64,000 bases of DNA. Origin: Bacteroidota bacterium. GTDB taxonomy: Bacteria; Bacteroidota; Ignavibacteria; Kryptoniales; JAKASW01. Of the stretch, positions 1-64,000 are shown one piece after another; the stretch's first letter is position 1; each line of letters begins with the position of its first letter. Below the pieces are notes generated by a model. The model ran no database searches and was not told the DNA's origin. It saw only the letters and a list, made by a program, of their open reading frames with translations. The stretch spans positions 62,001 to 126,000 of the forward strand of contig JAKAGT010000010.1 of assembly GCA_021825585.1 (NCBI GenBank). The letters run 5' to 3'. The translations under genes and the position numbers were made by a program.

Positions 1-195
1 AGTCTCACCGTCGATCACGACCTTGCCTCCGGTCGGCGACAGGAAACCCGTAATAATTCTCATGGTCGTGGTCTTCCCCGCTCCATTTGGCCCAAGGAAA
101 CCCACTACGCTCGGCTTGTCTATCTCGAATGATACGTTGTCGACTGCCTTCGTATCACCAAACAATTTGGTGATTCCCTCTACTTTAAGACTCAT
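1..195 (-). CDS. ABC transporter ATP-binding protein, N-terminal part (cut by window edge)
   Basis: The first 65 codons of an ABC ATPase are visible, starting at the ATG at 193-195. The Walker A motif GPNGAGKT lies at residues 35-42, preceded by the usual N-terminal strand pattern (VEGITKLFG, AVDNVSFEI). The protein would energise an export or permease complex at the inner membrane. The 'GFLGPNGAGKTTTMRI' context is typical of GldA/CcmA/NodI-type exporter ATPases, but the substrate cannot be told from this fragment. The gene is divergent from the sigma factor at 245, with only about 49 bases between the starts, so the two promoters must overlap or be very compact. Confidence 0.9.
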   Translation of the reverse strand, partial: MSLKVEGITKLFGDTKAVDNVSFEIDKPSVVGFLGPNGAGKTTTMRIITGFLSPTGGKVVIDGET

Positions 196-244
196 AACGG
201 TTGCAAATTTATCTCCGTTGAACAAAATTGTCAACACAAAAATA

Positions 245-889
245 ATGCCCAATATACTGAACCGCGAGAACGCAGATTCGTCTATTCCAAAGAAGTCGAA
301 TGATAGGCGAATCGAAGAGAAAGATCTCATCGACCGTGCACTTAAGCAGGATGAAACGGCATATTCTGATATCATCAGCCTCTACAAGGGGAAGGTTGCC
401 GCGACGGTTTATTCCATCCTCGGCAGAGAGTACGTCGAGGAAATTTCGCATGAGACCTTCATCCGCGCGTTCAACTCGATCAGGCAGTACAGGAGAGACT
501 CGTCATTCTACACTTATTTGATCCGGATCACCGTCAATCTCTGCCGGGACGAGATAAGGCGAAAACAGATAAAGCGTATCTTCAACTTCACCGAAGTCTT
601 TAACAGAAACGAAGAGAATGATGCTCAGGAACAAATACAGACCGGAGCTTCCAGCGACCCGATCAACATCTACGACTCTACGGAGACCGTGGAAATAGTG
701 AGAGAAGAAATGAACAGTCTTCCCCCCATCCTCAGGGTCGCAGTGACTCTTCGCGAAATCGACGAGTTGAGTTACAGCGAAATTGCCAAACTGCTGAAGA
801 TAAGTGTCGGCACCGCGAAGACGCGGGTGTTTCGCGCGCGACAGATCTTACGCGACAAACTAACTGGGAGGCTTAACTATGGACAATAG
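245..889 (+). CDS. ECF-type RNA polymerase sigma factor
   Basis: A 214-residue sigma-70 family extracytoplasmic-function factor. Region 2 runs from about residue 25 to 105 (DETAYSDIISLYKGKV ... FIRAFNSIRQYR ... VNLCRDEIRRK). Region 4 is at the C terminus (LPPILRVAVTLREIDELS, then EIAKLLKISVGTAKTRVFRAR, the helix-turn-helix). The open frame extends upstream to base 23, but that part is antisense to the ABC gene. I place the start at ATG 245, where homology begins. The stop overlaps the next start by 11 bases, so sigma factor and anti-sigma are translationally coupled. It probably controls the downstream efflux operon in response to envelope stress. Confidence 0.9.
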   Translation: MPNILNRENADSSIPKKSNDRRIEEKDLIDRALKQDETAYSDIISLYKGKVAATVYSILGREYVEEISHETFIRAFNSIRQYRRDSSFYTYLIRITVNLCRDEIRRKQIKRIFNFTEVFNRNEENDAQEQIQTGASSDPINIYDSTETVEIVREEMNSLPPILRVAVTLREIDELSYSEIAKLLKISVGTAKTRVFRARQILRDKLTGRLNYGQ

Positions 890-1325
890 TTGCCGTTTTT
901 CAGTTTACGTCGATGACTTCGTTCATGGCGAACTGGACCGATCACAGATGCAATCATTCGAGGATCACGTCCGGTCATGCACCGCATGCAAGGAGGAGCT
1001 CAAGGACGTTCTGAAGTTCAGGGATACTGTCAGGTCCGCCTACGCTGCGGCTCTCGATGAAACCTTCAACTACAGAGTGATAAACACCCTCAGGTCCGAG
1101 AAGCATTTCGAGCGCGGGAAAGAAATTCGCGTTGCACTTGAAGACATAGTGATAAGTCTCGCGACACTGGTGGCAATCGTCATGCTGGCAATTCGGATAT
1201 TCAGCACGCCGAGCGTCAGCACGGTTGACATGGTGGGAAGACTGACGAATATAGAAAGAAGCTCGCTTCAGCAGTCTGCTCTTTCAAATGATCGGGTACT
1301 CGAACTTGTCGTGAGGAGAAAATAA
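879..1325 (+). CDS. Anti-sigma factor with zinc-finger (ZAS-type) domain and one membrane segment
   Basis: A 148-residue protein. The N-terminal HxxxCxxC motif (H30, C34, C37, in FEDHVRSCTACKEE) is the hallmark of zinc-associated anti-sigma domains that bind ECF sigma factors. A hydrophobic stretch at about residues 85-105 (ISLATLVAIVMLAIRI) predicts a single membrane span and a short periplasmic tail. The start overlaps the end of the sigma gene by 11 bases, the standard sigma/anti-sigma arrangement. It likely holds the sigma factor at the membrane until an envelope signal releases it. Confidence 0.87.
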   Translation: MDNSCRFSVYVDDFVHGELDRSQMQSFEDHVRSCTACKEELKDVLKFRDTVRSAYAAALDETFNYRVINTLRSEKHFERGKEIRVALEDIVISLATLVAIVMLAIRIFSTPSVSTVDMVGRLTNIERSSLQQSALSNDRVLELVVRRK

Positions 1326-1685
1326 TTGATTACGAAAAAAATTCTGTGGGCAGCGATAATCATCTCGATGATCATCGGCGGGATTGCAGGCTTCGCAATC
1401 GACAGGTTCGAATCGCAACCGAGCTCTTCTCACTTCGGCAAGACCAAGTTCATTAATTACATGACCAACGAGCTTGACCTGACCGTCGTACAACAGAAGC
1501 AGCTTGATTCAATTGTCACCTACGTACATCCAAAATTTCAGGCAATTAGAAAGAACTTCAGATCGGAATTGAAAAACCAAATTGACTCCACGCAGGACAT
1601 GATCAAGTCCATTTTGACGCCCGTTCAGCGGTCAAAGATAGACGCCTTGTACAGCAAAACAAAAACAGGAAGCGACAACAAATAG
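1326..1685 (+). CDS. Spy/CpxP-like periplasmic stress protein, membrane-anchored
   Basis: A 119-residue protein with an N-terminal hydrophobic segment (residues 5-25) and a helical periplasmic domain. Two LT..Q-type motifs are visible (LDLTVVQQKQLDSIV near 50 and ILTPVQRSKIDAL near 100), the signature of the LTXXQ/Spy-CpxP-ZraP family of envelope chaperones and metal sensors. The likely start is TTG at 1326, directly after the anti-sigma stop; no in-frame ATG gives a full signal anchor. The position between anti-sigma and adaptor genes suggests a role as sensor or chaperone tied to this sigma/efflux system. Confidence 0.7.
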   Translation: MITKKILWAAIIISMIIGGIAGFAIDRFESQPSSSHFGKTKFINYMTNELDLTVVQQKQLDSIVTYVHPKFQAIRKNFRSELKNQIDSTQDMIKSILTPVQRSKIDALYSKTKTGSDNK

Positions 1686-1693
1686 GGCAATGT

Positions 1694-2809
1694 ATGAGCA
1701 AGAACCGAAAAAAGGTTTATTACTACATCACGGGTATAATAGTTCTCCTTGCTATATTCGTTTATCTAAGACTGAGGGCCAACGCCGCCGACGCGGGAAA
1801 AGTGCTTCGCCCTGCCCCGACAGTTCAGGTTTCTGACCCGCGCGTTGGCTCCATCGAAAGGACTATCTCCTTCACCGGGGATATCGATGCCATCCAGGAG
1901 GCCACCATTTTTCCGAGGGTAAACGGAAACATCGAAGAGGAATACGTAAATATTGGGAGTTACGTCACGAAGGACAAGATACTCGCGCTGATCGACACGT
2001 CGGTATATTCGGAAAATGTTCGGCAGGCCAAGGGAATTTACCTGCAAGCAATGGCCACGCTGGAAAACGACAAACTGACGTACGAGAGAAACAAGAGCCT
2101 GCTCAGCCAGAACCTCATTGCGAAGCAGGACCTCGACAATTCCGAAGCGGCCTATAAGGTTGCTCTCGCCCAGGAGCAAGCAGCTGCAGCCACCTTGAAG
2201 AATGCGGAGATCCAGCTCGGTTACTGCCGCGTGCAGGCACCTTTCACCGGTTATGTCACGCGGCGATTTTTCGATCCCGGGACTTATGTGACATCGTCAA
2301 CCAATTCCAATAGCTCCACTCTTTTCTACCTGGCCGATTTGAACAGGGTGAAGGTCCTGGTCAATGTCCTTGAAGAAGACATCCCTCTCCTGCCGAAGGT
2401 CGAGGATGCGCAGATAAAAGTGGACGCTTACCCGAACGTGACTTTTCACGGTAAAATAACCAGGATAAGCCAGCAGCTTGACCTTTCGACACGTACGATG
2501 CCGGTCGAGATAGACATCGATAATCCGAGAGGTTTGTTGAAACCCGGGATGTTCGCAAACGTCGACTTGATTTTTGACAAAGCCGAAAACGCCCTGGTCC
2601 TTCCCTCCCAGGTTATCTTGAAGGATGACTCCGGAACCTATGTTTACACTCTGGATGGCGGCGACGTCGTTCACAAGAATTATGTAAAGATAGGGGTAGT
2701 GCATGACAACGAGGATCAAATACTTTCCGGATTGACTTCCGACAAACAGGTAGTCTTCATGGGATACGACATGGTACACGACGGAATGAAAGTCAGGGTG
2801 GCAAGATAA
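1694..2809 (+). CDS. RND efflux periplasmic adaptor (membrane fusion protein)
   Basis: A 371-residue HlyD/AcrA-family adaptor. It has an N-terminal membrane anchor (about residues 9-26), a lipoyl-like half (IEEEYVNIGSYVTKDKILALID), an alpha-hairpin of about residues 100-165 with repeated Ala/Gln, and the second lipoyl half (GYCRVQAPFTGYVTRR). A beta-barrel region (LLKPGMFANVDL) and a C-terminal membrane-proximal domain follow. It would bridge the inner-membrane permease to an outer-membrane channel. It lies 8 bases after the CpxP-like gene and 4 bases before the permease gene, so all belong to one operon. No TolC-like outer-membrane factor gene is present in the window. Confidence 0.92.
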   Translation: MSKNRKKVYYYITGIIVLLAIFVYLRLRANAADAGKVLRPAPTVQVSDPRVGSIERTISFTGDIDAIQEATIFPRVNGNIEEEYVNIGSYVTKDKILALIDTSVYSENVRQAKGIYLQAMATLENDKLTYERNKSLLSQNLIAKQDLDNSEAAYKVALAQEQAAAATLKNAEIQLGYCRVQAPFTGYVTRRFFDPGTYVTSSTNSNSSTLFYLADLNRVKVLVNVLEEDIPLLPKVEDAQIKVDAYPNVTFHGKITRISQQLDLSTRTMPVEIDIDNPRGLLKPGMFANVDLIFDKAENALVLPSQVILKDDSGTYVYTLDGGDVVHKNYVKIGVVHDNEDQILSGLTSDKQVVFMGYDMVHDGMKVRVAR

Positions 2810-2813
2810 TCAT

Positions 2814-5800
2814 ATGTGGTTAACCAGACTTGCTTTAAAATATCCCATCTCTACTTTGATGGGTTCGATAGCCATTTTTGTCCTTGGACTAGTTTCTTTT
2901 CTGCAGCTTCCGATAGACATGCTGCCGAACATACAAATACCGGTTGTATCGGTAATAACATTTTACAACGGTGCTGCCCCGACGGATATGGAACAGTCGG
3001 TCACAGTTCCTCTCGAACGTGCAGTAAGCAGCACGAACGACATAAACTACGTTCAATCCCGCACGCGAGAAGGCATGTCGCAGATTTTCGTGTACTTCAA
3101 CTGGGGTACAAATACCGACGTCGGCCTGGTTGACATCATTCAAAAAGTCAACAGGGCACTCGAACTATTGCCTCCCGGCGTATCTCAGCCGGTGGCGTTG
3201 CAGTTTGACATCAGCAACATACCTGTCTGCACCGTAGTTCTGAGCAGCGATATGGATCCGCGCGACCTGTACGATCTCGCATACAATGTGATCGAACCTC
3301 AACTCGAACATCTTCCGGGCGTGGCTCAGGCGGCCGTTACCGGCGGCGAGATAAGAGAAATCCATCTTGTTATCGACAGAAACAAGCTCGAGGCGCTTAA
3401 CATTCCGATCGAGGCTGTGACGCAGGCCGTAGCAAACTCCAACCTCATTCTGCCGTCTGGCGACCTTAAGACGGGAATGTACGACTATTCTTTAACCACG
3501 GAAAGTCAGTTCAGCCTCGTCAAGCCGATGGAAAACATAGTCGTGAAAGTCGTAAACGGCGATCCCATAAGAATTAGCGACATAGGCAAGGTCGAGGACT
3601 CTTTCCAGGAGCAAACTGAAGTTCTTAGGGTGAACGGAAAGAACGGCGTCGTCCTCAGGATACAGAAATCTCCGGATGCGAACACGGTAGATGTCGTAAA
3701 GGAAGTTATGGACGATCTGCCGAAGCTCCAGGGCGCTCCTCCATCAGTCAAGTCATCGGTCGCGTTCGACCAGAGCCGCTACGTTAAACAATCGATCAGC
3801 GGTCTCGAGCAGGAAGCTGCAATGGGAGCGCTGCTTGCGACCATCGTCATCCTGTTGTTCCTGAGGGACTTCAGAAGCGCTTTGGTGGTGTTCATCGCAA
3901 TTCCGCTGTCAATACTCGTGACTTTTGTCTTCTTCAGGTTCAGCGGGAGCTCGTTGAACATAATGACGCTTGGTGGACTGGCTCTCGGTGTGGGCAGGAT
4001 GGTCGACGATTCAATAGTGGAGCTTGAAAACATAACCCGGCATTTTAACCTCATGGGAAAGACCGGCGTCGGCAAGATGCAGGCAACACTGGATGCTGCC
4101 CTGGAAGTCGCCGGACCGATCTTCATCTCCACGCTGTCGACGGTGATAGTGTTCCTTCCCGTGATCTTCCTTTCGGGAATAGCGCAACTGCTGTTCATGC
4201 CCCTTGTGCTCACTATAACCGTCGCGCTATTCGGCTCGTTTTTCGTCTCGCGGACTGTCACTCCCCTCCTCTGTAACCGTGTCCTGAAACCGGAGGAGGA
4301 AATCGATCCGAATTCAAAGAAGTTTACAGATAGGGCGAAGTTGAGCTCCAAACACTTCTTCGACGAACTCGATAATACTTATCAGAGAATTATCGCGACG
4401 GCGCTCAGGCACAAACGAGAAGTCATCCTCGGTGTTGCGGGATTCGCTGTTCTCTCGTTTTTGCTTTTCAAATTTGTGGGGACTGAGTTCTTCCCCAACA
4501 GCGATGAAAGTCAATTCACGGTAACCCTCAAGATGCCTGTCGGCACACGCATCGAGGAGACCGAAAAATATGTTGCAAAGGTCGAGCACTTAATCAGGAA
4601 GTATGCTCCGGAAACCTCAAAGATTATTTCCGACATCGGGGTTCCCAACGAGAAAAGCGGAAACCTTTTCAGCCAGAACGCGGGAACCTATGCGGCGAAT
4701 ATTCAAGTCCAGCTCACGGACCCGACACAGCGACAGAGGTCGGAAGATCAAATAATGAACGCACTTCGTCCGAGGCTGATGGGCCTGCCAGGGGCGCGCA
4801 TATTTCTGGCGCCAGGAGGCTTTCTGCATTTCCTGCTTAACTTCGGATCCAATGCTCCAATAGACGTGGAAATCATGGGATACGATCTTAAGACCGGAAT
4901 GGGCCTCGCACATCAGGTCTTGGACGCCGTCAGGACGACGCCAGGTGCAACCGACGCACAGATCAGCATGGATCCCAATATGCCGCAGTTGAAAGTCGTC
5001 GTAAACCGCGAGAAAGCAGGCGCCCTCGGCGTTAACGTCGCTGATGTTGCGAACACGGTTGCAACGGCAATCGACGGCGCTGTGGCTTCACAATACACGG
5101 ACCCGCAGACCGGCAACCAATACAACATCCTCGTACGCCTGGATTCCACCGACCGCAACCGGATCGACGATGTCAGCAGACTGACTGTTCCAAGTTCGAC
5201 GGGTCAGCTCGTGAAATTGGGAAACATTGCCCAGGTCGTCATGAGCAACACTCCTGTTGAGATTGACAGAAAGTTCCAACAACGGATCATTGACGTTACC
5301 GCGAACGTGACCGGAAGAGACCTGGGAAGCGTATCATCGGACATTCAATCCCGTCTGAACAAGATCTCAGTCCCCACCGGATTTCAGATAGTTCAGAGCG
5401 GAAACATCGAGCAGCAGAAGAGCACGTTCAAATCGCTCCTGCTGGCTTTGCTCCTTGCGATTATCATGGTTTACATGGTAATGGCCTCACAATTCCAGTC
5501 GCTCGTAGATCCGTTCATTATCATGTTTACCGTACCGCTCGGCGTTGCCGGGGTGGTCTGGGCACTGTTCCTGACAAGCACGACGCTCTCCGTCACATCG
5601 TTTGAAGGTATAATCGTTATGGTAGGCATAGTCGTATCGAACGGTATTCTTTTGATCGACTATATCAATCGATTGAGAAAACAAGGCGTGGAGCTCCACG
5701 AAGCCGTAACACTCGGCGGCAGAACGAGACTTCGCCCGATATTGATGACGTCACTTGCGACGGTTCTGGGTTTGCTCCCAATGGCTTTCGGAATGGGCGG

Positions 5801-5939
5801 TGACCGCTCACAGGCGCCCCTCGCAATCGCAGTCATCGGCGGATTAACGGTCTCAACTTTCCTGACACTGATCTTCGTTCCGACGTTGTATACGGTATTC
5901 GAAGAGAGGTTCAAGAGGGAAATTAAGGCGGAAGAATGA
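2814..5939 (+). CDS. RND-family efflux permease, copy 1 (HAE1/AcrB-like)
   Basis: A 1,041-residue inner-membrane proton-driven exporter of the AcrB/MexB class, of the usual full length. It begins with the typical first helix (KYPISTLMGSIAIFVLG) and periplasmic porter motifs (PLERAV). TM4 carries the paired aspartates of the proton relay in GRMVDDSIVELENITRH. The second half repeats the fold, ending with GGRTRLRPILMTSLATVLGLLPMA, a conserved C-terminal helix motif. It starts 4 bases after the adaptor gene and would form an adaptor/permease pump with it. A close paralogue follows at 6117. Substrates are not predictable. Confidence 0.95.
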   Translation: MWLTRLALKYPISTLMGSIAIFVLGLVSFLQLPIDMLPNIQIPVVSVITFYNGAAPTDMEQSVTVPLERAVSSTNDINYVQSRTREGMSQIFVYFNWGTNTDVGLVDIIQKVNRALELLPPGVSQPVALQFDISNIPVCTVVLSSDMDPRDLYDLAYNVIEPQLEHLPGVAQAAVTGGEIREIHLVIDRNKLEALNIPIEAVTQAVANSNLILPSGDLKTGMYDYSLTTESQFSLVKPMENIVVKVVNGDPIRISDIGKVEDSFQEQTEVLRVNGKNGVVLRIQKSPDANTVDVVKEVMDDLPKLQGAPPSVKSSVAFDQSRYVKQSISGLEQEAAMGALLATIVILLFLRDFRSALVVFIAIPLSILVTFVFFRFSGSSLNIMTLGGLALGVGRMVDDSIVELENITRHFNLMGKTGVGKMQATLDAALEVAGPIFISTLSTVIVFLPVIFLSGIAQLLFMPLVLTITVALFGSFFVSRTVTPLLCNRVLKPEEEIDPNSKKFTDRAKLSSKHFFDELDNTYQRIIATALRHKREVILGVAGFAVLSFLLFKFVGTEFFPNSDESQFTVTLKMPVGTRIEETEKYVAKVEHLIRKYAPETSKIISDIGVPNEKSGNLFSQNAGTYAANIQVQLTDPTQRQRSEDQIMNALRPRLMGLPGARIFLAPGGFLHFLLNFGSNAPIDVEIMGYDLKTGMGLAHQVLDAVRTTPGATDAQISMDPNMPQLKVVVNREKAGALGVNVADVANTVATAIDGAVASQYTDPQTGNQYNILVRLDSTDRNRIDDVSRLTVPSSTGQLVKLGNIAQVVMSNTPVEIDRKFQQRIIDVTANVTGRDLGSVSSDIQSRLNKISVPTGFQIVQSGNIEQQKSTFKSLLLALLLAIIMVYMVMASQFQSLVDPFIIMFTVPLGVAGVVWALFLTSTTLSVTSFEGIIVMVGIVVSNGILLIDYINRLRKQGVELHEAVTLGGRTRLRPILMTSLATVLGLLPMAFGMGGDRSQAPLAIAVIGGLTVSTFLTLIFVPTLYTVFEERFKREIKAEE

Positions 5940-6116
5940 AAGGAGATAATGTTTACGAAATAGTGATACGGATATAGTTGCATCACGGGCTTACTGCGAC
6001 CTCCCCGTGGCGCAAAGAAAGGAAGAGATGACGGTGAACCATTTTTCGCGAGAAGCCGCAACGGGTCTTATGTCCATGTCTGGGGCACGGGTGCTCCAAG
6101 ACGTCGAGGTGACGGT
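5940..6116. other. Spacer between tandem RND permeases, with possible adaptor remnant
   Basis: This 177-base interval separates the two permease genes. A 32-codon frame from ATG 6028 to a TGA at 6124-6126 ends in a pattern like the C terminus of an efflux adaptor (G....L.D...V.V). It could be the remnant of a second adaptor gene lost after duplication. The match is only a few residues long, so this is weak. The second permease has no full adaptor gene of its own. Confidence 0.3.
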
Positions 6117-9100
6117 ATGTGGTTGACTCGACTCGCTCTCAAATATCCCATCTCCACTTTGATGGGGTCCATAGCAATCTTCGTTCTGGGTTTGGTGTCT
6201 TTCCTCCAGCTGCCGATCGACATGTTGCCCAACATTCAAATCCCTGTTGTATCTGTGATAACATTCTACAACGGCGCCGCGCCGACGGACATGGAACAGT
6301 CTGTCACCGTTCCCCTGGAGCGGGCAGTGAGCAGCACCAACAACATAAATTACGTCCAATCGCGGACCAGGGAGGGCGTATCACAGATTTTCGTATACTT
6401 CAACTGGGGAACGAATACGGATGTGGGCCTGGTGGACATCATACAGAAGATAAACCGGGAGTTGGAACTGCTGCCACCCGGAGTATCTCAGCCAATCGCG
6501 CTGCAATTCGATATCTCCAACATACCGGTATGCACCGTAGTCCTGAGCAGCGACATGGGTCAACGCGCCCTCTATGATTTGGCGTACAACGTGATCGAGC
6601 CCCAGCTCGAACACCTGCCCGGTGTTGCGCAGGCCGCCGTAGTGGGAGGAAAGATCAGGGAAATCCACGTGATCATAAACAGAAACAAGCTTCAATCGTT
6701 GAATATCCCGATCCAGGCAGTGTCCCAGGCCGTGGCCAATTCAAACCTCATCCTCCCTTCCGGCGACCTGAAGACCGGCGTATACGACTATTCATTGACA
6801 ACCGAAAGCCAGTTTAATCTGGTCAAACCGATGGATAACATCGTTGTCGAGGACGTAAACGGCGACCCGATAACCATCGGAGACATCGGCAAGGTCGAAG
6901 ATTCCTACCAGGAGCAGACCGAACTCCTGAGAGTGAACGGTAAGAACGGAGTCATACTGAGAGTCCAGAAATCTCCGGATGCGAACACTGTCCAGGTTGT
7001 CGACGAAGTACTGAAAGCGATACCGACACTTCAGGGAGTCCCGAAGTCGGTCAAGGCCTCTCTTGCATTCAACCAAAGTTCCTACGTGAAACAGTCGATC
7101 AGCGGTCTGGAACAGGAAGCCATCCTGGGGGCATTCCTTGCGACGATAGTGATCCTGTTGTTCCTGAGAGACTTCAAGAGCGCGGTTGTGATCTTTATCG
7201 CGATCCCGCTGTCGATACTTGTGACGTTCATCTTCTTCAGGTTCAGTGGAAATTCGTTGAACATAATGACGCTTGGTGGACTGGCTCTCGGTGTGGGCAG
7301 GATGGTCGACGATTCAATAGTAGAACTCGAGAACATAACGCGGCACTTCAATTTGATGGCCAGGACGAGCGCCAGCAGGATGCAGGCGACGCTTGATGCT
7401 GCCATCGAAGTTGCCGGGCCGATCTTCATCTCCACACTTTCGACGGTCATCGTTTTTCTGCCGGTGATTTTCCTCTCCGGCATAGCCCAGCTTCTATTTA
7501 TGCCGCTGGTGCTCACGATCAGTGTTGCGCTGTTCGCCTCCTTTTTCGTCTCGCGAACGGTTACTCCCCTGCTCTGCCTCAAGATTCTGAAGCCGGAAAA
7601 GGAAGTTAATGCGAGCAATGCAACATACATGGATCGGCTGAAGCTCTATTCCAAGAATTTCTTCGAGAGTCTCGACAACGGTTATCAGAGACTTATCGCC
7701 TCCACTCTGCATCATAAGAAGTTGGTAGTATTCGGAGTACTTGGATTCTCGATATTCTCCTTCATGCTCTTCAGATTCGTCGGTACCGAATTCTTCCCCA
7801 ACACGGACGAAAGTCAGTTCGCGATTACGCTCAAACTCCCTGTTGGGACCAGACTTGGTGTAACGAAAAAGTACGTGGAGAAAGTAGAGGAGCTTGTCAG
7901 GAAGTACGTTCCCGAGACAAAGACAATCATATCCGATATCGGCGTCCCGTCTGAGAAGAGCGGCAACCTGTTCAGCCAGAATCCCGGCGAGTACGCGGCA
8001 AACCTTCAGGTGGAGCTCGTATCGCCAACGCAAAGGAAGCGCTCCGAGGAACAGATTATGAATGCCCTCCGTCCAAAGCTGATGGCGCTTCCAGGCGCAA
8101 AGATGTATCTCGCCCCGAGCGGATTCCTCCATTTCCTGTTGAACTTCGGCTCTGCTGCTCCGATCGACGTGGAGATTATGGGATACAACATCAAAACAGG
8201 GATGCGACTGGCCAGAGAGGTGGACAACATAGTCAGGACAACCCCCGGCGCAACGGACGCTCAGATAAGCATGGATCCCGATATGCCACAGCTTAAAGTC
8301 GTGATAGATCGTGTAAAAGCGGGGGCCCTTGGTGTCAGTGTAGCCCGGGTTGCCAATACAGTCGCGACTGCCATTGACGGCTCGGTCGCTTCACAGTTTA
8401 CGGATCCGAAGACGGGCAACCAGTACAACATTCTTGTGAGGATGGACAGGAAAGACCGCGATAATATCAGCGACATAAGCAAGCTGACGGTAGCCGGCGC
8501 CGCCGGAAACCTTGTGGAGCTGGGAAACATCGCAAGAGTCGAGATGAGGAAGACCCCCGTCGAAATTGACAGGAAGTACCAGCAGAGAATAATAGACGTC
8601 ACGGCAAACGTGACCGGCAGAGACCTGGGGAGTGTTTCGGCAGACATTCAAAGCCGTCTGAACAGGCTGGTTGTCCCTTCCGGATTCCAGATCAAGCAAA
8701 GCGGGAACATTCAGCAGCAGAAGAGCACGTTCAAGTCACTGCTACTCGCTCTCGTGCTTGCCATTGTGATGGTCTATATGGTAATGGCATCGCAGTTCCA
8801 ATCGCTTGTCGATCCGTTCATAATCATGTTCTCGGTTCCGCTGGGGCTCGCCGGGGTCATATGGGCACTTTTCCTCACCGATACCAACTTGTCGGTCACG
8901 TCTTTCGAAGGAGTAATCGTAATGGTGGGGATTGTCGTATCCAACGGAATCCTTCTTGTCGATTACATCAACCGTCTAAGGAAAACGGGCGTTGAGCTTC
9001 ACGAGGCTGTCACGCTCGGCGGCCGGACCCGGCTCAGGCCGATTCTGATGACTTCTCTGGCAACTGTAATTGGACTCCTTCCGATGGCTTTCGGGATCGG

Positions 9101-9239
9101 AGGTGAAAGGTCACAGGCGCCGCTGGCCATCGCCGTAATCGGCGGCCTGACGGTGTCAACTTTTCTTACTCTTATTTTCATTCCCACCCTGTATATGATC
9201 TTTGAAGAAAAATTCAAGAGAGACATGAAACAGGAATAG
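6117..9239 (+). CDS. RND-family efflux permease, copy 2 (HAE1/AcrB-like)
   Basis: A 1,040-residue full-length paralogue of the preceding permease. It is clearly collinear along the whole protein; within the first 100 residues only a couple of positions differ. The TM4 motif GRMVDDSIVELENITRH is retained, so proton coupling should be intact. Synonymous sites have diverged over most of the gene, but a 68-base tract (7254-7321) is identical to 3951-4018 of copy 1. The gene follows copy 1 by 177 bases without its own adaptor, so it may share the upstream adaptor or form a hetero-oligomer, as in MdtBC. That role is inference. Confidence 0.95.
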   Translation: MWLTRLALKYPISTLMGSIAIFVLGLVSFLQLPIDMLPNIQIPVVSVITFYNGAAPTDMEQSVTVPLERAVSSTNNINYVQSRTREGVSQIFVYFNWGTNTDVGLVDIIQKINRELELLPPGVSQPIALQFDISNIPVCTVVLSSDMGQRALYDLAYNVIEPQLEHLPGVAQAAVVGGKIREIHVIINRNKLQSLNIPIQAVSQAVANSNLILPSGDLKTGVYDYSLTTESQFNLVKPMDNIVVEDVNGDPITIGDIGKVEDSYQEQTELLRVNGKNGVILRVQKSPDANTVQVVDEVLKAIPTLQGVPKSVKASLAFNQSSYVKQSISGLEQEAILGAFLATIVILLFLRDFKSAVVIFIAIPLSILVTFIFFRFSGNSLNIMTLGGLALGVGRMVDDSIVELENITRHFNLMARTSASRMQATLDAAIEVAGPIFISTLSTVIVFLPVIFLSGIAQLLFMPLVLTISVALFASFFVSRTVTPLLCLKILKPEKEVNASNATYMDRLKLYSKNFFESLDNGYQRLIASTLHHKKLVVFGVLGFSIFSFMLFRFVGTEFFPNTDESQFAITLKLPVGTRLGVTKKYVEKVEELVRKYVPETKTIISDIGVPSEKSGNLFSQNPGEYAANLQVELVSPTQRKRSEEQIMNALRPKLMALPGAKMYLAPSGFLHFLLNFGSAAPIDVEIMGYNIKTGMRLAREVDNIVRTTPGATDAQISMDPDMPQLKVVIDRVKAGALGVSVARVANTVATAIDGSVASQFTDPKTGNQYNILVRMDRKDRDNISDISKLTVAGAAGNLVELGNIARVEMRKTPVEIDRKYQQRIIDVTANVTGRDLGSVSADIQSRLNRLVVPSGFQIKQSGNIQQQKSTFKSLLLALVLAIVMVYMVMASQFQSLVDPFIIMFSVPLGLAGVIWALFLTDTNLSVTSFEGVIVMVGIVVSNGILLVDYINRLRKTGVELHEAVTLGGRTRLRPILMTSLATVIGLLPMAFGIGGERSQAPLAIAVIGGLTVSTFLTLIFIPTLYMIFEEKFKRDMKQE

Positions 9240-9502
9240 TAAGACATGTCGATGTAGAGCGTATGTTTTGGTGTCCGCCCTTTCTCATCACATATCATTC
9301 TCCTTCTCACCTGAGGGATGATGTGCATTACTAATTTGATTTTTCGACCTGGGCTGGCTAACATGTTCAACCGTTAGTCATAGGACGATGGAATTCCTGC
9401 AAGTCGCAAAAATGCCACAAGCAGCGTTTAGGAGCATCTGTTTCGCGACACAGGCGGACGAAATTGCCGTCGAAATATGCTCAAAATCCTTAGGAGGAAA
9501 TC
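9240..9502. other. Intergenic region upstream of kbl
   Basis: 263 bases with no convincing gene. The only clear signal is a strong Shine-Dalgarno sequence (AGGAGG at about 9491-9496) seven bases before the kbl ATG. I see no clear terminator for the efflux operon. Confidence 0.5.
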
Positions 9503-10696
9503 ATGTACGGTAAGTTTCAAGAACACCTGAGGCAGCAAATCAATTCAATCAAAGAGAGCGGTCTGTACAAGGAAGAGCGCATCATCGCTTCTCCTCAGGG
9601 AGCAACGATAAGACTTACAAACGGAAAGACTGTTTTAAACTTCTGTGCAAACAATTACCTCGGGCTATCGAGCCACCCGAAGGTAATCGAAGCCGCAAAG
9701 CGCGGACTAGATGAACGCGGATACGGGATGTCGTCCGTCAGGTTCATATGCGGTACGCAGGACATACATAAGGAGCTTGAATCGAAAATTGCGAAGTTTC
9801 TTCACACCGACGATACGATCCTGTACGTTGCATGCTTTGATGCAAACGGCGGCGTGTTCGAGCCGCTCCTCACCGAAGAAGACGCCATAATTTCGGACGA
9901 ACTCAACCACGCGAGCATCATTGACGGCATCCGCGGAAGCAAAGCGGCGCGATACCGGTACAAGCACGCGGACATGAAGGAACTCGAGGATATGCTGAAG
10001 TCGGCGTCGGGTGCGCGATTCAGGATGATCGCTACCGACGGCGTATTTTCAATGGATGGAGATATGGCGAAGCTTGATGAGATTTGTGACCTTGCAGAAA
10101 AAAATGACGCGCTCGTCATGGTCGATGACTCGCATGCCACGGGATTTGTAGGAAAGACCGGAAGAGGAAGTGTGGAATACAGGAATGTCATGGGGCGCGT
10201 CGATATCATCACGAGCACGCTTGGCAAGGCAGCAGGCGGAGCCGCTGGCGGCTTTACGAGCGGGAGAAAGGAGATAATAGAGTTTCTGAGGCAGAGATCG
10301 AGACCCTATCTGTTTTCCAATACGCTTCCACCTTCTATTGTCAGCGCCGCCATCGCCGTCTTCGATCTTCTGGGGTCTACGACTGAGCTGCGCGATAAGC
10401 TCGAGCGAAATACGACCTACTTCCGGTCGGAGATGACGAAACGAGGGTTCGAAATCAGACCGGGCGAGCATCCTATTGTTCCGATAATGCTCTACGATGC
10501 AAAACTGGCAACTGAGTTTGCAAGCCAGCTCCTGGATGAAGGGATTTATGTAATAGGCTTCTCTTTTCCCGTCGTCCCCAAAGGTCAGGCGCGAATCAGG
10601 GTCCAGCTCTCGGCAGCACATGAAAAAGAGCATCTCGACAAGGCTATAAATGCGTTCGAGAAGATCGGCAGGAAGCTCGGCGTTTTGAAGGCCTGA
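9503..10696 (+). CDS. kbl: 2-amino-3-ketobutyrate CoA ligase (glycine C-acetyltransferase)
   Basis: A 397-residue PLP enzyme of the alpha-oxoamine synthase family, the usual length for Kbl. It joins glycine and acetyl-CoA to form 2-amino-3-ketobutyrate, or runs in reverse in threonine breakdown with threonine dehydrogenase. Diagnostic motifs include [14 protein letters not shown] near residue 47, [18 protein letters not shown] near 76, DDSHATGF near 208 and the Schiff-base lysine K242 in [14 protein letters not shown] good ribosome site (AGGAGG) supports the start. No threonine dehydrogenase gene is adjacent. A terminator hairpin follows at 10726. Confidence 0.95.
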
Positions 10697-10725
10697 GGAC
10701 TTTCCTCACTTCAGCGAATATTACC

Positions 10726-10768
10726 GGAGGCGTGAATCCGGAGCCAACTCCGACGCGCCTCTTTTTTT
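10726..10768 (+). terminator. Rho-independent terminator after kbl
   Basis: A two-step hairpin: GAGGCG (10727-10732) pairs with CGCCTC (10756-10761), and CGGAG (10739-10743) pairs with CTCCG (10748-10752) around a CCAA loop. Seven T residues follow (10762-10768). It sits between the convergent genes kbl and nfo, five bases from the nfo stop. Confidence 0.85.
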
Positions 10769-10773
10769 GCGGC

Positions 10774-11655
10774 TCAGGGCTTGCCGATAAACGAACGAAG
10801 CAGCTTCAGATTCACCATGTCCATCGCAAATCCATCTTCGCCCTTAGGCGTCTCGAGTATTTTCGGCACCGATTCAAATCTCTCGTCGTTCATTATCAAA
10901 CGGAAACCGGCCTTCCCTATCTGGCCTTTGCCGATGTGTTCATGCCTGTCGACTCTTGAGCCGAGCGGTTTCTTCGCGTCGTTGAGGTGAACGGCGTGCA
11001 GCAAATCGAATCCGACGACACGTTCGAATTCGTTCATGGTCGCCTCATAGGTCTCTTTCGTTCTGATGTCATAACCTGCGGCAAAGATATGGCACGTGTC
11101 GATGCAGACACCCACCCGCTTCTTATTCCTGATCAGGGAAAGCATCTCCGCTATCTCATCAAAACTGCTCCCGACGTTCGTTCCCTGTCCTGCGGTCGTT
11201 TCTATTAGCGTAACCACGTCGGCATCGGCCGTGGAGGAGTGGGCGTAATTTACAGAATCAGCAACGAGCCCGACGGCTTCCCTCCTGTCCATTATCGTGT
11301 GCGCGCCCGGATGCAAAATCATGTATTTTATCCCGAGCAGCGAGCAGCGCTCGATTTCTTGGATGAATGCGGTTCTGGATTTGTTCAGTAGTAATTCGCC
11401 GGCACCGCAGAGGTTGATGAGATACGAGTCATGAGAAACAACCAGCTCGACTTTTGATTTATTCTTTGCCTCTCGGTATTTTAAAACGTCATCGGACGAA
11501 ATTACCGGGTCGTTCCACTGATTAGAATTCTTGGTGAATATTTGGACCGCGGTGCATGCGACCCGCTCGGCTCTTTCGAATGCGGTGTACAGGCCTCCGG
11601 CAACAGACATGTGCGCGCCGAGCAGAACTCTCCGATCTACAGCTGTTTTCTTCAT
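10774..11655 (-). CDS. nfo: Deoxyribonuclease IV (endonuclease IV, AP endonuclease)
   Basis: A 293-residue TIM-barrel endonuclease of the AP2Ec family that cuts DNA at abasic sites in base-excision repair. Zinc-binding and family motifs are all present: GAHMSVAGG near the N terminus, LHPGAH near 115, LIETTAGQGTNVG near 150, CIDTCHIFAAGYD near 185, HLNDAK near 222, DRHEHIGKG near 236 and the terminal LETPKG. It is convergent with kbl and divergent from anmK, with 29 bases between the nfo and anmK starts. The Met start is at 11655. Confidence 0.96.
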   Translation of the reverse strand: MKKTAVDRRVLLGAHMSVAGGLYTAFERAERVACTAVQIFTKNSNQWNDPVISSDDVLKYREAKNKSKVELVVSHDSYLINLCGAGELLLNKSRTAFIQEIERCSLLGIKYMILHPGAHTIMDRREAVGLVADSVNYAHSSTADADVVTLIETTAGQGTNVGSSFDEIAEMLSLIRNKKRVGVCIDTCHIFAAGYDIRTKETYEATMNEFERVVGFDLLHAVHLNDAKKPLGSRVDRHEHIGKGQIGKAGFRLIMNDERFESVPKILETPKGEDGFAMDMVNLKLLRSFIGKP

Positions 11656-11684
11656 TTTTTAATTTACATGAGCATGGACTTAAA

Positions 11685-12884
11685 ATGAAACAACTCTTCG
11701 AACTGTCGCAGAAACAGAGAAAGCTCGTTATCGGCCTCATGAGCGGTACTAGCGTCGATGGCATCGACGCGGTGCTGATTGAAATTGAAGGGAGCGGGAC
11801 CACCACCCGGATTCGTCAGATTGATTTCATAACTGTTCCCTTTCCCAATGGGTTCAAGGAATTTGTACTGCGAAATTCACAGATCGGAACGAGCGACGTC
11901 GCTGACATAACCAGACTTAACTTCCTGCTGGCCCAGCTCTATTCGAAGGCCGTTGAAGCGCTGTGCACCCATGCCAACGTTGCCCAGGAGAAGGTCGATC
12001 TCATCGGCTCTCATGGACAAACAATTCATCATCTTCCGGATAGTGTCGACCTATTCGGCGAGAAAGTCGTCGCGACACTGCAGATCGGCGACCCGTCGGT
12101 GCTTGCCAAGCTGACGGGCATTGTAACGATAGGCGACTTCAGAGTTGGAGATATGGCCTTTGGTGGACAGGGTGCACCGCTCGTCCCGTACTTCGATTAT
12201 CTTCTCTTCCGTTCCGAAACAGTTTCACGAGCACTTCTTAACATCGGGGGGATAGCAAACATCACCTATCTGCCCGAGCGATGCGAAGGTCGGGACGTAC
12301 TGGCCTTTGACACTGGACCCGGAAATATGGTAATCGATCAGATCATGAAGCGCCTTTACGATAAGGAATATGACAAAGACGGACAGACGGCGTTCGCCGG
12401 CACAATTCGGGATGAATTGACCGAATACTTAATGATGGATGACTACGTTATTGCCAGACCCCCAAAATCAACGGGACGCGAGCGCTACGGAAGCAGTTAT
12501 GTCTCCGATATCCTCACCAAGTTCTCCAACCTCGCCAGAGAAGATCTGATTGCAACGGTGAGCGATTTCACGGCAAAAACAGTTTATGAAAATTTCAGGA
12601 GATTCCTCTCCCCAACCGCCGTCCAGACGGGCCATGCGCCTTTGGCTGAACTCTTCGTCAGCGGCGGCGGTGCACAGAACAAGTTTCTGTTACATTCTCT
12701 CGGCCGCTATTTCGCGGGCACCAGGGTGGGGGTTGCCGAGAATCTCGGAATATCTTCCGATGCGAAGGAGGCCATCTGTTTCGCGGTACTCGCGAACGAG
12801 ACTGTCTCCGGCAATGCCGCCAACATACCACAGGTCACCGGGGCTTCGAAGGCGACGGTGCTTGGAAAAATCTGCCTCCCGTAG
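11685..12884 (+). CDS. anmK: Anhydro-N-acetylmuramic acid kinase
   Basis: A 399-residue sugar kinase that phosphorylates and opens 1,6-anhydro-MurNAc during cell-wall recycling. Signature motifs are GLMSGTSVDGIDAVL at the N terminus, GSHGQTIHH near 105, the FRVGDMAFGGQGAPLVPYFD segment near 150 and LLNIGGIANITYL near 185, followed by DTGPGN. The frame is open further upstream to 11556, but that part overlaps nfo in antisense. I chose ATG 11685, from which MKQLFELSQKQRKLVIGLMSG reads directly into the conserved domain. Confidence 0.95.
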   Translation: MKQLFELSQKQRKLVIGLMSGTSVDGIDAVLIEIEGSGTTTRIRQIDFITVPFPNGFKEFVLRNSQIGTSDVADITRLNFLLAQLYSKAVEALCTHANVAQEKVDLIGSHGQTIHHLPDSVDLFGEKVVATLQIGDPSVLAKLTGIVTIGDFRVGDMAFGGQGAPLVPYFDYLLFRSETVSRALLNIGGIANITYLPERCEGRDVLAFDTGPGNMVIDQIMKRLYDKEYDKDGQTAFAGTIRDELTEYLMMDDYVIARPPKSTGRERYGSSYVSDILTKFSNLAREDLIATVSDFTAKTVYENFRRFLSPTAVQTGHAPLAELFVSGGGAQNKFLLHSLGRYFAGTRVGVAENLGISSDAKEAICFAVLANETVSGNAANIPQVTGASKATVLGKICLP

Positions 12885-12972
12885 AGCGGCCCCTGGGTTG
12901 TTGTGTCAGACCGCAAGTAAGTCCTCAAGTCCGCACGAGGATCCGGCCTGAGAAGTCGCGGCGCTATCTGTT

Positions 12973-15900
12973 TTAACGAAGTTGAAGAACTTCGCGGACC
13001 TTCTTCGCGAGTGTCTTTGGAGTAAAAGGCTTCTGTATGAAGTGAATACCTTCGTCGAGAATTCCACGATGGGCTATGACATTTGCGGTATATCCGGACA
13101 TAAACAGCGTCTTTATGCGGGGCTTCAGCTTTGCGATTTTATCCCTGAGTTCCTTCCCGTTCATCTTCGGCATGATCACATCGGAAAGGAGTAGATCGAT
13201 CTCATCGCCGTAAGTTTCGCAAATATCGATAGCCTCCGCGGGCGTATATGCGGCGAGCACTTTGTACCGATATTCTTCCAGGCTGTTCTTCGCCAATTCC
13301 AGGAGGTCCGGCTGGTCTTCGACAACCAGAACCGTCTCGCTTCCGTCGAACGACTCGTCCTGCGGCTTTTCTTCCGAAATTTCCTTCCTCCCGTAGGAAC
13401 GCGGGAAGTATACTCTGATTACAGTCCCCTTGCCCGGTTCGCTGTACACGTTGACGTTGCCGCCGTTCTGCTTGACGATTCCGTAGACGGTAGACAGGCC
13501 AAGGCCGGTCCCCTCCCCCTTCGGCTTGGTCGTGAAAAAGGGCTCGAACATTTTATCCTGGACGTCGCTGTCCATGCCTTTCCCGTCGTCGGTCACGGAT
13601 AATACGACATACTCGCCGGGTGAAAACTCCCTGTGGCCAGTAACATAATGCTCGTCTATCTTCTCGTTGTAGACTTCGATTGTGATTGTTCCGATGTCTT
13701 CAATGGCGTCCCTGGAATTTGTTGCCAGGTTGATCAGTATCTGATCGAATTGTGTCGGGTCTATCTTCGTATTCCAAAGGTCCTGGGTTGCATTAAGGAC
13801 AAGATTAATATTCTCACCGATAAGGCGCTGGATCATCGGACGGATGGATTCGACCGCTGAGCCGAGGTTCAGGACTTTTGGCGAAACGATCTCGCGTCGC
13901 GCGAAAGCGAGGAGTTGTCTCGTTAGCTCGCTTCCTCTGTAAGCCGCTTTCAGCACGGCTTCTATCTGGTGATAGATCGGGTCTGTCTCATTCAATTTAT
14001 TCTTGACTAGTTCGCCGTATCCGAGTATCACGCCCAGGATGTTGTTGTAATCGTGAGCAACGCCGCCTGCCAGCCTGCCAATCCCTTCCAGTTTCTGCGA
14101 CTGGAACAGCTGTCGTTCGAGGGATTTTTGCTCCGTCTCGTCGAGCAAATACTGTTTTATTCGGACCAATTCACCGTGCTCATCGAAGACCCCGACATAG
14201 GTGGCCCTCACATAGACTGGCTTGCCGTCCCGATTCCTGAGTTCCAGCTCATGTTCGGTAAGCTTCTTCTTCCTCCTTACCAGACCTATCAACTCGGTTC
14301 TCGTTTCCTTCTTCGCATAAAGTTCGATGACGTTTGTGGAGAGGGCCTCCTCCTCTGATTTAAATCCAAACATCTTCAGAAAACCCGGATTGCAGGCGAT
14401 GATTTCCCCGTCCGGCAGAGTCAAGGAATCCGCCGTTGGGTCCTCTTCGAAGAACGATCTGTACTGTTCCTCGCTCTTGCGAAGTGCCTCCTCCATCTTC
14501 TTGCGAAAATCAACATCCTCGGCAGTACCCTCATAGCAAAGCGGCTCGCCTTTGCTGTCTCTCACGACGCGGGCATTTTCGCGCACCCAAAGAAATGAAC
14601 CGTCCTTCTTTCTCCAACGGGTTTCCATACCGATAACCTGGCCGTCCTTTTCAATCTTCGCCTTGAAGGCCGACCTGGTATGCCCCCCTTCAAATGAATC
14701 TTCCTCCACGTTTGTCTTAGCGAGTTCATCCGGAGATTCGTAACCCAGCATTCTGGCAAGAGCGGGATTCACAAATAGTATCCTGCCGTCCGGCGATGTG
14801 CGGTAAACTCCTATGGTGATATTCTCAAACAGATTCCGAAAGTGTTCCTCTGCCGCCCTCAGCGCATCTTCGGCCTTCTTCCTCTCCGTAATATCTTCCA
14901 GCGCAGTCCTGATGCCGACTATCTTGTGGCTGACGTCGTACAGGTAATATTCCTCAACGAGGAAATGAATGACCGATCCATCTTTCCGGCAATATGCCCT
15001 CTCATAACTCTTCCCTGCCGGGAGATCTCCCGACAGCTTCTTCATCACGTTAGCCTCAGACATGTCATGGTCTTTGACGAACTCCCATACATAATGTCCG
15101 AGCATATCTTCGGCACCGTACCCCAGCATGTTCAGTTCGGTTCGGTTTACCCGTACAATGCGCCCTTCACTGTCCAATTCATGATATCCGACGGGAGCAT
15201 CATCGAACAGCTCTCGGAATCTACGCTCGCTCTCTTCAAGTGCAATTTCGGCAGTCTTGTTCGCCTTCTCGGCTTCCTTCTGTTCCGTAATGTCGCGTGA
15301 AAACGTTACCGAATAGCCTTTATCGTCGAACTCAAGAAGATTGACCATCACCTCGACGGGGAGGGTGGTTCCATCCTTTCGTCTGTGCATGGTTTCAAAT
15401 CGCTTCACCATTTCCTTCGCAACCAAAGCCCTGTGCCGATTCCACTTCTCAGCCGACATGCCGGTATCGATGTCGAACACGGTCATTGCCTGCAGCTCCT
15501 CACGTGTGTACCCGAGAGTTCTGCTGGCGTGCAAGTTAACGCTCTTTATGCTACCGTCAGGCCCGATAACAAATATTCCTACCGTGGCACGATCTATGAC
15601 CGCCTCAGCCAGCTTGACAGCCTCTTCGGCACGCTTCTGTTCAGTAATATCTTCAAGAGTCCCGTCATAGTACAACGGTTTTCCGTCATGGTCCCGCACG
15701 ACCGAGGCGCTTTCGCGGACTTTGATCGCCGCCCCGTCTTTCCTAATCCATGTGCTTTCCAGACCTATTACAATGTTATCACGATCCACTCTGTCACAGA
15801 ACTCTTTCCTGCTGTATATCGGTCCGACCTTCGTCGTCTCAAGGTTGATCTCTACCAACTCCTTCATCGAGTCGAAACCGAGCATCCTTACCCCGGCGGC

Positions 15901-16398
15901 GTTGCACGCGATGAGCCGCCCCTCGCGAGTAGAACGGTAAATTCCGACTGCTGCGTTGTCAAAAAGACTCTGAAGACGTTCCTCTCCTGTTCGTAGTCCC
16001 TCCTGAAGCTTCTGCCGGACGGTAACATCGTTGACTGTGACAAACACGGCGGACCTCCCCATGTACTCAACCGTGTGCGAGGCAATTTCCACCGAAAGCC
16101 GGATCCCGCTTCTGGATTGGTGAATCCAGACCTCTGACTGTCTGTGGTCCCCTTGCGGCTGCAGAAGGTATTTCTCAAGTTTAGGGAGTTCCGGGTCAGG
16201 GCTTACATCACGAACTGTCATACGAAGAAATTCATCCCGGCTGTACCCGTATTTTCGAACGGCAGCGTCATTGACAGCCAGAAACTGCAGAGTCTTGCTA
16301 TCACAAATCCACATCGGGAGTGGATTGTCTTCAAAAAGGGATAAGCACCACTTTTCGTCCAGCCGCTCGTTTCGCGAGCTAACTTCTTCGCCTGGCAT
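12973..16398 (-). CDS. Hybrid sensor histidine kinase with six PAS domains and a C-terminal receiver
   Basis: A 1,141-residue soluble-looking kinase with no obvious membrane span. Six consecutive PAS/PAC units fill about residues 15-770, several ending in the PAC-type 'DITE(Q/R)K' linker. HisKA follows with the phospho-acceptor histidine in LAGGVAHDYNNILG, then HATPase_c (N box NLATNSRDAIED, G boxes DDGKGM and GEGTGLGLSTVYGIVKQ). The receiver at the C terminus has its aspartate in LLLSDVIMPKMNG and the conserved lysine in FIQKPFT. The output partner is not adjacent. The similar kinase at 17017-18960 lies beyond the two tRNAs. Confidence 0.93.
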   Translation of the reverse strand: MPGEEVSSRNERLDEKWCLSLFEDNPLPMWICDSKTLQFLAVNDAAVRKYGYSRDEFLRMTVRDVSPDPELPKLEKYLLQPQGDHRQSEVWIHQSRSGIRLSVEIASHTVEYMGRSAVFVTVNDVTVRQKLQEGLRTGEERLQSLFDNAAVGIYRSTREGRLIACNAAGVRMLGFDSMKELVEINLETTKVGPIYSRKEFCDRVDRDNIVIGLESTWIRKDGAAIKVRESASVVRDHDGKPLYYDGTLEDITEQKRAEEAVKLAEAVIDRATVGIFVIGPDGSIKSVNLHASRTLGYTREELQAMTVFDIDTGMSAEKWNRHRALVAKEMVKRFETMHRRKDGTTLPVEVMVNLLEFDDKGYSVTFSRDITEQKEAEKANKTAEIALEESERRFRELFDDAPVGYHELDSEGRIVRVNRTELNMLGYGAEDMLGHYVWEFVKDHDMSEANVMKKLSGDLPAGKSYERAYCRKDGSVIHFLVEEYYLYDVSHKIVGIRTALEDITERKKAEDALRAAEEHFRNLFENITIGVYRTSPDGRILFVNPALARMLGYESPDELAKTNVEEDSFEGGHTRSAFKAKIEKDGQVIGMETRWRKKDGSFLWVRENARVVRDSKGEPLCYEGTAEDVDFRKKMEEALRKSEEQYRSFFEEDPTADSLTLPDGEIIACNPGFLKMFGFKSEEEALSTNVIELYAKKETRTELIGLVRRKKKLTEHELELRNRDGKPVYVRATYVGVFDEHGELVRIKQYLLDETEQKSLERQLFQSQKLEGIGRLAGGVAHDYNNILGVILGYGELVKNKLNETDPIYHQIEAVLKAAYRGSELTRQLLAFARREIVSPKVLNLGSAVESIRPMIQRLIGENINLVLNATQDLWNTKIDPTQFDQILINLATNSRDAIEDIGTITIEVYNEKIDEHYVTGHREFSPGEYVVLSVTDDGKGMDSDVQDKMFEPFFTTKPKGEGTGLGLSTVYGIVKQNGGNVNVYSEPGKGTVIRVYFPRSYGRKEISEEKPQDESFDGSETVLVVEDQPDLLELAKNSLEEYRYKVLAAYTPAEAIDICETYGDEIDLLLSDVIMPKMNGKELRDKIAKLKPRIKTLFMSGYTANVIAHRGILDEGIHFIQKPFTPKTLAKKVREVLQLR

Positions 16399-16791
16399 TT
16401 GTGTACTCCACGACTTTGTAATTCATCAGAAGGTACATTTCGGAGTCATTTGATTTCACTCTACTAGAAATGTGCCGGATAGCCGGTGTTCGTTGGCAGC
16501 CTGTAGTATTTATTTCTTTGCAAAACATCTCACCTGACTGGTCAGAATTTCTCAGAAGACAGCCCGGCTCCTGAGAATTCCTGCACGCAAGTTAAGTCAC
16601 CGTCTTTCTCAAAGCGGATTAGGCTTAAGGAAGAAGGCTCTTCTATATCTATATCGGCCTTCTTTCGCTCATCTTAAGCCGTTTGAGCGGAAAGGTCCGG
16701 CCGATTATTGAAAAAGTAATCATTGAAAAAAAAGGAGTCATGATGCATATTATACCGTTGGCACGACAGGAGGTCGTAGACCTTCCTTGAT
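16399..16791. other. Intergenic region between hybrid kinase and tRNAs
   Basis: 393 bases without a supportable gene. It should hold the promoter of the minus-strand kinase and, near 16740-16790, the promoter of the plus-strand tRNAs. The one clear structure is the inverted repeat annotated at 16622-16680. Confidence 0.5.
16622..16680. repeat. Large imperfect inverted repeat
   Basis: GGCTTAAG at 16622-16629 pairs with CTTAAGCC at 16673-16680, and inside it GAAGGC (16633-16638) pairs with GCCTTC (16657-16662), giving a long interrupted stem. There is no T-run on either side, so it is not a typical terminator. It lies about 225 bases upstream of the kinase start and 110 bases upstream of tRNA-Gly. 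Function unknown. Confidence 0.5.
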
Positions 16792-16863
<72 letters not shown>

Positions 16864-16915
16864 CACTGGTTCGGTTGCAGCTCACTTGAGAAATGAGATG
16901 CAACTCCGTTATCCC

Positions 16916-16990
16916 GGGCAGTTAGCTCAGCTGGTTCAGAGCACATGCCTTACACGCATGGGGTCGGGGGTTCGAATCCCTCACTGCCCA
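16916..16990 (+). tRNA. tRNA-Val, anticodon TAC
   Basis: Acceptor GGGCAGT/ACTGCCC, D-arm TTAGCTCAGCTGGTTCAGAGC, anticodon stem CATGC/GCATG with loop CTTACAC (anticodon TAC), and T-arm GGGGG TTCGAAT CCCTC. The discriminator is A and no CCA is encoded. It lies 52 bases after tRNA-Gly on the same strand, probably in one transcript. Confidence 0.95.
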
Positions 16991-17016
16991 CTCTCAAATG
17001 AATCGTGAAGCGGCAT

Positions 17017-18960
17017 CTAGTCCCTGTCAAGGATTTCGCGGATCTTCTTCGTTACCTCATTCAGCCGGTAAGGCTTCTGAATGAAGCCGTCCACATGAAG
17101 CCGTTCCATCCTATGAGTCTCTTCCGGCTGCATGAACCCGCTCGCCAGGATGACCTTGACCCCCGAGTTGCTTTCCTTGATGATTCGAAGGACTTCTATT
17201 CCATCCAGTTCAGGAAGACCCAGATCGGAAAGGACCAACGCGACATCTCCGTTCTCCGAGAGAACGGATAGTGCTTCCCTGCCGTTCTTTGCAGTCAGAA
17301 CTCTGTATCCCTTGTCAATCAGAGCGTCCTTGAGAAGTTCCTTTAGCGTTTCTTCGTCCTCTGCGATCAATATCGTCTCTTCACCGCGATTGCTGTCGGA
17401 GACTCTCCGGACATCTGAGTGGGTCTCGAAATTATCATTCGGCTTAGTCGGAAAGTAGATTACGAATGTCGTCCCGGCCCCGACCACACTGTCAAGGTCA
17501 ATGAAGCCGCCGTGTTTCTTCATTACGCCGAAGACGGTCGCAAGTCCGATCCCTGTTCCTTTCCCCTTTTCCTTCGTAGTGAAAAATGGCTCGAAGACTC
17601 TTGCACGGGTTCCCTTGTCCATTCCTGTTCCTGTGTCGCTGACGGTAATGGCGACGTATGTTTTCCCATGCGAGTCGCTCACAAATCTACTGACAGCTTC
17701 TGTATCCGCAAGACTGGTGGCAATCTTGAGGATACCCCCCGCCGGTTTGCCGTCGGCACGATCCATCATCGCGTCTCTCGCATTAACACACAAGTTCAGA
17801 ATGCACTGATTGATTTGGATGGAATCTCCGATAACCAGAGGGATGTCGGGGTCGGCTTCCAGGATCATCGAGATTACCTTCGGGAAAGTCTGTGATATCA
17901 ACCCGAATACTTCCTTGACGACGTCATTCAAATTCAACGGGAGAAACTCCGATTCTTCTTTTCGGGCGAACATCAGGAGCTGTCTCACAAGGCCGACTCC
18001 GCGCTCCGCAGCCGATTGAATGGCGCGGACGCATTGCGAGAACCTTTCAGTGTCGAGTTCCCTTTCCATCAGCAGTGATGAATAGCCCATTACTATGCCC
18101 AGGATATTGTTGAAGTCATGCGCAATGCCGCCTGCGAGGGTCCCGAGACTTTCCATCTTCTGAGCCTGTCTCAGTGCGATTTCGGCCTCCCTGCGTTCAG
18201 TGATGTCCCTGAAGTTCGAGATTATCCCCCCGATAGTGGGTTCGGACTTCAAATTAGAGAAGGTTGCCTCTAGCCACCTCCATGACCCGTCGCCGTGCCG
18301 GTTTCGAAAAATCACCGTTACCTTTGCGCGGTCTACCTGTGCGATCCTCGCAATATCTGCTTTCACTCGTAATACATCATCGGAGTGAATATCATCGTAC
18401 AGATTTCCACCTTCCGGCCTGTATTCCTTCAATCCGAGGATGTGGGCATTGACCGGACTGCGGTACAGTACTTCTCCATTTTCCCCGTAAATTCCGATGC
18501 CCTCAAGGCTGTTTTCGATCAGGGCACGAAACCTTCGATCGCGCTGCACGAGAGCCTTCTCCGCTTCGCGCCTTCGAGATTTCTCTTCCTTCTCTTTCAC
18601 GGTGCGAGTGATCGCAGGTACGAGACGGCTCATCTTTGCCTTTGACACGTAGTCAGTGGCCCCATTCAACAGACTCTCAATCGCATAATCTTCTCCCACG
18701 GTGCCGGAGACGATGATGAAAGGAGTGTCGGAATACCACTTATGGGCATACTCGAGGGCTGCTTTCCCGTTGTAAGTGGGGAGGCTGAAGTCAGAAATAA
18801 TCATGTCATAAGTCTCCTCCGCGAGTGCCCGTTTGAAGTTATCTTCAGTATCGACGCGCCTGAAGCTGCAGAAAAAACCTGCCCGCCTCAGCAGAGTATG
18901 TATAAGTTCTGCGTCTTTGACGTCATCTTCCAGATGAAGGATTCTAAGTTCAGAAGCCAA
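17017..18960 (-). CDS. Hybrid histidine kinase: receiver-PAS-HisKA-HATPase-receiver
   Basis: A 647-residue cytoplasmic kinase. The N-terminal receiver (about residues 5-120) carries its aspartate in MIISDFSLPTYNG and lysine in DYVSKAK. A PAS/PAC unit spans about 145-265, ending in NFRDITERREAE. HisKA follows with the histidine in LAGGIAHDFNNILG, then HATPase_c with CVNARDAM and GKGTGIGLATVFGVMKKHGG. A second receiver at the C terminus has aspartate in LVLSDLGLPELDG and lysine in FIQKPYR. The kinase core closely resembles that of the six-PAS kinase at 12973, suggesting a shared phosphorelay or paralogous origin. The gene ends 27 bases from tRNA-Val. Confidence 0.93.
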   Translation of the reverse strand: MASELRILHLEDDVKDAELIHTLLRRAGFFCSFRRVDTEDNFKRALAEETYDMIISDFSLPTYNGKAALEYAHKWYSDTPFIIVSGTVGEDYAIESLLNGATDYVSKAKMSRLVPAITRTVKEKEEKSRRREAEKALVQRDRRFRALIENSLEGIGIYGENGEVLYRSPVNAHILGLKEYRPEGGNLYDDIHSDDVLRVKADIARIAQVDRAKVTVIFRNRHGDGSWRWLEATFSNLKSEPTIGGIISNFRDITERREAEIALRQAQKMESLGTLAGGIAHDFNNILGIVMGYSSLLMERELDTERFSQCVRAIQSAAERGVGLVRQLLMFARKEESEFLPLNLNDVVKEVFGLISQTFPKVISMILEADPDIPLVIGDSIQINQCILNLCVNARDAMMDRADGKPAGGILKIATSLADTEAVSRFVSDSHGKTYVAITVSDTGTGMDKGTRARVFEPFFTTKEKGKGTGIGLATVFGVMKKHGGFIDLDSVVGAGTTFVIYFPTKPNDNFETHSDVRRVSDSNRGEETILIAEDEETLKELLKDALIDKGYRVLTAKNGREALSVLSENGDVALVLSDLGLPELDGIEVLRIIKESNSGVKVILASGFMQPEETHRMERLHVDGFIQKPYRLNEVTKKIREILDRD

Positions 18961-19744
18961 GTGTACATCCTCTCATAGTGTTGAACTACATCGGTTTTGA
19001 AGTTCCGTACAACAACCTCCCTTCATCCTGACATCCCATCCATACGGGATCGGAAACAAAATCAGATGAAGATCGCATGATCAGGCTTGATAGTTACGTC
19101 TCCACCCGGCCTATAAACCGGGACGGACTTGTAAATTGGATCCGTATTTACTCCGACCCGATTTGTCTGCTTGTCGTTATGTGTCAGTGTCGGAACTGCA
19201 ATATTTACAGGGGCGGGAAACCGGTAACTTGACACTCCGCTTGTGTCTCCTTTCTCAAGATTTCGACTCCTCCGTACCCATCGAAACGCACTGAGAAAGA
19301 CACTGACGAAATACCCTCGTGATGACTGCGTATTGGATTCTTTCCATCTTCAGAAGGCCGCTCATCAAAAGGATACTACCTTCGGTATCTTCCGACTTTG
19401 GAGCATCGAACGACTTCGATGGAGCCATTGGATTGTCGTTCCTTCTTGCCAGCCTGAATCCGCCAAACGAACTTAGCCTGCAAAATAACCCGATAAAGTG
19501 AATAAGACAGGCTTATGCCGCAGGTAAGGCCATCTCATATCGTTTAACCAATGGCCTTTGAATCGAAGACCTAATTCCTTTTTCCTGCTCTACATATAGA
19601 TATGTCTAAGACTCACATTTTAGTTCCTGCGAGGCTGCAGAAATTCAGAGCATTTGTGGGATTCGAATACTCCTGAGCGGGTGCCTCCCGACGCGGGAGA
19701 CGGCCCGCAACGTCATGAAAAAGCGAAATCCAGCTATCCGTCTG
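18961..19744. other. 784-base interval with no recognisable gene
   Basis: Short frames exist on the plus strand (for example 19243-19476 and 19319-19501), but they resemble no family and lack ribosome sites. Small inverted repeats are visible: AAGGCCAT (19526-19533) with ATGGCCTT (19551-19558), and CTCCCG ACG CGGGAG at 19685-19699. The latter lies downstream of the dsbD stop and may be a weak transcription end, though no T-run follows. Promoter elements for the kinase at 18960 should lie at the left end. Confidence 0.45.
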
Positions 19745-21919
19745 TCATTTCACGTTGTTCAAGGCCGAAAGCACGATTCCGGGAGTGATCAGTTCCGGCA
19801 ATATGATCGGCTTGGCGTCTTTGCCGGGCAGGTAAAGGACGTAAAGAGGAACACTGTCCCTGCCGAATTTCGCGAGCGCCTTGGCTATAGTCGCGTCCTG
19901 GTTGGTCCAATCAGCTTTCAGTGCGACAATTCCCTTCTTCCTGAATGCATCTTGTACTTCTTCTGAGCTGAAGGCAACTCTCTCATTCACCTGACAACTC
20001 AGGCACCAAGCAGCCGTAAAATCGATGAATACAGGTTTCTTTTCTTCACGTAATCTAGTGACCAGCTCAGGCGAGAAGGGCTTCCAGTCAATCCCGCTCT
20101 GGTGCGACCCGATCGTGTTCAGAGAGGCCGCTTCAGTGTTGATATTCTGCAAGGCAAAGAAAATGCCGGCCACAAGCGTAAGTGCCGCCACAAGTTGGGC
20201 CACCGTTCGGGTGCGTTTGGCCCTGTAGACCGTGCCCCAGCGACCGTAGACCCACGCTCCTGCACCGACGAGCAGCAAAGAGGCGAGGAGAATGAGGACA
20301 CCCTGTGCTCCGGCCTGCATACTCAGAACCCACAGGAGCCAAAGGACCGTCGCCATCAATAAAAAGCCCATGAACTGTTTCAAAGTCTCCATCCATACTC
20401 CCGGTTTAGGCACAAACTTGAGGAGTGCAGGCGAACTCGTGAGGACCAGATATGGGGTCGCCATCCCTAAACCGAGAAATGTGAATATCATAATCGACCG
20501 GAATGCAGGCTGGCTGAGTGCAAATCCCAATGCCGACCCCATAAAAGGAGCGGTACAGGGCGTCGCTACGACCGTTGCGAGCACACCGCTGACGAATGAC
20601 CCAAGGTAACTCGATTTACCGGAAACGTTCTGCCCGACTGACGAGAGAGACACCCCTATCTCAAAAACTCCGAACATATTCAATCCGAACAGGAACAAGA
20701 AGATGGAAAGAAGTGTGACAAACCCGATCGACTGCAACTGGAAACCCCATCCGAGAAACTCGCCGCTCGCCCGAAGGACAAGCAGAAGTCCCGCCAATAC
20801 CCAAAATGATACGAGGACACCGAATGTGAATGCGGTCCCGTGCCGGAAAATCTTCTTCCTGTCCTCGCCCGCCTGTTTCACAAATCCCATAATCTTCAGT
20901 GAGAGCACCGGAAGAACGCAAGGCATCAGATTCAGGATAGCGCCGCCGATGAATGCAAATAAGAACATCAGGAGCAGCTCACCAATATCGGAAGATGATA
21001 CCGGAGTCAGTCCACCGACCTTTAACCCTTTTTCCACCTGCACCTTGAACTCCGCTGCCTTCTCAGAACCTTCTCCTCTCCAGCCGTTGCCCGTTACCAG
21101 GACTCCGCCAATTCGCGAGACCGCGGAAGATTTCGTCGTATCCAGCGGGATGGAAAGCAGATATCCGCTCTTTACCTGAGACAGGACTTGTGCGGAATCA
21201 GGCTGTATGATAAAAGAAGAGTCGTCGGGGAAAAACATCATCTCCTTGATAGCTCCGTTGAACCAATCCGGTTTCATTGCTACGATTCTCAGATGTCCTT
21301 CACCGATTACTGCTTTGAAGCGCCAGCCGGAATCCTCAAGCGGGAGCCGCGAACGGGCCTCTGCAAAGAGCCTCGAATTTTCGGCAGCGAGCTCGGCCGG
21401 ACCGCCGCTCACCTTCAATTGAACGGAGGCCTCTGCCTTCCCCGGAACACAGCTTTCCTGACACGCAAGCCAGCCAAGATTTGCCGTCAGGCCGACTGTC
21501 TGGCCGGTTTTCAAATCGGACGGCGGAGTTATCTGCGCGAGAAGGTAAACCGTGCCGTCATATCCGTAGTTTACCAACCCCTCAAAGTCGAATCTCCTGG
21601 GATAGGGCCACTGGATCGGGCCTGCAGTGAATCCCTCGGGCAACTTCCACTGAATTGAGGTTGGATAGCCGGAATTGCCGGGGTTCTTCCAGTAGATGTG
21701 CCATCCGGGCGATACCTCTAATCGAACGGCCACCCAGAACGGCCTGCCGGGTTGAACTGTCATGACTTCCGAAATTATGCTCGCTTCGACGTGTGAGGTA
21801 ACGTTCGACGTTTGTGAGAAGGTCGTGCCGCCGAAGAGTAGCACGGGAATGAAGAGGGTTAATATTCGTTTCACGATTAATCCAGACTGTTTAGTTATCG
21901 CCTGATGCAGCTTTTTCAT
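19745..21919 (-). CDS. dsbD: DsbD/ScsB-family thiol:disulfide interchange protein
   Basis: A 724-residue inner-membrane protein that moves electrons from cytoplasmic thioredoxin to the periplasm. A signal or anchor segment (RILTLFIPVLLFGG) opens it. A ScsB/DsbD-like N-terminal domain follows, with a cysteine pair in WLACQESCVPG. The membrane domain then carries the conserved cysteines in NLMPCVLPVLSLKIMGF and VATPCTAPFMGSALGF. The C-terminal thioredoxin domain has C639-x-x-C642 in FTAAWCLSCQVNE. The start at 21919 gives an unusual leader; a GTG 15 codons further in is an alternative. It would help keep the cysteines of c-type cytochromes, such as the one at 60326, reduced for haem attachment. 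Confidence 0.92.
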   Translation of the reverse strand: MKKLHQAITKQSGLIVKRILTLFIPVLLFGGTTFSQTSNVTSHVEASIISEVMTVQPGRPFWVAVRLEVSPGWHIYWKNPGNSGYPTSIQWKLPEGFTAGPIQWPYPRRFDFEGLVNYGYDGTVYLLAQITPPSDLKTGQTVGLTANLGWLACQESCVPGKAEASVQLKVSGGPAELAAENSRLFAEARSRLPLEDSGWRFKAVIGEGHLRIVAMKPDWFNGAIKEMMFFPDDSSFIIQPDSAQVLSQVKSGYLLSIPLDTTKSSAVSRIGGVLVTGNGWRGEGSEKAAEFKVQVEKGLKVGGLTPVSSSDIGELLLMFLFAFIGGAILNLMPCVLPVLSLKIMGFVKQAGEDRKKIFRHGTAFTFGVLVSFWVLAGLLLVLRASGEFLGWGFQLQSIGFVTLLSIFLFLFGLNMFGVFEIGVSLSSVGQNVSGKSSYLGSFVSGVLATVVATPCTAPFMGSALGFALSQPAFRSIMIFTFLGLGMATPYLVLTSSPALLKFVPKPGVWMETLKQFMGFLLMATVLWLLWVLSMQAGAQGVLILLASLLLVGAGAWVYGRWGTVYRAKRTRTVAQLVAALTLVAGIFFALQNINTEAASLNTIGSHQSGIDWKPFSPELVTRLREEKKPVFIDFTAAWCLSCQVNERVAFSSEEVQDAFRKKGIVALKADWTNQDATIAKALAKFGRDSVPLYVLYLPGKDAKPIILPELITPGIVLSALNNVK

Positions 21920-22113
21920 GTCAAATGATTAGATGCAGTTTATCTTATAGCGTTGCCGCTGTAATTCTTGACGGTCTTCTGTAATTGATTGATATTTCGA
22001 ACCCTGCTGCGGCACCCATTTGTCACAAGAATGTATAACATCGCGTGTTCATCCTCAATGAAGTTAACATTGTGGTTAGACTTTTCGGCCAGATCTCCAG
22101 GATGGTGAAAGTG

Positions 22114-24792
22114 CTAAGGAACAACTTTAGCATAGGTGCCTGTTAAAAATTTGAAACTCATGTTTAGCTGCACTGCCCCGTGAGGTATGAGAACATACTT
22201 CCATGGTTTGCCAGCGTGCTTTATGGTGTAGTCGGTGGCATACTTACAGTACTCAAGGGCTGCTTTGGATTTCTGCTGAACCTCGTCGGAATTCATCTCG
22301 CCTTCCTTCTTTGTCTCCACCATATAGATGGCATCTGCCGTTTCTGCGACGAAGTCAGGGTGATATTGTCTTGTGTTGTGATTCCAGTAAATGTAGAACT
22401 GGTTCGATGCCGGCCTCAGCCACTTGAGGACGTCTTTGTCGCTTTCAAGAATGGCAGCGAAGTCCTTTTCTGTCTTGGAATCGAATTTGTATAGATTATG
22501 GCAGGCCTTTGAAAAGCCGCCGAAGATCTTGGTCGGGATTGCGCTTGTCGGTGTTATCGTGTCTGTGTAATGAAAGATGCTGTCCTTTGAATACTTCGAG
22601 TAATTGTGCTCCTCAATGCGGGTGAAAGCCCTTACGATCGGCTCCTGGAACGATGGCGTTTCAATGTAGAAATGCTCCATCAGCTGTGCATAGATGAAGT
22701 CGGCAATCTCTTTCTTGTGGTACTGAACAACGTTGACCAGCGGGTCCTCGTCAAGATAAGACCGGAAGTGTGTGATGGCTTCATCAGCAAGCTCAAATAA
22801 AAAGTCGGACTGTTTGTCGTAGTCGACCTCAGGGTGGTTGATCAGCTCGTTGACAATAATATTGTCAAGCCTGTCGGGTATAATTCGACCTCCCCCGATT
22901 ACTGTATCGGTGCCGTTTTCCTGTTCACGCAGCTTTTTTATCAGTATCTCCTCGGAAACAGGCTGATATCTCAGATTCTTCGCGTCAAGAACGAAAGGCT
23001 TGAATCCGGACTTTACCTCGTTAGACTGTTGTATGACAATTCTCGGGATCTCTATGATGTGCTGAGAAAATTCGGAAACAGCCGCTTCGTATTGCCTCTT
23101 TGCTTCGCTGATCAGCTCGCCGGCGAATAAGCTCTGCTGGGGATCAGAGGTTATGTGCTGCTCGATTTTCTGGAAGGCTATTTCGGCAACCTCTTTTGTG
23201 GTCAGGTCAGCTACGTTCTTTGCATCGGTGTTCAGTTCCGGAAGTACTGAGAGGATGAGTTTCTTTGCCTCCAGTTCGGAGAGCGCCTGTTTCTTTTCCG
23301 TTGCGTCGGTTATCGCCTCGATGCGCCGTTTGTCTTCCTCGGCCTTCTTATCGATTACGGAGACGCTGGTAACAACCTCCTTCGACTGCTCCAGCTCATC
23401 GACATCGATCTCGATGATGTTTTCCTTCCTGATGATCGAGTCCGGCTTATTCGCTTCGTCAATGATTTCCTGAAACTTGTCATGTGCTACGATCGTGAGC
23501 TTGTCGACTTTGTCGGCGCCGGTGCGCTTCCCGTATGGAAGACGAAGTCCGCGGCCGATTGTCTGCTCGCGAAGTGTCGTTGAAGCGGCCGCGCGAAGAG
23601 GAATAATCGTGTAAAGGTTTGTGACGTCCCAGCCCTCTTTCAGCATATTGACGTGAATTACGATCTCGATCTTATTCTCCGGGCTCTCCAGAGAGACGAG
23701 CTGGGCTATGTTTTCGTCCTTCTCTTCACCGGACTGGTTGGAGTGAATCTCCATGACTTTATCCGCGTAACGGCCGTCGAAAAACGAAGGAGAGGTTATC
23801 AGTTCTTTGAGCTGGCTGGCATGCTCGGTATCCTTGGATACGACAAGGACAAACGGTTTTACTTTCTGAGTCCTGGAGTCACGTGAATAGATGTCGAGCG
23901 CGACTTTGGTATCTTCGTGGATCCGAATGCCATCTTCGAGCTTTATCCGGTCAAGTTCCTCAGCCTTGTAATGGGAGGGGTCAAAGTCTTTGCGTGTCGC
24001 TACCGCGGGTTCCTTCACGAAGCCGTCCCGAATTGCCTTGGCAAGAGAATACTCATAGACCACGTTCTTGAACTTCGTGGTGCCGCCGCTTCGTTCGACC
24101 TGGGGTGTAGCAGTCAGCTCAAGGCCGAGGATCGGATTGAGCTCGTTTATGACTTCCATTCCCCGCTCGGCACGGTAGTGATGGGATTCGTCCATCAGCA
24201 GAACCAGATCGTCCAGATTCGATAGGTAATTGAAATACGATTCGCCGAGGTATTCCACAAGTCTCTTGATTCGCGGAAGCTTCCCACCGCGCATTTCTGA
24301 ATTTATTTTTGAAATGTTGAACAAGTTTATATGCACTTCGGACTCAAACAGCGCAATCTGCGACAGCGAGTCGTAATTGTCCCCGGTTACTATTTTCGGG
24401 CGGGAGTGAACGAACTCTCCGATGCCCTGGAAGACGTATTTGGGGCTTGAGGTGTTTTCGAAGTCCGCGATCAGCTTGTTGTAGACGGTTAAGTTGGGAG
24501 CCAGGACGAAGAAGTTCTTAATCCCTTTCTCAAGGAATAAATAAGCGGCGAAGGCGCCCATCAGTCTCGTTTTCCCGACGCCGGTTGCCAGTGCGAAGCA
24601 GACCGATGGAAAGCTGCGCTCGAAATCAGAACAGGTCGGATAGAGTGACTTCACCTTAGCAAGTTCCGATTGAATGTCGGCGTTTTTCTTGAGAGTTAAT
24701 CTATCCGTGATGGCGGAGAGGATATCGAGGCTGTCGGCTTGGGGCTGCCTGAGGCTGAGGCGGTTCTTGATCTGATTTGCGGTACGGTTCAT
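22114..24792 (-). CDS. res: Type III restriction enzyme, Res subunit (helicase-endonuclease)
   Basis: An 892-residue superfamily 2 helicase-nuclease. Walker A is at residues 69-75 (ATGVGKT), the DEAD-box equivalent DESH at 201-204, motif III-like LELTATP near 225 and motif VI IGRGLRLPYG at 412-420. The C-terminal PD-(D/E)xK nuclease is intact: P812-D813 in YHPDF and E826-T-K828 in YMVETKK. With a Mod subunit it would translocate and cut unmodified DNA. The mod gene is separated from it by a BRO-N gene, a GxxExxY gene and several palindromic repeats. It is the last gene of the island on this strand. Confidence 0.93.
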   Translation of the reverse strand: MNRTANQIKNRLSLRQPQADSLDILSAITDRLTLKKNADIQSELAKVKSLYPTCSDFERSFPSVCFALATGVGKTRLMGAFAAYLFLEKGIKNFFVLAPNLTVYNKLIADFENTSSPKYVFQGIGEFVHSRPKIVTGDNYDSLSQIALFESEVHINLFNISKINSEMRGGKLPRIKRLVEYLGESYFNYLSNLDDLVLLMDESHHYRAERGMEVINELNPILGLELTATPQVERSGGTTKFKNVVYEYSLAKAIRDGFVKEPAVATRKDFDPSHYKAEELDRIKLEDGIRIHEDTKVALDIYSRDSRTQKVKPFVLVVSKDTEHASQLKELITSPSFFDGRYADKVMEIHSNQSGEEKDENIAQLVSLESPENKIEIVIHVNMLKEGWDVTNLYTIIPLRAAASTTLREQTIGRGLRLPYGKRTGADKVDKLTIVAHDKFQEIIDEANKPDSIIRKENIIEIDVDELEQSKEVVTSVSVIDKKAEEDKRRIEAITDATEKKQALSELEAKKLILSVLPELNTDAKNVADLTTKEVAEIAFQKIEQHITSDPQQSLFAGELISEAKRQYEAAVSEFSQHIIEIPRIVIQQSNEVKSGFKPFVLDAKNLRYQPVSEEILIKKLREQENGTDTVIGGGRIIPDRLDNIIVNELINHPEVDYDKQSDFLFELADEAITHFRSYLDEDPLVNVVQYHKKEIADFIYAQLMEHFYIETPSFQEPIVRAFTRIEEHNYSKYSKDSIFHYTDTITPTSAIPTKIFGGFSKACHNLYKFDSKTEKDFAAILESDKDVLKWLRPASNQFYIYWNHNTRQYHPDFVAETADAIYMVETKKEGEMNSDEVQQKSKAALEYCKYATDYTIKHAGKPWKYVLIPHGAVQLNMSFKFLTGTYAKVVP

Positions 24793-24804
24793 AATGGTTT
24801 AATG

Positions 24805-24904
24805 GCACGCAGAAAACACTGAAGAAGCACAGATTCTCACTGATATGTCCATGATAATCGTCTTATCTGTAATCATCTCGTATCTTTCGGTGTCATCTGT
24901 GTGC
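24805..24904. repeat. Palindromic repeat R1
   Basis: A 100-bp copy of the island's repeat family, starting GCACGCAGAAAACACTGAAG and ending in TCATCTGTGTGC. The two ends are inverted copies of each other. It begins 12 bases upstream of the res start and is more diverged than R5-R8. Confidence 0.75.
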
Positions 24905-24923
24905 CATCCCTTTTTCTTTTATT

Positions 24924-25007
24924 GCACACTGATGACACTGAATCAACAGATTCGCACTGATTGAATTATCTGTGACCATCTCGTTTGTTTCAGTAAATTC
25001 TGCGTGC
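24924..25007. repeat. Palindromic repeat R2
   Basis: An 84-bp diverged copy of the same family, starting GCACACTGATGACACTGAAT and ending TTCTGCGTGC. Its last base is the first base of the complement of the GxxExxY stop codon (25007-25009), so it begins exactly at the 3' end of that gene. Confidence 0.75.
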
Positions 25008-25411
25008 TATTTCTTTTCCTTTCGGTCGTTTGTGAAGATCTTCCTCTTTATTTCAGGCTTTTTTCCAAAGTTGAGTAATAGCCCAACTTCAACATTTGTA
25101 GCCTTTAAGTAGTTAATAAGTTGATACTCATGTTCCTCAGCCAAAGCCTCAACAGCTTTGAGCTCAACGATGACTGTATCTTCCACAACAATATCGGCGA
25201 AATAGTCACCGACAATTGAATCCTTGAAATAAACCTTTATCGGTTGCTGAGCTTTTGCTCGCAAACCTTTTTCCGCAAGAACAACCAGCATCGCATTTTC
25301 ATAAACCTTTTCCAGGAACCCGAAACCCAGAGTGTTGTAAACCTCATAGAAGCAGCTAATGATCTTCTCGGTCAGTTCTTTGTGAAGATAGTTGCTCTTA
25401 TCTGTGGTCAT
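25007..25411 (-). CDS. GxxExxY protein (PD-(D/E)xK_3 family)
   Basis: A 134-residue protein with the defining motif G31-FL-E34-KV-Y37 and a PD-(D/E)xK-like core: D73 in FADIVVED, then E83-L-K85 in IVELKAVEAL. The family is widespread and uncharacterised; a nuclease fold is the usual prediction. The ATG at 25409-25411 lies inside an arm of the palindromic repeat (R3), so the first codons (MTTDKS) are repeat-derived, and the stop abuts R2. The frame is open upstream to 25570 through R4, but that part is only repeat translated. It may be the partner of the repeats rather than part of the restriction system. Confidence 0.87.
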   Translation of the reverse strand: MTTDKSNYLHKELTEKIISCFYEVYNTLGFGFLEKVYENAMLVVLAEKGLRAKAQQPIKVYFKDSIVGDYFADIVVEDTVIVELKAVEALAEEHEYQLINYLKATNVEVGLLLNFGKKPEIKRKIFTNDRKEKK

Positions 25412-25439
25412 CTCGTCTCTTTCTGTGTATTCTGTGTGC
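25391..25439. repeat. Palindromic repeat R3, single arm
   Basis: Only the right half of the repeat is present (TTATCTGTGGTCATCTCGTC through TTCTGTGTGC). The left half is replaced by the GxxExxY gene, whose start codon falls inside this arm. Confidence 0.75.
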
Positions 25440-25449
25440 AAAAAGCTTC

Positions 25450-25598
25450 GCACACTTGCCGCCTTGCGGCATCCCGCATCATCTAATAAATCTGATGTCG
25501 GAGCGGGAGATAACACTGAAAACGCACTGATTCCCACTGATAAGAAAATGTTATTCCTATCTGTGGTCATCTCGTCTTTTTCAGTGTAGTCCGTGTGC
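25450..25598. repeat. Palindromic repeat R4, composite form
   Basis: A 149-bp composite: a GCACACTTGCCGCCTTGCGG segment with 'AATAAATCTGATGTCGGAGC', then a standard repeat ending CCGTGTGC. It is a shorter version of R6/R8, lacking the middle part that contains 'GATTTTGTATGTCGGGATCC'. Its last base is shared with the complement of the BRO-N stop codon. Confidence 0.78.
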
Positions 25599-26443
25599 TA
25601 TCTTTTCTTTCCGTTATCAAGTTCTCTCCTTTTTCTCTGAGAAAGCTCTTTGAAGTTCTTGCTGGTCACAACTTTCCTGCCCGATTTCTTTTCCAACTCT
25701 TTTCTTGCGTTTCCAGCGACTGTTCCACCTTCTACGGCGGCCCTTTCATTCTCGGGGAGCCCTTGAGCGTCTTTATTGCGGGCTATCTCGGTGGTTGCTG
25801 CCTCGCCGAGCATGGTGAATATCAATTCCAGATCGGTCATGTGATCGCGGAGATTCTCTTGTGGCTTCGACAAGCCTTTGAATTTCTTGTAGTCGGCTGG
25901 GCTCAAGCCAAAGGTGGCTTTGCTTATGTCGGCAGTAAGTATCGCATACTCGACGCCTTCTTTGACACCGCGTTTTTTCCATTCAGCGGTCAATTCGTCC
26001 CGGACAGCGATGCCGCGGACACGTTTTTCGATCCACTCATCGCTGTAACCTTTTGCTTTATAGATCTCCTTCATTCGCGTCTGGGCAAGCTCAGGATTCT
26101 CAATTTCCTCAAGGCGTTCATTCCCAACTTTTGCTAACCAGAGCTTGAAGGGTTCTGCTTTCGGAGAAGGAATGGATTGAATAATTCTCAACAAGCCTTG
26201 CGCGTTTGCACAACTCATTCGCTGTCTTCCACCTGGAGTATCAACCGAAAGGGCAGGTACAAATTGTACCCATCCTTTGGCAAGTTCAGGATCACGCTGC
26301 TTCATTCGCTTCACATATTGCTTGGGATCGGCACTATCGGTCAAGGCGGCAACGACATCTTCGACAACGAAGTAAAGTTTCTGGTCTGCGTCGTTCCAAG
26401 CTGATCGAATCTTCTTTTCTTCAAAGAGTTTAATGTTCGCCAT
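25598..26443 (-). CDS. BRO-N domain protein (phage antirepressor-like)
   Basis: A 281-residue protein. The first 100 or so residues form a BRO-N/antirepressor-type domain (KLFEEKKIRSAWNDADQKLY, then VVEDVVAALTDS). A conserved region follows with QGLLRIIQSIPSPKAEPFKL, then the C-terminal DLELIFTMLGEAATTEIA and GGTVAGNARKELEKK. This family is common in Bacteroidota and near restriction loci; BRO-N domains bind DNA, but the role here is unknown. An excellent ribosome site (GAGGAGG, 26451-26457) precedes the ATG by seven bases, and a perfect palindrome (26463-26477) lies just upstream, so it may be autoregulated. It sits between mod and res. Confidence 0.85.
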   Translation of the reverse strand: MANIKLFEEKKIRSAWNDADQKLYFVVEDVVAALTDSADPKQYVKRMKQRDPELAKGWVQFVPALSVDTPGGRQRMSCANAQGLLRIIQSIPSPKAEPFKLWLAKVGNERLEEIENPELAQTRMKEIYKAKGYSDEWIEKRVRGIAVRDELTAEWKKRGVKEGVEYAILTADISKATFGLSPADYKKFKGLSKPQENLRDHMTDLELIFTMLGEAATTEIARNKDAQGLPENERAAVEGGTVAGNARKELEKKSGRKVVTSKNFKELSQRKRRELDNGKKR

Positions 26444-26462
26444 GCATAAGCCTCCTCAAAGC

Positions 26463-26477
26463 GTGACAATTTGTCAC
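26463..26477. promoter_or_regulatory. Putative operator: perfect inverted repeat upstream of the BRO-N gene
   Basis: GTGACAA-T-TTGTCAC, a 7-bp perfect inverted repeat with one-base centre. It lies 20 bases upstream of the BRO-N start and 6 bases upstream of its Shine-Dalgarno sequence. The size and symmetry fit a dimeric helix-turn-helix binding site overlapping the 5' leader. The binding protein is unknown. Confidence 0.55.
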
Positions 26478-26499
26478 GGTTTCGTTTCCCTCTTCTTTT

Positions 26500-26596
26500 G
26501 CACACAGATTCCACAGAAGAAGCACTGATTTTCACTGATAAGGAAATATTATTCTTATCTGTGTTCATCTCGTTTCTTTCTGTGTATTCTGTGTGC
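26500..26596. repeat. Palindromic repeat R5
   Basis: A 97-bp repeat beginning GCACACAGATTCCACAGAAG and ending TGTATTCTGTGTGC. It lies between the mod stop (six bases away) and the BRO-N leader. Confidence 0.8.
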
Positions 26597-26602
26597 TTTC
26601 TT

Positions 26603-28291
26603 TCAGAACAGCCTCTCCTGTTTTTCATCCGCCTTCTGCCTCTTTGACTTCGATGGGTTGGAGGCGATAGGGCCGGTCGGAACGAAATCGGGTTCACCGT
26701 CTTCTCGGGGCATATTTATGATGTTCAGACTGTAATCCTCTTTGCCGAACTCGCACCGGCCAAGGAGCATCTTCGGAATCTTCTTGATCGTGATGTTCGG
26801 GTACTTATCAGCAGCCTTGCTGAAAGAGGTGCAGCAGATCAGAAGACTTTCATCCGATTTCATTTCGCTCTGAATTGTATCCACTAAGTCGACGCTGACG
26901 AAGTTCGTCGTGGTGAAGATATAGTCCTTTTCAGTGGACTGGCCCTGCTTCCAGTAGTAGGTTTCGTCCGGCTGGAATCGGAATCCTTCATGTTTTGCCA
27001 TTGCGGCGGCAAGCTGTGCAGCATTGTACTGCTTGTTGATGATCCAGTTGCCCTTCTTGTCCTGGAGAAGCAAAGATGGAGCGAGGTAGTAGTACTTGAA
27101 TCCACCGCCGCCCTTCCAGTTCTGAGCTTCGCTGATGCCGCCCTGGTCTGTTCCATCACAGACCATCTTTAGCCGAGGAATGCAATGAGTATGGCAATGT
27201 TCGCCAAGTTCGATGCCAATCCATTTGCGCTTCATCTTGTGAGCGACAGCGGCTGTAGTGCCTGAACCAAGGAAGGAGTCGAGAACCCAGTCGCCTTCCT
27301 TTGAACCAACAGCAATAATGCGGTCGATTAGGCGTTCAGGCTTGGGGGTTGCAAAAATCTCCTCGCTGTTGAAATCCTTCACTTCTCGCTTTGCCTCTTG
27401 GTTATCACCGACTTCTTGTCGGAGCCATATGGTCTGGCACACCATTCCTTCTTGGACTTCCGAAAGGAATCGCTTCACCCGAGGTACGTTATTTCCATTA
27501 GCGCCGAAATAAAGTCGTTTATCTGCTAATAGTTCCTGATACCTCTTGGGACTTGCGCCCCAGCACCGACCACTGGGCGGAAGTAGTGTTCGTCCGGACG
27601 GCGTTACAATCTCATAAATGTTTCCACTTTCACCAGTTCGTGCAAATTGGGCGCCACGTTGTCCGCCAGTGAGACTAATCGTAAAGTCACTTGACATCCA
27701 CATTCCGCGAGGGTCATTGTCCGGGTTTCTGTATCTTGACTCAGCCAGCACTGATCTCTCAAGTAAATTCGGTCTCCATGTTTGTTTGTCCCTTGCATAT
27801 ACAAGTATGTGGTCATGACTGTCGGAAAGCCAAACCGCATTGGCCTGCGGGGAAGATTTCTTCTGCCAAATGACATTGTTCACGAAGTTTCTTCTCCCAA
27901 AAACTTCATCGCATAAGATCTTTAAATAATGGCTTTCATCGTCATCGATGGATATCCAGATTGAGCCGTCATTGCTAAGCAGCGAATACAGAAGCTCAAG
28001 ACGGGGTTTCATCAGGTTCAGCCAGATTGAATGTTCGAGGCTGTCATCATAGTGTTCGAATGCGTTGCCCGTGTTGTACGGTGGATCGATGTAAATGCAC
28101 TTTATCTTTTCAGCAAAGTTCTGTTCGAGTGCCTTCAAGGCGAGCAGGTTGTCACCGTAGATGAGCATGTTCTCGGTGTTCTTGTCGCCGTAAGACTTCT
28201 CTGGATCTTCGATGAGGATTCGCGGCTCGAGCTTGGGCTGCTCGCCTTTGCCGATCCAGCTTAGTTCGAGTTTTTGTTTGTTGTTAGTCAT
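26603..28291 (-). CDS. mod: Type III DNA methyltransferase (Mod; adenine-specific, beta class)
   Basis: A 562-residue site-specific N6-adenine methyltransferase. The catalytic motif IV DPPYNTG is at residues 69-75 and the SAM-binding motif I FLGSGTT at 340-346, in the order typical of beta-class enzymes. The start region (LELSWIGKGEQPKLEPRILI, then YGDNLLALKAL) is characteristic of type III Mod proteins. The central residues 140-320 would hold the target-recognition domain. It specifies the recognition site for the Res protein at 22114. The gap to the upstream gajB-like gene is 83 bases. Confidence 0.94.
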   Translation of the reverse strand: MTNNKQKLELSWIGKGEQPKLEPRILIEDPEKSYGDKNTENMLIYGDNLLALKALEQNFAEKIKCIYIDPPYNTGNAFEHYDDSLEHSIWLNLMKPRLELLYSLLSNDGSIWISIDDDESHYLKILCDEVFGRRNFVNNVIWQKKSSPQANAVWLSDSHDHILVYARDKQTWRPNLLERSVLAESRYRNPDNDPRGMWMSSDFTISLTGGQRGAQFARTGESGNIYEIVTPSGRTLLPPSGRCWGASPKRYQELLADKRLYFGANGNNVPRVKRFLSEVQEGMVCQTIWLRQEVGDNQEAKREVKDFNSEEIFATPKPERLIDRIIAVGSKEGDWVLDSFLGSGTTAAVAHKMKRKWIGIELGEHCHTHCIPRLKMVCDGTDQGGISEAQNWKGGGGFKYYYLAPSLLLQDKKGNWIINKQYNAAQLAAAMAKHEGFRFQPDETYYWKQGQSTEKDYIFTTTNFVSVDLVDTIQSEMKSDESLLICCTSFSKAADKYPNITIKKIPKMLLGRCEFGKEDYSLNIINMPREDGEPDFVPTGPIASNPSKSKRQKADEKQERLF

Positions 28292-28374
28292 ATCTGTAAT
28301 GTGTAATTCTGCTTCGTTGTCTCATATCCTCTTCGGCAACATTCTCTTTTTTGCGCAGAATGGGATTAGGTCTA

Positions 28375-30120
28375 TCAGGTAATATCAAGTTTCTTCCTCC
28401 ATACTTCACAATCACTTTCAGGCACAGCGATCCATAATATTTTACGAGGACGTGTCATGGCGACATAAACCGTTCTAAGTTCTTCTTTTTGTTTACTGGA
28501 CAAAGTCTTTTTAGGAAATAGTAAAGTCTCATAATTTGAGTTGCCTGCTTTGTGAGCAAGAACCAACATGACCGCCTCGAAAGTCTTGCCTTTGGCTGAG
28601 TGAATTGTTCCCAAAAAACACTCAGCGTTTGATGGTTGGGCATCCATTTTAAATAGATTCTTTATGGCCACATCTGATTTCTTAGCATGTGTGCTCAACT
28701 TAATGTTGATCTTATCACTCAAGAGGAGCTGGTTTGCTTCGGCTATCCACTGCTTCAACACTGCTTCGCGAGTCGGGGGCAAGAGATTAGCGAATTGAAA
28801 AATCTTGTTCCGATAGCTCTTGAAGCCTAGCTCTTCAATTTTGTTATTGATGAATTCCTCGGAACAGAATTTTAGGCCTGGCTCCACTGCCTTATGGTAT
28901 CCCCTTTCAATTGATCTGAAACCTCTTCTAAAATCTCCGCTTTCCAGCAAAAACTTTCCAAAAACAATTTCTCTCACATAGCCATGATTAGTGAGCCACG
29001 GCTCTTCGGTTTCTTCAATGGTTGATACTCCGCACCATTTGCCTACAACACGGCGGCTCCGGAATAGCACGGCGACATCCTCTGAATTAATAGTGATCTG
29101 TCTGTCCTTGCAACACTGCAGGTATTCTTGCACAATCTGGTTTACACTTTTTTCGTCCTCTTTGTGCATTACTACGCGGGGCTTGTAATTGTAATCCTTG
29201 TCTGCTCCTATCACTTCGTAGTTTGGGATGCCAAGAAGATGTCGGCTACAATCACAGATGGATCTTGAACTCCTCCTGTTCTCATTCAGATCTATTCGAC
29301 ACCACTTCTCCAGTTCATATTTCTTCGTGAATAGTTCTGGCCTAGCATTATTCCATTCAAAGATTGCTTGGTCAGGGTCTCCAATCAAAGCAATTTGATT
29401 CAAGCCCTTGTCCTTCAATATGTCAATAATTGCTATTTGTAGGTCATTTGTATCCTGACCTTCGTCAATAATGAAGTGTGAAAACCTATTCAGGATGCCT
29501 TTCCCTATGAGACTGTAATCCTTCAAGATTCTATGCGCGATGTATATCGCGTCGGACTGGTTGGCTTTTCCGTCTTTGAAAAGTGTCTCTTTCGAGCTTC
29601 GAATGTGATTCCGTAAATGGAGATATTTACCTCCAAAGAAGGTATTGAGAATATTTCCGATGGGTATCACTTCCCCTGCGATATCGAAACTGAATAGATC
29701 AAAATATTGATAGAAAGCTTTTTCTCCATTGCCTAGGTTCGGATAATACCATCTGTTGTAAGGTTCTCCGACTAACTCTGGACGTTTTCCGCAGCTCATT
29801 ATCAGGTGGCCAAATGGCAAGAAGATGTATTGATTTATGAAACTATCGATGGTTCCGATGAAGTGAGGGTATCCTACAGGAGTTTTGACATTAAAGGCTT
29901 CTTTGAGTTTCTTTTCTATTTCTTGCCAAGCCACATTTGTAAAAGAAAGTGCTGCAATACCTTTACGGGAAAAATCAAATTGGGGATCATGAAGCAATCG
30001 GGCGATCCGCGCGGCAACCGAATATGTCTTGCCGCTACCTGGACAGGCCTTCACGACAAAAATTCCATCCTGGTTGACTACTCTTTTTTGCTGTGCCGAC
30101 AATGAATCTTCATTTATCAT
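28375..30120 (-). CDS. gajB: GajB-like UvrD/PcrA-type helicase (Gabija-type)
   Basis: A 581-residue SF1A helicase with all core motifs: Q motif LSAQQKRVV, Walker A ACPGSGKT, DEGQD in motif II, IGDPDQAIFEWNN in motif III, IHSAKGKTFEAVM in motif V and YVAMTRPRKILW in motif VI. I start it at ATG 30118-30120, which overlaps the gajA-like stop by 11 bases (ATGATAAATGA), indicating coupling. The frame is open upstream inside gajA but without homology. A UvrD-like helicase directly after a class 2 OLD nuclease gene is the Gabija anti-phage arrangement. It is somewhat longer than the GajB proteins I know of (about 500 residues). Confidence 0.88.
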   Translation of the reverse strand: MINEDSLSAQQKRVVNQDGIFVVKACPGSGKTYSVAARIARLLHDPQFDFSRKGIAALSFTNVAWQEIEKKLKEAFNVKTPVGYPHFIGTIDSFINQYIFLPFGHLIMSCGKRPELVGEPYNRWYYPNLGNGEKAFYQYFDLFSFDIAGEVIPIGNILNTFFGGKYLHLRNHIRSSKETLFKDGKANQSDAIYIAHRILKDYSLIGKGILNRFSHFIIDEGQDTNDLQIAIIDILKDKGLNQIALIGDPDQAIFEWNNARPELFTKKYELEKWCRIDLNENRRSSRSICDCSRHLLGIPNYEVIGADKDYNYKPRVVMHKEDEKSVNQIVQEYLQCCKDRQITINSEDVAVLFRSRRVVGKWCGVSTIEETEEPWLTNHGYVREIVFGKFLLESGDFRRGFRSIERGYHKAVEPGLKFCSEEFINNKIEELGFKSYRNKIFQFANLLPPTREAVLKQWIAEANQLLLSDKINIKLSTHAKKSDVAIKNLFKMDAQPSNAECFLGTIHSAKGKTFEAVMLVLAHKAGNSNYETLLFPKKTLSSKQKEELRTVYVAMTRPRKILWIAVPESDCEVWRKKLDIT

Positions 30121-31957
30121 TAACAGCCCACTTGATTCCCTTTTGGATATAATCTGGGACAATAAACTTGGACCTAAGCTCTTCAAAATGATCTTGTAGA
30201 TGCATCGCAAGCTTGTGAGCTAATTCAGATTTGTCTCTAAAGGAATCGAGTTTGTCTAGCAGGTCCATGGCCCGTTCTTCATTACTTCCTTCGCGCTTTA
30301 ACTTAGTATGGGTATGAATTCCTTCGTAAATCTCACGCATTATTTTTTCGTTTTCATCCGAAGCAGTGAATAATTCATACTCGAAAGTCTTTCGTGCTAA
30401 AAGGACATCGACATTGCCTTTCTTCAGGCTCTCTGCGATCAAAGCCCGTGGCGACTTGTTCCCGCCATTCCTGTGGCTGTCATCATCTGTTAGGAGCGCA
30501 CAATGTATGTTGAGTTTCTTTGCGCCGTCTTTATCCGAAGCTATGAAGAGATTAGCAAAATGTTCAAACGCAACTCCGCCGACGACCACTACTTCTATGC
30601 CTTTCCGTGCTATGTCATATTTTATCTCTTTGTGACCGTCGTCTTTGCCTTCGTTAGCAAGGTGATCCATGATCTTTGAAAATATCGGAAGTAATAGTCC
30701 TTCAGAAATTCCTTCAACTAAAATTATTCCCTTTGAGAAAAACAATTGCGACTTTGTAACATCAAGAAACTTAGAAAGGTATTTCCTGTTTTCTGGTGAC
30801 AGATTGGAGTCTTTCAATGCCAGAGAAGAGACTTCACCAAAGTTCCTCCTCATCACCGTAATAAACTCAAGATTTGTTTTAGCAGTTATTGTTGGGGAAT
30901 GAGATGTAATGAATATCTGGATATCTTTGTCCTCAAACGAGTTAATGTATTTGAAAAAAGTGTTTTGCATCTGAGGGTGCAAGTGCGCTTCAGGTTCCTC
31001 AATTAGCAAAGCATGATAATAGCCCTTTTCCTTTCTATTGATCAAATCTCCCAAGACTGTTGCCGCGTAGATTAAGTTGTTCTCTCCAAGTCCGTTTTGA
31101 AATAGAGTGAAGTATCTTTGCTCTGCTCCATGTTGGATCTTTTCTTCACTTAAAATCGGAATCTGCAACTGAAGGTTATTTATGATATCGTCATATTCGT
31201 ACCCCGAGAATCCAACTTCTATTTCTTTATTGTCGCCTTGAATGGATGATTCTTTGAAATGTTTATTGACCTTCGTCTCCCCTTCCGCTATCAAGTATTT
31301 CCAATCGTTACCATCGTCATTGAGCCAATTTACTAGCTTGTCCGCAAGTTCCTTCTTTTTCTCCTTATCCAATTTCTGTGTACCACCATCTTTGGTGTAT
31401 TGCAGTAAGCTTTCGAACAGCGAAACCAACTTATTATTGTGGCTGTACGGTCGCAGCTTTTGTGTTGCATCCCTCAGCGCATCCAAGAATGTGTAGTCTA
31501 TGAATTGAAGGGGCTCAGAAGGAACACCCTGCCCTTCATTCGTGCCACCCCATATTTTCCAGCGAGGTATCTTTCTGTCGTTTTTCTCTTCCAACCGATA
31601 ACGAAAATGAATCTGGATTTCTTGAGACTCGACGTTGTCTTTATCTTGAAAGAGCAACTCATTGAACAGGCCGCGTTCAGAATCGTCTTCAATATGAAAA
31701 TGCAAATCAAACTCGATCTCAGGCAGCGTAACAGTACTGCTATCTTTATCAATGTGGAAGTCGGACGGTCGAATACCGATGTCCCGCCATTGCTTGCCAT
31801 ACCCAAGACAAATCCTCAAAGCGTCGATCATCGACGACTTGCCCGAATTGTTTTCACCAATGAAAACATTGACCCCTTTGTTGAAGGTCAAATCTAAAGA
31901 TTCAATGCAGCGGAAATTACGGATCTTGAATTCTCGCAAGTACATAGGTGATTTCAT
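30110..31957 (-). CDS. gajA: GajA-like OLD-family ATPase with TOPRIM nuclease domain (Gabija-type)
   Basis: A 615-residue protein. The ABC/SMC-like ATPase has Walker A GENNSGKSS near residue 35, a signature-like GLGENNLIYAA near 290, Walker B LLIEEPEAHLHPQ near 320 and a histidine switch ITSHSPTI. The C-terminal TOPRIM domain has the glutamate in ILVEGISEGLLLP and the acidic pair in LLTDDDSHR. OLD proteins nick or cut DNA; in Gabija, GajA forms a complex with GajB. The ATG overlaps the DUF2130 stop by four bases (ATGA), and the stop overlaps the helicase start. Sampled lines read about 43-48% G+C against about 53% in the left part of the window, which hints at horizontal transfer. Confidence 0.88.
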   Translation of the reverse strand: MKSPMYLREFKIRNFRCIESLDLTFNKGVNVFIGENNSGKSSMIDALRICLGYGKQWRDIGIRPSDFHIDKDSSTVTLPEIEFDLHFHIEDDSERGLFNELLFQDKDNVESQEIQIHFRYRLEEKNDRKIPRWKIWGGTNEGQGVPSEPLQFIDYTFLDALRDATQKLRPYSHNNKLVSLFESLLQYTKDGGTQKLDKEKKKELADKLVNWLNDDGNDWKYLIAEGETKVNKHFKESSIQGDNKEIEVGFSGYEYDDIINNLQLQIPILSEEKIQHGAEQRYFTLFQNGLGENNLIYAATVLGDLINRKEKGYYHALLIEEPEAHLHPQMQNTFFKYINSFEDKDIQIFITSHSPTITAKTNLEFITVMRRNFGEVSSLALKDSNLSPENRKYLSKFLDVTKSQLFFSKGIILVEGISEGLLLPIFSKIMDHLANEGKDDGHKEIKYDIARKGIEVVVVGGVAFEHFANLFIASDKDGAKKLNIHCALLTDDDSHRNGGNKSPRALIAESLKKGNVDVLLARKTFEYELFTASDENEKIMREIYEGIHTHTKLKREGSNEERAMDLLDKLDSFRDKSELAHKLAMHLQDHFEELRSKFIVPDYIQKGIKWAVNDK

Positions 31958-33222
31958 TCTCCAGTTTGGTTTTCGTTCGAACCCAACAGCTTCATATCCA
32001 AGCCTTCAATCTCCTGCATTGTCTTGCCCGCGATGCCCTGCAAGTCTCCGTACATACCAACCGTCGCTACCATCACGTGTTCGATCTGCTCTTCTCTCTT
32101 GGCCCACTGCTTCGTGATGGCTTTCTTCTCCCTATCCAGGTTTTCCTGCATCGTGGAAAAAGCCTCGACGATAGCCTGCACGCGCTGCCGGAAGCGCGGG
32201 CCGGTAAGATACTGATATACCATCTCCATCTTGGTTTGCTGACCTTCAGTGGCAAGTCGGGCGGAGGCCGTCTCAATGAGTCCCTGACGCAGCAGGAGCG
32301 CAACTGCCAAGGCAGCTTTGGGAGTCGTAACGTAAACGCCATCAACCAGGTCGAAGAGGTCAACATTCTTTGGCAGCGATTGTGACACTATTACGGCAAT
32401 CTCGGCCTTCGCGGCTCGCTGATCTTCGCGGAGCTTCGGCAGCCACGAATCGCTCCAGGCTTTCGTACGCTTCGATTCCCAAATTATTGTTCCACTCTGC
32501 TGGCCGAGCGGACTGACAACTCTTTGCAGAACATCGCCGCCGTGTTCGCCCTTGGCAACGGGTTCAATCAGGTCATGTGGAAATTTGGAGCGCAACAAGC
32601 TTTCCAGCTCAAGCTCCTGGACCTCACCCTGCAGCTGCTGCGAGCCTTGCTCAGCTTTTCGCTTCATCTCCTCAGCGAGTTTCTTTTGATCGTCAAGTTG
32701 CTTTTCCAACTCTCTAATCTTCATGGTAGAAGATTCATCGAGTTGTTTTTGGATTTTTACTCTTTCTTCCTTCAGCTTCTCCGAGTATTCTTTCTCTTTT
32801 TCGAGAGCTACTTCATCACGAAGCTCATTCTTTTCACGTTTAAGCTTTTCAATTTCGGCTTTGGCTTTATTAAGATCTTTTACCTGTCCGGATTTCTGTT
32901 CGAGTTCTCTCTGCAAAGACTTGATTTGCGCGTCCGTCTCTTCTTTCATTTCTTCACGAATGGACTTCTCCATCTTGAGTTTTTCAGAGTTGAGCTTTGC
33001 CTTGATTCCTTCGTTGATCTGCTTCTGGAGATGTTCTCGATCCTTTTCCAGTTTCTCTTTTTCCTCGTCTAAGGACTTGACCTTCTTCTCTAACTCTTTT
33101 TCTTTCTTTGCACTTTTCTCGTCATACTCTTTTTTGAGTTGCTCCTGGACCTGGCGATATAAGATTTCGCTAACATCGATTTTTGCGCCGCATTTCGGGC
33201 AGTTTATTGTTGGTTCTGCCAT
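31954..33222 (-). CDS. DUF2130 protein: zinc-ribbon, long coiled coil and PD-(D/E)xK-like nuclease domain
   Basis: A 422-residue protein. The N-terminal CPKCG (C8, C11) resembles half a zinc ribbon. A highly charged Lys/Glu coiled coil covers about residues 22-200. The DUF2130 domain follows, with a nuclease-like core: D230 in HGGDVLQRV and E249-S-K251 in TIIWESKRTK, matching PD-(D/E)xK spacing. The protein is uncharacterised in general. The stop overlaps the gajA-like start by four bases, making it the first gene of a coupled three-gene operon. The start is preceded by TGAGGT, and repeat R6 ends only 25 bases upstream, so the promoter must lie in or across the repeats. Confidence 0.88.
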   Translation of the reverse strand: MAEPTINCPKCGAKIDVSEILYRQVQEQLKKEYDEKSAKKEKELEKKVKSLDEEKEKLEKDREHLQKQINEGIKAKLNSEKLKMEKSIREEMKEETDAQIKSLQRELEQKSGQVKDLNKAKAEIEKLKREKNELRDEVALEKEKEYSEKLKEERVKIQKQLDESSTMKIRELEKQLDDQKKLAEEMKRKAEQGSQQLQGEVQELELESLLRSKFPHDLIEPVAKGEHGGDVLQRVVSPLGQQSGTIIWESKRTKAWSDSWLPKLREDQRAAKAEIAVIVSQSLPKNVDLFDLVDGVYVTTPKAALAVALLLRQGLIETASARLATEGQQTKMEMVYQYLTGPRFRQRVQAIVEAFSTMQENLDREKKAITKQWAKREEQIEHVMVATVGMYGDLQGIAGKTMQEIEGLDMKLLGSNENQTGE

Positions 33223-33247
33223 GGTTACCTCATGAATTCAAAAAATA

Positions 33248-33441
33248 GCACACTTGCCGCCTTGCGGCATCTCCCGTCAAAAAGATTTTGTATGTCGGGA
33301 TCCCGCAAAGCGGTGACCGCATCATTTAATAAATCTGATGCCAGAGCGGGAGATGACACAGAAGAAGCAATGATTTTCACTGATAAGAAAACAATATTTC
33401 TATCTGTGATCATCTTGTCTCTTTCCGTGTGTTCTGTGTGC
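33248..33441. repeat. Palindromic repeat R6, long composite form
   Basis: 194 bp. A GC-rich inner segment (starting GCACACTTGCCGCCTTGCGG, with GATCCCGCAAAGCGGTGACC) is followed by a standard repeat ending TTCTGTGTGC. It is about 95% identical by eye to R8 and of exactly the same length. It lies directly upstream of the DUF2130 operon. Confidence 0.85.
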
Positions 33442-33451
33442 TAAGAGCTTT

Positions 33452-33548
33452 GCACACCGAGAACACTGAAAAGGCACTGATTTTCATTGATAAGAAAATA
33501 GCATTTCTATCCGTGGTCATCTCGTTTCTTTCTGTGTATTCTGTGTGC
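33452..33548. repeat. Palindromic repeat R7, standard form
   Basis: 97 bp, from GCACACCGAGAACACTGAAA to TGTATTCTGTGTGC. About 15 of the first 20 bases match the reverse complement of the last 20, and inner parts also pair imperfectly (TGATAAGAAA with the complement of TTTCTATCCG). It is a good model copy of the family. Confidence 0.85.
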
Positions 33549-33558
33549 CAAAAACTTT

Positions 33559-33752
33559 GCACACTTGCCGCCTTGCGGCATCTCCCGTCAAAAAGATTTT
33601 GTATGTCGGGATCCCGCAAAGCGGTGACCGCATCATTTAATAAATCTGATGTCGGAGCGGGAGATGACACAGAAGAAGCAATGATTTTCACTGATAAGAA
33701 AACAATATCTCTATCTGTGGTCATCTTGTTTCTTTCTGTGTATTCTGCGTGC
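33559..33752. repeat. Palindromic repeat R8, long composite form
   Basis: 194 bp, a near-identical direct repeat of R6, with R7 between them. It marks the right-hand limit of the repeat family in this window. Confidence 0.85.
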
Positions 33753-34211
33753 CGTTGTTTTATTCTGTCACCCACTGCCATCGGGATTTTCGGTATGAGA
33801 TAAAGCTGGTTACTCATACAAGATATTGATCCAAAGAGTACTTTGGACAAATTCACTCTAGAATAGAGTTTTCCGAAATCATGACGGTCCGCCCTTCTGT
33901 AAATTGTGATCAGCCAGTCCCAAATTACTGTTGGGTAAAATTTATACGATATACCGAGGAATAACAAACGTCCGACCCGTTCGGCATGCCTAGTGCAATA
34001 TCAGGAATCAATTCCAACAAATCATCTTCTACAATAGTAGACAAATGTTCACCAAGAAAAATGTATCTCTCCTGAAAGAGAAAGTCAAGATGGTAGGTGT
34101 ATTGCAGGATAATATTAGTATCCCACTGAAAAACAGGAGGATACCAGGATAGGCAGACTATCTTTTATTGTGAAATATCAGATAGAATTCCGTCTATCTA
34201 CCTTAAAATAA
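33753..34211. other. AT-rich interval with possible decayed coding sequence
   Basis: 459 bases with no intact gene. On the minus strand, a stop-bounded frame without a start (reading ...WYPPVFQWDTNIILQYTY...) runs to a TAA and then appears to continue in a shifted frame (FLGISYKFYPTVIWDWLITI, then LYSRVNLSKVLFG and NQLYLIPKIPM) until it meets repeat R8. This looks like a degraded gene interrupted by a frameshift and by the repeat. I do not recognise the family. Confidence 0.35.
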
Positions 34212-34742
34212 CTACAGCAATACTGCGAATCCCAGCAACAACCGTCGGGCATAGATGTGATCTGTAAACCTCGGATAATGCGCAAGAAAAGACTGATATC
34301 GATATTCTACCCTAAGAAGGGCTCTCCCTCCAAATGTCATGATTTTCACGCCGCAACCCGCATTGAAGAGCGAAATAGCAGATTTATAATCGGCAGTCCG
34401 TACCAGCGGCTGGCTGAACGGCACCCCGTTGCCGATGCCGTATCCCACAAGCACGAACGGCACAAACGCAGAATACCCCATCCCGTAGCTATAGCACAAA
34501 TTGCCACTCACATTTATCGCATATGGCTGATCTTTGGAATCCCCGTAGAACAATTCCGGCTCAACAGAAAGGCCTTTGTATACATAAAGACCCGGACTGA
34601 ACGAAAGGGCGGTATACCAGTGGCTTCCAGTCGAATTAGAATACGAATTCAGGTCCGTAGACAGCGTCATCTCCCATCTCGGCAGAAACCCCTGACAAAA
34701 CCCAAGAGCCGGAAAGAGTATGACCAATAGAAGCGTTTTCAT
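34212..34742 (-). CDS. Small outer-membrane beta-barrel-like protein with signal peptide
   Basis: A 176-residue protein. A signal peptide (MKTLLLVILFPALGFC) is followed by alternating aromatic/polar strands (WYTALSFSPGLYVYKGLSVE, then YSAFVPFVLVGYGIGNG), and the last strand ends hydrophobic (LLLGFAVLL). This suggests an eight- to ten-stranded barrel. I chose ATG 34740-34742 because GGAGGAA lies seven bases before it; the ATG five codons upstream overlaps that ribosome site. Family and function are unknown. It is the first gene beyond the defence island. Confidence 0.65.
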   Translation of the reverse strand: MKTLLLVILFPALGFCQGFLPRWEMTLSTDLNSYSNSTGSHWYTALSFSPGLYVYKGLSVEPELFYGDSKDQPYAINVSGNLCYSYGMGYSAFVPFVLVGYGIGNGVPFSQPLVRTADYKSAISLFNAGCGVKIMTFGGRALLRVEYRYQSFLAHYPRFTDHIYARRLLLGFAVLL

Positions 34743-35114
34743 ATGAATTTCCTCCAATCTTGTTTGCCGTATACGATTAAGCCGTTTCCCTAAGCCCTCC
34801 TACAATCAGGACCATGAAGACCAACGCCGCGTCACTCCACGGGATTTGCCTTCATGACTGATTCTAACAATCTGAAGTCGATATGTCAACTCCAATTATC
34901 GTGATCGCAAGCGTGGCATCCCCGGTGTTACGCAATGCCGCCCTTGGAACGACCCCATACCTGCCCCACCAACTGCGTGTCCCGGCCGAAGTTCCTTGCA
35001 GATTGTCCTGCCATATTCGCGGAAAATTCAAACATTCAAGGAGAAGTGAAGTGCGCCCTCGGCTGCTTTGTGAGGCGCGTGCACAGGCGAGGGCGCTTTC
35101 TAATTACTGGAAGG
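34743..35114. other. Intergenic region with one hairpin
   Basis: 372 bases with no supportable gene. It contains the leader of the beta-barrel gene at 34742 and, at 35053-35096, a strong inverted repeat downstream of the lipoprotein gene. Confidence 0.45.
35053..35096. terminator. Possible terminator hairpin
   Basis: GCGCCCTCG (35053-35061) pairs with CGAGGGCGC (35088-35096), a perfect nine-base GC-rich stem. It lies about 20 bases downstream of the lipoprotein stop at 35115. A T-run is weak (TTTCT on the plus strand only), so it may stop transcription inefficiently or serve another structural role. Confidence 0.4.
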
Positions 35115-36119
35115 TTAATACGAACCTAATTCTGTTGCGGCTCCCGTTCCATACGCCGTCAGTTCGGCAGAGTAAAGATCTTTGTTCTCATTCCCTACCA
35201 TTTCATACTTCACGACCTTGCCGGGGACATCTGCCGTTCTCCATAGCCTGAGTGTGAACCCCTGCGTCAGGCCGAATTCCAACTGGTCGCATGTGAAAGT
35301 CCCCGCGGGAACCGTGACGCTCACGCCTTTCTTCACTACCGCACCATCGACCGATTCCGGCGTCAACTGCATCGGCGACGTGTACCAGCCCTCTGTAACA
35401 GGCACCTCTTTGGGAGATTCATTTCCGAACTTCGCCCGCATTCTCCTTATCGATTGAAGCTTGTCGCTGAACAAAACTTCCATGAGCATTGAATCTGACT
35501 TGGTCTGGAAGCTCACCTGCCACCATTCCTCACCGTTCGACAGTTTTGTAAGATAAGCCTTCCTCGTCAGGAATTCGTCTTTTCCGTTGGTGCTGATTTG
35601 CCAGTCGGTATACTGCCCCGGCTGGTATTTGCCCAGGTCGATACTGTAGCCGTAAGCATTGAAGACGTACTGGAATAGGAGCGGATAGAGTCTCGCGCCC
35701 ATCATAGAGAAGTAATTTCCTCCTTCAACCGCAACGCCTTGGTTTCGGGTCGGTGCCGCATTTGGAACGTAGTTTGCCGTAAGGGTTTTTCCGCCGTCGG
35801 AAGGCATAGAGACATTGTAGGAGGCGATGACATTATCCTGATACCTGACTGCGATGTAATAAGGGCCGATGTCCGAGAAGCTGAGTTTGGCCACTCCCGA
35901 GGAATCAACGGTTACGGTTTCACCGCTGCTGCAACTTACGACCGCGCCGACAAGGGCCGTGTTTCCCGGACCAAACACTCTTATTTTCATCGAGAATAGA
36001 TGCAGGCCGAGAGTATTGTACGCACCAAAACAACCCGCTAGCGTAATCGCGGTAAGCGCCGTGAAGAAGACGGTCGTGAGCCTCCTCGACCAGATACGGT
36101 AAATCGAACACTGGTTCAT
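35115..36119 (-). CDS. Putative lipoprotein of unknown function
   Basis: A 334-residue protein. The N terminus has a positively charged, then hydrophobic signal ending in the lipobox LAGC, followed by a beta-rich Ig-like segment (TALVGAVVSCSSGETVTVDS) and a larger domain with EEWWQVSFQTKSDSMLMEVL and VTVPAGTFTCDQLEFGL. The latter resembles DUF3108-like outer-membrane lipoprotein domains, but I cannot confirm this. The start at 36117-36119 is supported by AAGGAG upstream; the frame is open further but lacks a signal. It is next to another lipoprotein gene. Confidence 0.7.
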   Translation of the reverse strand: MNQCSIYRIWSRRLTTVFFTALTAITLAGCFGAYNTLGLHLFSMKIRVFGPGNTALVGAVVSCSSGETVTVDSSGVAKLSFSDIGPYYIAVRYQDNVIASYNVSMPSDGGKTLTANYVPNAAPTRNQGVAVEGGNYFSMMGARLYPLLFQYVFNAYGYSIDLGKYQPGQYTDWQISTNGKDEFLTRKAYLTKLSNGEEWWQVSFQTKSDSMLMEVLFSDKLQSIRRMRAKFGNESPKEVPVTEGWYTSPMQLTPESVDGAVVKKGVSVTVPAGTFTCDQLEFGLTQGFTLRLWRTADVPGKVVKYEMVGNENKDLYSAELTAYGTGAATELGSY

Positions 36120-36147
36120 CTTAGTGTACTCCTTTTTGTTTATCACA

Positions 36148-36873
36148 TTAGCTCCACGTGCCATAGTAAACCTGTGCACCCGAGGATGGGTCGTACTCCC
36201 ACCACTGGCCGGAGCCGTTTGACTGCCAGGTTGCCTTGAAAGTCATCTGAGCACCGGTATATACATCTACCTCGCCGCTTTTGTCTGTATTGTTCGTGAT
36301 TACAACCTTTTCGGTTACGGCACCACTGGCGTTATACACCAGGACAGTTCCTGTGACGGTGCCGTTGCTTGCAGTCGCCCAGTTGAACTGAATACCGATG
36401 CTGCTCGTATTAGAGTAGTAAATCGTGCAGTTCCCGCTTTTTCCGTCGCTGCTTGTCGTGCCTTTTAAAAAAGTCCAGTTATTGTAGGTTACGCTGTCTG
36501 TTTGTCCGTTGAATACCAGGCTCCACGAATAACTTCCGTCACTCTGCTTGACCGCCGACCAGGTGGCTGTAAAGCTGGAGGTTGAAGAGTGATAGGTCCA
36601 GGACCAGGTGGATCCGTTCTGTTTCGCTTGTCCGGTCTGGAAACTTTCAGCGAACGCAACCTGGAAATTCATTGTGGCGGACAGGCTCTTCGCCTCTATC
36701 GCTCCGAGGCTATCCGAAGTTGTATTTGGCCCTGTAAAAGTCGGAGTCGCCAGCTGCGGGGCCGTCGTTGTACCGGGCCCGGTAGGATTTGTGCCACTGC
36801 TGCTCTTTGAACAGCCTCCAATAAACGAAGCTGCGAGCACGATGGCATATAGTCCAACAAGTCTTCTTCTCAT
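36148..36873 (-). CDS. Putative lipoprotein, Ser/Thr-rich
   Basis: A 241-residue protein with a signal peptide ending in the lipobox IGGC (about C21), then a low-complexity linker (SKSSSGTNPTGPGTTT) and a beta-rich domain with repeated W-x-W patterns (STWSWTYHSSTSSFTATWSA). The C terminus reads GQWWEYDPSSGAQVYYGTWS. It is probably attached to the outer membrane. It lies 28 bases upstream of the previous lipoprotein start and so is co-transcribed with it. Confidence 0.7.
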   Translation of the reverse strand: MRRRLVGLYAIVLAASFIGGCSKSSSGTNPTGPGTTTAPQLATPTFTGPNTTSDSLGAIEAKSLSATMNFQVAFAESFQTGQAKQNGSTWSWTYHSSTSSFTATWSAVKQSDGSYSWSLVFNGQTDSVTYNNWTFLKGTTSSDGKSGNCTIYYSNTSSIGIQFNWATASNGTVTGTVLVYNASGAVTEKVVITNNTDKSGEVDVYTGAQMTFKATWQSNGSGQWWEYDPSSGAQVYYGTWS

Positions 36874-36978
36874 GTCGTATTTCTCCTTCTTAAAACATGT
36901 TATTGATGCTTATGCCCGGATGAAGTTCAGTACGCCTGGGAATTCGAGCAACTGTACAAACGTACGGTTTTGCATGGG

Positions 36979-39009
36979 CTACCTCCTTATCCCTACTTCC
37001 TCGCCACGGTCGCTCTCCACACCTTCCGTGTTTACTGAGGTTAGGTAATAGAAATACAACTGACCCTTTTCCGTATGATCATCGAGAAATTGGAGAGTCT
37101 GGTCGGGCCTGACCGTTGCAATGCGGATTGGGTATGCTCCTCGCTGGTACCTGTAAAGCCTGTACACCATCAAGCCCGGCTGATAGGTCCTGTCCCACTG
37201 AAGGAGTATCCCGCCTTGCGTCGAAGTTGCAGTGAGGCCTGCGGGTGGGATCGGCTGGACGGCAGGGATGCCTGCCTGTGCCGAAGCGCTCAATGCACTC
37301 TGCGTTTTGAACATGTCCACCGCACGTACCGCATAGTCATAATGAAGGCCGACTTCGGCAGTGGTGTCGGCAAAGTGATTCTGATCGGCAGGCAGAAATG
37401 AGGGTGATAATCTCACAAACGCTCCCGGTGATTTCCCTGCATTCAACGTCCTTCTGTACACGATATATCCTCTGAGCGCATCGTCGAACGGCTGCATGTC
37501 GTGCCAGTAGAGCTGTATAGCCTTCCCTTCGGCCGTCGCGGTCAGTCCGAGCGGAGTCGGCGGATGAGTCGCAACGCCGGGTCTCACATAAACCGTGTCC
37601 GAGAAGCCGCTCAGCACATGGCTTGCGCCCTCGGCGCGGACTGCGTAGGCGTATGTGAGATTGCCGGAGAGAACATGGCTGGTGTCGTTGAAGACGGTTA
37701 CCGAATCCGTGCGGGGCACCGCTCCCGACACGAGGCGGAGATATTTATGAGTCCCATCGTTCCTGTAAACGCGGAAGTTCACATCACGATTGTCGGACGC
37801 GAGTATGCTGAACCGTACACCGTCCGGGGTACCTGCTGCACCGAATATTGCCGGCGCCAGCGGCGCTATTTTGCTGATGTACATCCCGAATACTTTCGCA
37901 CTCGGCGGCGAAGCTTCACCGAGTATCCCCGTCATGACGATATAATAGAAGTACCGTACCATCGGTTTGGCTGTCTGGTCTACATACGAATCGGCTTGAG
38001 GAGACAGGTCGGTAAGCTTGACGTACCCTTTGTCGTAATCGACACTCCTATAGATGGCCAAGCTGCGGAGAGCCCTCGTATTCCGGAGTTTCCAGGTTAT
38101 TCGAAGCCCGCCCGTCGAGTCGAGGTTTGTAACGTGCATGGAAATGGGAAGCGGGACCTCCACGAAGCTGTAAGCTCCTACAAGCGCCGTATCTGAAGCT
38201 ATTCCCGGATTCCCGAAATAATCCTGCGGCACAAGAAAGTACCTGTAAATCTGATATGCCTGTACCAGTGTGTCTTCAATCCCATAAAAGATTGAATCTT
38301 TTCTTTGTGTGAGAAACCTCCTCACTGCGACGGGACGAAAACTACCCCGGAGTCCGTCCTGGCAGAAGGCAGTGAACGGATTTCCAGCACTTCCCCGTCC
38401 GCTCGTCCAGTAGGCAACGACATATTTCTCTGTGGTTATCTTGCTGTAAAAGTGAAGCTTCGGAAGGATGGCGACTTGCGGGTAAGATTCCACATTGGAC
38501 AGCAGTACAAGGATCTGACGCCTTGATTTGCCAACGAGCAAGACGCGGTACTGGTAATGAACGCCTCTCTTCGCGGTTGCATCGAAGTACATCATTCCCG
38601 CTGCGAGTCTCACTGCCAGGACATTCGACCAAAACCCCAGCGAGTCCATCGAGCCATACCGGCTCACTAATTGCCAGAGCGTATCTATCGGTATGTAATT
38701 CATCGGAATCGGTTCCGGGACCTCATGCATACTTTTTTCGAGCCGGGAGCGAAAATCGGAAAGGCTCGCCGGCGCGCTGACGGATGCGATCGGGACCCAT
38801 TTGTTTTCGCCCGATACCCTTCTTTCGATTGAGTATGCAACACCCCCGTCGACAGGGTGAATGGCGCTCGGAAGGTTCGTACCCAATTGGACGTAAATTC
38901 CGAGCGGCCCTCCCGATGCGACGGTATTGCCGGTCTGCTGTGCAAACACCGACTGCGACATCAAAATCAGGAAGGCAACACGGATGATAAATGAGATCTG
39001 TGTTTTCAT
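36979..39009 (-). CDS. Secreted fibronectin type III domain protein
   Basis: A 676-residue protein with a signal peptide (ISFIIRVAFLILMSQSVFAQ). Several FN3-like units are spread along residues 280-670, with typical core patterns (LRITWKLRNTRALRSLAIYR, IQLYWHDMQPFDDALRGYIV, ILLQWDRTYQPGLMVYRLYR). No T9SS sorting tail is visible. The ATG overlaps the stop of the giant surface protein gene by four bases, so the two are translationally coupled and probably act together at the cell surface. Confidence 0.8.
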   Translation of the reverse strand: MKTQISFIIRVAFLILMSQSVFAQQTGNTVASGGPLGIYVQLGTNLPSAIHPVDGGVAYSIERRVSGENKWVPIASVSAPASLSDFRSRLEKSMHEVPEPIPMNYIPIDTLWQLVSRYGSMDSLGFWSNVLAVRLAAGMMYFDATAKRGVHYQYRVLLVGKSRRQILVLLSNVESYPQVAILPKLHFYSKITTEKYVVAYWTSGRGSAGNPFTAFCQDGLRGSFRPVAVRRFLTQRKDSIFYGIEDTLVQAYQIYRYFLVPQDYFGNPGIASDTALVGAYSFVEVPLPISMHVTNLDSTGGLRITWKLRNTRALRSLAIYRSVDYDKGYVKLTDLSPQADSYVDQTAKPMVRYFYYIVMTGILGEASPPSAKVFGMYISKIAPLAPAIFGAAGTPDGVRFSILASDNRDVNFRVYRNDGTHKYLRLVSGAVPRTDSVTVFNDTSHVLSGNLTYAYAVRAEGASHVLSGFSDTVYVRPGVATHPPTPLGLTATAEGKAIQLYWHDMQPFDDALRGYIVYRRTLNAGKSPGAFVRLSPSFLPADQNHFADTTAEVGLHYDYAVRAVDMFKTQSALSASAQAGIPAVQPIPPAGLTATSTQGGILLQWDRTYQPGLMVYRLYRYQRGAYPIRIATVRPDQTLQFLDDHTEKGQLYFYYLTSVNTEGVESDRGEEVGIRR

Positions 39010-42000
39010 TGCGGACTCGCGTTTAATATGAAACTAACCGATTTATAGTCTGTGCCATAATGCCCTTTCACGCCGATCGATATGCTGCCGCTCTGGCTTA
39101 CCAAAGCACACGGTGCAGATCCGCCGCTGCCGGAGCAAGTGTTGCCGCAGTCTCCGAGGCCCGCGGATGCCGTGCCTTTCAGCATTAGTATCGCACTTCC
39201 ATCAACGTACCAGTTACCGTTCGATTGGTACTCGCCACCGAGCCCCACATCAGCCAGGATTTCAGCGCTCACGGCAGCACATGCGACCTGGAAGTTTGCA
39301 TCTATGGCAACGCTCGCCTGCGCAAAGACGTCGATGCCCACATCGTAAGTGTTGCCGGAACCCGTAAACGACATGGCAAGACGGAGGTCTGCTCCCATAG
39401 TAACGCTGAGCTTACCTTGTATCGGACCGAAGCTGAAACTAGCGGACGGGACACCCGGAATTGGCATGGTGACAGCACCTTCGAAGTAGAACCCTGAGAC
39501 GCTCTTCGGAAATTCAGGCGGCAGGCTGTCAAACTGTGAATAGTAGTAAGAAACCGTCTGCATCTCGCCTTTGATTTCATCGATCATCGAATGATTGCCG
39601 ATTAACAGACCCGCCTCAATGCTGATCTGCGGGCTGCTCAGCGTCAACGTTCCGCCTGCCAGGAAGAACCAGCCGTCTCCGCCTATCGAAATATCCGCGG
39701 TAGCTACGATGGTCGTCCCTCCCGAAAGGGTGTCGTTGAGGTTTACGCTTCCGTAGATCTCGCCGGTCGTGGGAACAAAAGTCAAGCCTATTCCGATGAA
39801 TGGCATGCTTATATTCTTCACACTGATTTTCTGGTTTTGTCCGATAAGATCGCCGTGAACTACGAATCCCAGCCTCCCGCTTGCGCCCTGCGAGCCGACA
39901 AGATCGCCTGAAAACGAGAAATTAGTCCAGGAGTTCTGCTGCACCTCCATCGACCCCACCACGTTCGCAAGATTCGAGGTTCCGTCGGCAGACACGTTGA
40001 ACTGCTGTCCCGACACGGTCCAGACAGAAGTTGAATCGACAGTCCTGTAAAGCTGTACATTGAAGCCGAACACGCCATTCTCGGCAACCGTCCCGGAAGC
40101 GTGGAAACCCGTAGAATCGAGTGTCTCCGGGTTCTGCTGGTCAGCCGGAAACGAGAGGGCAACGCCGTTGACATTGAAGCTGACGGGGAATCTGGTAAAC
40201 CCGAATGTCGTGACGCCATTGGGCTTAGAGTAACTTATCACGCAGCTCTGTGCCTGAAGCGCCGGAATGCCAAGATCTATAGTCCCCGTAACGTTCACGT
40301 GAGTCGAGTAGAGATTCAGGCCCGTCGGTTGGAAAGATGCGACTTTGTACAGAGATATCGGTGATGAAGTATTATCCATTGTAAATCCCGCCGTACCGTC
40401 ACTCAGGAGTTTGATGTTGTTTATGGATAACTCATCCGTCACTGCGGCGCCTGGAAGACTGGAAATGTGAGCCGCCGAAGAGCTGTTTCCATTAGGAGTC
40501 ACAGAGAGCGACCAGTGGGCCGCTCCATTGTCGAAGCCAAAGTACCACTTTCCCATTACCTGTATGGTAAGCACATCAGAGAGCGAGACAGTATCAGCCT
40601 GGAACACTCCATTCTTCAACTCGGTAGAGTCTATCTCGAGACCGGTAAAAGGCACGTTCACCAATCCCGTTCGCACCATGCCGCTGTCTATCGAGAATCC
40701 GCTCTCTGTGATCGACCACTTGTCTCCCTCGATAGTCCAATTCTCAATCGCAATCTTGACAGGAGTCTCGCTCGATATGGGGTCAAACCTGTCACTATGC
40801 AGCGTCACGTTTCCAACATCAAGGTCGATATCCGGTTTCGGGACGTCCCTGAGACTTGTGTGAATCGTCGTGGCAAGAGTAACGTTGTTTCCGTTCAACG
40901 TAGACTTACTCGAGTCGGCAACTGCATGCAATGAAAAAAGTACGTATCTGATCGAATTCCCTTTCGCGTCGGAAAGAATGAAGCCGTTCCGCGTCCCCGG
41001 CGGTGCCACTCCGGAGGAGGTGATGGTTGGGAGCTGCATCCTGTCCGACAGGCTCGCGGCGTTTGGAAGACCGAGGTAGAGTTCCGGGAGACTGATGTTC
41101 GAGAAAGCCGGATCTTTCTTGAATGAAACAGGATCGATGTATGTCGGTCCGACGAATTCCCCTCCATTGCCTGAAGTGTCGACCCGTATCCCACCAGCGC
41201 TTCCCTGTGCACCTTCAAGTGCGGAGTAGATCCGAAGTGGAATCGAATTCACGTCGGTCACCATGGGGAGAACTTTCGGAACAGCATAAGGCACGTTTAC
41301 GCTGTCTTTCTCAATGCCGGAGTCTATCTGTATGTTCGCGAACCCTATCATCAGCTTCGGATCGCTCGGGCCGAAGATGCCATTCGAGTCGAGGGCAACG
41401 AAATTCCCGCTTATCATCACGCTGGATCCGTTAAGAGTCAAGGAAGTGACTTCAATCGGGAACCCCATCAGTTTGCTGATATCCATCCCATTATAGATCC
41501 TGAGATGGAAGTTCACGTTCCTGAGCCCCTTCGAATGAATATTCGCAACGAGAGTCGTATCGGCACCTATCAAATCAGACTGTGACTTAGCGGCCTCAAT
41601 CTTAATCCGTGTCCCCGGCGGCACATCATGCAGGACATAGACTCCCTGATTATTGGTTTTTGCGGCGATCGGAGGCATGTGAGGAGATTGCCGCCGGTCC
41701 AGGAACACATCCGCCTGCGGGATAGGTGTACCCCCAACAAGGACTCTTCCCTCCACGTATATTGCGGACCTTAGTTTGACGGGGATAATCGTCCAATCCT
41801 TTGAATCGGGAACGTAGGCAGTCAGCACCTGCCCGATAAAATCCTTTCCGTCGGGTGCAATGACGGTGATGCTGAATGAGTTGGATGCGCTGATGAACGT
41901 GGTATCCGCCGCCCCGGAGTTGTCGGTCTCAAAGCTCCCTACGTTTTGTATCTCTACATGCGCGCGAGGGATACTCACCCCTGCAATCGTTCTCACCACG

Positions 42001-44492
42001 ACTTTAAGCCTGTGGAGTTTCTTCTTCAGTACAAATGTGCCGAGGTTCTGTTCGTTCTGGGTTATGTTGACGTATTCAGTGTCCGGAAAAAGTGAGTTGT
42101 CGTACGGCGTTGGATCTATTATGATTTGCTGATTGCCAGAGACTGCGGGAGCCTGAAAACCGGTGTTGTAGCTGATGGCCTGGAAAGTCCTTTCTTTCCC
42201 ATTCATAAAGTATTGTTGTCGCAGAACAGTTGGGAGATTCGCCTCGACAGATGTTCCCTCCCCGATTGTTACGTTCGCCTGAACCGGATTGCCCTCTTCA
42301 TCCACGACTTTCCCGGTCACGTTGAACGCCGGTTGAAGAAGAATCTTGGGAAAGTAAACCTGCTGCCCCATCGTCAGAAGCTTGCCGTTGTTGACCGAAA
42401 TGATGGTATCTCTGTATCCGTTCTTGTAGATCTCTATCTGATAACCGCTCCCCAGGTCGCTGGCCCCTAAGTGAAAATTGAAATAACCGTCGTTCATCGT
42501 AATAAACTCATCCGTGAAGCGGTTAACCTTATCGTTGAAAAAATACTCCAGGTATGTCTCTGCGGATCCCACGGGCTCATTTGGATTGTCCGACCGATAG
42601 ATATAACCGGCCACTTTCGGAAACGCGGCCCACATAAGCTGGGTGATCGATACCTCGGGCGCAACGTATTCGCTGTTGAATACCGACGACGCATTCCATG
42701 TGTTGGGAGTTACTTGGTATCCGGGATATTGAGTAGGATTGTCGTTGTAGCCAAACTGGAACGACGTGGGGAGAGTGGTGTAGAAAAATGGCGAGCCGGG
42801 ATCCGGCGCCGCATATACGAAATACTGGTCGTTGGGACCATTGTTCTGAACCAGGTTTGAGAAGGTAACCTGGCCGTTGTCGTCTGCAGTGGCCTCTGCC
42901 ACGACCTGCATTGACTGAACGGTATCCGCCGAGGGTGGGGCCGGAAAACCTTCGTTATCAGGCACTCCTTCAGGACGAGACTGCCTGAGGAGGTAGACAG
43001 CGTACCCGCTGAGATCGGATGAAGAATTCGCCAGCTGCTGACCTCCACGCAACACGTTCGGCGTAAGTGTAATACTCAGTGAGTATGACCGCGCCAACGC
43101 GAACTGTTGCCCGATGTTGTCTGATTGGCCAGTCTGAACATCAATGTCATAGTCGGGACTGCAGAAGTACGGGCTTTGAACAATTATCCGATACACCTTC
43201 ACCAGAGTGCCAGTTGCCGATCGGCCTCCCTCCAATGTGACAGTCGTGTTTTGTGATACCGTGTCAGGGCTGTTTTTCGTCTGTGCAAACGAAAACGAGA
43301 AATTTCCTGATGCATCTGTCGTTGTCGTTGCGATGACCTTGGCCGACCGCTCCATCGACGGCACCGGGGCTTCTACGAAGACCCTTTTAACCGGATCGTA
43401 TCCCTGCAGGAGCACATATTCATCGACAAGGTTCAAGGTAGTATTTGCCAGAGGAAGAGGCTGCGGTCCGCTTTGTGAATTCGAGCCGCCCGACCCCCTG
43501 TGTCCGTACCGTCCCTGTTGATTGAGAAAAGGTTTATTCTGCTGGATTGTAAACGCCCCATACATCGTACCCGAAATGGTGGTGGTAGTGAAAAGGTTTT
43601 TATTAACAGGAGGAGTCCCCGGGCCGACCGGCGTCACGTGATGGTAAGTAACAATCCCAACCGGTTTTTGGTAAGTGAACGTCCGGATCTGACTCTCGCC
43701 GTTATTTGAGGCAGGCGGGAAACCGTTTTGATCGAGTGCCTGAACCTGCCAGACGTAAGTGTCCCCGGCAACGAGCGGCAGTGCACTCAGGGGATACTGC
43801 AAGGTCGTCGCGGCAAGGTTCTCGTTTGTGTACTGTGGGATGTCAGCATCGAGTGCCTGGAGCGGAGTCTGGCCCTGGAGTAATTGCACCATCTTAAAGA
43901 CATAATGGACCTGGTATTGAACGGGGACCTGCACCGGCGTCCATTGGAAAATGGGGAAGTTCGTATTTACAGAATCGCCATCCATGGGGTAAACCAACTG
44001 CGGCGGATCAGCATAGACAATTGTGAACTCCCGGCATTGTTCAGACACCAATCGCACTCCTTCCGCGCCCAAAATACTGATACAGGCGGAGTAAGTACCC
44101 TCTGGAATTCTACCCGTCTGAATGATTTGACTCTTTATGCCGGTGTCGTAGTATTTCAGATTTCCATGAAGCAGACTTGTGTTGTTCATCACGTTCGGAC
44201 CACGCAGCAAAACGGTGGGGGAACTCGTGCCGGAAATTACCTGCCTCCCGTCATTCGTCGTTACACTTAGTGTAATGACCACTTCTTTCGGACTATTCGA
44301 GCCGTTGAAGACGGTCAGCGAAGCAATCGACGGATTGGTCTGCCAGTCGCTTACATACGGGCTTGGAAAAGGCTGAACGAAAAACTCGGCCCGCACGCCT
44401 GAGGAAATCTGTGCCATCACATCAGGGATTGTCGCCGCGAAAAAAATAAAAAGAAATGCGACAAACCGTAACAAGCGTATCTTGACTTCCAT
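39006..44492 (-). CDS. Giant secreted surface protein (1,828 residues)
   Basis: It begins with a signal peptide (LLRFVAFLFIFFAATIPDVM). The N-terminal 270 residues resemble the TANFOR-type region (FPSPYVSDWQTNPSIASLTV, TGRIPEGTYSACISI, PIFQWTPVQVPVQYQVHYVF). Carboxypeptidase-regulatory-like beta-sandwiches follow (FNVTGKVVDEEGNPVQANVT and IYVEGRVLVGGTPIPQADVF). The second half is a long beta-rich region (about residues 1000-1780) ending in a Gly/Cys-rich segment (CGNTCSGSGGSAPC). No T9SS tail is seen. I placed the start at 44492, behind GGAGGATAAG. It is flanked by an outer-membrane barrel gene and a coupled FN3 gene, suggesting a surface complex. Confidence 0.8.
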   Translation of the reverse strand: MEVKIRLLRFVAFLFIFFAATIPDVMAQISSGVRAEFFVQPFPSPYVSDWQTNPSIASLTVFNGSNSPKEVVITLSVTTNDGRQVISGTSSPTVLLRGPNVMNNTSLLHGNLKYYDTGIKSQIIQTGRIPEGTYSACISILGAEGVRLVSEQCREFTIVYADPPQLVYPMDGDSVNTNFPIFQWTPVQVPVQYQVHYVFKMVQLLQGQTPLQALDADIPQYTNENLAATTLQYPLSALPLVAGDTYVWQVQALDQNGFPPASNNGESQIRTFTYQKPVGIVTYHHVTPVGPGTPPVNKNLFTTTTISGTMYGAFTIQQNKPFLNQQGRYGHRGSGGSNSQSGPQPLPLANTTLNLVDEYVLLQGYDPVKRVFVEAPVPSMERSAKVIATTTTDASGNFSFSFAQTKNSPDTVSQNTTVTLEGGRSATGTLVKVYRIIVQSPYFCSPDYDIDVQTGQSDNIGQQFALARSYSLSITLTPNVLRGGQQLANSSSDLSGYAVYLLRQSRPEGVPDNEGFPAPPSADTVQSMQVVAEATADDNGQVTFSNLVQNNGPNDQYFVYAAPDPGSPFFYTTLPTSFQFGYNDNPTQYPGYQVTPNTWNASSVFNSEYVAPEVSITQLMWAAFPKVAGYIYRSDNPNEPVGSAETYLEYFFNDKVNRFTDEFITMNDGYFNFHLGASDLGSGYQIEIYKNGYRDTIISVNNGKLLTMGQQVYFPKILLQPAFNVTGKVVDEEGNPVQANVTIGEGTSVEANLPTVLRQQYFMNGKERTFQAISYNTGFQAPAVSGNQQIIIDPTPYDNSLFPDTEYVNITQNEQNLGTFVLKKKLHRLKVVVRTIAGVSIPRAHVEIQNVGSFETDNSGAADTTFISASNSFSITVIAPDGKDFIGQVLTAYVPDSKDWTIIPVKLRSAIYVEGRVLVGGTPIPQADVFLDRRQSPHMPPIAAKTNNQGVYVLHDVPPGTRIKIEAAKSQSDLIGADTTLVANIHSKGLRNVNFHLRIYNGMDISKLMGFPIEVTSLTLNGSSVMISGNFVALDSNGIFGPSDPKLMIGFANIQIDSGIEKDSVNVPYAVPKVLPMVTDVNSIPLRIYSALEGAQGSAGGIRVDTSGNGGEFVGPTYIDPVSFKKDPAFSNISLPELYLGLPNAASLSDRMQLPTITSSGVAPPGTRNGFILSDAKGNSIRYVLFSLHAVADSSKSTLNGNNVTLATTIHTSLRDVPKPDIDLDVGNVTLHSDRFDPISSETPVKIAIENWTIEGDKWSITESGFSIDSGMVRTGLVNVPFTGLEIDSTELKNGVFQADTVSLSDVLTIQVMGKWYFGFDNGAAHWSLSVTPNGNSSSAAHISSLPGAAVTDELSINNIKLLSDGTAGFTMDNTSSPISLYKVASFQPTGLNLYSTHVNVTGTIDLGIPALQAQSCVISYSKPNGVTTFGFTRFPVSFNVNGVALSFPADQQNPETLDSTGFHASGTVAENGVFGFNVQLYRTVDSTSVWTVSGQQFNVSADGTSNLANVVGSMEVQQNSWTNFSFSGDLVGSQGASGRLGFVVHGDLIGQNQKISVKNISMPFIGIGLTFVPTTGEIYGSVNLNDTLSGGTTIVATADISIGGDGWFFLAGGTLTLSSPQISIEAGLLIGNHSMIDEIKGEMQTVSYYYSQFDSLPPEFPKSVSGFYFEGAVTMPIPGVPSASFSFGPIQGKLSVTMGADLRLAMSFTGSGNTYDVGIDVFAQASVAIDANFQVACAAVSAEILADVGLGGEYQSNGNWYVDGSAILMLKGTASAGLGDCGNTCSGSGGSAPCALVSQSGSISIGVKGHYGTDYKSVSFILNASPQ

Positions 44493-44543
44493 TCTTATCC
44501 TCCATGGTTCATAAGAACCTGAGTGGTACTTGCTCAGCATTGT

Positions 44544-46502
44544 TCAAAAGGTATGCGACAGGTTTAGTCCGATTGTGTGCTCGGAAAACTTGGTCGTGCC
44601 GGTATACAGCGTCTCCATCACCGTTAGGACTATGGCGTCGGCACCTGTAATCCCGTAGTCGGATGAAAATCCGATCTGGAGAGAACTGGCACCCTGAACT
44701 CTTGAAACTCCGAGCGATAGAGAAGAGTTGAGCCTGTTTTCGAACGCCCGGTCTTGTGCGGAAATTGAATAAGATTGCGTCGAGGTCCATCCGGTTTCCC
44801 CAATTTTTGAGGCTATCAATGACAGAGCAGGCATTATCACCAGACCGGCTGCCGCATTCAAGGAGATGCTCAGGTTTGCTGAATGGGAAACCATTCCGCT
44901 CCCCTGCTGCAGCGGATTGTTATTCGCGGAGTTTTGAAAGGTATAGTTCAGAGAAGCCATCTGGAAAAAGCTCCCGGGTCCGACAAAAATCATCTGCGTC
45001 ATGCCGGCCATGAGTGTCGAGTATGCTACTTTAAACGTGTCGCTTGAAGCGTTGTTCGCCATGTTCATGTAGCTCCCCATTAGCGTAGTCGTCCACTGCC
45101 GCGAAAAAGGAAGACTGATGTTGCCCGCCACCTGGTTCCTGTTGGTGGTATAGCTCTTCTGACCGAGCAGGTTGTCGTTCTGATGTCCCGCGTTCAAGCT
45201 GATGGAAACGCGCGACAGCCTTAGCATGGTTGCCAAAGTAATCTGGCGCTGGTCCGGAAGGAGAGATGCGACTCCAAGCGACGTATACCCTGGACCGATA
45301 TACTGGTATCCGATTCTAGCGTTGAAGGTTTGCAGGTTGAGGCCGACCTGAGCATTGTAGGCATAATCCGCGCTGGAGCTTGAGCGCGGGGCATATATTC
45401 CGGTAAGGGCTTTCGGCAACCCGATGCTGTCCACTTCGGTTGCATTCATGTTCCTCGTGTAAACACTTCCATCCAGCTCGCCCTTTATCGTCAGGACGTT
45501 GTCGAAGAGTGCAAGCCTCCCGTCGGCTCCGGAGACTAAATTCTCTTGCGGAGTCACAGCAAACGAATTAGTCAAAATACCTGGTGTCGTTCCCTGCTGC
45601 TCCTGGATGCCTGAGCCTATCGTAAAAGGAAATTGGCTCACGCTGCTTACCGAATCCTGCAGGCTGGTAATCCTGATGAGCGCTTCGGATGTCGGCGGTC
45701 CTGTTACGAGCCAGGTCTGTGATCCGGTATTCACGACGCTGTCGAACAAGACCTGGTAAGTCGAGCCGCCGTCCCTTGAGATTTCTATCCTGACGTTTCC
45801 ATAAATGCCGGCTGATGCCCAGGTGATGGTCTCGATGTTTCCGATCGGCCATGCGTCGTTCCCGTTTGGTGCGATGATCACGACCGTGGGATGAGGCGAC
45901 GGCAGTGATGACGGATTGTCCCTCGTTCTAAGAAATGAAATATCGAAATAAGATCCTTCCTGTTTGCCGACTCCGATTCGCGCTCCATACATGTACCTCG
46001 AGTAACCGCCTATGCCCGGTCCTCCGCTGACCGCCCTTTGGGTATAACCTCCGACCGCCGAAAATCGAAAAACGCCGGGATGCAGGTTGATGCCCGCGCC
46101 TCTTACAAGTATTCCGTCAAACGTCAGCGGCGTGAACATCGAGCTGAAGTCTCCCAGATGCGCATCTCCCCAGCCCCATGAAGGATTCACTCCCAGCTGG
46201 TTTATGTTTTGCCTTGCCGAGCTCCCTTCAGTCGATAAAAGAAAATCGAAAGACATCGAGAATGCATGGAAGAGTGTCACAGTCGGCTGGAAATAGAGCC
46301 TGGCCAGGCTGGGCGGCAGTCTTCCGGGAATTCCTGATATACCGTACATCTGGCCGTACGCCCCCACGACGCCATTTATGCTGACGTTCTTCCCGATGAA
46401 TGACTGCGACGAATCAGGTAGGGGACCAGTCTGCGCCTTTGCGTTTCCCCTTCCTGCTGCGACCAGGAAAACGAGCAAAATACATTGCATTATCCTTTTC
46501 AT
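44544..46502 (-). CDS. Outer-membrane beta-barrel protein with an Ig-like insert
   Basis: A 652-residue protein with a signal peptide (IMQCILLVFLVAAGRGNAKA). N-terminal barrel-like strands are followed by an Ig-like Ser/Thr-rich domain (about residues 215-310, IETITWASAGIYGNVRIEIS, then DGGSTYQVLFDSV). A second long set of amphipathic strands then ends in a terminal aromatic residue (IGLNLSHTF), a classic outer-membrane targeting end. The frame is open upstream to 46883, but the true start is ATG 46500-46502 with GAGAAGGAC before it. It is 51 bases upstream of the giant surface protein gene and may anchor or secrete it. Confidence 0.75.
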   Translation of the reverse strand: MKRIMQCILLVFLVAAGRGNAKAQTGPLPDSSQSFIGKNVSINGVVGAYGQMYGISGIPGRLPPSLARLYFQPTVTLFHAFSMSFDFLLSTEGSSARQNINQLGVNPSWGWGDAHLGDFSSMFTPLTFDGILVRGAGINLHPGVFRFSAVGGYTQRAVSGGPGIGGYSRYMYGARIGVGKQEGSYFDISFLRTRDNPSSLPSPHPTVVIIAPNGNDAWPIGNIETITWASAGIYGNVRIEISRDGGSTYQVLFDSVVNTGSQTWLVTGPPTSEALIRITSLQDSVSSVSQFPFTIGSGIQEQQGTTPGILTNSFAVTPQENLVSGADGRLALFDNVLTIKGELDGSVYTRNMNATEVDSIGLPKALTGIYAPRSSSSADYAYNAQVGLNLQTFNARIGYQYIGPGYTSLGVASLLPDQRQITLATMLRLSRVSISLNAGHQNDNLLGQKSYTTNRNQVAGNISLPFSRQWTTTLMGSYMNMANNASSDTFKVAYSTLMAGMTQMIFVGPGSFFQMASLNYTFQNSANNNPLQQGSGMVSHSANLSISLNAAAGLVIMPALSLIASKIGETGWTSTQSYSISAQDRAFENRLNSSLSLGVSRVQGASSLQIGFSSDYGITGADAIVLTVMETLYTGTTKFSEHTIGLNLSHTF

Positions 46503-46605
46503 GAATGTCCTTCTCCCGCTCCTGCACAGCTTTAAGTCTTTCTTCACCTCAATGAGTCGTGTGCTCGACACACACGACCCGAAGAGGTGATTTCCACAGC
46601 CGGAC

Positions 46606-47166
46606 TTAGAAAGCGTAATCGACTCCAAGTGCGAGGACGTAGAACCCAAATCCAACACGAGCCTCCGCCGCCCAATTGGGGTTGAAGAAGTACCGAACGC
46701 CTGCACTGCCGCCAAGTGTGATCCCTCCTCCGGTTTCCGAAGGTGTAGGGATACCGAGTTCTGCGTAATATGCCTTGGCAGACGAGCCCCACGACCATGA
46801 AGAAATTTCATCGCCAAGGTATATGCCCAGAAACGGATCCCACTTCTTATCCGCAAGAACGAAGTGGTACATCCCGGTAACACCTATATCTATGTATGTC
46901 CATGTTCCACCATAGCCGCCGGGATTATCACTATAAGAATAATAGTCGAATATGCCGCCGATCCCGATGATTCCCGGCCCCACCTCACCGACATTCGTAA
47001 TTCCACGCTCGTAATCGAGTCCGAGCGTTAAAGCACTTCCTACACCGCTGAGTCCGATGTGCGGCCCCAGATAGTTCGTCTGGTTTGCAAATTGAGCCTG
47101 CGCCCTGGGTGCAAAGAACGATAACGCCAGCAAGCTCAGAGAGGTAATGAAAAGATTTCGTGCCAT
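46606..47166 (-). CDS. Outer-membrane beta-barrel protein (OmpA/OmpW-like size)
   Basis: A 186-residue protein with a signal peptide (LFITSLSLLALSFFAPRAQA) followed by barrel strands (LGPHIGLSGVGSALTLGLDY, GGGITLGGSAGVRYFF, NWAAEARVGFGFYVLALGVD) and a terminal phenylalanine. It is Gly/Tyr-rich, like small porin-type barrels. It lies about 100 bases upstream of the larger barrel gene in the same direction. Function unknown. Confidence 0.75.
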   Translation of the reverse strand: MARNLFITSLSLLALSFFAPRAQAQFANQTNYLGPHIGLSGVGSALTLGLDYERGITNVGEVGPGIIGIGGIFDYYSYSDNPGGYGGTWTYIDIGVTGMYHFVLADKKWDPFLGIYLGDEISSWSWGSSAKAYYAELGIPTPSETGGGITLGGSAGVRYFFNPNWAAEARVGFGFYVLALGVDYAF

Positions 47167-47260
47167 TTTGTCTCCTTTTGGTTTTGTTTATGCGCGCTGT
47201 GCAGAAGCCGTGGCAATGCCGCCACTTCACAACACTCCCGCACAACACGGTTTCTTATGC

Positions 47261-47430
47261 TCACTTGAGAAGGACCAGCTTCTTGACGCTGACAAAGCTT
47301 CCCGCCGTGAGTCGGTAAAAATACACTCCGCTCGCAAGCCGGCTGGCATCGAAGGTAACTTGATAACTGCCGGCACTTTGCTTCTCGTTTACCAGTGTCG
47401 TCACTTCCCTGCCAAGAATGTCATAAACCT
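47261..47430 (-). pseudogene. Detached T9SS sorting domain of the 47431 gene (out of frame)
   Basis: Downstream of the stop at 47431, a shifted frame encodes a perfect type A sorting domain: SLKVYDILGREVTTLVNEKQ, then LASGVYFYRLTAGSFVSVKK and LVLLK before a TGA at 47261-47263. Adding one seven-base repeat unit at 47451-47468 would join it in frame to the upstream gene. Confidence 0.85.
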
Positions 47431-48510
47431 TTAGACTGACGAAGCTGTTGGCTGATAGCTGATAGCTGTCGTCGGGTTAAACGGGTTCGGATAGTTCTGG
47501 TCAAGACTGAAATGCGTCGGCGAGTTGGTTGAGAACCTTTCCACTGAGGTAATCATCTGCGACAACGGTCGTCTCCAGGCGCCGCTGCCGTTGGTCCCGG
47601 CAAAGAGATTCGCGTGGAAGACGGCAAGGGCGTTGACATAAGTATTCGTCAAGCCGGTATTGATCGCCGTCCAGCTTGTGCCGCTATTGGTGGAAAGAAA
47701 AACGCCGCCGCTATTAGTCCCGGCAAAGAGATTCGTGCCGGAGACAACAATGGCATTGACATAAGTGTCCGTCAAGCCGCTATCGATTTGAGTCCAGGTT
47801 GTGCCGTTGTTGGTCGATAGATAGATACCGGCGCCATCAGTCCCGGCAAAGATGTTCGTACCGGAGACCGTAAGGACATTGACAACGGTGGTCCGCAAGA
47901 CCCAATTCCAAGTTGTGTCGCTGCCGGCCAGCAGAAAGATGCCGTTATCAGTCCCGGCAAAGATGTTCGTGCCGAGGGCGGCGAGAGCAGAAACACCAGT
48001 ATAAATCAAGCCGTTATTGACGGCGGTCCAGCTTCTGCCGCTATTGGTGGAACGACAGACACCGCCGCCATTCGTCCCTGCATAGAGATCCGTGCCGCTT
48101 GCACCGTTGGGGGAGACGGCAAAAGACCAGACATCAGTGTTCGTTAAACCGATACTCGCCGCAGTCCAGCTTAGCCCCCTATTGGTGGAAAGAAAGACGC
48201 CGCTGCTATTAGTCCCGGCAAAAAGATTCGTGCCGCCTGCACCGTTGGGGGAGACGGCAAGAGCATGGACATAGATGTCCGTCAAGCCGGAATCCACTGG
48301 TGTCCAGCTTGAGTCGATATGTCTCAAAATAAAGACGCCTCCGCCATAACTCCCGGCAAAGAGATCCGTGTCGCCTACTCCGTTGGGGGAAACGGCAAAA
48401 CAGGTAACATTGAGGTAGGGTCCATTGGTTTGGACCCATTGGGCATGCAATGGATTCGTAGTGGTGAATAGGCAAAACACCACAAACAGGAATCGGAAAA
48501 TATTTTTCAT
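47431..48510 (-). CDS. Secreted BNR/YCF48-like beta-propeller protein with truncated T9SS signal
   Basis: 359 residues as currently framed. A signal peptide (IFRFLFVVFCLFTTTNPLHA) precedes about seven propeller-type repeats with the pattern 'LFAGT..GGVFLSTN.G.SWT', each about 45 residues. The conserved sorting-signal opening QNYPNPFNPTTAISYQ is present at the C terminus, but the frame then reads PTASSV and stops. The remaining sorting domain lies out of frame downstream (47261-47430). The start at 48508-48510 follows AGGAG. In this form it would be exported to the periplasm but should not be recognised by T9SS. Confidence 0.85.
   Translation of the reverse strand: MKNIFRFLFVVFCLFTTTNPLHAQWVQTNGPYLNVTCFAVSPNGVGDTDLFAGSYGGGVFILRHIDSSWTPVDSGLTDIYVHALAVSPNGAGGTNLFAGTNSSGVFLSTNRGLSWTAASIGLTNTDVWSFAVSPNGASGTDLYAGTNGGGVCRSTNSGRSWTAVNNGLIYTGVSALAALGTNIFAGTDNGIFLLAGSDTTWNWVLRTTVVNVLTVSGTNIFAGTDGAGIYLSTNNGTTWTQIDSGLTDTYVNAIVVSGTNLFAGTNSGGVFLSTNSGTSWTAINTGLTNTYVNALAVFHANLFAGTNGSGAWRRPLSQMITSVERFSTNSPTHFSLDQNYPNPFNPTTAISYQPTASSV
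47451..47468. repeat. Heptanucleotide repeat at the sorting-signal junction
   Basis: Two perfect units of GCTGATA plus a partial third on the plus strand (read as AGCTATC in the gene). The intact paralogous order requires one more unit, so a change of one unit shifts the frame. Slippage between units is the likely cause. Confidence 0.75.
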
Positions 48511-48745
48511 CCGTTTCTCCTTTTTTGAATTAGTGAAGGGCAATAGGCTTGCGGCGAGTTTCATGGGCCAGGACAGGCACGATTGTTTCCCAGTGCGCAA
48601 GCCGTGGGTATTTTCCCCGAGAGTTCGCCCAAGCCAAAATGGATACTTGCTGATAGAGCAAGTCGAATCCATCATTTCATTTTTCATCGAAAATCTCCTT
48701 TAACTTTATCTTTCATTGCCGGATGATTCTGTTCCATATTAGAAT
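48511..48745. other. Intergenic region between two T9SS cargo genes
   Basis: About 235 bases containing the promoter/leader of the 48510 gene. I see no gene and no clear terminator. Confidence 0.4.
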
Positions 48746-48925
48746 TCACTTTAACACCACGAGCTTCTTGACGCTCACGTAGCTTCCTGCTGTGAGCCTG
48801 TAGAAATACACTCCGCTCGCCAGCCTGCTGGCATTGAAATTCACCGAATAGCTCCCGGCGTTTTCCTTTTCATTCACGAGCGTCGCCACTTCTCTGCCAA
48901 GTATATCATAAACTTTCAAGCTCAC
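48746..48925 (-). pseudogene. T9SS sorting domain cut off by an in-frame TAG
   Basis: Directly after the TAG at 48926-48928 the same frame continues with VSLKVYDILGREVATLVNEK, then LASGVYFYRLTAGSYVSVKK and LVVLK, ending at TGA 48746-48748. In the neighbouring intact paralogue the stop position is occupied by Asn; Tyr (TAC) is a likely ancestor. Confidence 0.85.
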
Positions 48926-50425
48926 CTAGCTGACCGCTGAAAGCTGATAGCTGATTACAGTCGTTGGGTTGAACGGGTTCGGGTAGTTCTGGAATAGGGC
49001 AAAACTCTTCGGCATAGAATTGATCTGTTGTATTCCGGTTACCGCGGAAGGCATGAAACGCGCGACAGCAAAAGCCCAGCCCAGGGAGCCGAGGTAAGGC
49101 GGAGTGCCCTCCGAGTAACCCGCAGCGACTATCTTCCCGTTCGACTGAATCGCAACTGCATTTGCTTCATCATCGCTCGAGTCTCCGCCCCAGATATTTG
49201 CAACGGTGGAACCATTCGTGCCGAAAGATTTGTCCAGATACCCGTTGCTGTCGAAGCGGGCTACCGCAAACGCGTCCCTCGTGTTAGGGCCAGGGAGCGA
49301 AGAATGTCCGGCAAGGACTATGTTGCCGCCCGATCCAATTGCCATGGCAAACGCCTCGTCGCTGGTGCCATCACTACCCGATATGTGTGTGGTGGCACCG
49401 CCCATTGCGCCGAATGTGCCGTCGATTGTTCCGTCACTATTAAACCTGATTACAGCAAAACCTGAGTCAATTGAGTATCCCCCCACAAGTATTTTACCAT
49501 CGGCCAGGATCGCCAATGAATAGGCAAGCCCCGATTCATCGGGGATTCCGGGGACCGGGACGGCAACTCTGACCGTTCCGTTGGATCCGAAAGTCTTATC
49601 CAGTGTGCCATCGCTGTTGTACCTTGCCAGGGCAATAGCTTGCACAGTAGCCGAATAAGGATCGAGCGACCACCCCGCTGCGACTATTTTCCCGTCCGGT
49701 TGTATTGCGACGGAATGAGCTTCGTCATCGAAAGAATCCGACCCGGCAATGTAATCCCTCACGGTCCCGTTTGCGCCGAATGTCCCATCGAGGGTTCCGT
49801 TGCTGTCAAAGCGCGCAAGAGCAAACGCAACCTTCTGAGAATCAGTCGAGCTTCCCGCAACTACTATCTTGCCGTCTGATTGTATCGCCACCGCGTACCC
49901 TTTATCGGTTGTTGAATCACCCCCAAGAATCGCGGCGCTAACCTCACCCTGTTGACCGAACGTGTTGTCGAGTAAACCGTCGCTGTTGAACCGGTACAAT
50001 CCAAATCGGTATATATTATTCGAAGCATAACCGCTTGGTGCCACATCGGTATTGCCGCCGAGGATAATCTTTCCATCCGATTGGATTGCAACTGCTTGTG
50101 CCATCCACTGCGAGCCGCTGCCCATGACCATTCCGCCTGTGCCAAACGACTTATCAAGCGTTCCATCCGTATCGTATCGCACAAGGGCATAATTGTAATA
50201 CAAGTCCGACTGCGCAGCTGAAAGACCTGCGACAACTATTTTTCCATCGGGTTGTATTGCGACGGAAGTTGCCTGGTCGCCGCTTGAATCACCGCCCAGG
50301 ACATAATTTCTCACTGTCCCGTTCATGCCGAAAGTGTTGTCCAGCATTGACGTTTGGGCGAATGCGGTTGACGATAACACGAACAGTATAGTCGCCGTAA
50401 ACGCAATGAGTGTCATTCTGTTCAT
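48926..50425 (-). CDS. Secreted delta-60 repeat protein with sorting domain interrupted by TAG
   Basis: 499 residues. A signal peptide (LIAFTATILFVLSSTAFAQ) precedes about seven repeats of the delta-60 type (VAIQPDGKIVVAG ... ALVRYDTDGTLDKSFGTGG). The sorting-signal opening LFQNYPNPFNPTTVISYQLS is present, but TAG follows at SAVS. The rest of the sorting domain lies in the same frame up to 48746. Unless the TAG is read through, secretion by T9SS should fail. It is one of three consecutive T9SS cargo genes. Confidence 0.88.
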   Translation of the reverse strand: MNRMTLIAFTATILFVLSSTAFAQTSMLDNTFGMNGTVRNYVLGGDSSGDQATSVAIQPDGKIVVAGLSAAQSDLYYNYALVRYDTDGTLDKSFGTGGMVMGSGSQWMAQAVAIQSDGKIILGGNTDVAPSGYASNNIYRFGLYRFNSDGLLDNTFGQQGEVSAAILGGDSTTDKGYAVAIQSDGKIVVAGSSTDSQKVAFALARFDSNGTLDGTFGANGTVRDYIAGSDSFDDEAHSVAIQPDGKIVAAGWSLDPYSATVQAIALARYNSDGTLDKTFGSNGTVRVAVPVPGIPDESGLAYSLAILADGKILVGGYSIDSGFAVIRFNSDGTIDGTFGAMGGATTHISGSDGTSDEAFAMAIGSGGNIVLAGHSSLPGPNTRDAFAVARFDSNGYLDKSFGTNGSTVANIWGGDSSDDEANAVAIQSNGKIVAAGYSEGTPPYLGSLGWAFAVARFMPSAVTGIQQINSMPKSFALFQNYPNPFNPTTVISYQLSAVS

Positions 50426-50455
50426 AAATACGCTCCATATCCTTTTCTTGAAAAT

Positions 50456-52384
50456 TCATTTCAGCAAGGCAAGCTTCTTTACACTGACAAAGCCCCCTGC
50501 TTTGAGTCTGTAGAAATACACTCCGCTGGCGAGACGGCTTCCGTCGAACTTCACCGAGTAACTCCCGGCATTCTCTCTTCCATTTGCAAGTGTCGCTACT
50601 TCCCTGCCGAGAATGTCATAAACCCTCAAGGTCACGTTGCTGACTGCTGAAAGCTGATAGCTTATAACTGTCGTCGGGTTGAACGGGTTAGGATAGTTCT
50701 GGTCGAGGTCGAATTTTGCCGGTACGCCTTTTCCTCGGCTGTCAATGGCGGTAGTAACGATTGAAACTTCGCCGCTCGGGGAGCTTAAATTGTCGTGAAT
50801 ATCTTCAGCCGAGACCACATAATATGCCGTCCCGCTCGTGAGAGGTCTGGTATCTGTGAATACTGTATCGGTTGTCGATGCGTATGGGGTCAAAGAATCA
50901 ATGCCGGTAATCGACGAATTGCTCCGGTACACTTCATAGCCCTTCAGGTCTTTCTCAACATCAGGCTTCCATTGGAGCATCACACTGCCGGAGACCAACG
51001 CACCTGTGAGGCGAGACGGCGCAGCCGGCGGAATGTTGTCTACGGAGTATCCGCTGTCGATATTCGAGTCGTAAAACATGTTCGCATTATTTGTCGTCGC
51101 CGACACCATGAAGTACTCCGTACCGCTTGTGCTCGTCATCGAGTCAGTAAGAGTAGGCGCCGCATAAGAATAAAGGCTGAGCCTGTGTGCCAGTTCCTCC
51201 CCAACCCACTGAAAGGCGAATGTTCCCGCTGCTGTCGTTACGACACGAATTCTATTCGGACCCGATGAAGCGCTGACAATCTTGACGGGAGCCTTGCCCG
51301 CAGCACCCTGTGCGTTCTGCGGAATAGCACGCCAGATGCTGTAGTACGGAAGATCATACACGTTTGTGTCGAGGCTTGAGGCCGTCCAAGTGAGATCCAC
51401 ATGTCCGCCTTGATCGAAGGGCACATCCTTTACGGAAAGCAATTGTGGATAAACGGACAACTGGTAAATCCAAACCCCGTTGTAGGTGCCAGCGAGAAGG
51501 ACGCCCCCGCTCGCAAAGAGGCCCAAAATATTTGTGTTGCCGAGTCCTGAATTCAACGATTCCCACCCGTTCGCCTCTGCATTATTCATCAGGGCGAATA
51601 CGCCCGCTGAAGTACCCGCAAAGAGGTTTCCTCCGTTCACTGATAAGCATTGTACGCTTGAATTTGCAGGCAAGCCTGCATTCATCGTTGTCCACGTAGC
51701 CCCGTTGTCCGTCGATTGATACACGCCTGCAAATATCGTCCCACCGAATAAATTCTGTCCAATGTTGGTGAATGCATTCATGTCTACCATGATCGGTCTT
51801 ACTTCCGTCCAACTGCCGCCCACGATATTGGTACTGTAAAGGCCGTCATAAGTAGCGGCGTAGATTTCGATGCCGCTGTAATTGAGAGAATTACTGATGA
51901 CATTGAGCGACATCACATATAAATAACCCAAGCCTGTATTCACCGGACTCCAGCTCGCGCCGTAATCGGTAGAGAGAAAAACTCCGCCGCCGTTCGTTCC
52001 TGCAAGAAGGTCGGTCCCCACCGTAAGAAGAGTGTTCACCGTGGTATTAGTCAGTCCCGAATTTACCGCGGTCCAACTTATCCCGGAGTTCGTCGATTTG
52101 AATATCCCGCCTGAAGTTCCAGCAAACAGCGCTCCGCCGGCTATCGCGAGCGCGTGAACAGTTTTGTTTGCCGGTTGTGCCCCAACCGGGTTCCAGGTGA
52201 AACCATTGTCGTAGGATACAAATATGCCTCCACCGAGGCTCCCTGCATATATTGCCCCGTATTGGGAGATAAAGCATGAGATGTATTGTCCGGAAACTCC
52301 GCTTGATTGTGTCCATTGAGACCTTGCTTCACCGACCGACATCAAACAAATCAGAACGACCCAAAGCCAATACATTATCCTCAT
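50456..52384 (-). CDS. Secreted BNR-propeller/FN3 protein with intact T9SS sorting domain
   Basis: 642 residues. A signal peptide (MYWLWVVLICLMSVGEARS) is followed by BNR/YCF48-type repeats in residues 25-310 (LFAGTSGGIFKSTNSGISWT). FN3-like regions follow (GHVDLTWTASSLDTNVYDL and GSVMLQWKPDVEKDLKGYEV). The sorting domain of about 85 residues is complete (DQNYPNPFNPTTVISYQLSA, then NVTLRVYDILGREVATLANG, ending VSVKKLALLK). The start at 52382-52384 has GAGGAG upstream. Its propeller repeats closely resemble those at 47431, so the two are paralogues. Confidence 0.9.
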   Translation of the reverse strand: MRIMYWLWVVLICLMSVGEARSQWTQSSGVSGQYISCFISQYGAIYAGSLGGGIFVSYDNGFTWNPVGAQPANKTVHALAIAGGALFAGTSGGIFKSTNSGISWTAVNSGLTNTTVNTLLTVGTDLLAGTNGGGVFLSTDYGASWSPVNTGLGYLYVMSLNVISNSLNYSGIEIYAATYDGLYSTNIVGGSWTEVRPIMVDMNAFTNIGQNLFGGTIFAGVYQSTDNGATWTTMNAGLPANSSVQCLSVNGGNLFAGTSAGVFALMNNAEANGWESLNSGLGNTNILGLFASGGVLLAGTYNGVWIYQLSVYPQLLSVKDVPFDQGGHVDLTWTASSLDTNVYDLPYYSIWRAIPQNAQGAAGKAPVKIVSASSGPNRIRVVTTAAGTFAFQWVGEELAHRLSLYSYAAPTLTDSMTSTSGTEYFMVSATTNNANMFYDSNIDSGYSVDNIPPAAPSRLTGALVSGSVMLQWKPDVEKDLKGYEVYRSNSSITGIDSLTPYASTTDTVFTDTRPLTSGTAYYVVSAEDIHDNLSSPSGEVSIVTTAIDSRGKGVPAKFDLDQNYPNPFNPTTVISYQLSAVSNVTLRVYDILGREVATLANGRENAGSYSVKFDGSRLASGVYFYRLKAGGFVSVKKLALLK

Positions 52385-52570
52385 GACCAACGGCTCCTCA
52401 ATTGTATGTATTTTTAAACCAGCAAGGAGGGGATGCTTCCTGACAACACAGCGTACCGTGGTTCCTCCAGCTCTCCTCCTCAATACGAGTGAAGTTGGAT
52501 TGAGAAAGATGCGTCCGCAACTGAACGAATGTACAGTTGTGAAACAAAATGCCCTTTTTATGAAGTGGGA

Positions 52571-53215
52571 TTACTTGAGCTTGTTCTTGACGGCTCTCGC
52601 CACAAGCTCGGCGCGGGTCCTGACGTGAAGCTTTTCGTAGATATTGTGGATATGGAATCTGACTGTGTGGGCGCTGATGAAAAGCCTCTCGGCGATCGAC
52701 TTATAAGAAAACCCGTCCACCAGACCCTGAAGGACTTCGAGCTCTCGCTGGGAGAGTGATGCCGTCCAACTGCCGTCGTCTCCGCCCTGGAAGTACCCGA
52801 TCACCTTTCTGGCTACTTCAGGTGACATTGGCGCACCGCCCCTGTATGCTTCCTTTATTGCCTCCAGAAGTTTCTCGGGGGATATATTTTTCAGGATGTA
52901 CCCCACCGCACCGTTCCGAATCGACTGAAATACCTTATCATCTTCGGTATACACGGTGACCATAAGTACTTCCACACGTGGAAAGTATTCTTTGATTTTC
53001 AGAACACATTCTATCCCGGACTTTCCGGGCAACCCGATGTCCATCAGTATAACATCGGGGGTGTTTTCATCCACGCCCCTCAGGAGTTCGGCGCAGTTCC
53101 GGTAATTCGACTCGCAGGCGAATCCGTCAGAATGGTTCAACAGCCAACAGAGGCCGTTTCTTATCTCATCGTCGTCATCGACGATTGCTACATGTATGAT
53201 ATTCTCGCCAGGCAT
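52571..53215 (-). CDS. NarL/FixJ-family response regulator
   Basis: A 214-residue two-domain regulator. The receiver (residues 8-125) has an acidic pocket DDDDE, the phospho-acceptor aspartate in VILMDIGLPGKSG and lysine in YILKNIS. The LuxR-type helix-turn-helix is at the C terminus (LSQRELEVLQGLVDGFSYKS, then HTVRFHIHNIYEKLHV). It follows the histidine kinase gene at 53314 by 98 bases in the same direction and is its likely partner. Target genes are unknown; the neighbouring T9SS cargo genes are candidates only by position. Confidence 0.94.
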   Translation of the reverse strand: MPGENIIHVAIVDDDDEIRNGLCWLLNHSDGFACESNYRNCAELLRGVDENTPDVILMDIGLPGKSGIECVLKIKEYFPRVEVLMVTVYTEDDKVFQSIRNGAVGYILKNISPEKLLEAIKEAYRGGAPMSPEVARKVIGYFQGGDDGSWTASLSQRELEVLQGLVDGFSYKSIAERLFISAHTVRFHIHNIYEKLHVRTRAELVARAVKNKLK

Positions 53216-53313
53216 TTGTATACTTCTTAGTCCTTCATTCCACCCAGATTTTCTGCAAGCGCGTCAAAATCCTAACCGTCGGACATCTGAAGTGCAACAG
53301 AACAAATGTACAG

Positions 53314-56300
53314 TTAGGTGCGCAAGGGAATTACGACCTCTATTACCGTTCCTTCTGAAGGATAAGACTTGATGCTGAAGCTTCCGCCGATCTTCTCGGT
53401 GCGATTACGCATGTTTTCCAGTCCATGACCTGTTCGATGGTACTTCATATCGAAACCGCATCCGTTGTCTGAGAGCTTCAATTCGATTGATTTGTCAATC
53501 GACTTTATCCCAATACAAATCGTCCTGCACTTCGAATATTTCACGGAATTATTCAACGCCTCCTTGGCCACCAGCAACATGGCCCTCAAAATCTCCGGGG
53601 CAACTCGCATGACTTTGATCTTTTCGTCCACGACAAAATCTACCGAGATGGTTCTGGCTTCCGAAATTTCGTATGCGAATGTCTGAAGTCTCTTCAAGAG
53701 ATCACCTACCGTCATGTTCTTCGGATCTACCGACCAGACCACGTCGCTCATCGAATCAACAAGGTCTCTGGCATTTAACCCTATGCGTTCTACGATATTA
53801 TGGGCAGAATACCCGTTGTCCGGGCTGTTCGCTGAGTTCACTTTGGCCTGTTCGCCGGTTTTCGAGCCGGTTTGCCGGGCAGCGACTTCGGCCAACACGG
53901 CGATGCGGGTCAGCCCGGAGCCTATGTCATCATGCAGATCTGTCGCAATCCTGGAACGCATTCGTTCGATCTCGAGGAGCCTTGAGACTTTCAGCTTAAT
54001 GGAAAAGTAAATAAGCGACATCCCGGCGATAGACACCGCTAAGATGAACCACCATCGCTGCCAGTAAGGCGGAATTATGACGAAAGAGACTGCAGCTGGA
54101 TTTGCACTCTGGAGACCGGACGGCTCTACAGCCTTCACTCTGAATGTGTAATCACCCGGTTTCAGGGACACGTATGTCACCGCGTGGGCGGCAGGGGCAT
54201 ACCTCCACCTGTTGTCGACGCCCAGAAGCATGAACCTGTAAGACAGATCCTCTCCCTCCCTGAGGCTTATTCCACCAAAAACGAATGTAATAGTGTTTCT
54301 ATCGTGGGACAGTCTGAGATTCTTTTCGACCTGCAACGGTTGGCCGTTCACAAGAAATCTCGTTATCCGCACGAAGGGAGGCGGCTCGGGATTAGGACCA
54401 ACGGATAGATCAGTTATTGTCGTGATCACTCGACTACTAATCCACCGCAGGTCTGACAAGCTGGTTCCGACCGAATATACGGGCACTCTCCCGCTTAGTG
54501 TATGGAACATCATGTCCAGCCTGTTGCTGCCCGCAAGCCTCTGGAGACCGAGTTGGGTGCCTACGAGCATGCCCTTATTCCCGTCGCGGGCAATTGCCCA
54601 CACACCATTGCTTACCAACCCGTCTTCCACCGAAACATCTTCAAATTTGCCGCCATGCATTATTGCCAGCCCTCCGAACCTCGTGCCGATCCACAGGTTG
54701 CCGCGGCTATCCTGGGTGATCGCACGAATCGCATCGTCAGGCAGGCCGTTTGCTTTCGTGTACAGGTGAACCCAAGAGTCCTTCCTGAACGGATGGCGGA
54801 ACTCGGCAATGCCGCCGATATATCCACCGAACCAAAAGTTACCATACGAGTCTTCACAAATTGCACGAATGGAATTGTCCGGGAGGCCCGCGGAAATTAT
54901 GCGAACCCGATCCTCCAGGTCTTGATCCCTCGTGTCCAGGACGAGAAGCCCTAGTTTGTTTTGACTATACCAAATTCGACCTCTACTGTCGACATAAAAG
55001 CACAGGAATTGATCTGACCGGAACAGCTTTCCGATCCTGTACTCGCCTTCCCGCCTGAGCTGCGACGCTTTGTCAGGACGCGTCCTAATCTCGAAGCGAT
55101 GGAAGTTTCCACGATCCGAGCACAGCCATAACTGTGAGCCGTTTGTAATCCGAAGCGAATATTCCGGATGAGGCATCTCCAGTTCCTTGAACGTGTGAAG
55201 ATGGCTTTCAACTACACCGAGATGTCCCCGCCAAATTTCCAACAACCCATTGACGCCTATCGCCCAAAGATGTCCGTTACCATCCCCCGCCGCCTGTGAA
55301 TTATCGATAGAGACGTTAGGCGTTTTGGTGTCGAACGCGCATATATTTTCATCGGCAAGTTTACACAAACCGCCTGCACCGACAGCGAGCCATATATCCC
55401 CTTCCGAATCGCACAAGCCCGCCGTTACCTCGTTGTCGGGAAGACCGTTTGACTGGGTAAGATGCACCGGAGACAGTAACCGGCTGCGACTCTCCTTTCT
55501 GAATTCGTATACTCCGTCCATTCTCCCTTCCCATAAATTCCCATGATTATCGTCGAACAGAACGTTTACGGGAGACTTGGCAAACTGACGCATGGCTGTG
55601 CCATCGCTGTAATCAACGAGAGTTCCATTCGTTAATGCGACCCATAATTTCTTGTCACGTCCGATCGTAAAGGTACTTACGTCTGCACCTTTGACCCACT
55701 TGTCTCTCAATTTGTGAATTGCCCCGCTTGAGAGGTTGTAACTAAACAAATTGCCGTTGCTGTCTAACAGTACGAGGCTGTCCGATACACATACAACCTG
55801 CGCAAAGGAATCCCCCGAAAGCTTTGCAGCAATGAGAGATGACACCCCTTTCTTTAGGGAATATATACCCTCATCTGTTGCGCAGAATAACGTCCCGTCG
55901 CGGCTCTGGGAAATCGAATTGACCCTGTTAGTCCAGCCATCATTTCCGACTCTATAACTTGTGAAAACCCCGTTGGCAAACCTACTGATACCTCCACCGA
56001 GAGTCCCTATCCAAATTGTTCCGACCCTTCCGCGGTCCTCGAGAATGCAATTCACCCAACTCGAAGCAAGGCCATTGACGGTGGTATAGTTTCTGAAGGA
56101 ACGTCCGTCGTAAACACTTAGCCCGTCTGTCGTGCCAATCCACAAGTAGCCATATGAATCCTGGTAGAGCGTGGTAACACCGTTTGAAAGGAGCCCCTGC
56201 CTGACGGTGTAAGACTCAAAATCGTAGATTTGGCTGTAGCAACTGCGAGGACAAATTACCCCGGCAAAGGCGAATAATAGCACGAAGAGAATACCGCTGT

Positions 56301-56346
56301 TCGACCTCATCCTTTTCTTCAAGATGAAGCGCATAGGCCGTCCCAT
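53314..56346 (-). CDS. Sensor histidine kinase with two-component propeller (Reg_prop/Y_Y_Y) sensor
   Basis: About 1,010 residues. A signal/anchor (SGILFVLLFAFAGVICPRSC) precedes a long periplasmic double beta-propeller made of Reg_prop repeats (YLWIGTTDGLSVYDG, NLWIGTRFGGLAIMHG). A Y_Y_Y domain follows (YVSLKPGDYTFRVKAVEPSG), then one membrane span (WWFILAVSIAGMSLIYFSIK). HisKA_3 comes next with the histidine in ATDLHDDIGSGLTRIAVLAE, and HATPase_c ends the protein (LSDNGCGFDMKYHRTGHGLE). This is the NarX/DesK-like kinase type that pairs with LuxR-type regulators such as the one at 52571. The start could be 56346 or 56334. Confidence 0.92.
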   Translation of the reverse strand: MGRPMRFILKKRMRSNSGILFVLLFAFAGVICPRSCYSQIYDFESYTVRQGLLSNGVTTLYQDSYGYLWIGTTDGLSVYDGRSFRNYTTVNGLASSWVNCILEDRGRVGTIWIGTLGGGISRFANGVFTSYRVGNDGWTNRVNSISQSRDGTLFCATDEGIYSLKKGVSSLIAAKLSGDSFAQVVCVSDSLVLLDSNGNLFSYNLSSGAIHKLRDKWVKGADVSTFTIGRDKKLWVALTNGTLVDYSDGTAMRQFAKSPVNVLFDDNHGNLWEGRMDGVYEFRKESRSRLLSPVHLTQSNGLPDNEVTAGLCDSEGDIWLAVGAGGLCKLADENICAFDTKTPNVSIDNSQAAGDGNGHLWAIGVNGLLEIWRGHLGVVESHLHTFKELEMPHPEYSLRITNGSQLWLCSDRGNFHRFEIRTRPDKASQLRREGEYRIGKLFRSDQFLCFYVDSRGRIWYSQNKLGLLVLDTRDQDLEDRVRIISAGLPDNSIRAICEDSYGNFWFGGYIGGIAEFRHPFRKDSWVHLYTKANGLPDDAIRAITQDSRGNLWIGTRFGGLAIMHGGKFEDVSVEDGLVSNGVWAIARDGNKGMLVGTQLGLQRLAGSNRLDMMFHTLSGRVPVYSVGTSLSDLRWISSRVITTITDLSVGPNPEPPPFVRITRFLVNGQPLQVEKNLRLSHDRNTITFVFGGISLREGEDLSYRFMLLGVDNRWRYAPAAHAVTYVSLKPGDYTFRVKAVEPSGLQSANPAAVSFVIIPPYWQRWWFILAVSIAGMSLIYFSIKLKVSRLLEIERMRSRIATDLHDDIGSGLTRIAVLAEVAARQTGSKTGEQAKVNSANSPDNGYSAHNIVERIGLNARDLVDSMSDVVWSVDPKNMTVGDLLKRLQTFAYEISEARTISVDFVVDEKIKVMRVAPEILRAMLLVAKEALNNSVKYSKCRTICIGIKSIDKSIELKLSDNGCGFDMKYHRTGHGLENMRNRTEKIGGSFSIKSYPSEGTVIEVVIPLRT

Positions 56347-56573
56347 GGTTCGTTGCCTTCTCTCCTCTCCCTGTCTGTGAATGCAAAATAGCAATCAATC
56401 CCGAAAACACCAAAACAGAAACGGCGAAATCAGTTGAAGGGCTTATTTTTGACGGCATGAGGGAGCAAAGGTGAAGGGACATTTGCCTGAGACAGCGTGC
56501 TTCGACGCCGGACTAAATTCAAACTTCCCCTGAGTGTGATCGATTATACTTCGTTGTCCTGTTTGCCGGGAGG

Positions 56574-56987
56574 TCAGTTTACTCCAAGCTCAACGGAGCT
56601 GTACGGCCGCGTCGTGAATCCCTCTGCCTTCGTCTCGCTACTCTTCGCAAGCACAAGCCGGAGCGTGCCGTCCGCTTCGCATTTCCTTAAAGTCACCGAC
56701 ACCGAACTTCCCATGATGCCGAAAGTCTCAGGTACTACGCCGTCGACATCATGTTCCATCACCTTGCCATTGGCTGCTGTGATAGAAATTGTGCCGCAGA
56801 ATTTCATGCCATTCTCCCCGGTGACCCGCAGCGTGTAGGTCTTGTCCCCAACGAGCCCGACTGAGGGAAAGAATTTCCGTCCGCCTGTCGCGATCATTTC
56901 GAAAGTGAAATACAGTCCGACCACGAGCGCCCCGACAACGCTCAGCTTAAGCCAACGTTTTGCCGGCTTCCCTTCCTGCTTTTCCAT
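56574..56987 (-). CDS. Hypothetical membrane-anchored protein
   Basis: 137 residues. One N-terminal membrane span (KLSVVGALVVGLYFTFEMIA) is followed by a beta-rich extracytoplasmic domain (TYTLRVTGENGMKFCGTISI, then VMEHDVDGVVPETFGIMGSS). The start at 56985-56987 is supported by AGGAG nine bases upstream. It lies 105 bases downstream of the Argonaute gene in the same direction but shows no defence-related motif. Family not recognised. Confidence 0.6.
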   Translation of the reverse strand: MEKQEGKPAKRWLKLSVVGALVVGLYFTFEMIATGGRKFFPSVGLVGDKTYTLRVTGENGMKFCGTISITAANGKVMEHDVDGVVPETFGIMGSSVSVTLRKCEADGTLRLVLAKSSETKAEGFTTRPYSSVELGVN

Positions 56988-57092
56988 GATTCGTTCTCCT
57001 GAATTGAAGTTTTCATCGTCCAATCAGCCGAACCAATTAATCTGAACTCGTGCGCCTTAACGCCGAAGGCGCAGATCCCCACGACCCGTGAA

Positions 57093-58571
57093 TCACATGC
57101 AAAACCTGAACGATGTCTGCGGCACATCATTCTCGGGTACGTACATAAGTATGTCTGCAGCCCGACGGACTGCATGTATCGTCACGGGTTCGCCGACGAC
57201 GAACTCCCCGTCGTTCCATGCCAGTTTCGATAAGCCCAGGATTTCTTCGGCGAGCTTTAACGGCGCAGTCTCAGATTTATGGCTGAAAAACTCCAACGGG
57301 CGAGGGACATAGAGACCCGGGTAGGTCTGGAGAAAATTCACACTACCCTGGAGATAGATGAGTCCACGCTTCTCCTCAAGCTGAAGGAACGTACCGCGGA
57401 GGGGCGGATAAGTGGATTCACGAAACAGGCGAGTCATCGACCGCGAGACGCTAAGCAGGTCCAAATGACCGATCCTTTCCTCTTTTGCCGCCGATTCGAA
57501 TCCCTCAAGTTCACCGCCGCTCATCTCGGATGTCATGTGCACGACAACGCGCCCCGGAATACTCTTGTGCTCCCTCCTGTAAGCTTCGATGATACTTATA
57601 AACAACGCGCGGGAATCATCGATAGAGAGATGCGGGGCATTGTCATCCCCCCCATGCTCTGCTTTCCCTCCCCTTATTATTCTTCCTTCTCCCATCTCGT
57701 TGAAAATCAGCGCGATTCCTGTAAGAGTATCTTCACCGTCCAATTTTCTGTATGAACCGATCCCAACATAGCATGTCGATCCGCTCAGCGGATCCTGATG
57801 GAGTTTCCACGGGACGCCGCCGGCTTTATAGTACAGCGGCACATAAAAGCTCCACGCGCGGGTCGCTTCGTCAAGAAGACTTGCATCAGCTTGCACCTTC
57901 CTCATCGAACCACGGGTTCGCTGCCCGACGTAAATATGAGGAAGTACAGGTAGAATCGGAACGCCGAGCTGCATGCCTTTGGCTTTGAGGACGTCTTCAA
58001 ATCGAGGTATCCGATTTCCCGCTCCCTCATTGTTGACGCGGATCCTCTCATCGATTTCAATTGCGTCCGGACGATACGCCCCCCTATGGCCATAATCCAA
58101 CGCGTCCAAAAGGTTGCGCGGAGGAGCAATTATCAGAACTGACGGATTAGCCTTGGAAGCAATATCCCTTGCTCCTTCAAGGAAAACCGCAGCCGACTCA
58201 TCGATAAGTCCACTGGAACTAGAAGAAGCAACAAGTCCATCAATCACCCTGTTGGGTATTGCGACGCACCACTTGTCGCTGTGTTCCAGAGTTGATTTGA
58301 AACATGACCGTTCCGAGAAGCCGGGGAATGCCGGGTACAGGTTGTGCAAGCGGCTTTGCTTCCCTTCTATAACTGTTTTTCCGCGTTCCAGCCAATCACG
58401 CAACTTCTCAATAGTCTCGCTCGTTCCGACAATGCCGACTCGTATTTTTGCAGGAGCTGTTCCCCTCCCGGCGTCAAGCGGACCATACTGCATCAGGCCA
58501 AACTTGGCGTCGATGTGAGTTCCACCACCGCCGAACTCCAGTTCAGGATCAGGTAAAGAGTCGATTCTCAT
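57093..58571 (-). CDS. Short prokaryotic Argonaute (MID-PIWI, catalytically inactive)
   Basis: A 492-residue protein, the length of short pAgos, with no PAZ or N domain. Family signs are the opening PELEFGGGGTHIDAKFGLMQ with YGPLD, the MID/PIWI junction GGVPWKLH at 251-258, and the end LSKLAWNDGEFVVGEPVTIH with AADILMYVP. The PIWI positions that hold catalytic aspartates in long pAgos read GIGSY (271-275) and TSEMSGGE (347-354), so it should not cut targets itself. Such proteins use guide nucleic acid to sense invader DNA and activate the partner effector. The start is two bases after the partner gene stop, with AAGGAGGTG before it. Confidence 0.9.
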   Translation of the reverse strand: MRIDSLPDPELEFGGGGTHIDAKFGLMQYGPLDAGRGTAPAKIRVGIVGTSETIEKLRDWLERGKTVIEGKQSRLHNLYPAFPGFSERSCFKSTLEHSDKWCVAIPNRVIDGLVASSSSSGLIDESAAVFLEGARDIASKANPSVLIIAPPRNLLDALDYGHRGAYRPDAIEIDERIRVNNEGAGNRIPRFEDVLKAKGMQLGVPILPVLPHIYVGQRTRGSMRKVQADASLLDEATRAWSFYVPLYYKAGGVPWKLHQDPLSGSTCYVGIGSYRKLDGEDTLTGIALIFNEMGEGRIIRGGKAEHGGDDNAPHLSIDDSRALFISIIEAYRREHKSIPGRVVVHMTSEMSGGELEGFESAAKEERIGHLDLLSVSRSMTRLFRESTYPPLRGTFLQLEEKRGLIYLQGSVNFLQTYPGLYVPRPLEFFSHKSETAPLKLAEEILGLSKLAWNDGEFVVGEPVTIHAVRRAADILMYVPENDVPQTSFRFCM

Positions 58572-58573
58572 TT

Positions 58574-59941
58574 CTACACCTCCTTCCCCTCAAACGGCAG
58601 AAATGAGTCTCCAGGTACACTGCTGTAACTTCTATCAGCATCGGGGTTGCGCTCGCTCCATTCGGAATCGCTGATCCCGACATTAGATTCCAGTTTGATC
58701 AGCCTGCCGAACCTGAGCATCCCCTCGCTCTTATTGAACAGATCACGCTGGGCGCTCATCATATCGGCCCAGAACAACAAGGCGCTAAGCACAGTCCTGT
58801 TGCCTTCCGATCTTTTCATTGCTCTCAAGCGTTCCTCGTGGAAGCGCTCAAGGTTTTTACCGTCCTTTGTGAACCTGTATGTCGGCGTTACTTCCAGGTA
58901 CCATTTTCCGTCGAGCCGCCGGAATTGTCCCCTGAAAGCCATATGCCTCAGCCACTTATAGTCGTGATTCCTTCCTTTTCCCTCATATTTTGTTACGGTA
59001 GAAATCCTGCTCTGATGTCTCAACGATCTGTATGACACCTTCACGGTGCCCTCTTCCAGAGACCCGGCGTATGCGAAACAATCCTCGTCCGGCCAGTATT
59101 TGATGTTGTCGTTCTGGCAATATTGCAGAGCCTGATTGCAGAGTTGAACGAACTCCCGCTGTCTGGTCGAGTCGCCTGAGTTAGCCCATTCTGCTGCAGG
59201 ATAAGCCTTCACCGTCCCGGCAACACAAACATTTGACCATGCGCGGGTTGATAGGTTATGAAACGAAACGATCTGCCCGTCGCGCAATAACCATGCACCG
59301 CTGACGTCTCGGTCCTTTCCCTGCAATGCCCCCCACACTTCCCATGTCTTTCTGAGTTCGGTTTTTGCGATGTAAATACTGGGAGGATAGCCGTCTAAAG
59401 GCAACAGGTTTGAAATGAGATTTTCTGTCTTCGGCACCGGGGCCAAATACAGTCCCGAATCAACCGACTCCCCTACCCTTATGAGCTCGTGGAAGGACTC
59501 GGGGACAAATTTGCAGGAGCTCTTAACGAAATGTACACGTGTGTCGGATGCGTCCGCCCGGTTATTGAAGTACCCCTTTACATCGATCCAGTAAGCCTCT
59601 TTGGTTGACGGCCTGGTTACCACTAAAATAACCGGCATGTTACCGCTCATCCAATAATTTAACTCGCTCTTCTGGCAGAGATAATCGAATGAATCGGGAT
59701 CTTCATTCACAAATTCAGACACGTGCCTGGCCTGTACGGCTATAGTGGTTCCGAACGATCGACCTGTACCACTATCGAAAAACTCGATATATCCGTCGAT
59801 CCCGACTTCACCAGCGCCGGACGATATCCATCGCGAGTGCATTTGGAGCACGACATTCTCGACGAGATTCAATCCCTTCCGACCGAGGATTCCCGGTTTG
59901 GACATTGTGCTGCGTTTGACCGCCTTACGAAGTCTCTTCAT
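58574..59941 (-). CDS. DREN-APAZ effector (DUF4365 nuclease plus APAZ-like domain), SPARDA partner
   Basis: A 455-residue protein. The N-terminal DUF4365-type PD-(D/E)xK domain (about 20-165) shows GIDGYIEFFD (D49) and TTIAVQARH (Q70-A-R72). The usual family motif ends Q-x-K, so R72 replaces the expected lysine. The C-terminal part (about 190-455) takes the place of an APAZ domain, which binds the short Argonaute. The gene directly precedes the Argonaute with a two-base gap, the SPARDA arrangement, where the activated complex degrades DNA and RNA without specificity and kills or halts the cell. A later start at 59905 (MSKPGILGRKG) is possible. The APAZ call rests mainly on context. Confidence 0.83.
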   Translation of the reverse strand: MKRLRKAVKRSTMSKPGILGRKGLNLVENVVLQMHSRWISSGAGEVGIDGYIEFFDSGTGRSFGTTIAVQARHVSEFVNEDPDSFDYLCQKSELNYWMSGNMPVILVVTRPSTKEAYWIDVKGYFNNRADASDTRVHFVKSSCKFVPESFHELIRVGESVDSGLYLAPVPKTENLISNLLPLDGYPPSIYIAKTELRKTWEVWGALQGKDRDVSGAWLLRDGQIVSFHNLSTRAWSNVCVAGTVKAYPAAEWANSGDSTRQREFVQLCNQALQYCQNDNIKYWPDEDCFAYAGSLEEGTVKVSYRSLRHQSRISTVTKYEGKGRNHDYKWLRHMAFRGQFRRLDGKWYLEVTPTYRFTKDGKNLERFHEERLRAMKRSEGNRTVLSALLFWADMMSAQRDLFNKSEGMLRFGRLIKLESNVGISDSEWSERNPDADRSYSSVPGDSFLPFEGKEV

Positions 59942-60325
59942 CTGCCACCGCCCTTACTCCGCTTATGCATGTTGGCTGTCCTTGACGAACCACTTTACTT
60001 GAACCTAAGTGTTTTGGAAAAGAGAATCAAATCGACGGGAAGAAGACGCTTTTCCACATAACGAACCGGCCTTCTCTCGGCCTTACGCATGTCCTGCATC
60101 ATGGAACCCGGCGGGAGAAAGGGACTTCGATTGTCCTCACCTTCAAGGGATTACCGGCCAGCCCACCCGCAGGACAGGTCTCGTCATATTTGCCCTTTCC
60201 TGCCCGTTTGTGATGTTGCAATTGTTCTCTCCCTTCTTTATCCTCATGCAGATTGAGAACCAGGTCACCCAGATCAGCCTTCGAATGATTAGATCGATTA
60301 AACATCCAAGAAGCGGCACATCCCG
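59942..60325. other. Divergent intergenic region
   Basis: 384 bases between the start of the SPARDA operon (minus) and the cytochrome gene (plus). It should contain both promoters. I see no confident promoter motif, RNA or gene; the frame at 60009-60329 has no family resemblance. Confidence 0.45.
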
Positions 60326-61549
60326 ATGAGTACGCGCATTATCATTGTAGTTGTGCTACTCTTCACCACATCGGCTTACGCGCAGTCTCCGCACGGCAGG
60401 AAATTCACGCTCGATTGTTCCTACTGCCACCTCCCTACTGGCTGGAACATTTTGCGGAAGGACATGAAGTTCGATCACAACGAAACTCCGTTCAAACTCA
60501 CCGGACAGCACACCTTGCTGGGCTGCCGGTCATGTCACACCTCACTGGTGTTTTCAGATGCGAGCCCGGACTGCAATTCATGTCACGAGGACGTCCATCA
60601 TGGCAGCGTCGGTTCTAATTGCTCCGGATGCCATTCAACAACCGCCTGGATTATTCCGAACGAGATTCTCTTACATCAAAGAACACGATTCCCTTTGGTG
60701 GGAGCGCATCAGATCGCAGATTGTTCGGCATGCCATAGCGGCTACTCAGGATTGTATTTTCCCCCGATCAACGTGCAATGTGTAAATTGTCACTCCAATG
60801 AATACTACGCGACAACTTCACCTAACCATGTCGCGGCAGGATTTTCCACCCGATGCCAGGAGTGTCACAATATAGCCGACATAACCTGGGCGGCAAGCAG
60901 CTTCGACCACAGCTTCTTCCCCCTTGTGGGCGGCCACAACATCCAGAATTGTTACGCATGTCACACGAAGGGAAGCGATTTCAAAGGGCTATCGACGAGT
61001 TGTTACAGCTGTCACCAGAAGGATTACGTCGCGACGTCGAATCCCAGCCACACGACCCTTGGATTCTCGACTGTTTGCTCCGCCTGCCACACCACAAACC
61101 CCGGCTGGAAACCGGCTACCTTTTCAATCCACAGCAATTACTATGTATTAGCCGGAGCTCACACCTCGCTGACCTGCGATCAATGCCATAACGGGAATTA
61201 CGCTTCGGCTCCGACGACCTGCTATGGATGCCACAAAAGCGATTACGACGGCACGACAAACCCGGCGCATGCGGCAGCCGGATTTCCTACCGACTGCACT
61301 CAATGCCATTCCCAGACGGCATGGACGCCCTCCACATTCGACCACACTTCGTTTTTTCCGCTAACTGGAAGCCATGACGTCTCCTGCTCTACCTGCCACA
61401 CAAACAGCGCCAACTTCTCACAGTTTTCCTGCACAGCCGCATGCCACAGTGAGGCAGAGACTGATCCCCGTCACAGCGACGTCAGAAATTACGTTTACAG
61501 TCCGACATCATGCTACAGCTGCCATGCAAATGGGAGAGGAGGCGACTAG
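60326..61549 (+). CDS. Periplasmic multihaem cytochrome c (15 CxxCH motifs)
   Basis: 407 residues with a signal peptide (IIIVVVLLFTTSAYAQ). I count fifteen CxxCH haem-binding motifs (CSYCH, CRSCH, CNSCH, CSGCH, CSACH, CVNCH, CQECH, CYACH, CYSCH, CSACH, CDQCH, CYGCH, CTQCH, CSTCH, CYSCH) and one CxxxCH (CTAACH) near the C terminus. A repeating unit of about 55-60 residues is seen (FDHSFFPLVGGHNIQNCYAC / FDHTSFFPLTGSHDVSCSTC). It would carry electrons in the periplasm or to the cell exterior. No oxidoreductase or outer-membrane conduit gene is adjacent. Its haems need reduced cysteines, a role the DsbD protein could serve. Confidence 0.92.
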   Translation: MSTRIIIVVVLLFTTSAYAQSPHGRKFTLDCSYCHLPTGWNILRKDMKFDHNETPFKLTGQHTLLGCRSCHTSLVFSDASPDCNSCHEDVHHGSVGSNCSGCHSTTAWIIPNEILLHQRTRFPLVGAHQIADCSACHSGYSGLYFPPINVQCVNCHSNEYYATTSPNHVAAGFSTRCQECHNIADITWAASSFDHSFFPLVGGHNIQNCYACHTKGSDFKGLSTSCYSCHQKDYVATSNPSHTTLGFSTVCSACHTTNPGWKPATFSIHSNYYVLAGAHTSLTCDQCHNGNYASAPTTCYGCHKSDYDGTTNPAHAAAGFPTDCTQCHSQTAWTPSTFDHTSFFPLTGSHDVSCSTCHTNSANFSQFSCTAACHSEAETDPRHSDVRNYVYSPTSCYSCHANGRGGD

Positions 61550-61580
61550 TTCAGCCGGTCCGGCGACCAATCCGCTCTCC

Positions 61581-62717
61581 TCATTTCGATTCGAGTTTTT
61601 CGATCAACGTGAGAATTTCATCACCCGTGTTGTAGAAGTGCGGAGAGACTCTTACGACGCCCTGACGGACGGCAACTTCTATCCTTGCCTTCGCGAGATT
61701 GGCCGCGTAAGCCCCGGCATTTTGAACCAGTATGGACACTATTCCCGCTCGTTCTTTCCTGTCGCCCTCCACGTAAGCCTTCATTCCCATCGACCTGAGA
61801 CCTTTTATCAGCTCGTCGCTCAGATCGAGCACATGCTCCTCAATCTTCTCAATCCCCACTTCAAGAAGCGTCCCCAAAGATTCGTGAAGACTGGTTATGC
61901 CTATGTAATTCAGGGTGCCGTTCTCATACCTGCGTGCGGTATCGTCGAGATCGAGACGGTATTTCGTAAATTCACTGAAAAAGTTTTTTATACTCGTCCA
62001 CCCGAGGTATGCCTGCCGGAGCCTGGCCTGTGTTTCGCTGGATATGAATGCAAACGCAATCCCCTGTGGAGACAACAGCCACTTCTGGCCGCCGGTAGCA
62101 AGGAAGTCTATTTTCATCCCGTCAACGTCGATCGGCACTACACCGGCAGACTGAATTGCATCGACTGAGAAAATGATTCCGCGCCTCCTGCACATTTCTC
62201 CGATTGCATACAAGTCGGCCCTGTACCCGGTCAGGAATTGTACGTGGCTTATCGAAAGCAGCCTCGTGCGGGACGTAATTTTTTCCTCGATGTCCTCGAC
62301 GAGAATTTTCCCGCCACGGTTCCTGACAAAATCGATTTCAACTCCGAGACGTTTCAGATTAAGAAAAGGATAGACATTTGCCGGGAACTCAATGTCATCT
62401 AGAATTACTCTGTCCCCCTGCTTCCATTCAAGGCCGGCAGCGAGCAAATTGATCGCGTTTGTCGTATTGTCGTAGAAGGCAATTCTGTCCGGGGTAGTAT
62501 TCAGCAATCTCGACGCAAGGGATCTTGTTTCGATGAGTATCGGTTGGAACAATTCATAGTTGTCGATATGCGTCTCGCTCCGCTCGTGCAGATACCTATC
62601 CACAGCTGCGACAACTTTTGTCGATAACGGACCGGTTGCCGCGTGATTCAGATAGATGGTCCCTGCCTGCACTACCGGGAAGAGTTCGCGGTACCTGTTT
62701 ATATCGTACTTCAACAT
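61581..62717 (-). CDS. Class V aminotransferase (cysteine desulfurase/selenocysteine lyase-like)
   Basis: A 378-residue PLP enzyme. It shows IYLNHAATGPLSTKV near residue 21, substrate-binding TTNAINLLAAGL near 85, the PLP aspartate and pocket SVDAIQSAGVVPIDV near 184 and the Schiff-base lysine K212 in ATGGQKWLLSPQG. The family includes cysteine desulfurases, isopenicillin-N-epimerase-like enzymes and kynureninases. I see no active-site cysteine loop that would settle on a desulfurase. The start at 62715-62717 is chosen because upstream translation overlaps the permease gene without homology. It lies 62 bases downstream of the permease, probably one operon. Confidence 0.88.
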   Translation of the reverse strand: MLKYDINRYRELFPVVQAGTIYLNHAATGPLSTKVVAAVDRYLHERSETHIDNYELFQPILIETRSLASRLLNTTPDRIAFYDNTTNAINLLAAGLEWKQGDRVILDDIEFPANVYPFLNLKRLGVEIDFVRNRGGKILVEDIEEKITSRTRLLSISHVQFLTGYRADLYAIGEMCRRRGIIFSVDAIQSAGVVPIDVDGMKIDFLATGGQKWLLSPQGIAFAFISSETQARLRQAYLGWTSIKNFFSEFTKYRLDLDDTARRYENGTLNYIGITSLHESLGTLLEVGIEKIEEHVLDLSDELIKGLRSMGMKAYVEGDRKERAGIVSILVQNAGAYAANLAKARIEVAVRQGVVRVSPHFYNTGDEILTLIEKLESK

Positions 62718-62779
62718 ATCAGTCCTTATGATTGAGTTCTCAAACTGGATCAGGCCTCCGTTCCCAGTCAAGCCTGCGA

Positions 62780-64000
62780 TCAGGTGGAAACAGCACTTTT
62801 TCTTTTCCAATAATAGTAGATGGGAACACCGAGGGAAATGAATGCAAGCCCCGCGAACGACTGGAGCGGCGCGGTAACAAGTGTATTGATGACGAACCAC
62901 GAGGCGACTGCCACAAAGAAGAGCGTCGTGTAGGGATAGCCCGGCGTTTTATACGGACGATCAAGTTCTTTCATCTTTCTCCTGAAGACAAATACCGAAG
63001 CGGCAGTGAGCGCGAAGAATATCCAGTCCGCAAATATCGCGTAAGTTATAAGCTGAAGGAAGTTGCCCGAGAAAAGAAGGACGATTACCCAGGCGGACTG
63101 GAAAATGATAGAATAAGTCGGCGTATGATATTTCGGATGGATGTATGCCGTTTTCCTGAAGAACACGCCGTCTTCGGCCATTGCATAATAAATCCTCGGG
63201 GCGCTGAGTGTATAGATGCCTGCCGTTCCGAATGTGGAGATGATGATGGCGACAGAGATCAACGTCCCGCCCGCGGGTCCTAGGAAACTCTGTGCCGCAT
63301 CGGCGGCAACGCGGGTCGACGACGAGATACTCGCGACCGGTAGAAGATGCAGGTACACCAGGTTGATAGACACATAGGCTGCAACGACCAATAGAGTACC
63401 GGCAATTATTGAAATCGGAAGGCTTTTCCTCGGATCTCTCGCCTCCCCGGCGAGAAAGGTGGCATGCTGCCAACCGCCGTAAGTCCAGAGCACTCCCACC
63501 ATTGCGATTGCGATCGAACTGCCCAAGTGGCCGGAGATGCTCTTCGGGATGAAGGGTACGAAAGAGCTGGCGTTTGAACTCCCGAGTAGGAACCCGAACA
63601 CGACCAGGCCGGCGATGGCAGCAACTTTCAGCACAGTGAAAATGCCGGCAAATGTGCCACCGAGTTTGACGCCGAAATAGTTCACACCTGTCAGGAAGAC
63701 AATCCCGGCCACGGCCACGATCTTTATGCCTGCCGCAGAAAGATGTACAAAGTATCCGAGATACGATGCATAGACGAGCGCGATGGCAGCGAGGCCGCCT
63801 GTATTCACGACAACGAAGTATGCCCAGCCGTAAAGAAACCCCCAGAGTCCTCCGTATGCTCTGGCGAGGTACACGTACACGCCGCCGGCATCCGGCATCA
63901 TCCCGCCGAGTTCAGCGTAAGTCAGGGCGCCGCAAAGGGCCGTCACCCCTCCCAACACCCATACAGACACTATCAGCAGCGGCGACGGCAGCTCGCGGGC
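62780..64000 (-). CDS. APC-family amino acid permease, C-terminal part (start beyond window edge)
   Basis: The visible 406 residues run in frame to the right edge, so the N terminus is missing (probably the first one or two helices). Typical LAT/APC motifs are seen: VWVLGGVTALCGALTYAELG, MMPDAGGVYVYLARAYGGLW, WTYGGWQHATFLAGEARDPR and a C-terminal RRKMKELDRPYKTPGYPYTT. About ten hydrophobic helices remain. It would import an amino acid or exchange amino acids at the inner membrane. The gene leads into the class V aminotransferase, which hints at an amino acid substrate for both. Confidence 0.92.
   Translation of the reverse strand, partial: ARELPSPLLIVSVWVLGGVTALCGALTYAELGGMMPDAGGVYVYLARAYGGLWGFLYGWAYFVVVNTGGLAAIALVYASYLGYFVHLSAAGIKIVAVAGIVFLTGVNYFGVKLGGTFAGIFTVLKVAAIAGLVVFGFLLGSSNASSFVPFIPKSISGHLGSSIAIAMVGVLWTYGGWQHATFLAGEARDPRKSLPISIIAGTLLVVAAYVSINLVYLHLLPVASISSSTRVAADAAQSFLGPAGGTLISVAIIISTFGTAGIYTLSAPRIYYAMAEDGVFFRKTAYIHPKYHTPTYSIIFQSAWVIVLLFSGNFLQLITYAIFADWIFFALTAASVFVFRRKMKELDRPYKTPGYPYTTLFFVAVASWFVINTLVTAPLQSFAGLAFISLGVPIYYYWKRKSAVST

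Follow-up and report, generated by a model that had tools for sequence, protein, structure and literature searches.

In the DNA studied here, a stretch of 64,000 nucleotides from a contig of a Bacteroidota bacterium (JAKAGT010000010.1; hereafter the window), a small gene of the GxxExxY family lies among copies of a palindromic repeat, and this raises the question of whether gene and palindromes belong together. A sequence-only reading of the locus had proposed that they form one element in the manner of RAYT/REP pairs, with the other palindromes as non-autonomous copies.

The GxxExxY gene of the window and its palindromes

The window contains eight copies of a 51-nt repeat (Table 1), and each palindrome consists of two inverted rows of about four CACNGAT-like units with a short loop in between. 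When folded as DNA hairpins and compared with shuffles, five of the seven full copies reached z values from -2.4 to -5.4, and the other two -1.95 and -1.09. Given the eight copies of the repeat and the hairpin folding of five out of seven full ones, the arrangement is not due to chance. Besides R2 and the half copy R3, six further full palindromes (R1, R4-R8) are found within 24.8-33.8 kb, in and beside a restriction-modification island, where a 202-nt segment including R8 (33551-33752) is a 95% duplicate of a segment including R6 (33240-33441). No Rfam family reached its gathering score within 24700-33900. Two local peculiarities were also seen: a GGAGCGGGAGA-type end stands in place of the first unit in R4, R6 and R8, and a separate repeat (CTTGCCGCCTTGCGGCATCCCGCATC...GTCGGAGCGGGAG) adjoins R4 at 25456-25511 and recurs on other contigs of the window genome as well as in many genomes of the same genus.

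Table 1. Palindromic repeats, the GxxExxY gene and neighbouring genes in the window
Feature	Position	Strand	Remarks
ResIII, type III restriction/helicase-like gene (context)	22114..24792	-	
R1, gene-less palindrome of CACNGAT-type units	24805..24904		hairpin z -3.34
R2, palindrome at 3' end of gene	24924..25007		hairpin z -1.09, not significant
GxxExxY (TIGR04256/PF13366) PD-(D/E)XK nuclease gene, 134 aa	25007..25411	-	ATG in R3, stop overlaps R2
R3, half copy with start codon and first codons	25389..25439		inverted arm 25397-25443
R4, palindrome, first unit replaced by GGAGCGGGAGA-type sequence	25502..25598		z -3.37
Bro-N domain gene (context)	25598..26443	-	
R5, best-preserved palindrome, between Bro-N and methylase genes	26500..26596		z -5.44
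N6_N4_Mtase, adenine DNA methylase gene (context)	26603..28291	-	
R6, palindrome	33345..33441		z -2.36
R7, palindrome	33452..33548		z -1.95
R8, palindrome	33656..33752		z -4.47

The coordinates bear out that the gene sits between R2 and the half copy R3, and that its stop codon (TAG, 25009-25007) has one base, 25007, in common with R2. The start ATG (25411-25409) lies within R3. Out of the six codons (MTTDKS) that had been assigned to the repeat arm, MTTDK (25411-25397) falls entirely within the inverted arm, whereas S (25396-25394) lies just beyond it and belongs to the repeat only by the wider boundary of the aligned 51-nt copy. This ATG is the sole in-frame one from the domain up to an ATG at 25570, which is itself located within a repeat copy (R4); GTG or TTG codons are present at 25537, 25516, 25453 and 25441. 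The idea that the repeat supplies the start codon as a feature of the element did not hold up: an ATG in contact with the array was seen in just one of seven relatives inspected (L100), and the start codon taken from the repeat is a local trait of the window copy that does not generalise.

The gene is an intact member of its family. In profile searches, computed on the longer reading frame starting at 25570, the protein scored 137.6 bits against TIGR04256 (cut-off 35) and 142.5 bits against PF13366 (cut-off 22), and it carries both the GxxExxY motif and the PD-(D/E)XK catalytic residues (D73, E83, K85). The Y1 (HUH) transposase domain PF01797 was not found in it by profile search, which returned PF13366 only. 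PHROGs gave no match, a sequence search of solved structures nothing significant (best E 0.5), and there are no Cas genes among the three neighbours of the gene that were scanned. The window genome has six GxxExxY matches, whose flanks, judged by eye, show differing unit types: AACAGGAT, CGCAAAG (two forms), CACNGAT and others. At L001, L003 and L004 the inverted flanks reach the score of 17 defined below; of the other three matches, L002 has a 64-nt direct repeat on either side, L005 is interrupted by an internal stop and L006 is only a fragment. In the 12 other genomes of the genus, no orthologous insertion site or island was found for the window's own copy.

The AlphaFold2 model of the protein (pLDDT 91.2, pTM 0.84) finds its best PDB match in the Cas4 protein SSO0001 (4ic1; Foldseek E 3e-4; Z 9.2 over 105 residues, rmsd 5.2), followed by other PD-(D/E)XK nucleases such as LHK-Exo (3syy) at Z 6.1, a value in the range under 8 that the tool itself flags as not decisive. 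Across 68 aligned sequences (five of 73 rows were left out, among them L161 with an internal stop), seven columns including G31, E34, D73, E83 and K85 are invariant, and Y37, Q97 and Y101 are present in 90% or more, so that QxxxY is nearly invariant. In the model, the fold is thus Cas4/lambda-exonuclease-like with conserved active-site residues, and the PD-(D/E)XK core with QxxxY is common to GxxExxY and to SSO0001 and LHK-Exo; PADLOC also reports weak Cas4 matches in nine of 26 members. Cas4 proteins have four conserved cysteines for an Fe-S cluster. In contrast, no cysteine occurs among the invariant or nearly invariant columns of the 68 GxxExxY sequences, so that an iron-sulphur cluster of the Cas4 type is not expected, and the gene lies outside CRISPR loci here and is flanked by unit arrays; it lacks the four cysteines and the CRISPR neighbourhood that would place it within Cas4. 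The genes are under purifying selection, with dN/dS values of 0.03-0.10 in eight of ten pairs, the other two pairs not being estimable.

Inverted unit arrays accompany the family

To compare flanks, the 300 bases upstream of each gene were aligned locally with the reverse-complemented 300 bases downstream, and the best match was scored, with a threshold of 17. Among 296 Bacteroidota genomes sampled, 152 carry GxxExxY, and 74 of 96 GxxExxY genes (at 93 loci) reach the threshold, compared to 25 of 785 control genes, which are the other genes of the same 20-kb stretches. The 96 genes come from the best-scoring family matches, and the set therefore favours typical members. A second, separately collected set of 80 named loci, mostly from other phyla, gave 60 of 72 loci against 17 of 322 neighbouring genes after eight loci had been dropped for short flanks; it is not fully independent, since some of its loci are from Bacteroidota and at least one locus is a duplicate (L155 = L043). 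Family members without such flanks had been named beforehand as the outcome that would speak against a common element, and in both sets the result favours the idea. The expectation that flanks elsewhere carry the same palindromes was right as to inverted flanks and wrong as to identity, since the matched flanks are tandem rows of 7-8-base units of several types (CACAGAG, CGCAAAG, CACGAAT, CGCCAAG, ACAGGAT, CACNGAT).

The arrays also have a preferred orientation. Rows of three CRCNRAK units were found in sense upstream of 47 and in antisense downstream of 45 of the 96 genes, and in the opposite orientation at 14 and 10, where about 0.004 per flank are expected from the rest of the stretches. 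In the first loci this test is circular, because the pattern was read off them; the inverted score is free of this, and so are the counts for the named loci, with 29 and 29 of 72 in the orientation just described and 5 and 2 in the opposite one. A unit pair follows the gene in 111 of 176 loci, and in these the stop codon lies a median of 11 nt from the array. Nine control genes score at least 20; two of them are TIGR02436 four-helix genes and one is an IS200/REP-type transposase (below the family cut-off), a known case of the inverted-flank arrangement. A viral origin of the family was rejected: it is nearly absent from viral contigs, with only two in IMG/VR (L177, L178) encoding a relative.

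Besides their mere presence, the type of unit goes along with the type of protein. In a tree of 128 proteins, in which many forks are unresolved and from which 48 of 176 loci were left out for a score below 17, over-long arms or short flanks, proteins with the same type of unit group together across phyla, as in a CACGAAT clade (L116, L121, L126), a CGCCAAG clade (L133, L150, L170) and a CACNGAT clade that unites the window protein with L097, L037 and L095; the named loci retained span 17 phyla, as the tool names them. The last letter of the unit (position 7, G or T; 19 of the 128 loci lack a clear label) changes 10 times on this tree, compared to 32.0 +/- 1.7 times with shuffled labels, whereas control DNA at a distance of 1.2 kb, labelled in the same way, gives no signal (28 vs 29.3 +/- 2.3). 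Position 2 was dropped as a specificity mark, since a composition-based control label fits the tree equally well. Protein distance correlates with array distance (Mantel r 0.27; control DNA 0.10), and a weak correlation is seen for pairs in different phyla (r 0.098, a value reached by 11 of 500 permutations, with named loci without an assigned phylum counted as Bacteroidota). Position 7 stays constant along much of the tree even though synonymous sites are near saturation even in close pairs (dS 0.7-2.2 in seven of ten pairs). As a separate lead, resting on hand-picked clades, an Arg in helix 1 accompanies CGCAGAT units: the pairing is seen in 7 of the 7 rows of a nested clade and in 0 of 11 in its neighbours.

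Presence, absence and gene-less arrays

Presence and absence could be followed at one orthologous intergenic site in a Flavobacterium-like genus, where 41 genomes were searched and 30 loci fetched (11 genomes being without a fetched locus), 29 of them readable and one lacking an anchor. The site is empty or nearly so in 12 of the 29 (0-30 bases from stop to start codon) and holds GxxExxY with CRCARAG-type arrays in seven, a second, different GxxExxY with CACGAAT arrays in four, a gene-less palindrome only in two (L208, L216) and other sequence in three; in one locus (L202), both CRCARAG-type arms are kept around a truncated gene. On the host-gene tree, the site changes state 12 times. This agrees with the proposal that gene and palindromes are one element insofar as gene and both arms are jointly present or jointly absent at this site. 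Presence and absence were also observed at two sites of gene-less palindromes. No target-site duplication was seen at the Flavobacterium-like site, the one site resolved, where stop and start codon directly adjoin each other in the empty form.

Other sites show further rearrangements. GxxExxY genes or their arms are tandemly duplicated in L064, L075 and L419, consistent with recombination between arrays. At L268, a palindrome between two anchor genes, the inverted arms continue into the adjacent host gene, at its conserved end (CTGAATTA/TAATTCAG), in this one case as if host sequence had been copied inverted. The SDR-uxuA site carries palindromes of a CACATAG unit (AACACATAGAAACATAG...) in L243, L244 and L245, and CRC-type palindromes in related species.

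Unit arrays are found mostly in genomes with a GxxExxY gene. At least one row of three CRCARAG units is present in 70 of the 152 GxxExxY-positive genomes and in 5 of the 144 negative ones, and in total 385 rows were counted in the former and 7 in the latter, with only 6 rows of the reversed pattern in all 296 genomes. Fourteen of the 385 are not elements, because the matches in G191 are a plain tandem repeat at two places, and part of the remaining rows are the flanks of GxxExxY genes rather than gene-less copies. The gene-less rows are intergenic and occur as inverted pairs, outward pairs and singlets. In eight of 14 genomes they match the flank of a resident GxxExxY gene, and across the 14 genomes the observed mean match is reached in 101 of 20000 permutations. 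In the other six, no resident flank matches, all GxxExxY matches above the family cut-off having been compared; this mismatch is the main result against a strict one-protein-one-repeat system.

Taken together, we consider it reasonably probable that these elements are a RAYT/REP-like system built on the PD-(D/E)XK nuclease GxxExxY. The window gene with its two inverted unit arrays would then be the resident protein-coding member of an interspersed palindromic repeat family, and R1 and R4-R8 would be gene-less members of that family. The protein, a putative compact nuclease of the Cas4/lambda-exonuclease type without Cas4's cysteines, would most likely recognise the short tandem units proper to its family, CACNGAT in the window, and may act as a nuclease on the palindrome, be it as hairpin, cruciform or duplex. 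Such an activity would let arrays be copied into intergenic places, with the gene staying put while the arrays spread, as RAYT does for REP sequences.

The comparison with RAYT/REP fits in several respects. The GxxExxY gene is likewise flanked by inverted copies of an interspersed palindromic repeat, as in a REPtron, and the descriptions given in parts of PMC3116915 and PMC3733652 also agree in that the gene is not self-copying, that paralogs within a genome do not cluster together and that the repeats occur as singlets and inverted doublets. According to passages of PMC3116915, the closest relatives of a RAYT are found in other genomes. Similarly, we saw no recently dispersed GxxExxY copies within a genome: the paralogs compared do not exceed about 71% DNA identity, the exceptions being two tandem duplications and a pair of contig-end copies that are identical. 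The flanking position, the singlets and inverted doublets and the lack of self-copying speak for the likeness to a RAYT/REP pair that had been proposed, and the concentration of arrays in family-carrying genomes also favours the proposal of one element. Differences lie in the protein, which is a PD-(D/E)XK nuclease instead of a Y1 (HUH) transposase, and in the repeat, which is a tandem row of 7-8-bp units inverted around gene or loop, with units that vary by protein clade. The repeat unit of a REPtron is a short hairpin with a GTAG or CGTC tag; those observed here are tandem words of the CRCNRAK type. MITEs and TIR-bearing insertion sequences share the inverted terminal sequences and the dispersed gene-less copies; in contrast to them, the GxxExxY gene has no transposase domain and a unit array takes the place of a fixed TIR, and the target-site duplication of classical elements was absent at the one resolved site.

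Other routes to the same arrangement

The same architecture is found around an unrelated protein. TIGR02436 four-helix genes have inverted flanks scoring at least 15 in 21 of 27 loci and at least 17 in 16 of 27 (L335-L364; three of 30 dropped for length), and no CRC array was found at the 27 loci scored, the flanks being tandem units of another style (e.g. TCAGTAA, AGCTATT). Further TIGR02436 genes were noticed at L057:5992-6363 and L061:11258-11662. Since TIGR02436 is unrelated and without a nuclease, the nuclease is not needed for this architecture, which points either to several parallel systems or to a common spreading route with the protein as helper.

In a rival reading, the palindromes would owe their spread to something else, be it host repair, replication or other enzymes, and GxxExxY would be a homing-type nuclease gene that settles inside existing ones: its product would cut a palindrome without a gene, and repair would then copy the gene in between the arms. 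That one intergenic site can carry either of two GxxExxY/array types or a palindrome alone would fit such homing, as would the six genomes whose gene-less arrays lack a matching resident gene and the non-nuclease gene TIGR02436 in the same arrangement. At the Flavobacterium-like site, however, unit type switches together with gene type, and a gene dropping into a ready-made palindrome must therefore change the arms too; moreover, unit type follows the protein clade. For these reasons we regard homing as unlikely.

In another reading, the inverted arms could be a cis feature of a small gene cassette, either binding sites for self-regulation or an RNA panhandle that is trimmed, with the gene-less palindromes as decayed cassettes. 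The comparison here is with the intervening sequences of 23S rRNA and RNase III, and we take the S23 protein of these sequences to belong with TIGR02436. GxxExxY and S23 alike show an inverted repeat-ORF-inverted repeat cassette of about 0.4-0.5 kb, which for S23, according to parts of PMC4990558, is cut by RNase III and is of unknown mobility. Unlike the S23 cassette inserted in rRNA, those of GxxExxY lie between protein genes and carry CRC-type unit arrays; the window copy is a nuclease-fold ORF between restriction-modification genes and not a four-helix ORF inside a 23S rRNA helix. Decay could have left the two arms with a truncated gene in L202 and the palindromes alone in L208 and L216, but in several genomes arrays outnumber genes (50 vs 9 in G240, 23 vs 1 in G184, 31 vs 4 in G025), and singlets and outward-facing pairs are not easily produced by decay of a cassette, which makes a purely cis-acting role rather improbable.

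That tyrosine (Y1) transposases of the RAYT kind move the arrays, with GxxExxY as a passenger, is very unlikely. The window genome does contain ten Y1_Tnp matches, but a CRC unit pair adjoins the gene in none of the eight loci examined; at L328, unit pairs lie only several hundred bases off, and the RAYT-like L327 and L330 have inverted hairpins of another kind, which bear no relation to the CRC arrays. RAYT was therefore rejected as mobiliser, as the Y1_Tnp loci of the same genome have other hairpins or none. Finally, pure chance is refuted by the control genes of the same stretches, which show the pattern in 3-5%, and hitch-hiking, by which flanks conserved merely through travelling with the gene would likewise correlate with the protein tree, is hardly credible in view of a constant position 7 with synonymous sites near saturation.

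In the open-licence literature, searches by repeat word and topic brought up no description of a GxxExxY-array pairing, as far as the text covered shows, a check by term in the REP survey PMC12306157 included; GxxExxY is named in two papers, each time in passing, and PF13366 in one. GxxExxY is a common annotation without known role, and the RAYT/REP-like reading gives it a concrete partner DNA and a testable recognition code, protein clade against unit letters. It also suggests where a large number of so far unexplained intergenic repeats probably come from, and it offers a fresh angle on the old puzzle of the rRNA intervening sequences. Tentatively, and with slightly more doubt than confidence, we propose a more general picture, in which interspersed palindromic elements made of rows of 7-8-bp units are read by a dedicated Cas4-like GxxExxY protein through a clade-specific code and copied under its drive. 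TIGR02436, with its presumed relatives in rRNA intervening sequences, would form a parallel class with another unit grammar, and REP/RAYT would be one of at least three independent inventions. The data suggest that REP/RAYT is one case of a wider lifestyle, the joint persistence of a small single-copy gene with the palindromes on either side of it. They also point to a type of spreading DNA element that has drawn little notice, has its own nuclease and occurs in many bacterial phyla.

Follow-up and report, generated by a model that had tools for sequence, protein, structure and literature searches.

Gene content of the locus

The window analysed here, a stretch of 64,000 nucleotides of Bacteroidota DNA, carries seven genes from a DUF2130 gene through res that cover 22.1 to 33.2 kb and all lie on the minus strand. 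With the repeats upstream of them, these features are:

33317-33768, upstream of the locus: GxxExxY-type repeats (repeat-family search, D1-D6, and pattern search)
31954-33222, minus strand: DUF2130 gene, 422 aa (Pfam DUF2130, E=1.4e-75)
30110-31957, minus strand: gajA, OLD-family ATPase with TOPRIM nuclease domain, 615 aa (PADLOC GajA, E=8.5e-156; GC3 0.455)
28375-30120, minus strand: gajB, UvrD-like SF1 helicase, 581 aa from ATG 30120 (PADLOC GajB, E=1.2e-192; GC3 0.44)
26603-28291, minus strand: mod, type III (beta-class) N6-adenine DNA methyltransferase, 562 aa (PADLOC MTase_III, E=8.5e-196; Pfam N6_N4_Mtase; GC3 0.575)
25598-26443, minus strand: Bro-N / DinD-like gene in the interval between mod and res (PADLOC PDC-S13, E=4.4e-116; Pfam Bro-N)
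25007-25570, minus strand: GxxExxY protein, PDDEXK_3 (Pfam PDDEXK_3, E=9.3e-42; TIGR04256), with a true start probably downstream of 25570
22114-24792, minus strand: res, type III restriction subunit, 892 aa, helicase plus C-terminal PD...ExK (PADLOC REase_III, E=4.6e-183)

Inspection of reading frames and junctions places a four-base ATGA overlap between the DUF2130 gene and gajA and an 11-base overlap between gajA and gajB when gajB begins at ATG 30120; the listed gajB start at TTG 30210 (ORF 28375-30210) is probably not the real one. Coordinates and junctions thus agree with the preliminary description of this DNA, which had reported three genes overlapping in series, but its three-gene span overlooked that the run continues on the same strand into a type III restriction-modification (RM) operon, with mod beginning 83 bases after gajB and the Bro-N/PDC-S13, GxxExxY, and res genes following. 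The arrangement suggests that the genes from DUF2130 to res are co-expressed; promoter and terminator scans of the locus gave results near chance level.

The gajA-gajB pair is, by gene content, a complete predicted Gabija system, in line with what had been proposed for it earlier and with the PADLOC matches. An OLD-family ATPase with TOPRIM domain adjoins a UvrD-like helicase, and the motifs of ATPase (Walker A GENNSGKS, EEPEAHLHP), TOPRIM domain (LVEG and DDD), and helicase (PGSGKT, DEGQD, GDPDQ, TIHSAKG, and VAMTR) are intact; the structures in the PDB matched by GajB include Gabija GajB itself (8jqb). Both genes are complete and adjoining as in other Gabija systems, yet the pair does not stand alone and instead lies within a type III RM operon behind a DUF2130 gene. 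This operon is recognizable from a Mod with DPPY and FLGSGTT motifs in its translation (the latter fitting FxGxG) and a putative helicase-nuclease Res with GKT, DESH, PDFV, and ETK motifs. It resembles known Mod-Res systems in its beta-class methyltransferase and in having mod before res on one strand, but differs from them by a DUF2130 gene and a defense cassette 5' of mod and by two genes between mod and res.

Repeats of 50 to 140 nt that share the core TCTTTCTGTGTATTCTGTGTGC flank the locus and also stand between the genes mod, Bro-N, GxxExxY, and res, with further copies at 24801-25007, 25389-25614, and 26472-26612 punctuating the mod-to-res part. Five of the 6 near-exact copies of the core in the genome lie within the locus. 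Of the 6 GxxExxY matches in the genome, one has an internal stop and another is short. An ORF of 185 aa at 33410-33967 was rejected as a gene and represents translated repeat DNA.

The DUF2130 protein as a predicted nuclease

The DUF2130 protein is composed of an N-terminus with a CPxC motif, a coiled coil (approximately residues 23-213), a PD-(D/E)xK-like alpha/beta domain (approximately 214-300), and a helical tail. Its C-terminal domain shows 75% mean column identity across phyla, and an alignment of 115 homologues shows no variation at E203, D230, E249, or K251, nor at G199, G225, G228, R312, or F344. A PD-(D/E)xK-like core formed by D230 and E249-x-K251 had already been suspected from the single sequence, and the invariance of these three residues is in keeping with it; together with E203 they make up the E...D...ExK residue pattern of the superfamily. 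The zinc ribbon suggested alongside is reduced to a single CPxC pair, C8 and C11, which is nearly invariant among the 115 homologues and is a putative zinc-binding site.

In the AlphaFold (AF2) models (mean pLDDT 77 at full length and 82 for the C-terminal part), a long coiled coil precedes an alpha/beta domain that places strands around D230 and E249-x-K251, and the tail is helical. The Foldseek matches of these models in the PDB are individually weak, with the best nuclease at E of about 0.006 to 0.008 and none at E<0.001; most of them are PD-(D/E)xK nucleases (SPARDA, MspJI, Bax1, McrBC, and EcoRV), but unrelated matches such as Rep15 score about as high. Sequence searches of the PDB returned coiled-coil or chance matches only, and similarity to PADLOC-DB entries is weak and limited to the coiled-coil parts of LmuB and JetC. 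Taken together, conserved residues and models make a DNase with coiled coil and PD-(D/E)xK domain the probable identity of DUF2130.

A phage or prophage origin of DUF2130 was rejected, with neither single-sequence nor profile searches finding relatives in viral contigs and with partial matches only in phages of Helicobacter heilmannii. One of these DUF2130-like matches (BK070122.1, 28403-29197, H79) covers the C-terminal 62% at 37% identity.

A variable slot between DUF2130 and mod

A scan with the DUF2130 protein of the window, using one genome per species, returned 48 homologous loci (35 of them with more than 5 kb of sequence downstream), and a scan of plasmids returned 45 records. Type III mod and/or res genes follow DUF2130 on the same strand at 11 of the 48 loci, in several phyla, and a DrmD-like SNF2 helicase precedes it at 10, though these loci were picked by DUF2130 homology and form a small sample, so that such frequencies are not a census. 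One further locus, L016, retains remnants only of mod and res and was counted apart from the 11. Genes at these loci generally follow the order (DrmD-like)-(AlbA/Schlafen or other)-DUF2130-(slot)-mod-(slot 2)-res-(Fic), and the slot between DUF2130 and mod is occupied differently from locus to locus:

L016 and L018: Ppl/TrlF-like
L019 and L020: OLD/AriA (in L020 with Bro-N)
L022: a 911-aa protein
L039: DUF4297-HerA
L042: SIR2-like plus SMC-like
L054: PDC-S46
L061 and L036: PDC-S06
L025 and L027: nothing above about 140 aa

Slot 2, between mod and res, varies as well: the window has Bro-N plus GxxExxY there, Aliarcobacter has RhuM, and L042 has a YhcG-type nuclease. No close match to the DrmD-like helicase (E<=1e-80) was found in the genome of the window, and PADLOC detected no DrmA, DrmB, or DrmC among the nine window genes scanned; the locus therefore lacks the combination of DrmD-like SNF2 helicase and DrmA/B/C that characterizes DISARM.

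Plasmid p63 of Aliarcobacter butzleri carries DUF2130-GajA-GajB-mod-RhuM-res, the same order as in the window, with a GajA only 25% identical to that of the window and a GajB missed by blastp, both confirmed as Gabija by PADLOC. The DUF2130 neighbor of Gabija is thus not confined to one genome, a point on which the earlier reading of the locus as an extended Gabija had been made to depend. According to that reading, DUF2130 would be a third component, adding a nuclease or sensor that associates with GajAB or licenses it. The four-base translational overlap of the DUF2130 gene with gajA speaks for it, as does the recurrence of the order in Aliarcobacter with a distant Gabija, and Granulicella shows a looser DUF2130...GajA-GajB neighborhood with an opposite-strand NB-ARC gene in between. 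However, DUF2130 does not regularly accompany gajAB: tight pairing is found only in the window and in Aliarcobacter, both of which are also type III RM operons, and no DUF2130 neighbor is present at Gabija loci in the phylum of the window whose GajB belongs to the same subfamily (L069-L071) or at Aliarcobacter-type Gabija loci on plasmids (L161 and L162). Furthermore, the cargos that DUF2130 precedes in this same position are many and unrelated.

Among these plasmid loci, pOCN014 of Vibrio coralliilyticus (L161, 5971-10154 and 12498-16018) has a Gabija, and a further pair of AAA protein and UvrD helicase located 2.3 kb downstream looks, from its annotation, like another one. The plasmid of Pontibacter kalidii (L162, 3650-14302) has AbiE, Gabija, Fic, and a TaqI-like RM protein in a row.

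Composition sets the Gabija genes apart

The GC content of gajA and gajB is 0.41 to 0.42, compared to 0.485 to 0.496 in DUF2130, mod, and res and about 0.52 in the surroundings. At third codon positions (GC3), DUF2130 (0.563) closely matches mod, while gajAB stand at 0.447 (z -4.1 and -5.1), which marks gajAB as foreign between two matching genes. Across ten loci, the deviation of cargo from flank in GC3 averages 0.102 as opposed to a DUF2130-mod difference of 0.038 (Wilcoxon p=0.019), though among these ten the contrast is unclear in L064, L019, and L020 and mixed in L018; the exceptions include the AT-saturated Aliarcobacter plasmid.

This composition separates DUF2130 from gajAB and, together with the Gabija relatives that lack DUF2130 and the presence of DUF2130 beside mod-res regardless of Gabija, makes an extended Gabija quite improbable. 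What stands of the preliminary description are the overlapping run of genes, the Gabija pair, and a plausible nuclease; what does not is the idea that this nuclease extends Gabija. Since DUF2130 occurs beside type III mod-res with or without Gabija and shares the codon composition of mod, it is better read as a part or frequent accessory of the RM system, probably as a partner that recurs with the restriction operon rather than as a third Gabija subunit.

From their low GC3, gajAB seem to have been acquired separately, which would also be compatible with a simple stacking of DUF2130, Gabija, and type III RM as unrelated systems that met by chance in a hotspot, with the overlaps arising from later compaction. 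Clustering is general among defense genes, most DUF2130 genes stand alone (see below), and the locus is punctuated by repeats, all as might be expected from such a process. Nevertheless, several phyla share the order (DrmD)-DUF2130-slot-mod-res, closely spaced and on one strand, and repeated entry of cargo into the same interval is not predicted by random stacking. We therefore regard this explanation as unlikely.

DUF2130 is an optional member of type III operons

Most DUF2130 homologues do not adjoin RM genes. Within the phylum of the window, DUF2130 is found in 63 of 395 genomes and is almost always apparently standalone, while the same genomes contain a window-like mod in 22 cases and a DrmD-like helicase in 28. 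Linkage to RM is scattered over the DUF2130 tree with 11 changes, at least 6 of them forced by well-supported branches, and a single clade of RM-linked DUF2130 was rejected on these grounds. The Mod tree likewise intermingles operons with and without DUF2130 (7 changes, 6 of them forced), and a joint descent of DUF2130 with a single Mod lineage was rejected. Several genomes of the phylum combine mod and DrmD-like helicase with variable cargo in related type III operons that have no DUF2130, which is therefore not obligatory. Judging from these comparisons of sequences, DUF2130 is a recurrent but optional member of type III operons.

Two operons without DUF2130, L135 (2239-14890) and L136 (2264-15001), have the order DrmD-like - SMC-like - AIPR/AbiU-like - mod - YhcG - res, with the genes annotated for L135 and taken from the matching layout for L136. 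The slot between helicase and mod is hence used with or without DUF2130.

Given that it is mostly standalone, DUF2130 may have a general role and travel with RM only sometimes. A specific version of this idea would see it as a housekeeping, RmuC-like nuclease of DNA maintenance that was recruited for protection or repair of the host against leaky restriction and not for attack on phages. RmuC likewise combines a coiled coil with a PD-(D/E)xK domain, and the strong conservation of the C-terminal domain of DUF2130 would also fit. Conversely, DUF2130 is found repeatedly inside defense operons and on plasmids, and RmuC domains have themselves been co-opted for defense, acting as a non-specific DNase in Shield (PMC10270631). 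The Shield protein ShdA and DUF2130 share a PD-(D/E)xK-like nuclease domain, but ShdA is membrane-bound, and the Pfam RmuC model gave no match to the C-terminal part of DUF2130 at E<=1. On balance, a housekeeping role of this kind seems rather improbable.

Gabija as probable cargo of a DUF2130 / type III RM operon

We consider it fairly probable that the locus is a composite defense operon in which a type III RM core with DUF2130 as its 5' partner has gajAB embedded in a variable slot. The core would consist of mod and res, in the window without the upstream DrmD-like helicase of many relatives, with gajA-gajB as the cargo between DUF2130 and mod, and Bro-N/GxxExxY would fill the second slot, downstream of mod and ahead of res. 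Mod would methylate self DNA and Res would cut unmodified invading DNA, whereas the DUF2130 DNase may work on the same foreign DNA, e.g., by further cutting or by degradation from Res-generated ends. Gabija could then serve as an independent second layer, with its helicase/nuclease acting on linear DNA and ends missed by the first layer or by host repair. Gabija of P. aeruginosa is reported to act on linear DNA that is not engaged by RecBCD (PMC12407980), and cut or linear DNA is thus a plausible meeting point of the layers. We infer both the nuclease activity of DUF2130 and any functional hand-off between the layers.

The embedding of defense systems in RM operons is already published: TgvAB is found within type I RM of Vibrio cholerae (PMC11411939) and DarTG2 within type I RM of E. 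coli (PMC12255303), and "guilt by embedding" is attributed to Payne et al. 2024 (doi 10.1101/2024.01.29.577857). As in the cases of TgvAB and DarTG2, a complete second defense system lies within an RM operon, but the window differs from them in its type III RM, in the position of the slot between DUF2130 and mod, and in the recurrence of DUF2130 at the slot edge. Similarly, OLD, HNH, PD-(D/E)xK, and Schlafen effectors are inserted into BREX core loci as a backup layer (PMC12839542), though these are BREX cores rather than type III RM and DUF2130 is unmentioned there. New is the DUF2130/type III slot: PADLOC-DB and the open-access papers searched contain no description of DUF2130 in defense, and the open-access literature searched none of a DUF2130-bordered slot in type III RM operons.

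A bolder and doubtful proposal would be that DUF2130 and type III RM, often with the DrmD-like helicase, form a modular immune chassis with interchangeable backup effectors in a fixed slot, where DUF2130 would act as an adaptor linking restriction, or a failure of it, to whatever cargo the slot contains and Gabija would be one of about 8 plug-ins seen. In the composite operon that we favor, DUF2130—an uncharacterized, widespread, and strongly conserved protein—would gain a testable role as a defense nuclease tied to type III restriction. The recurrent insertion slot exchanges known systems (Gabija, DUF4297-HerA, and OLD) and uncharacterized proteins, and could be used to discover new defenses and to test the cooperation of embedded systems.

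The 911-aa slot protein of Geobacter sp. AOG1 (L022, 11309-14041) is without Pfam or PADLOC match and is a candidate new defense protein. On a plasmid of Chryseobacterium oryzae (L066, 2249-11279), DUF2130 stands before a type I hsdM-hsdS...hsdR-like set that is followed by a reverse transcriptase and a response regulator.
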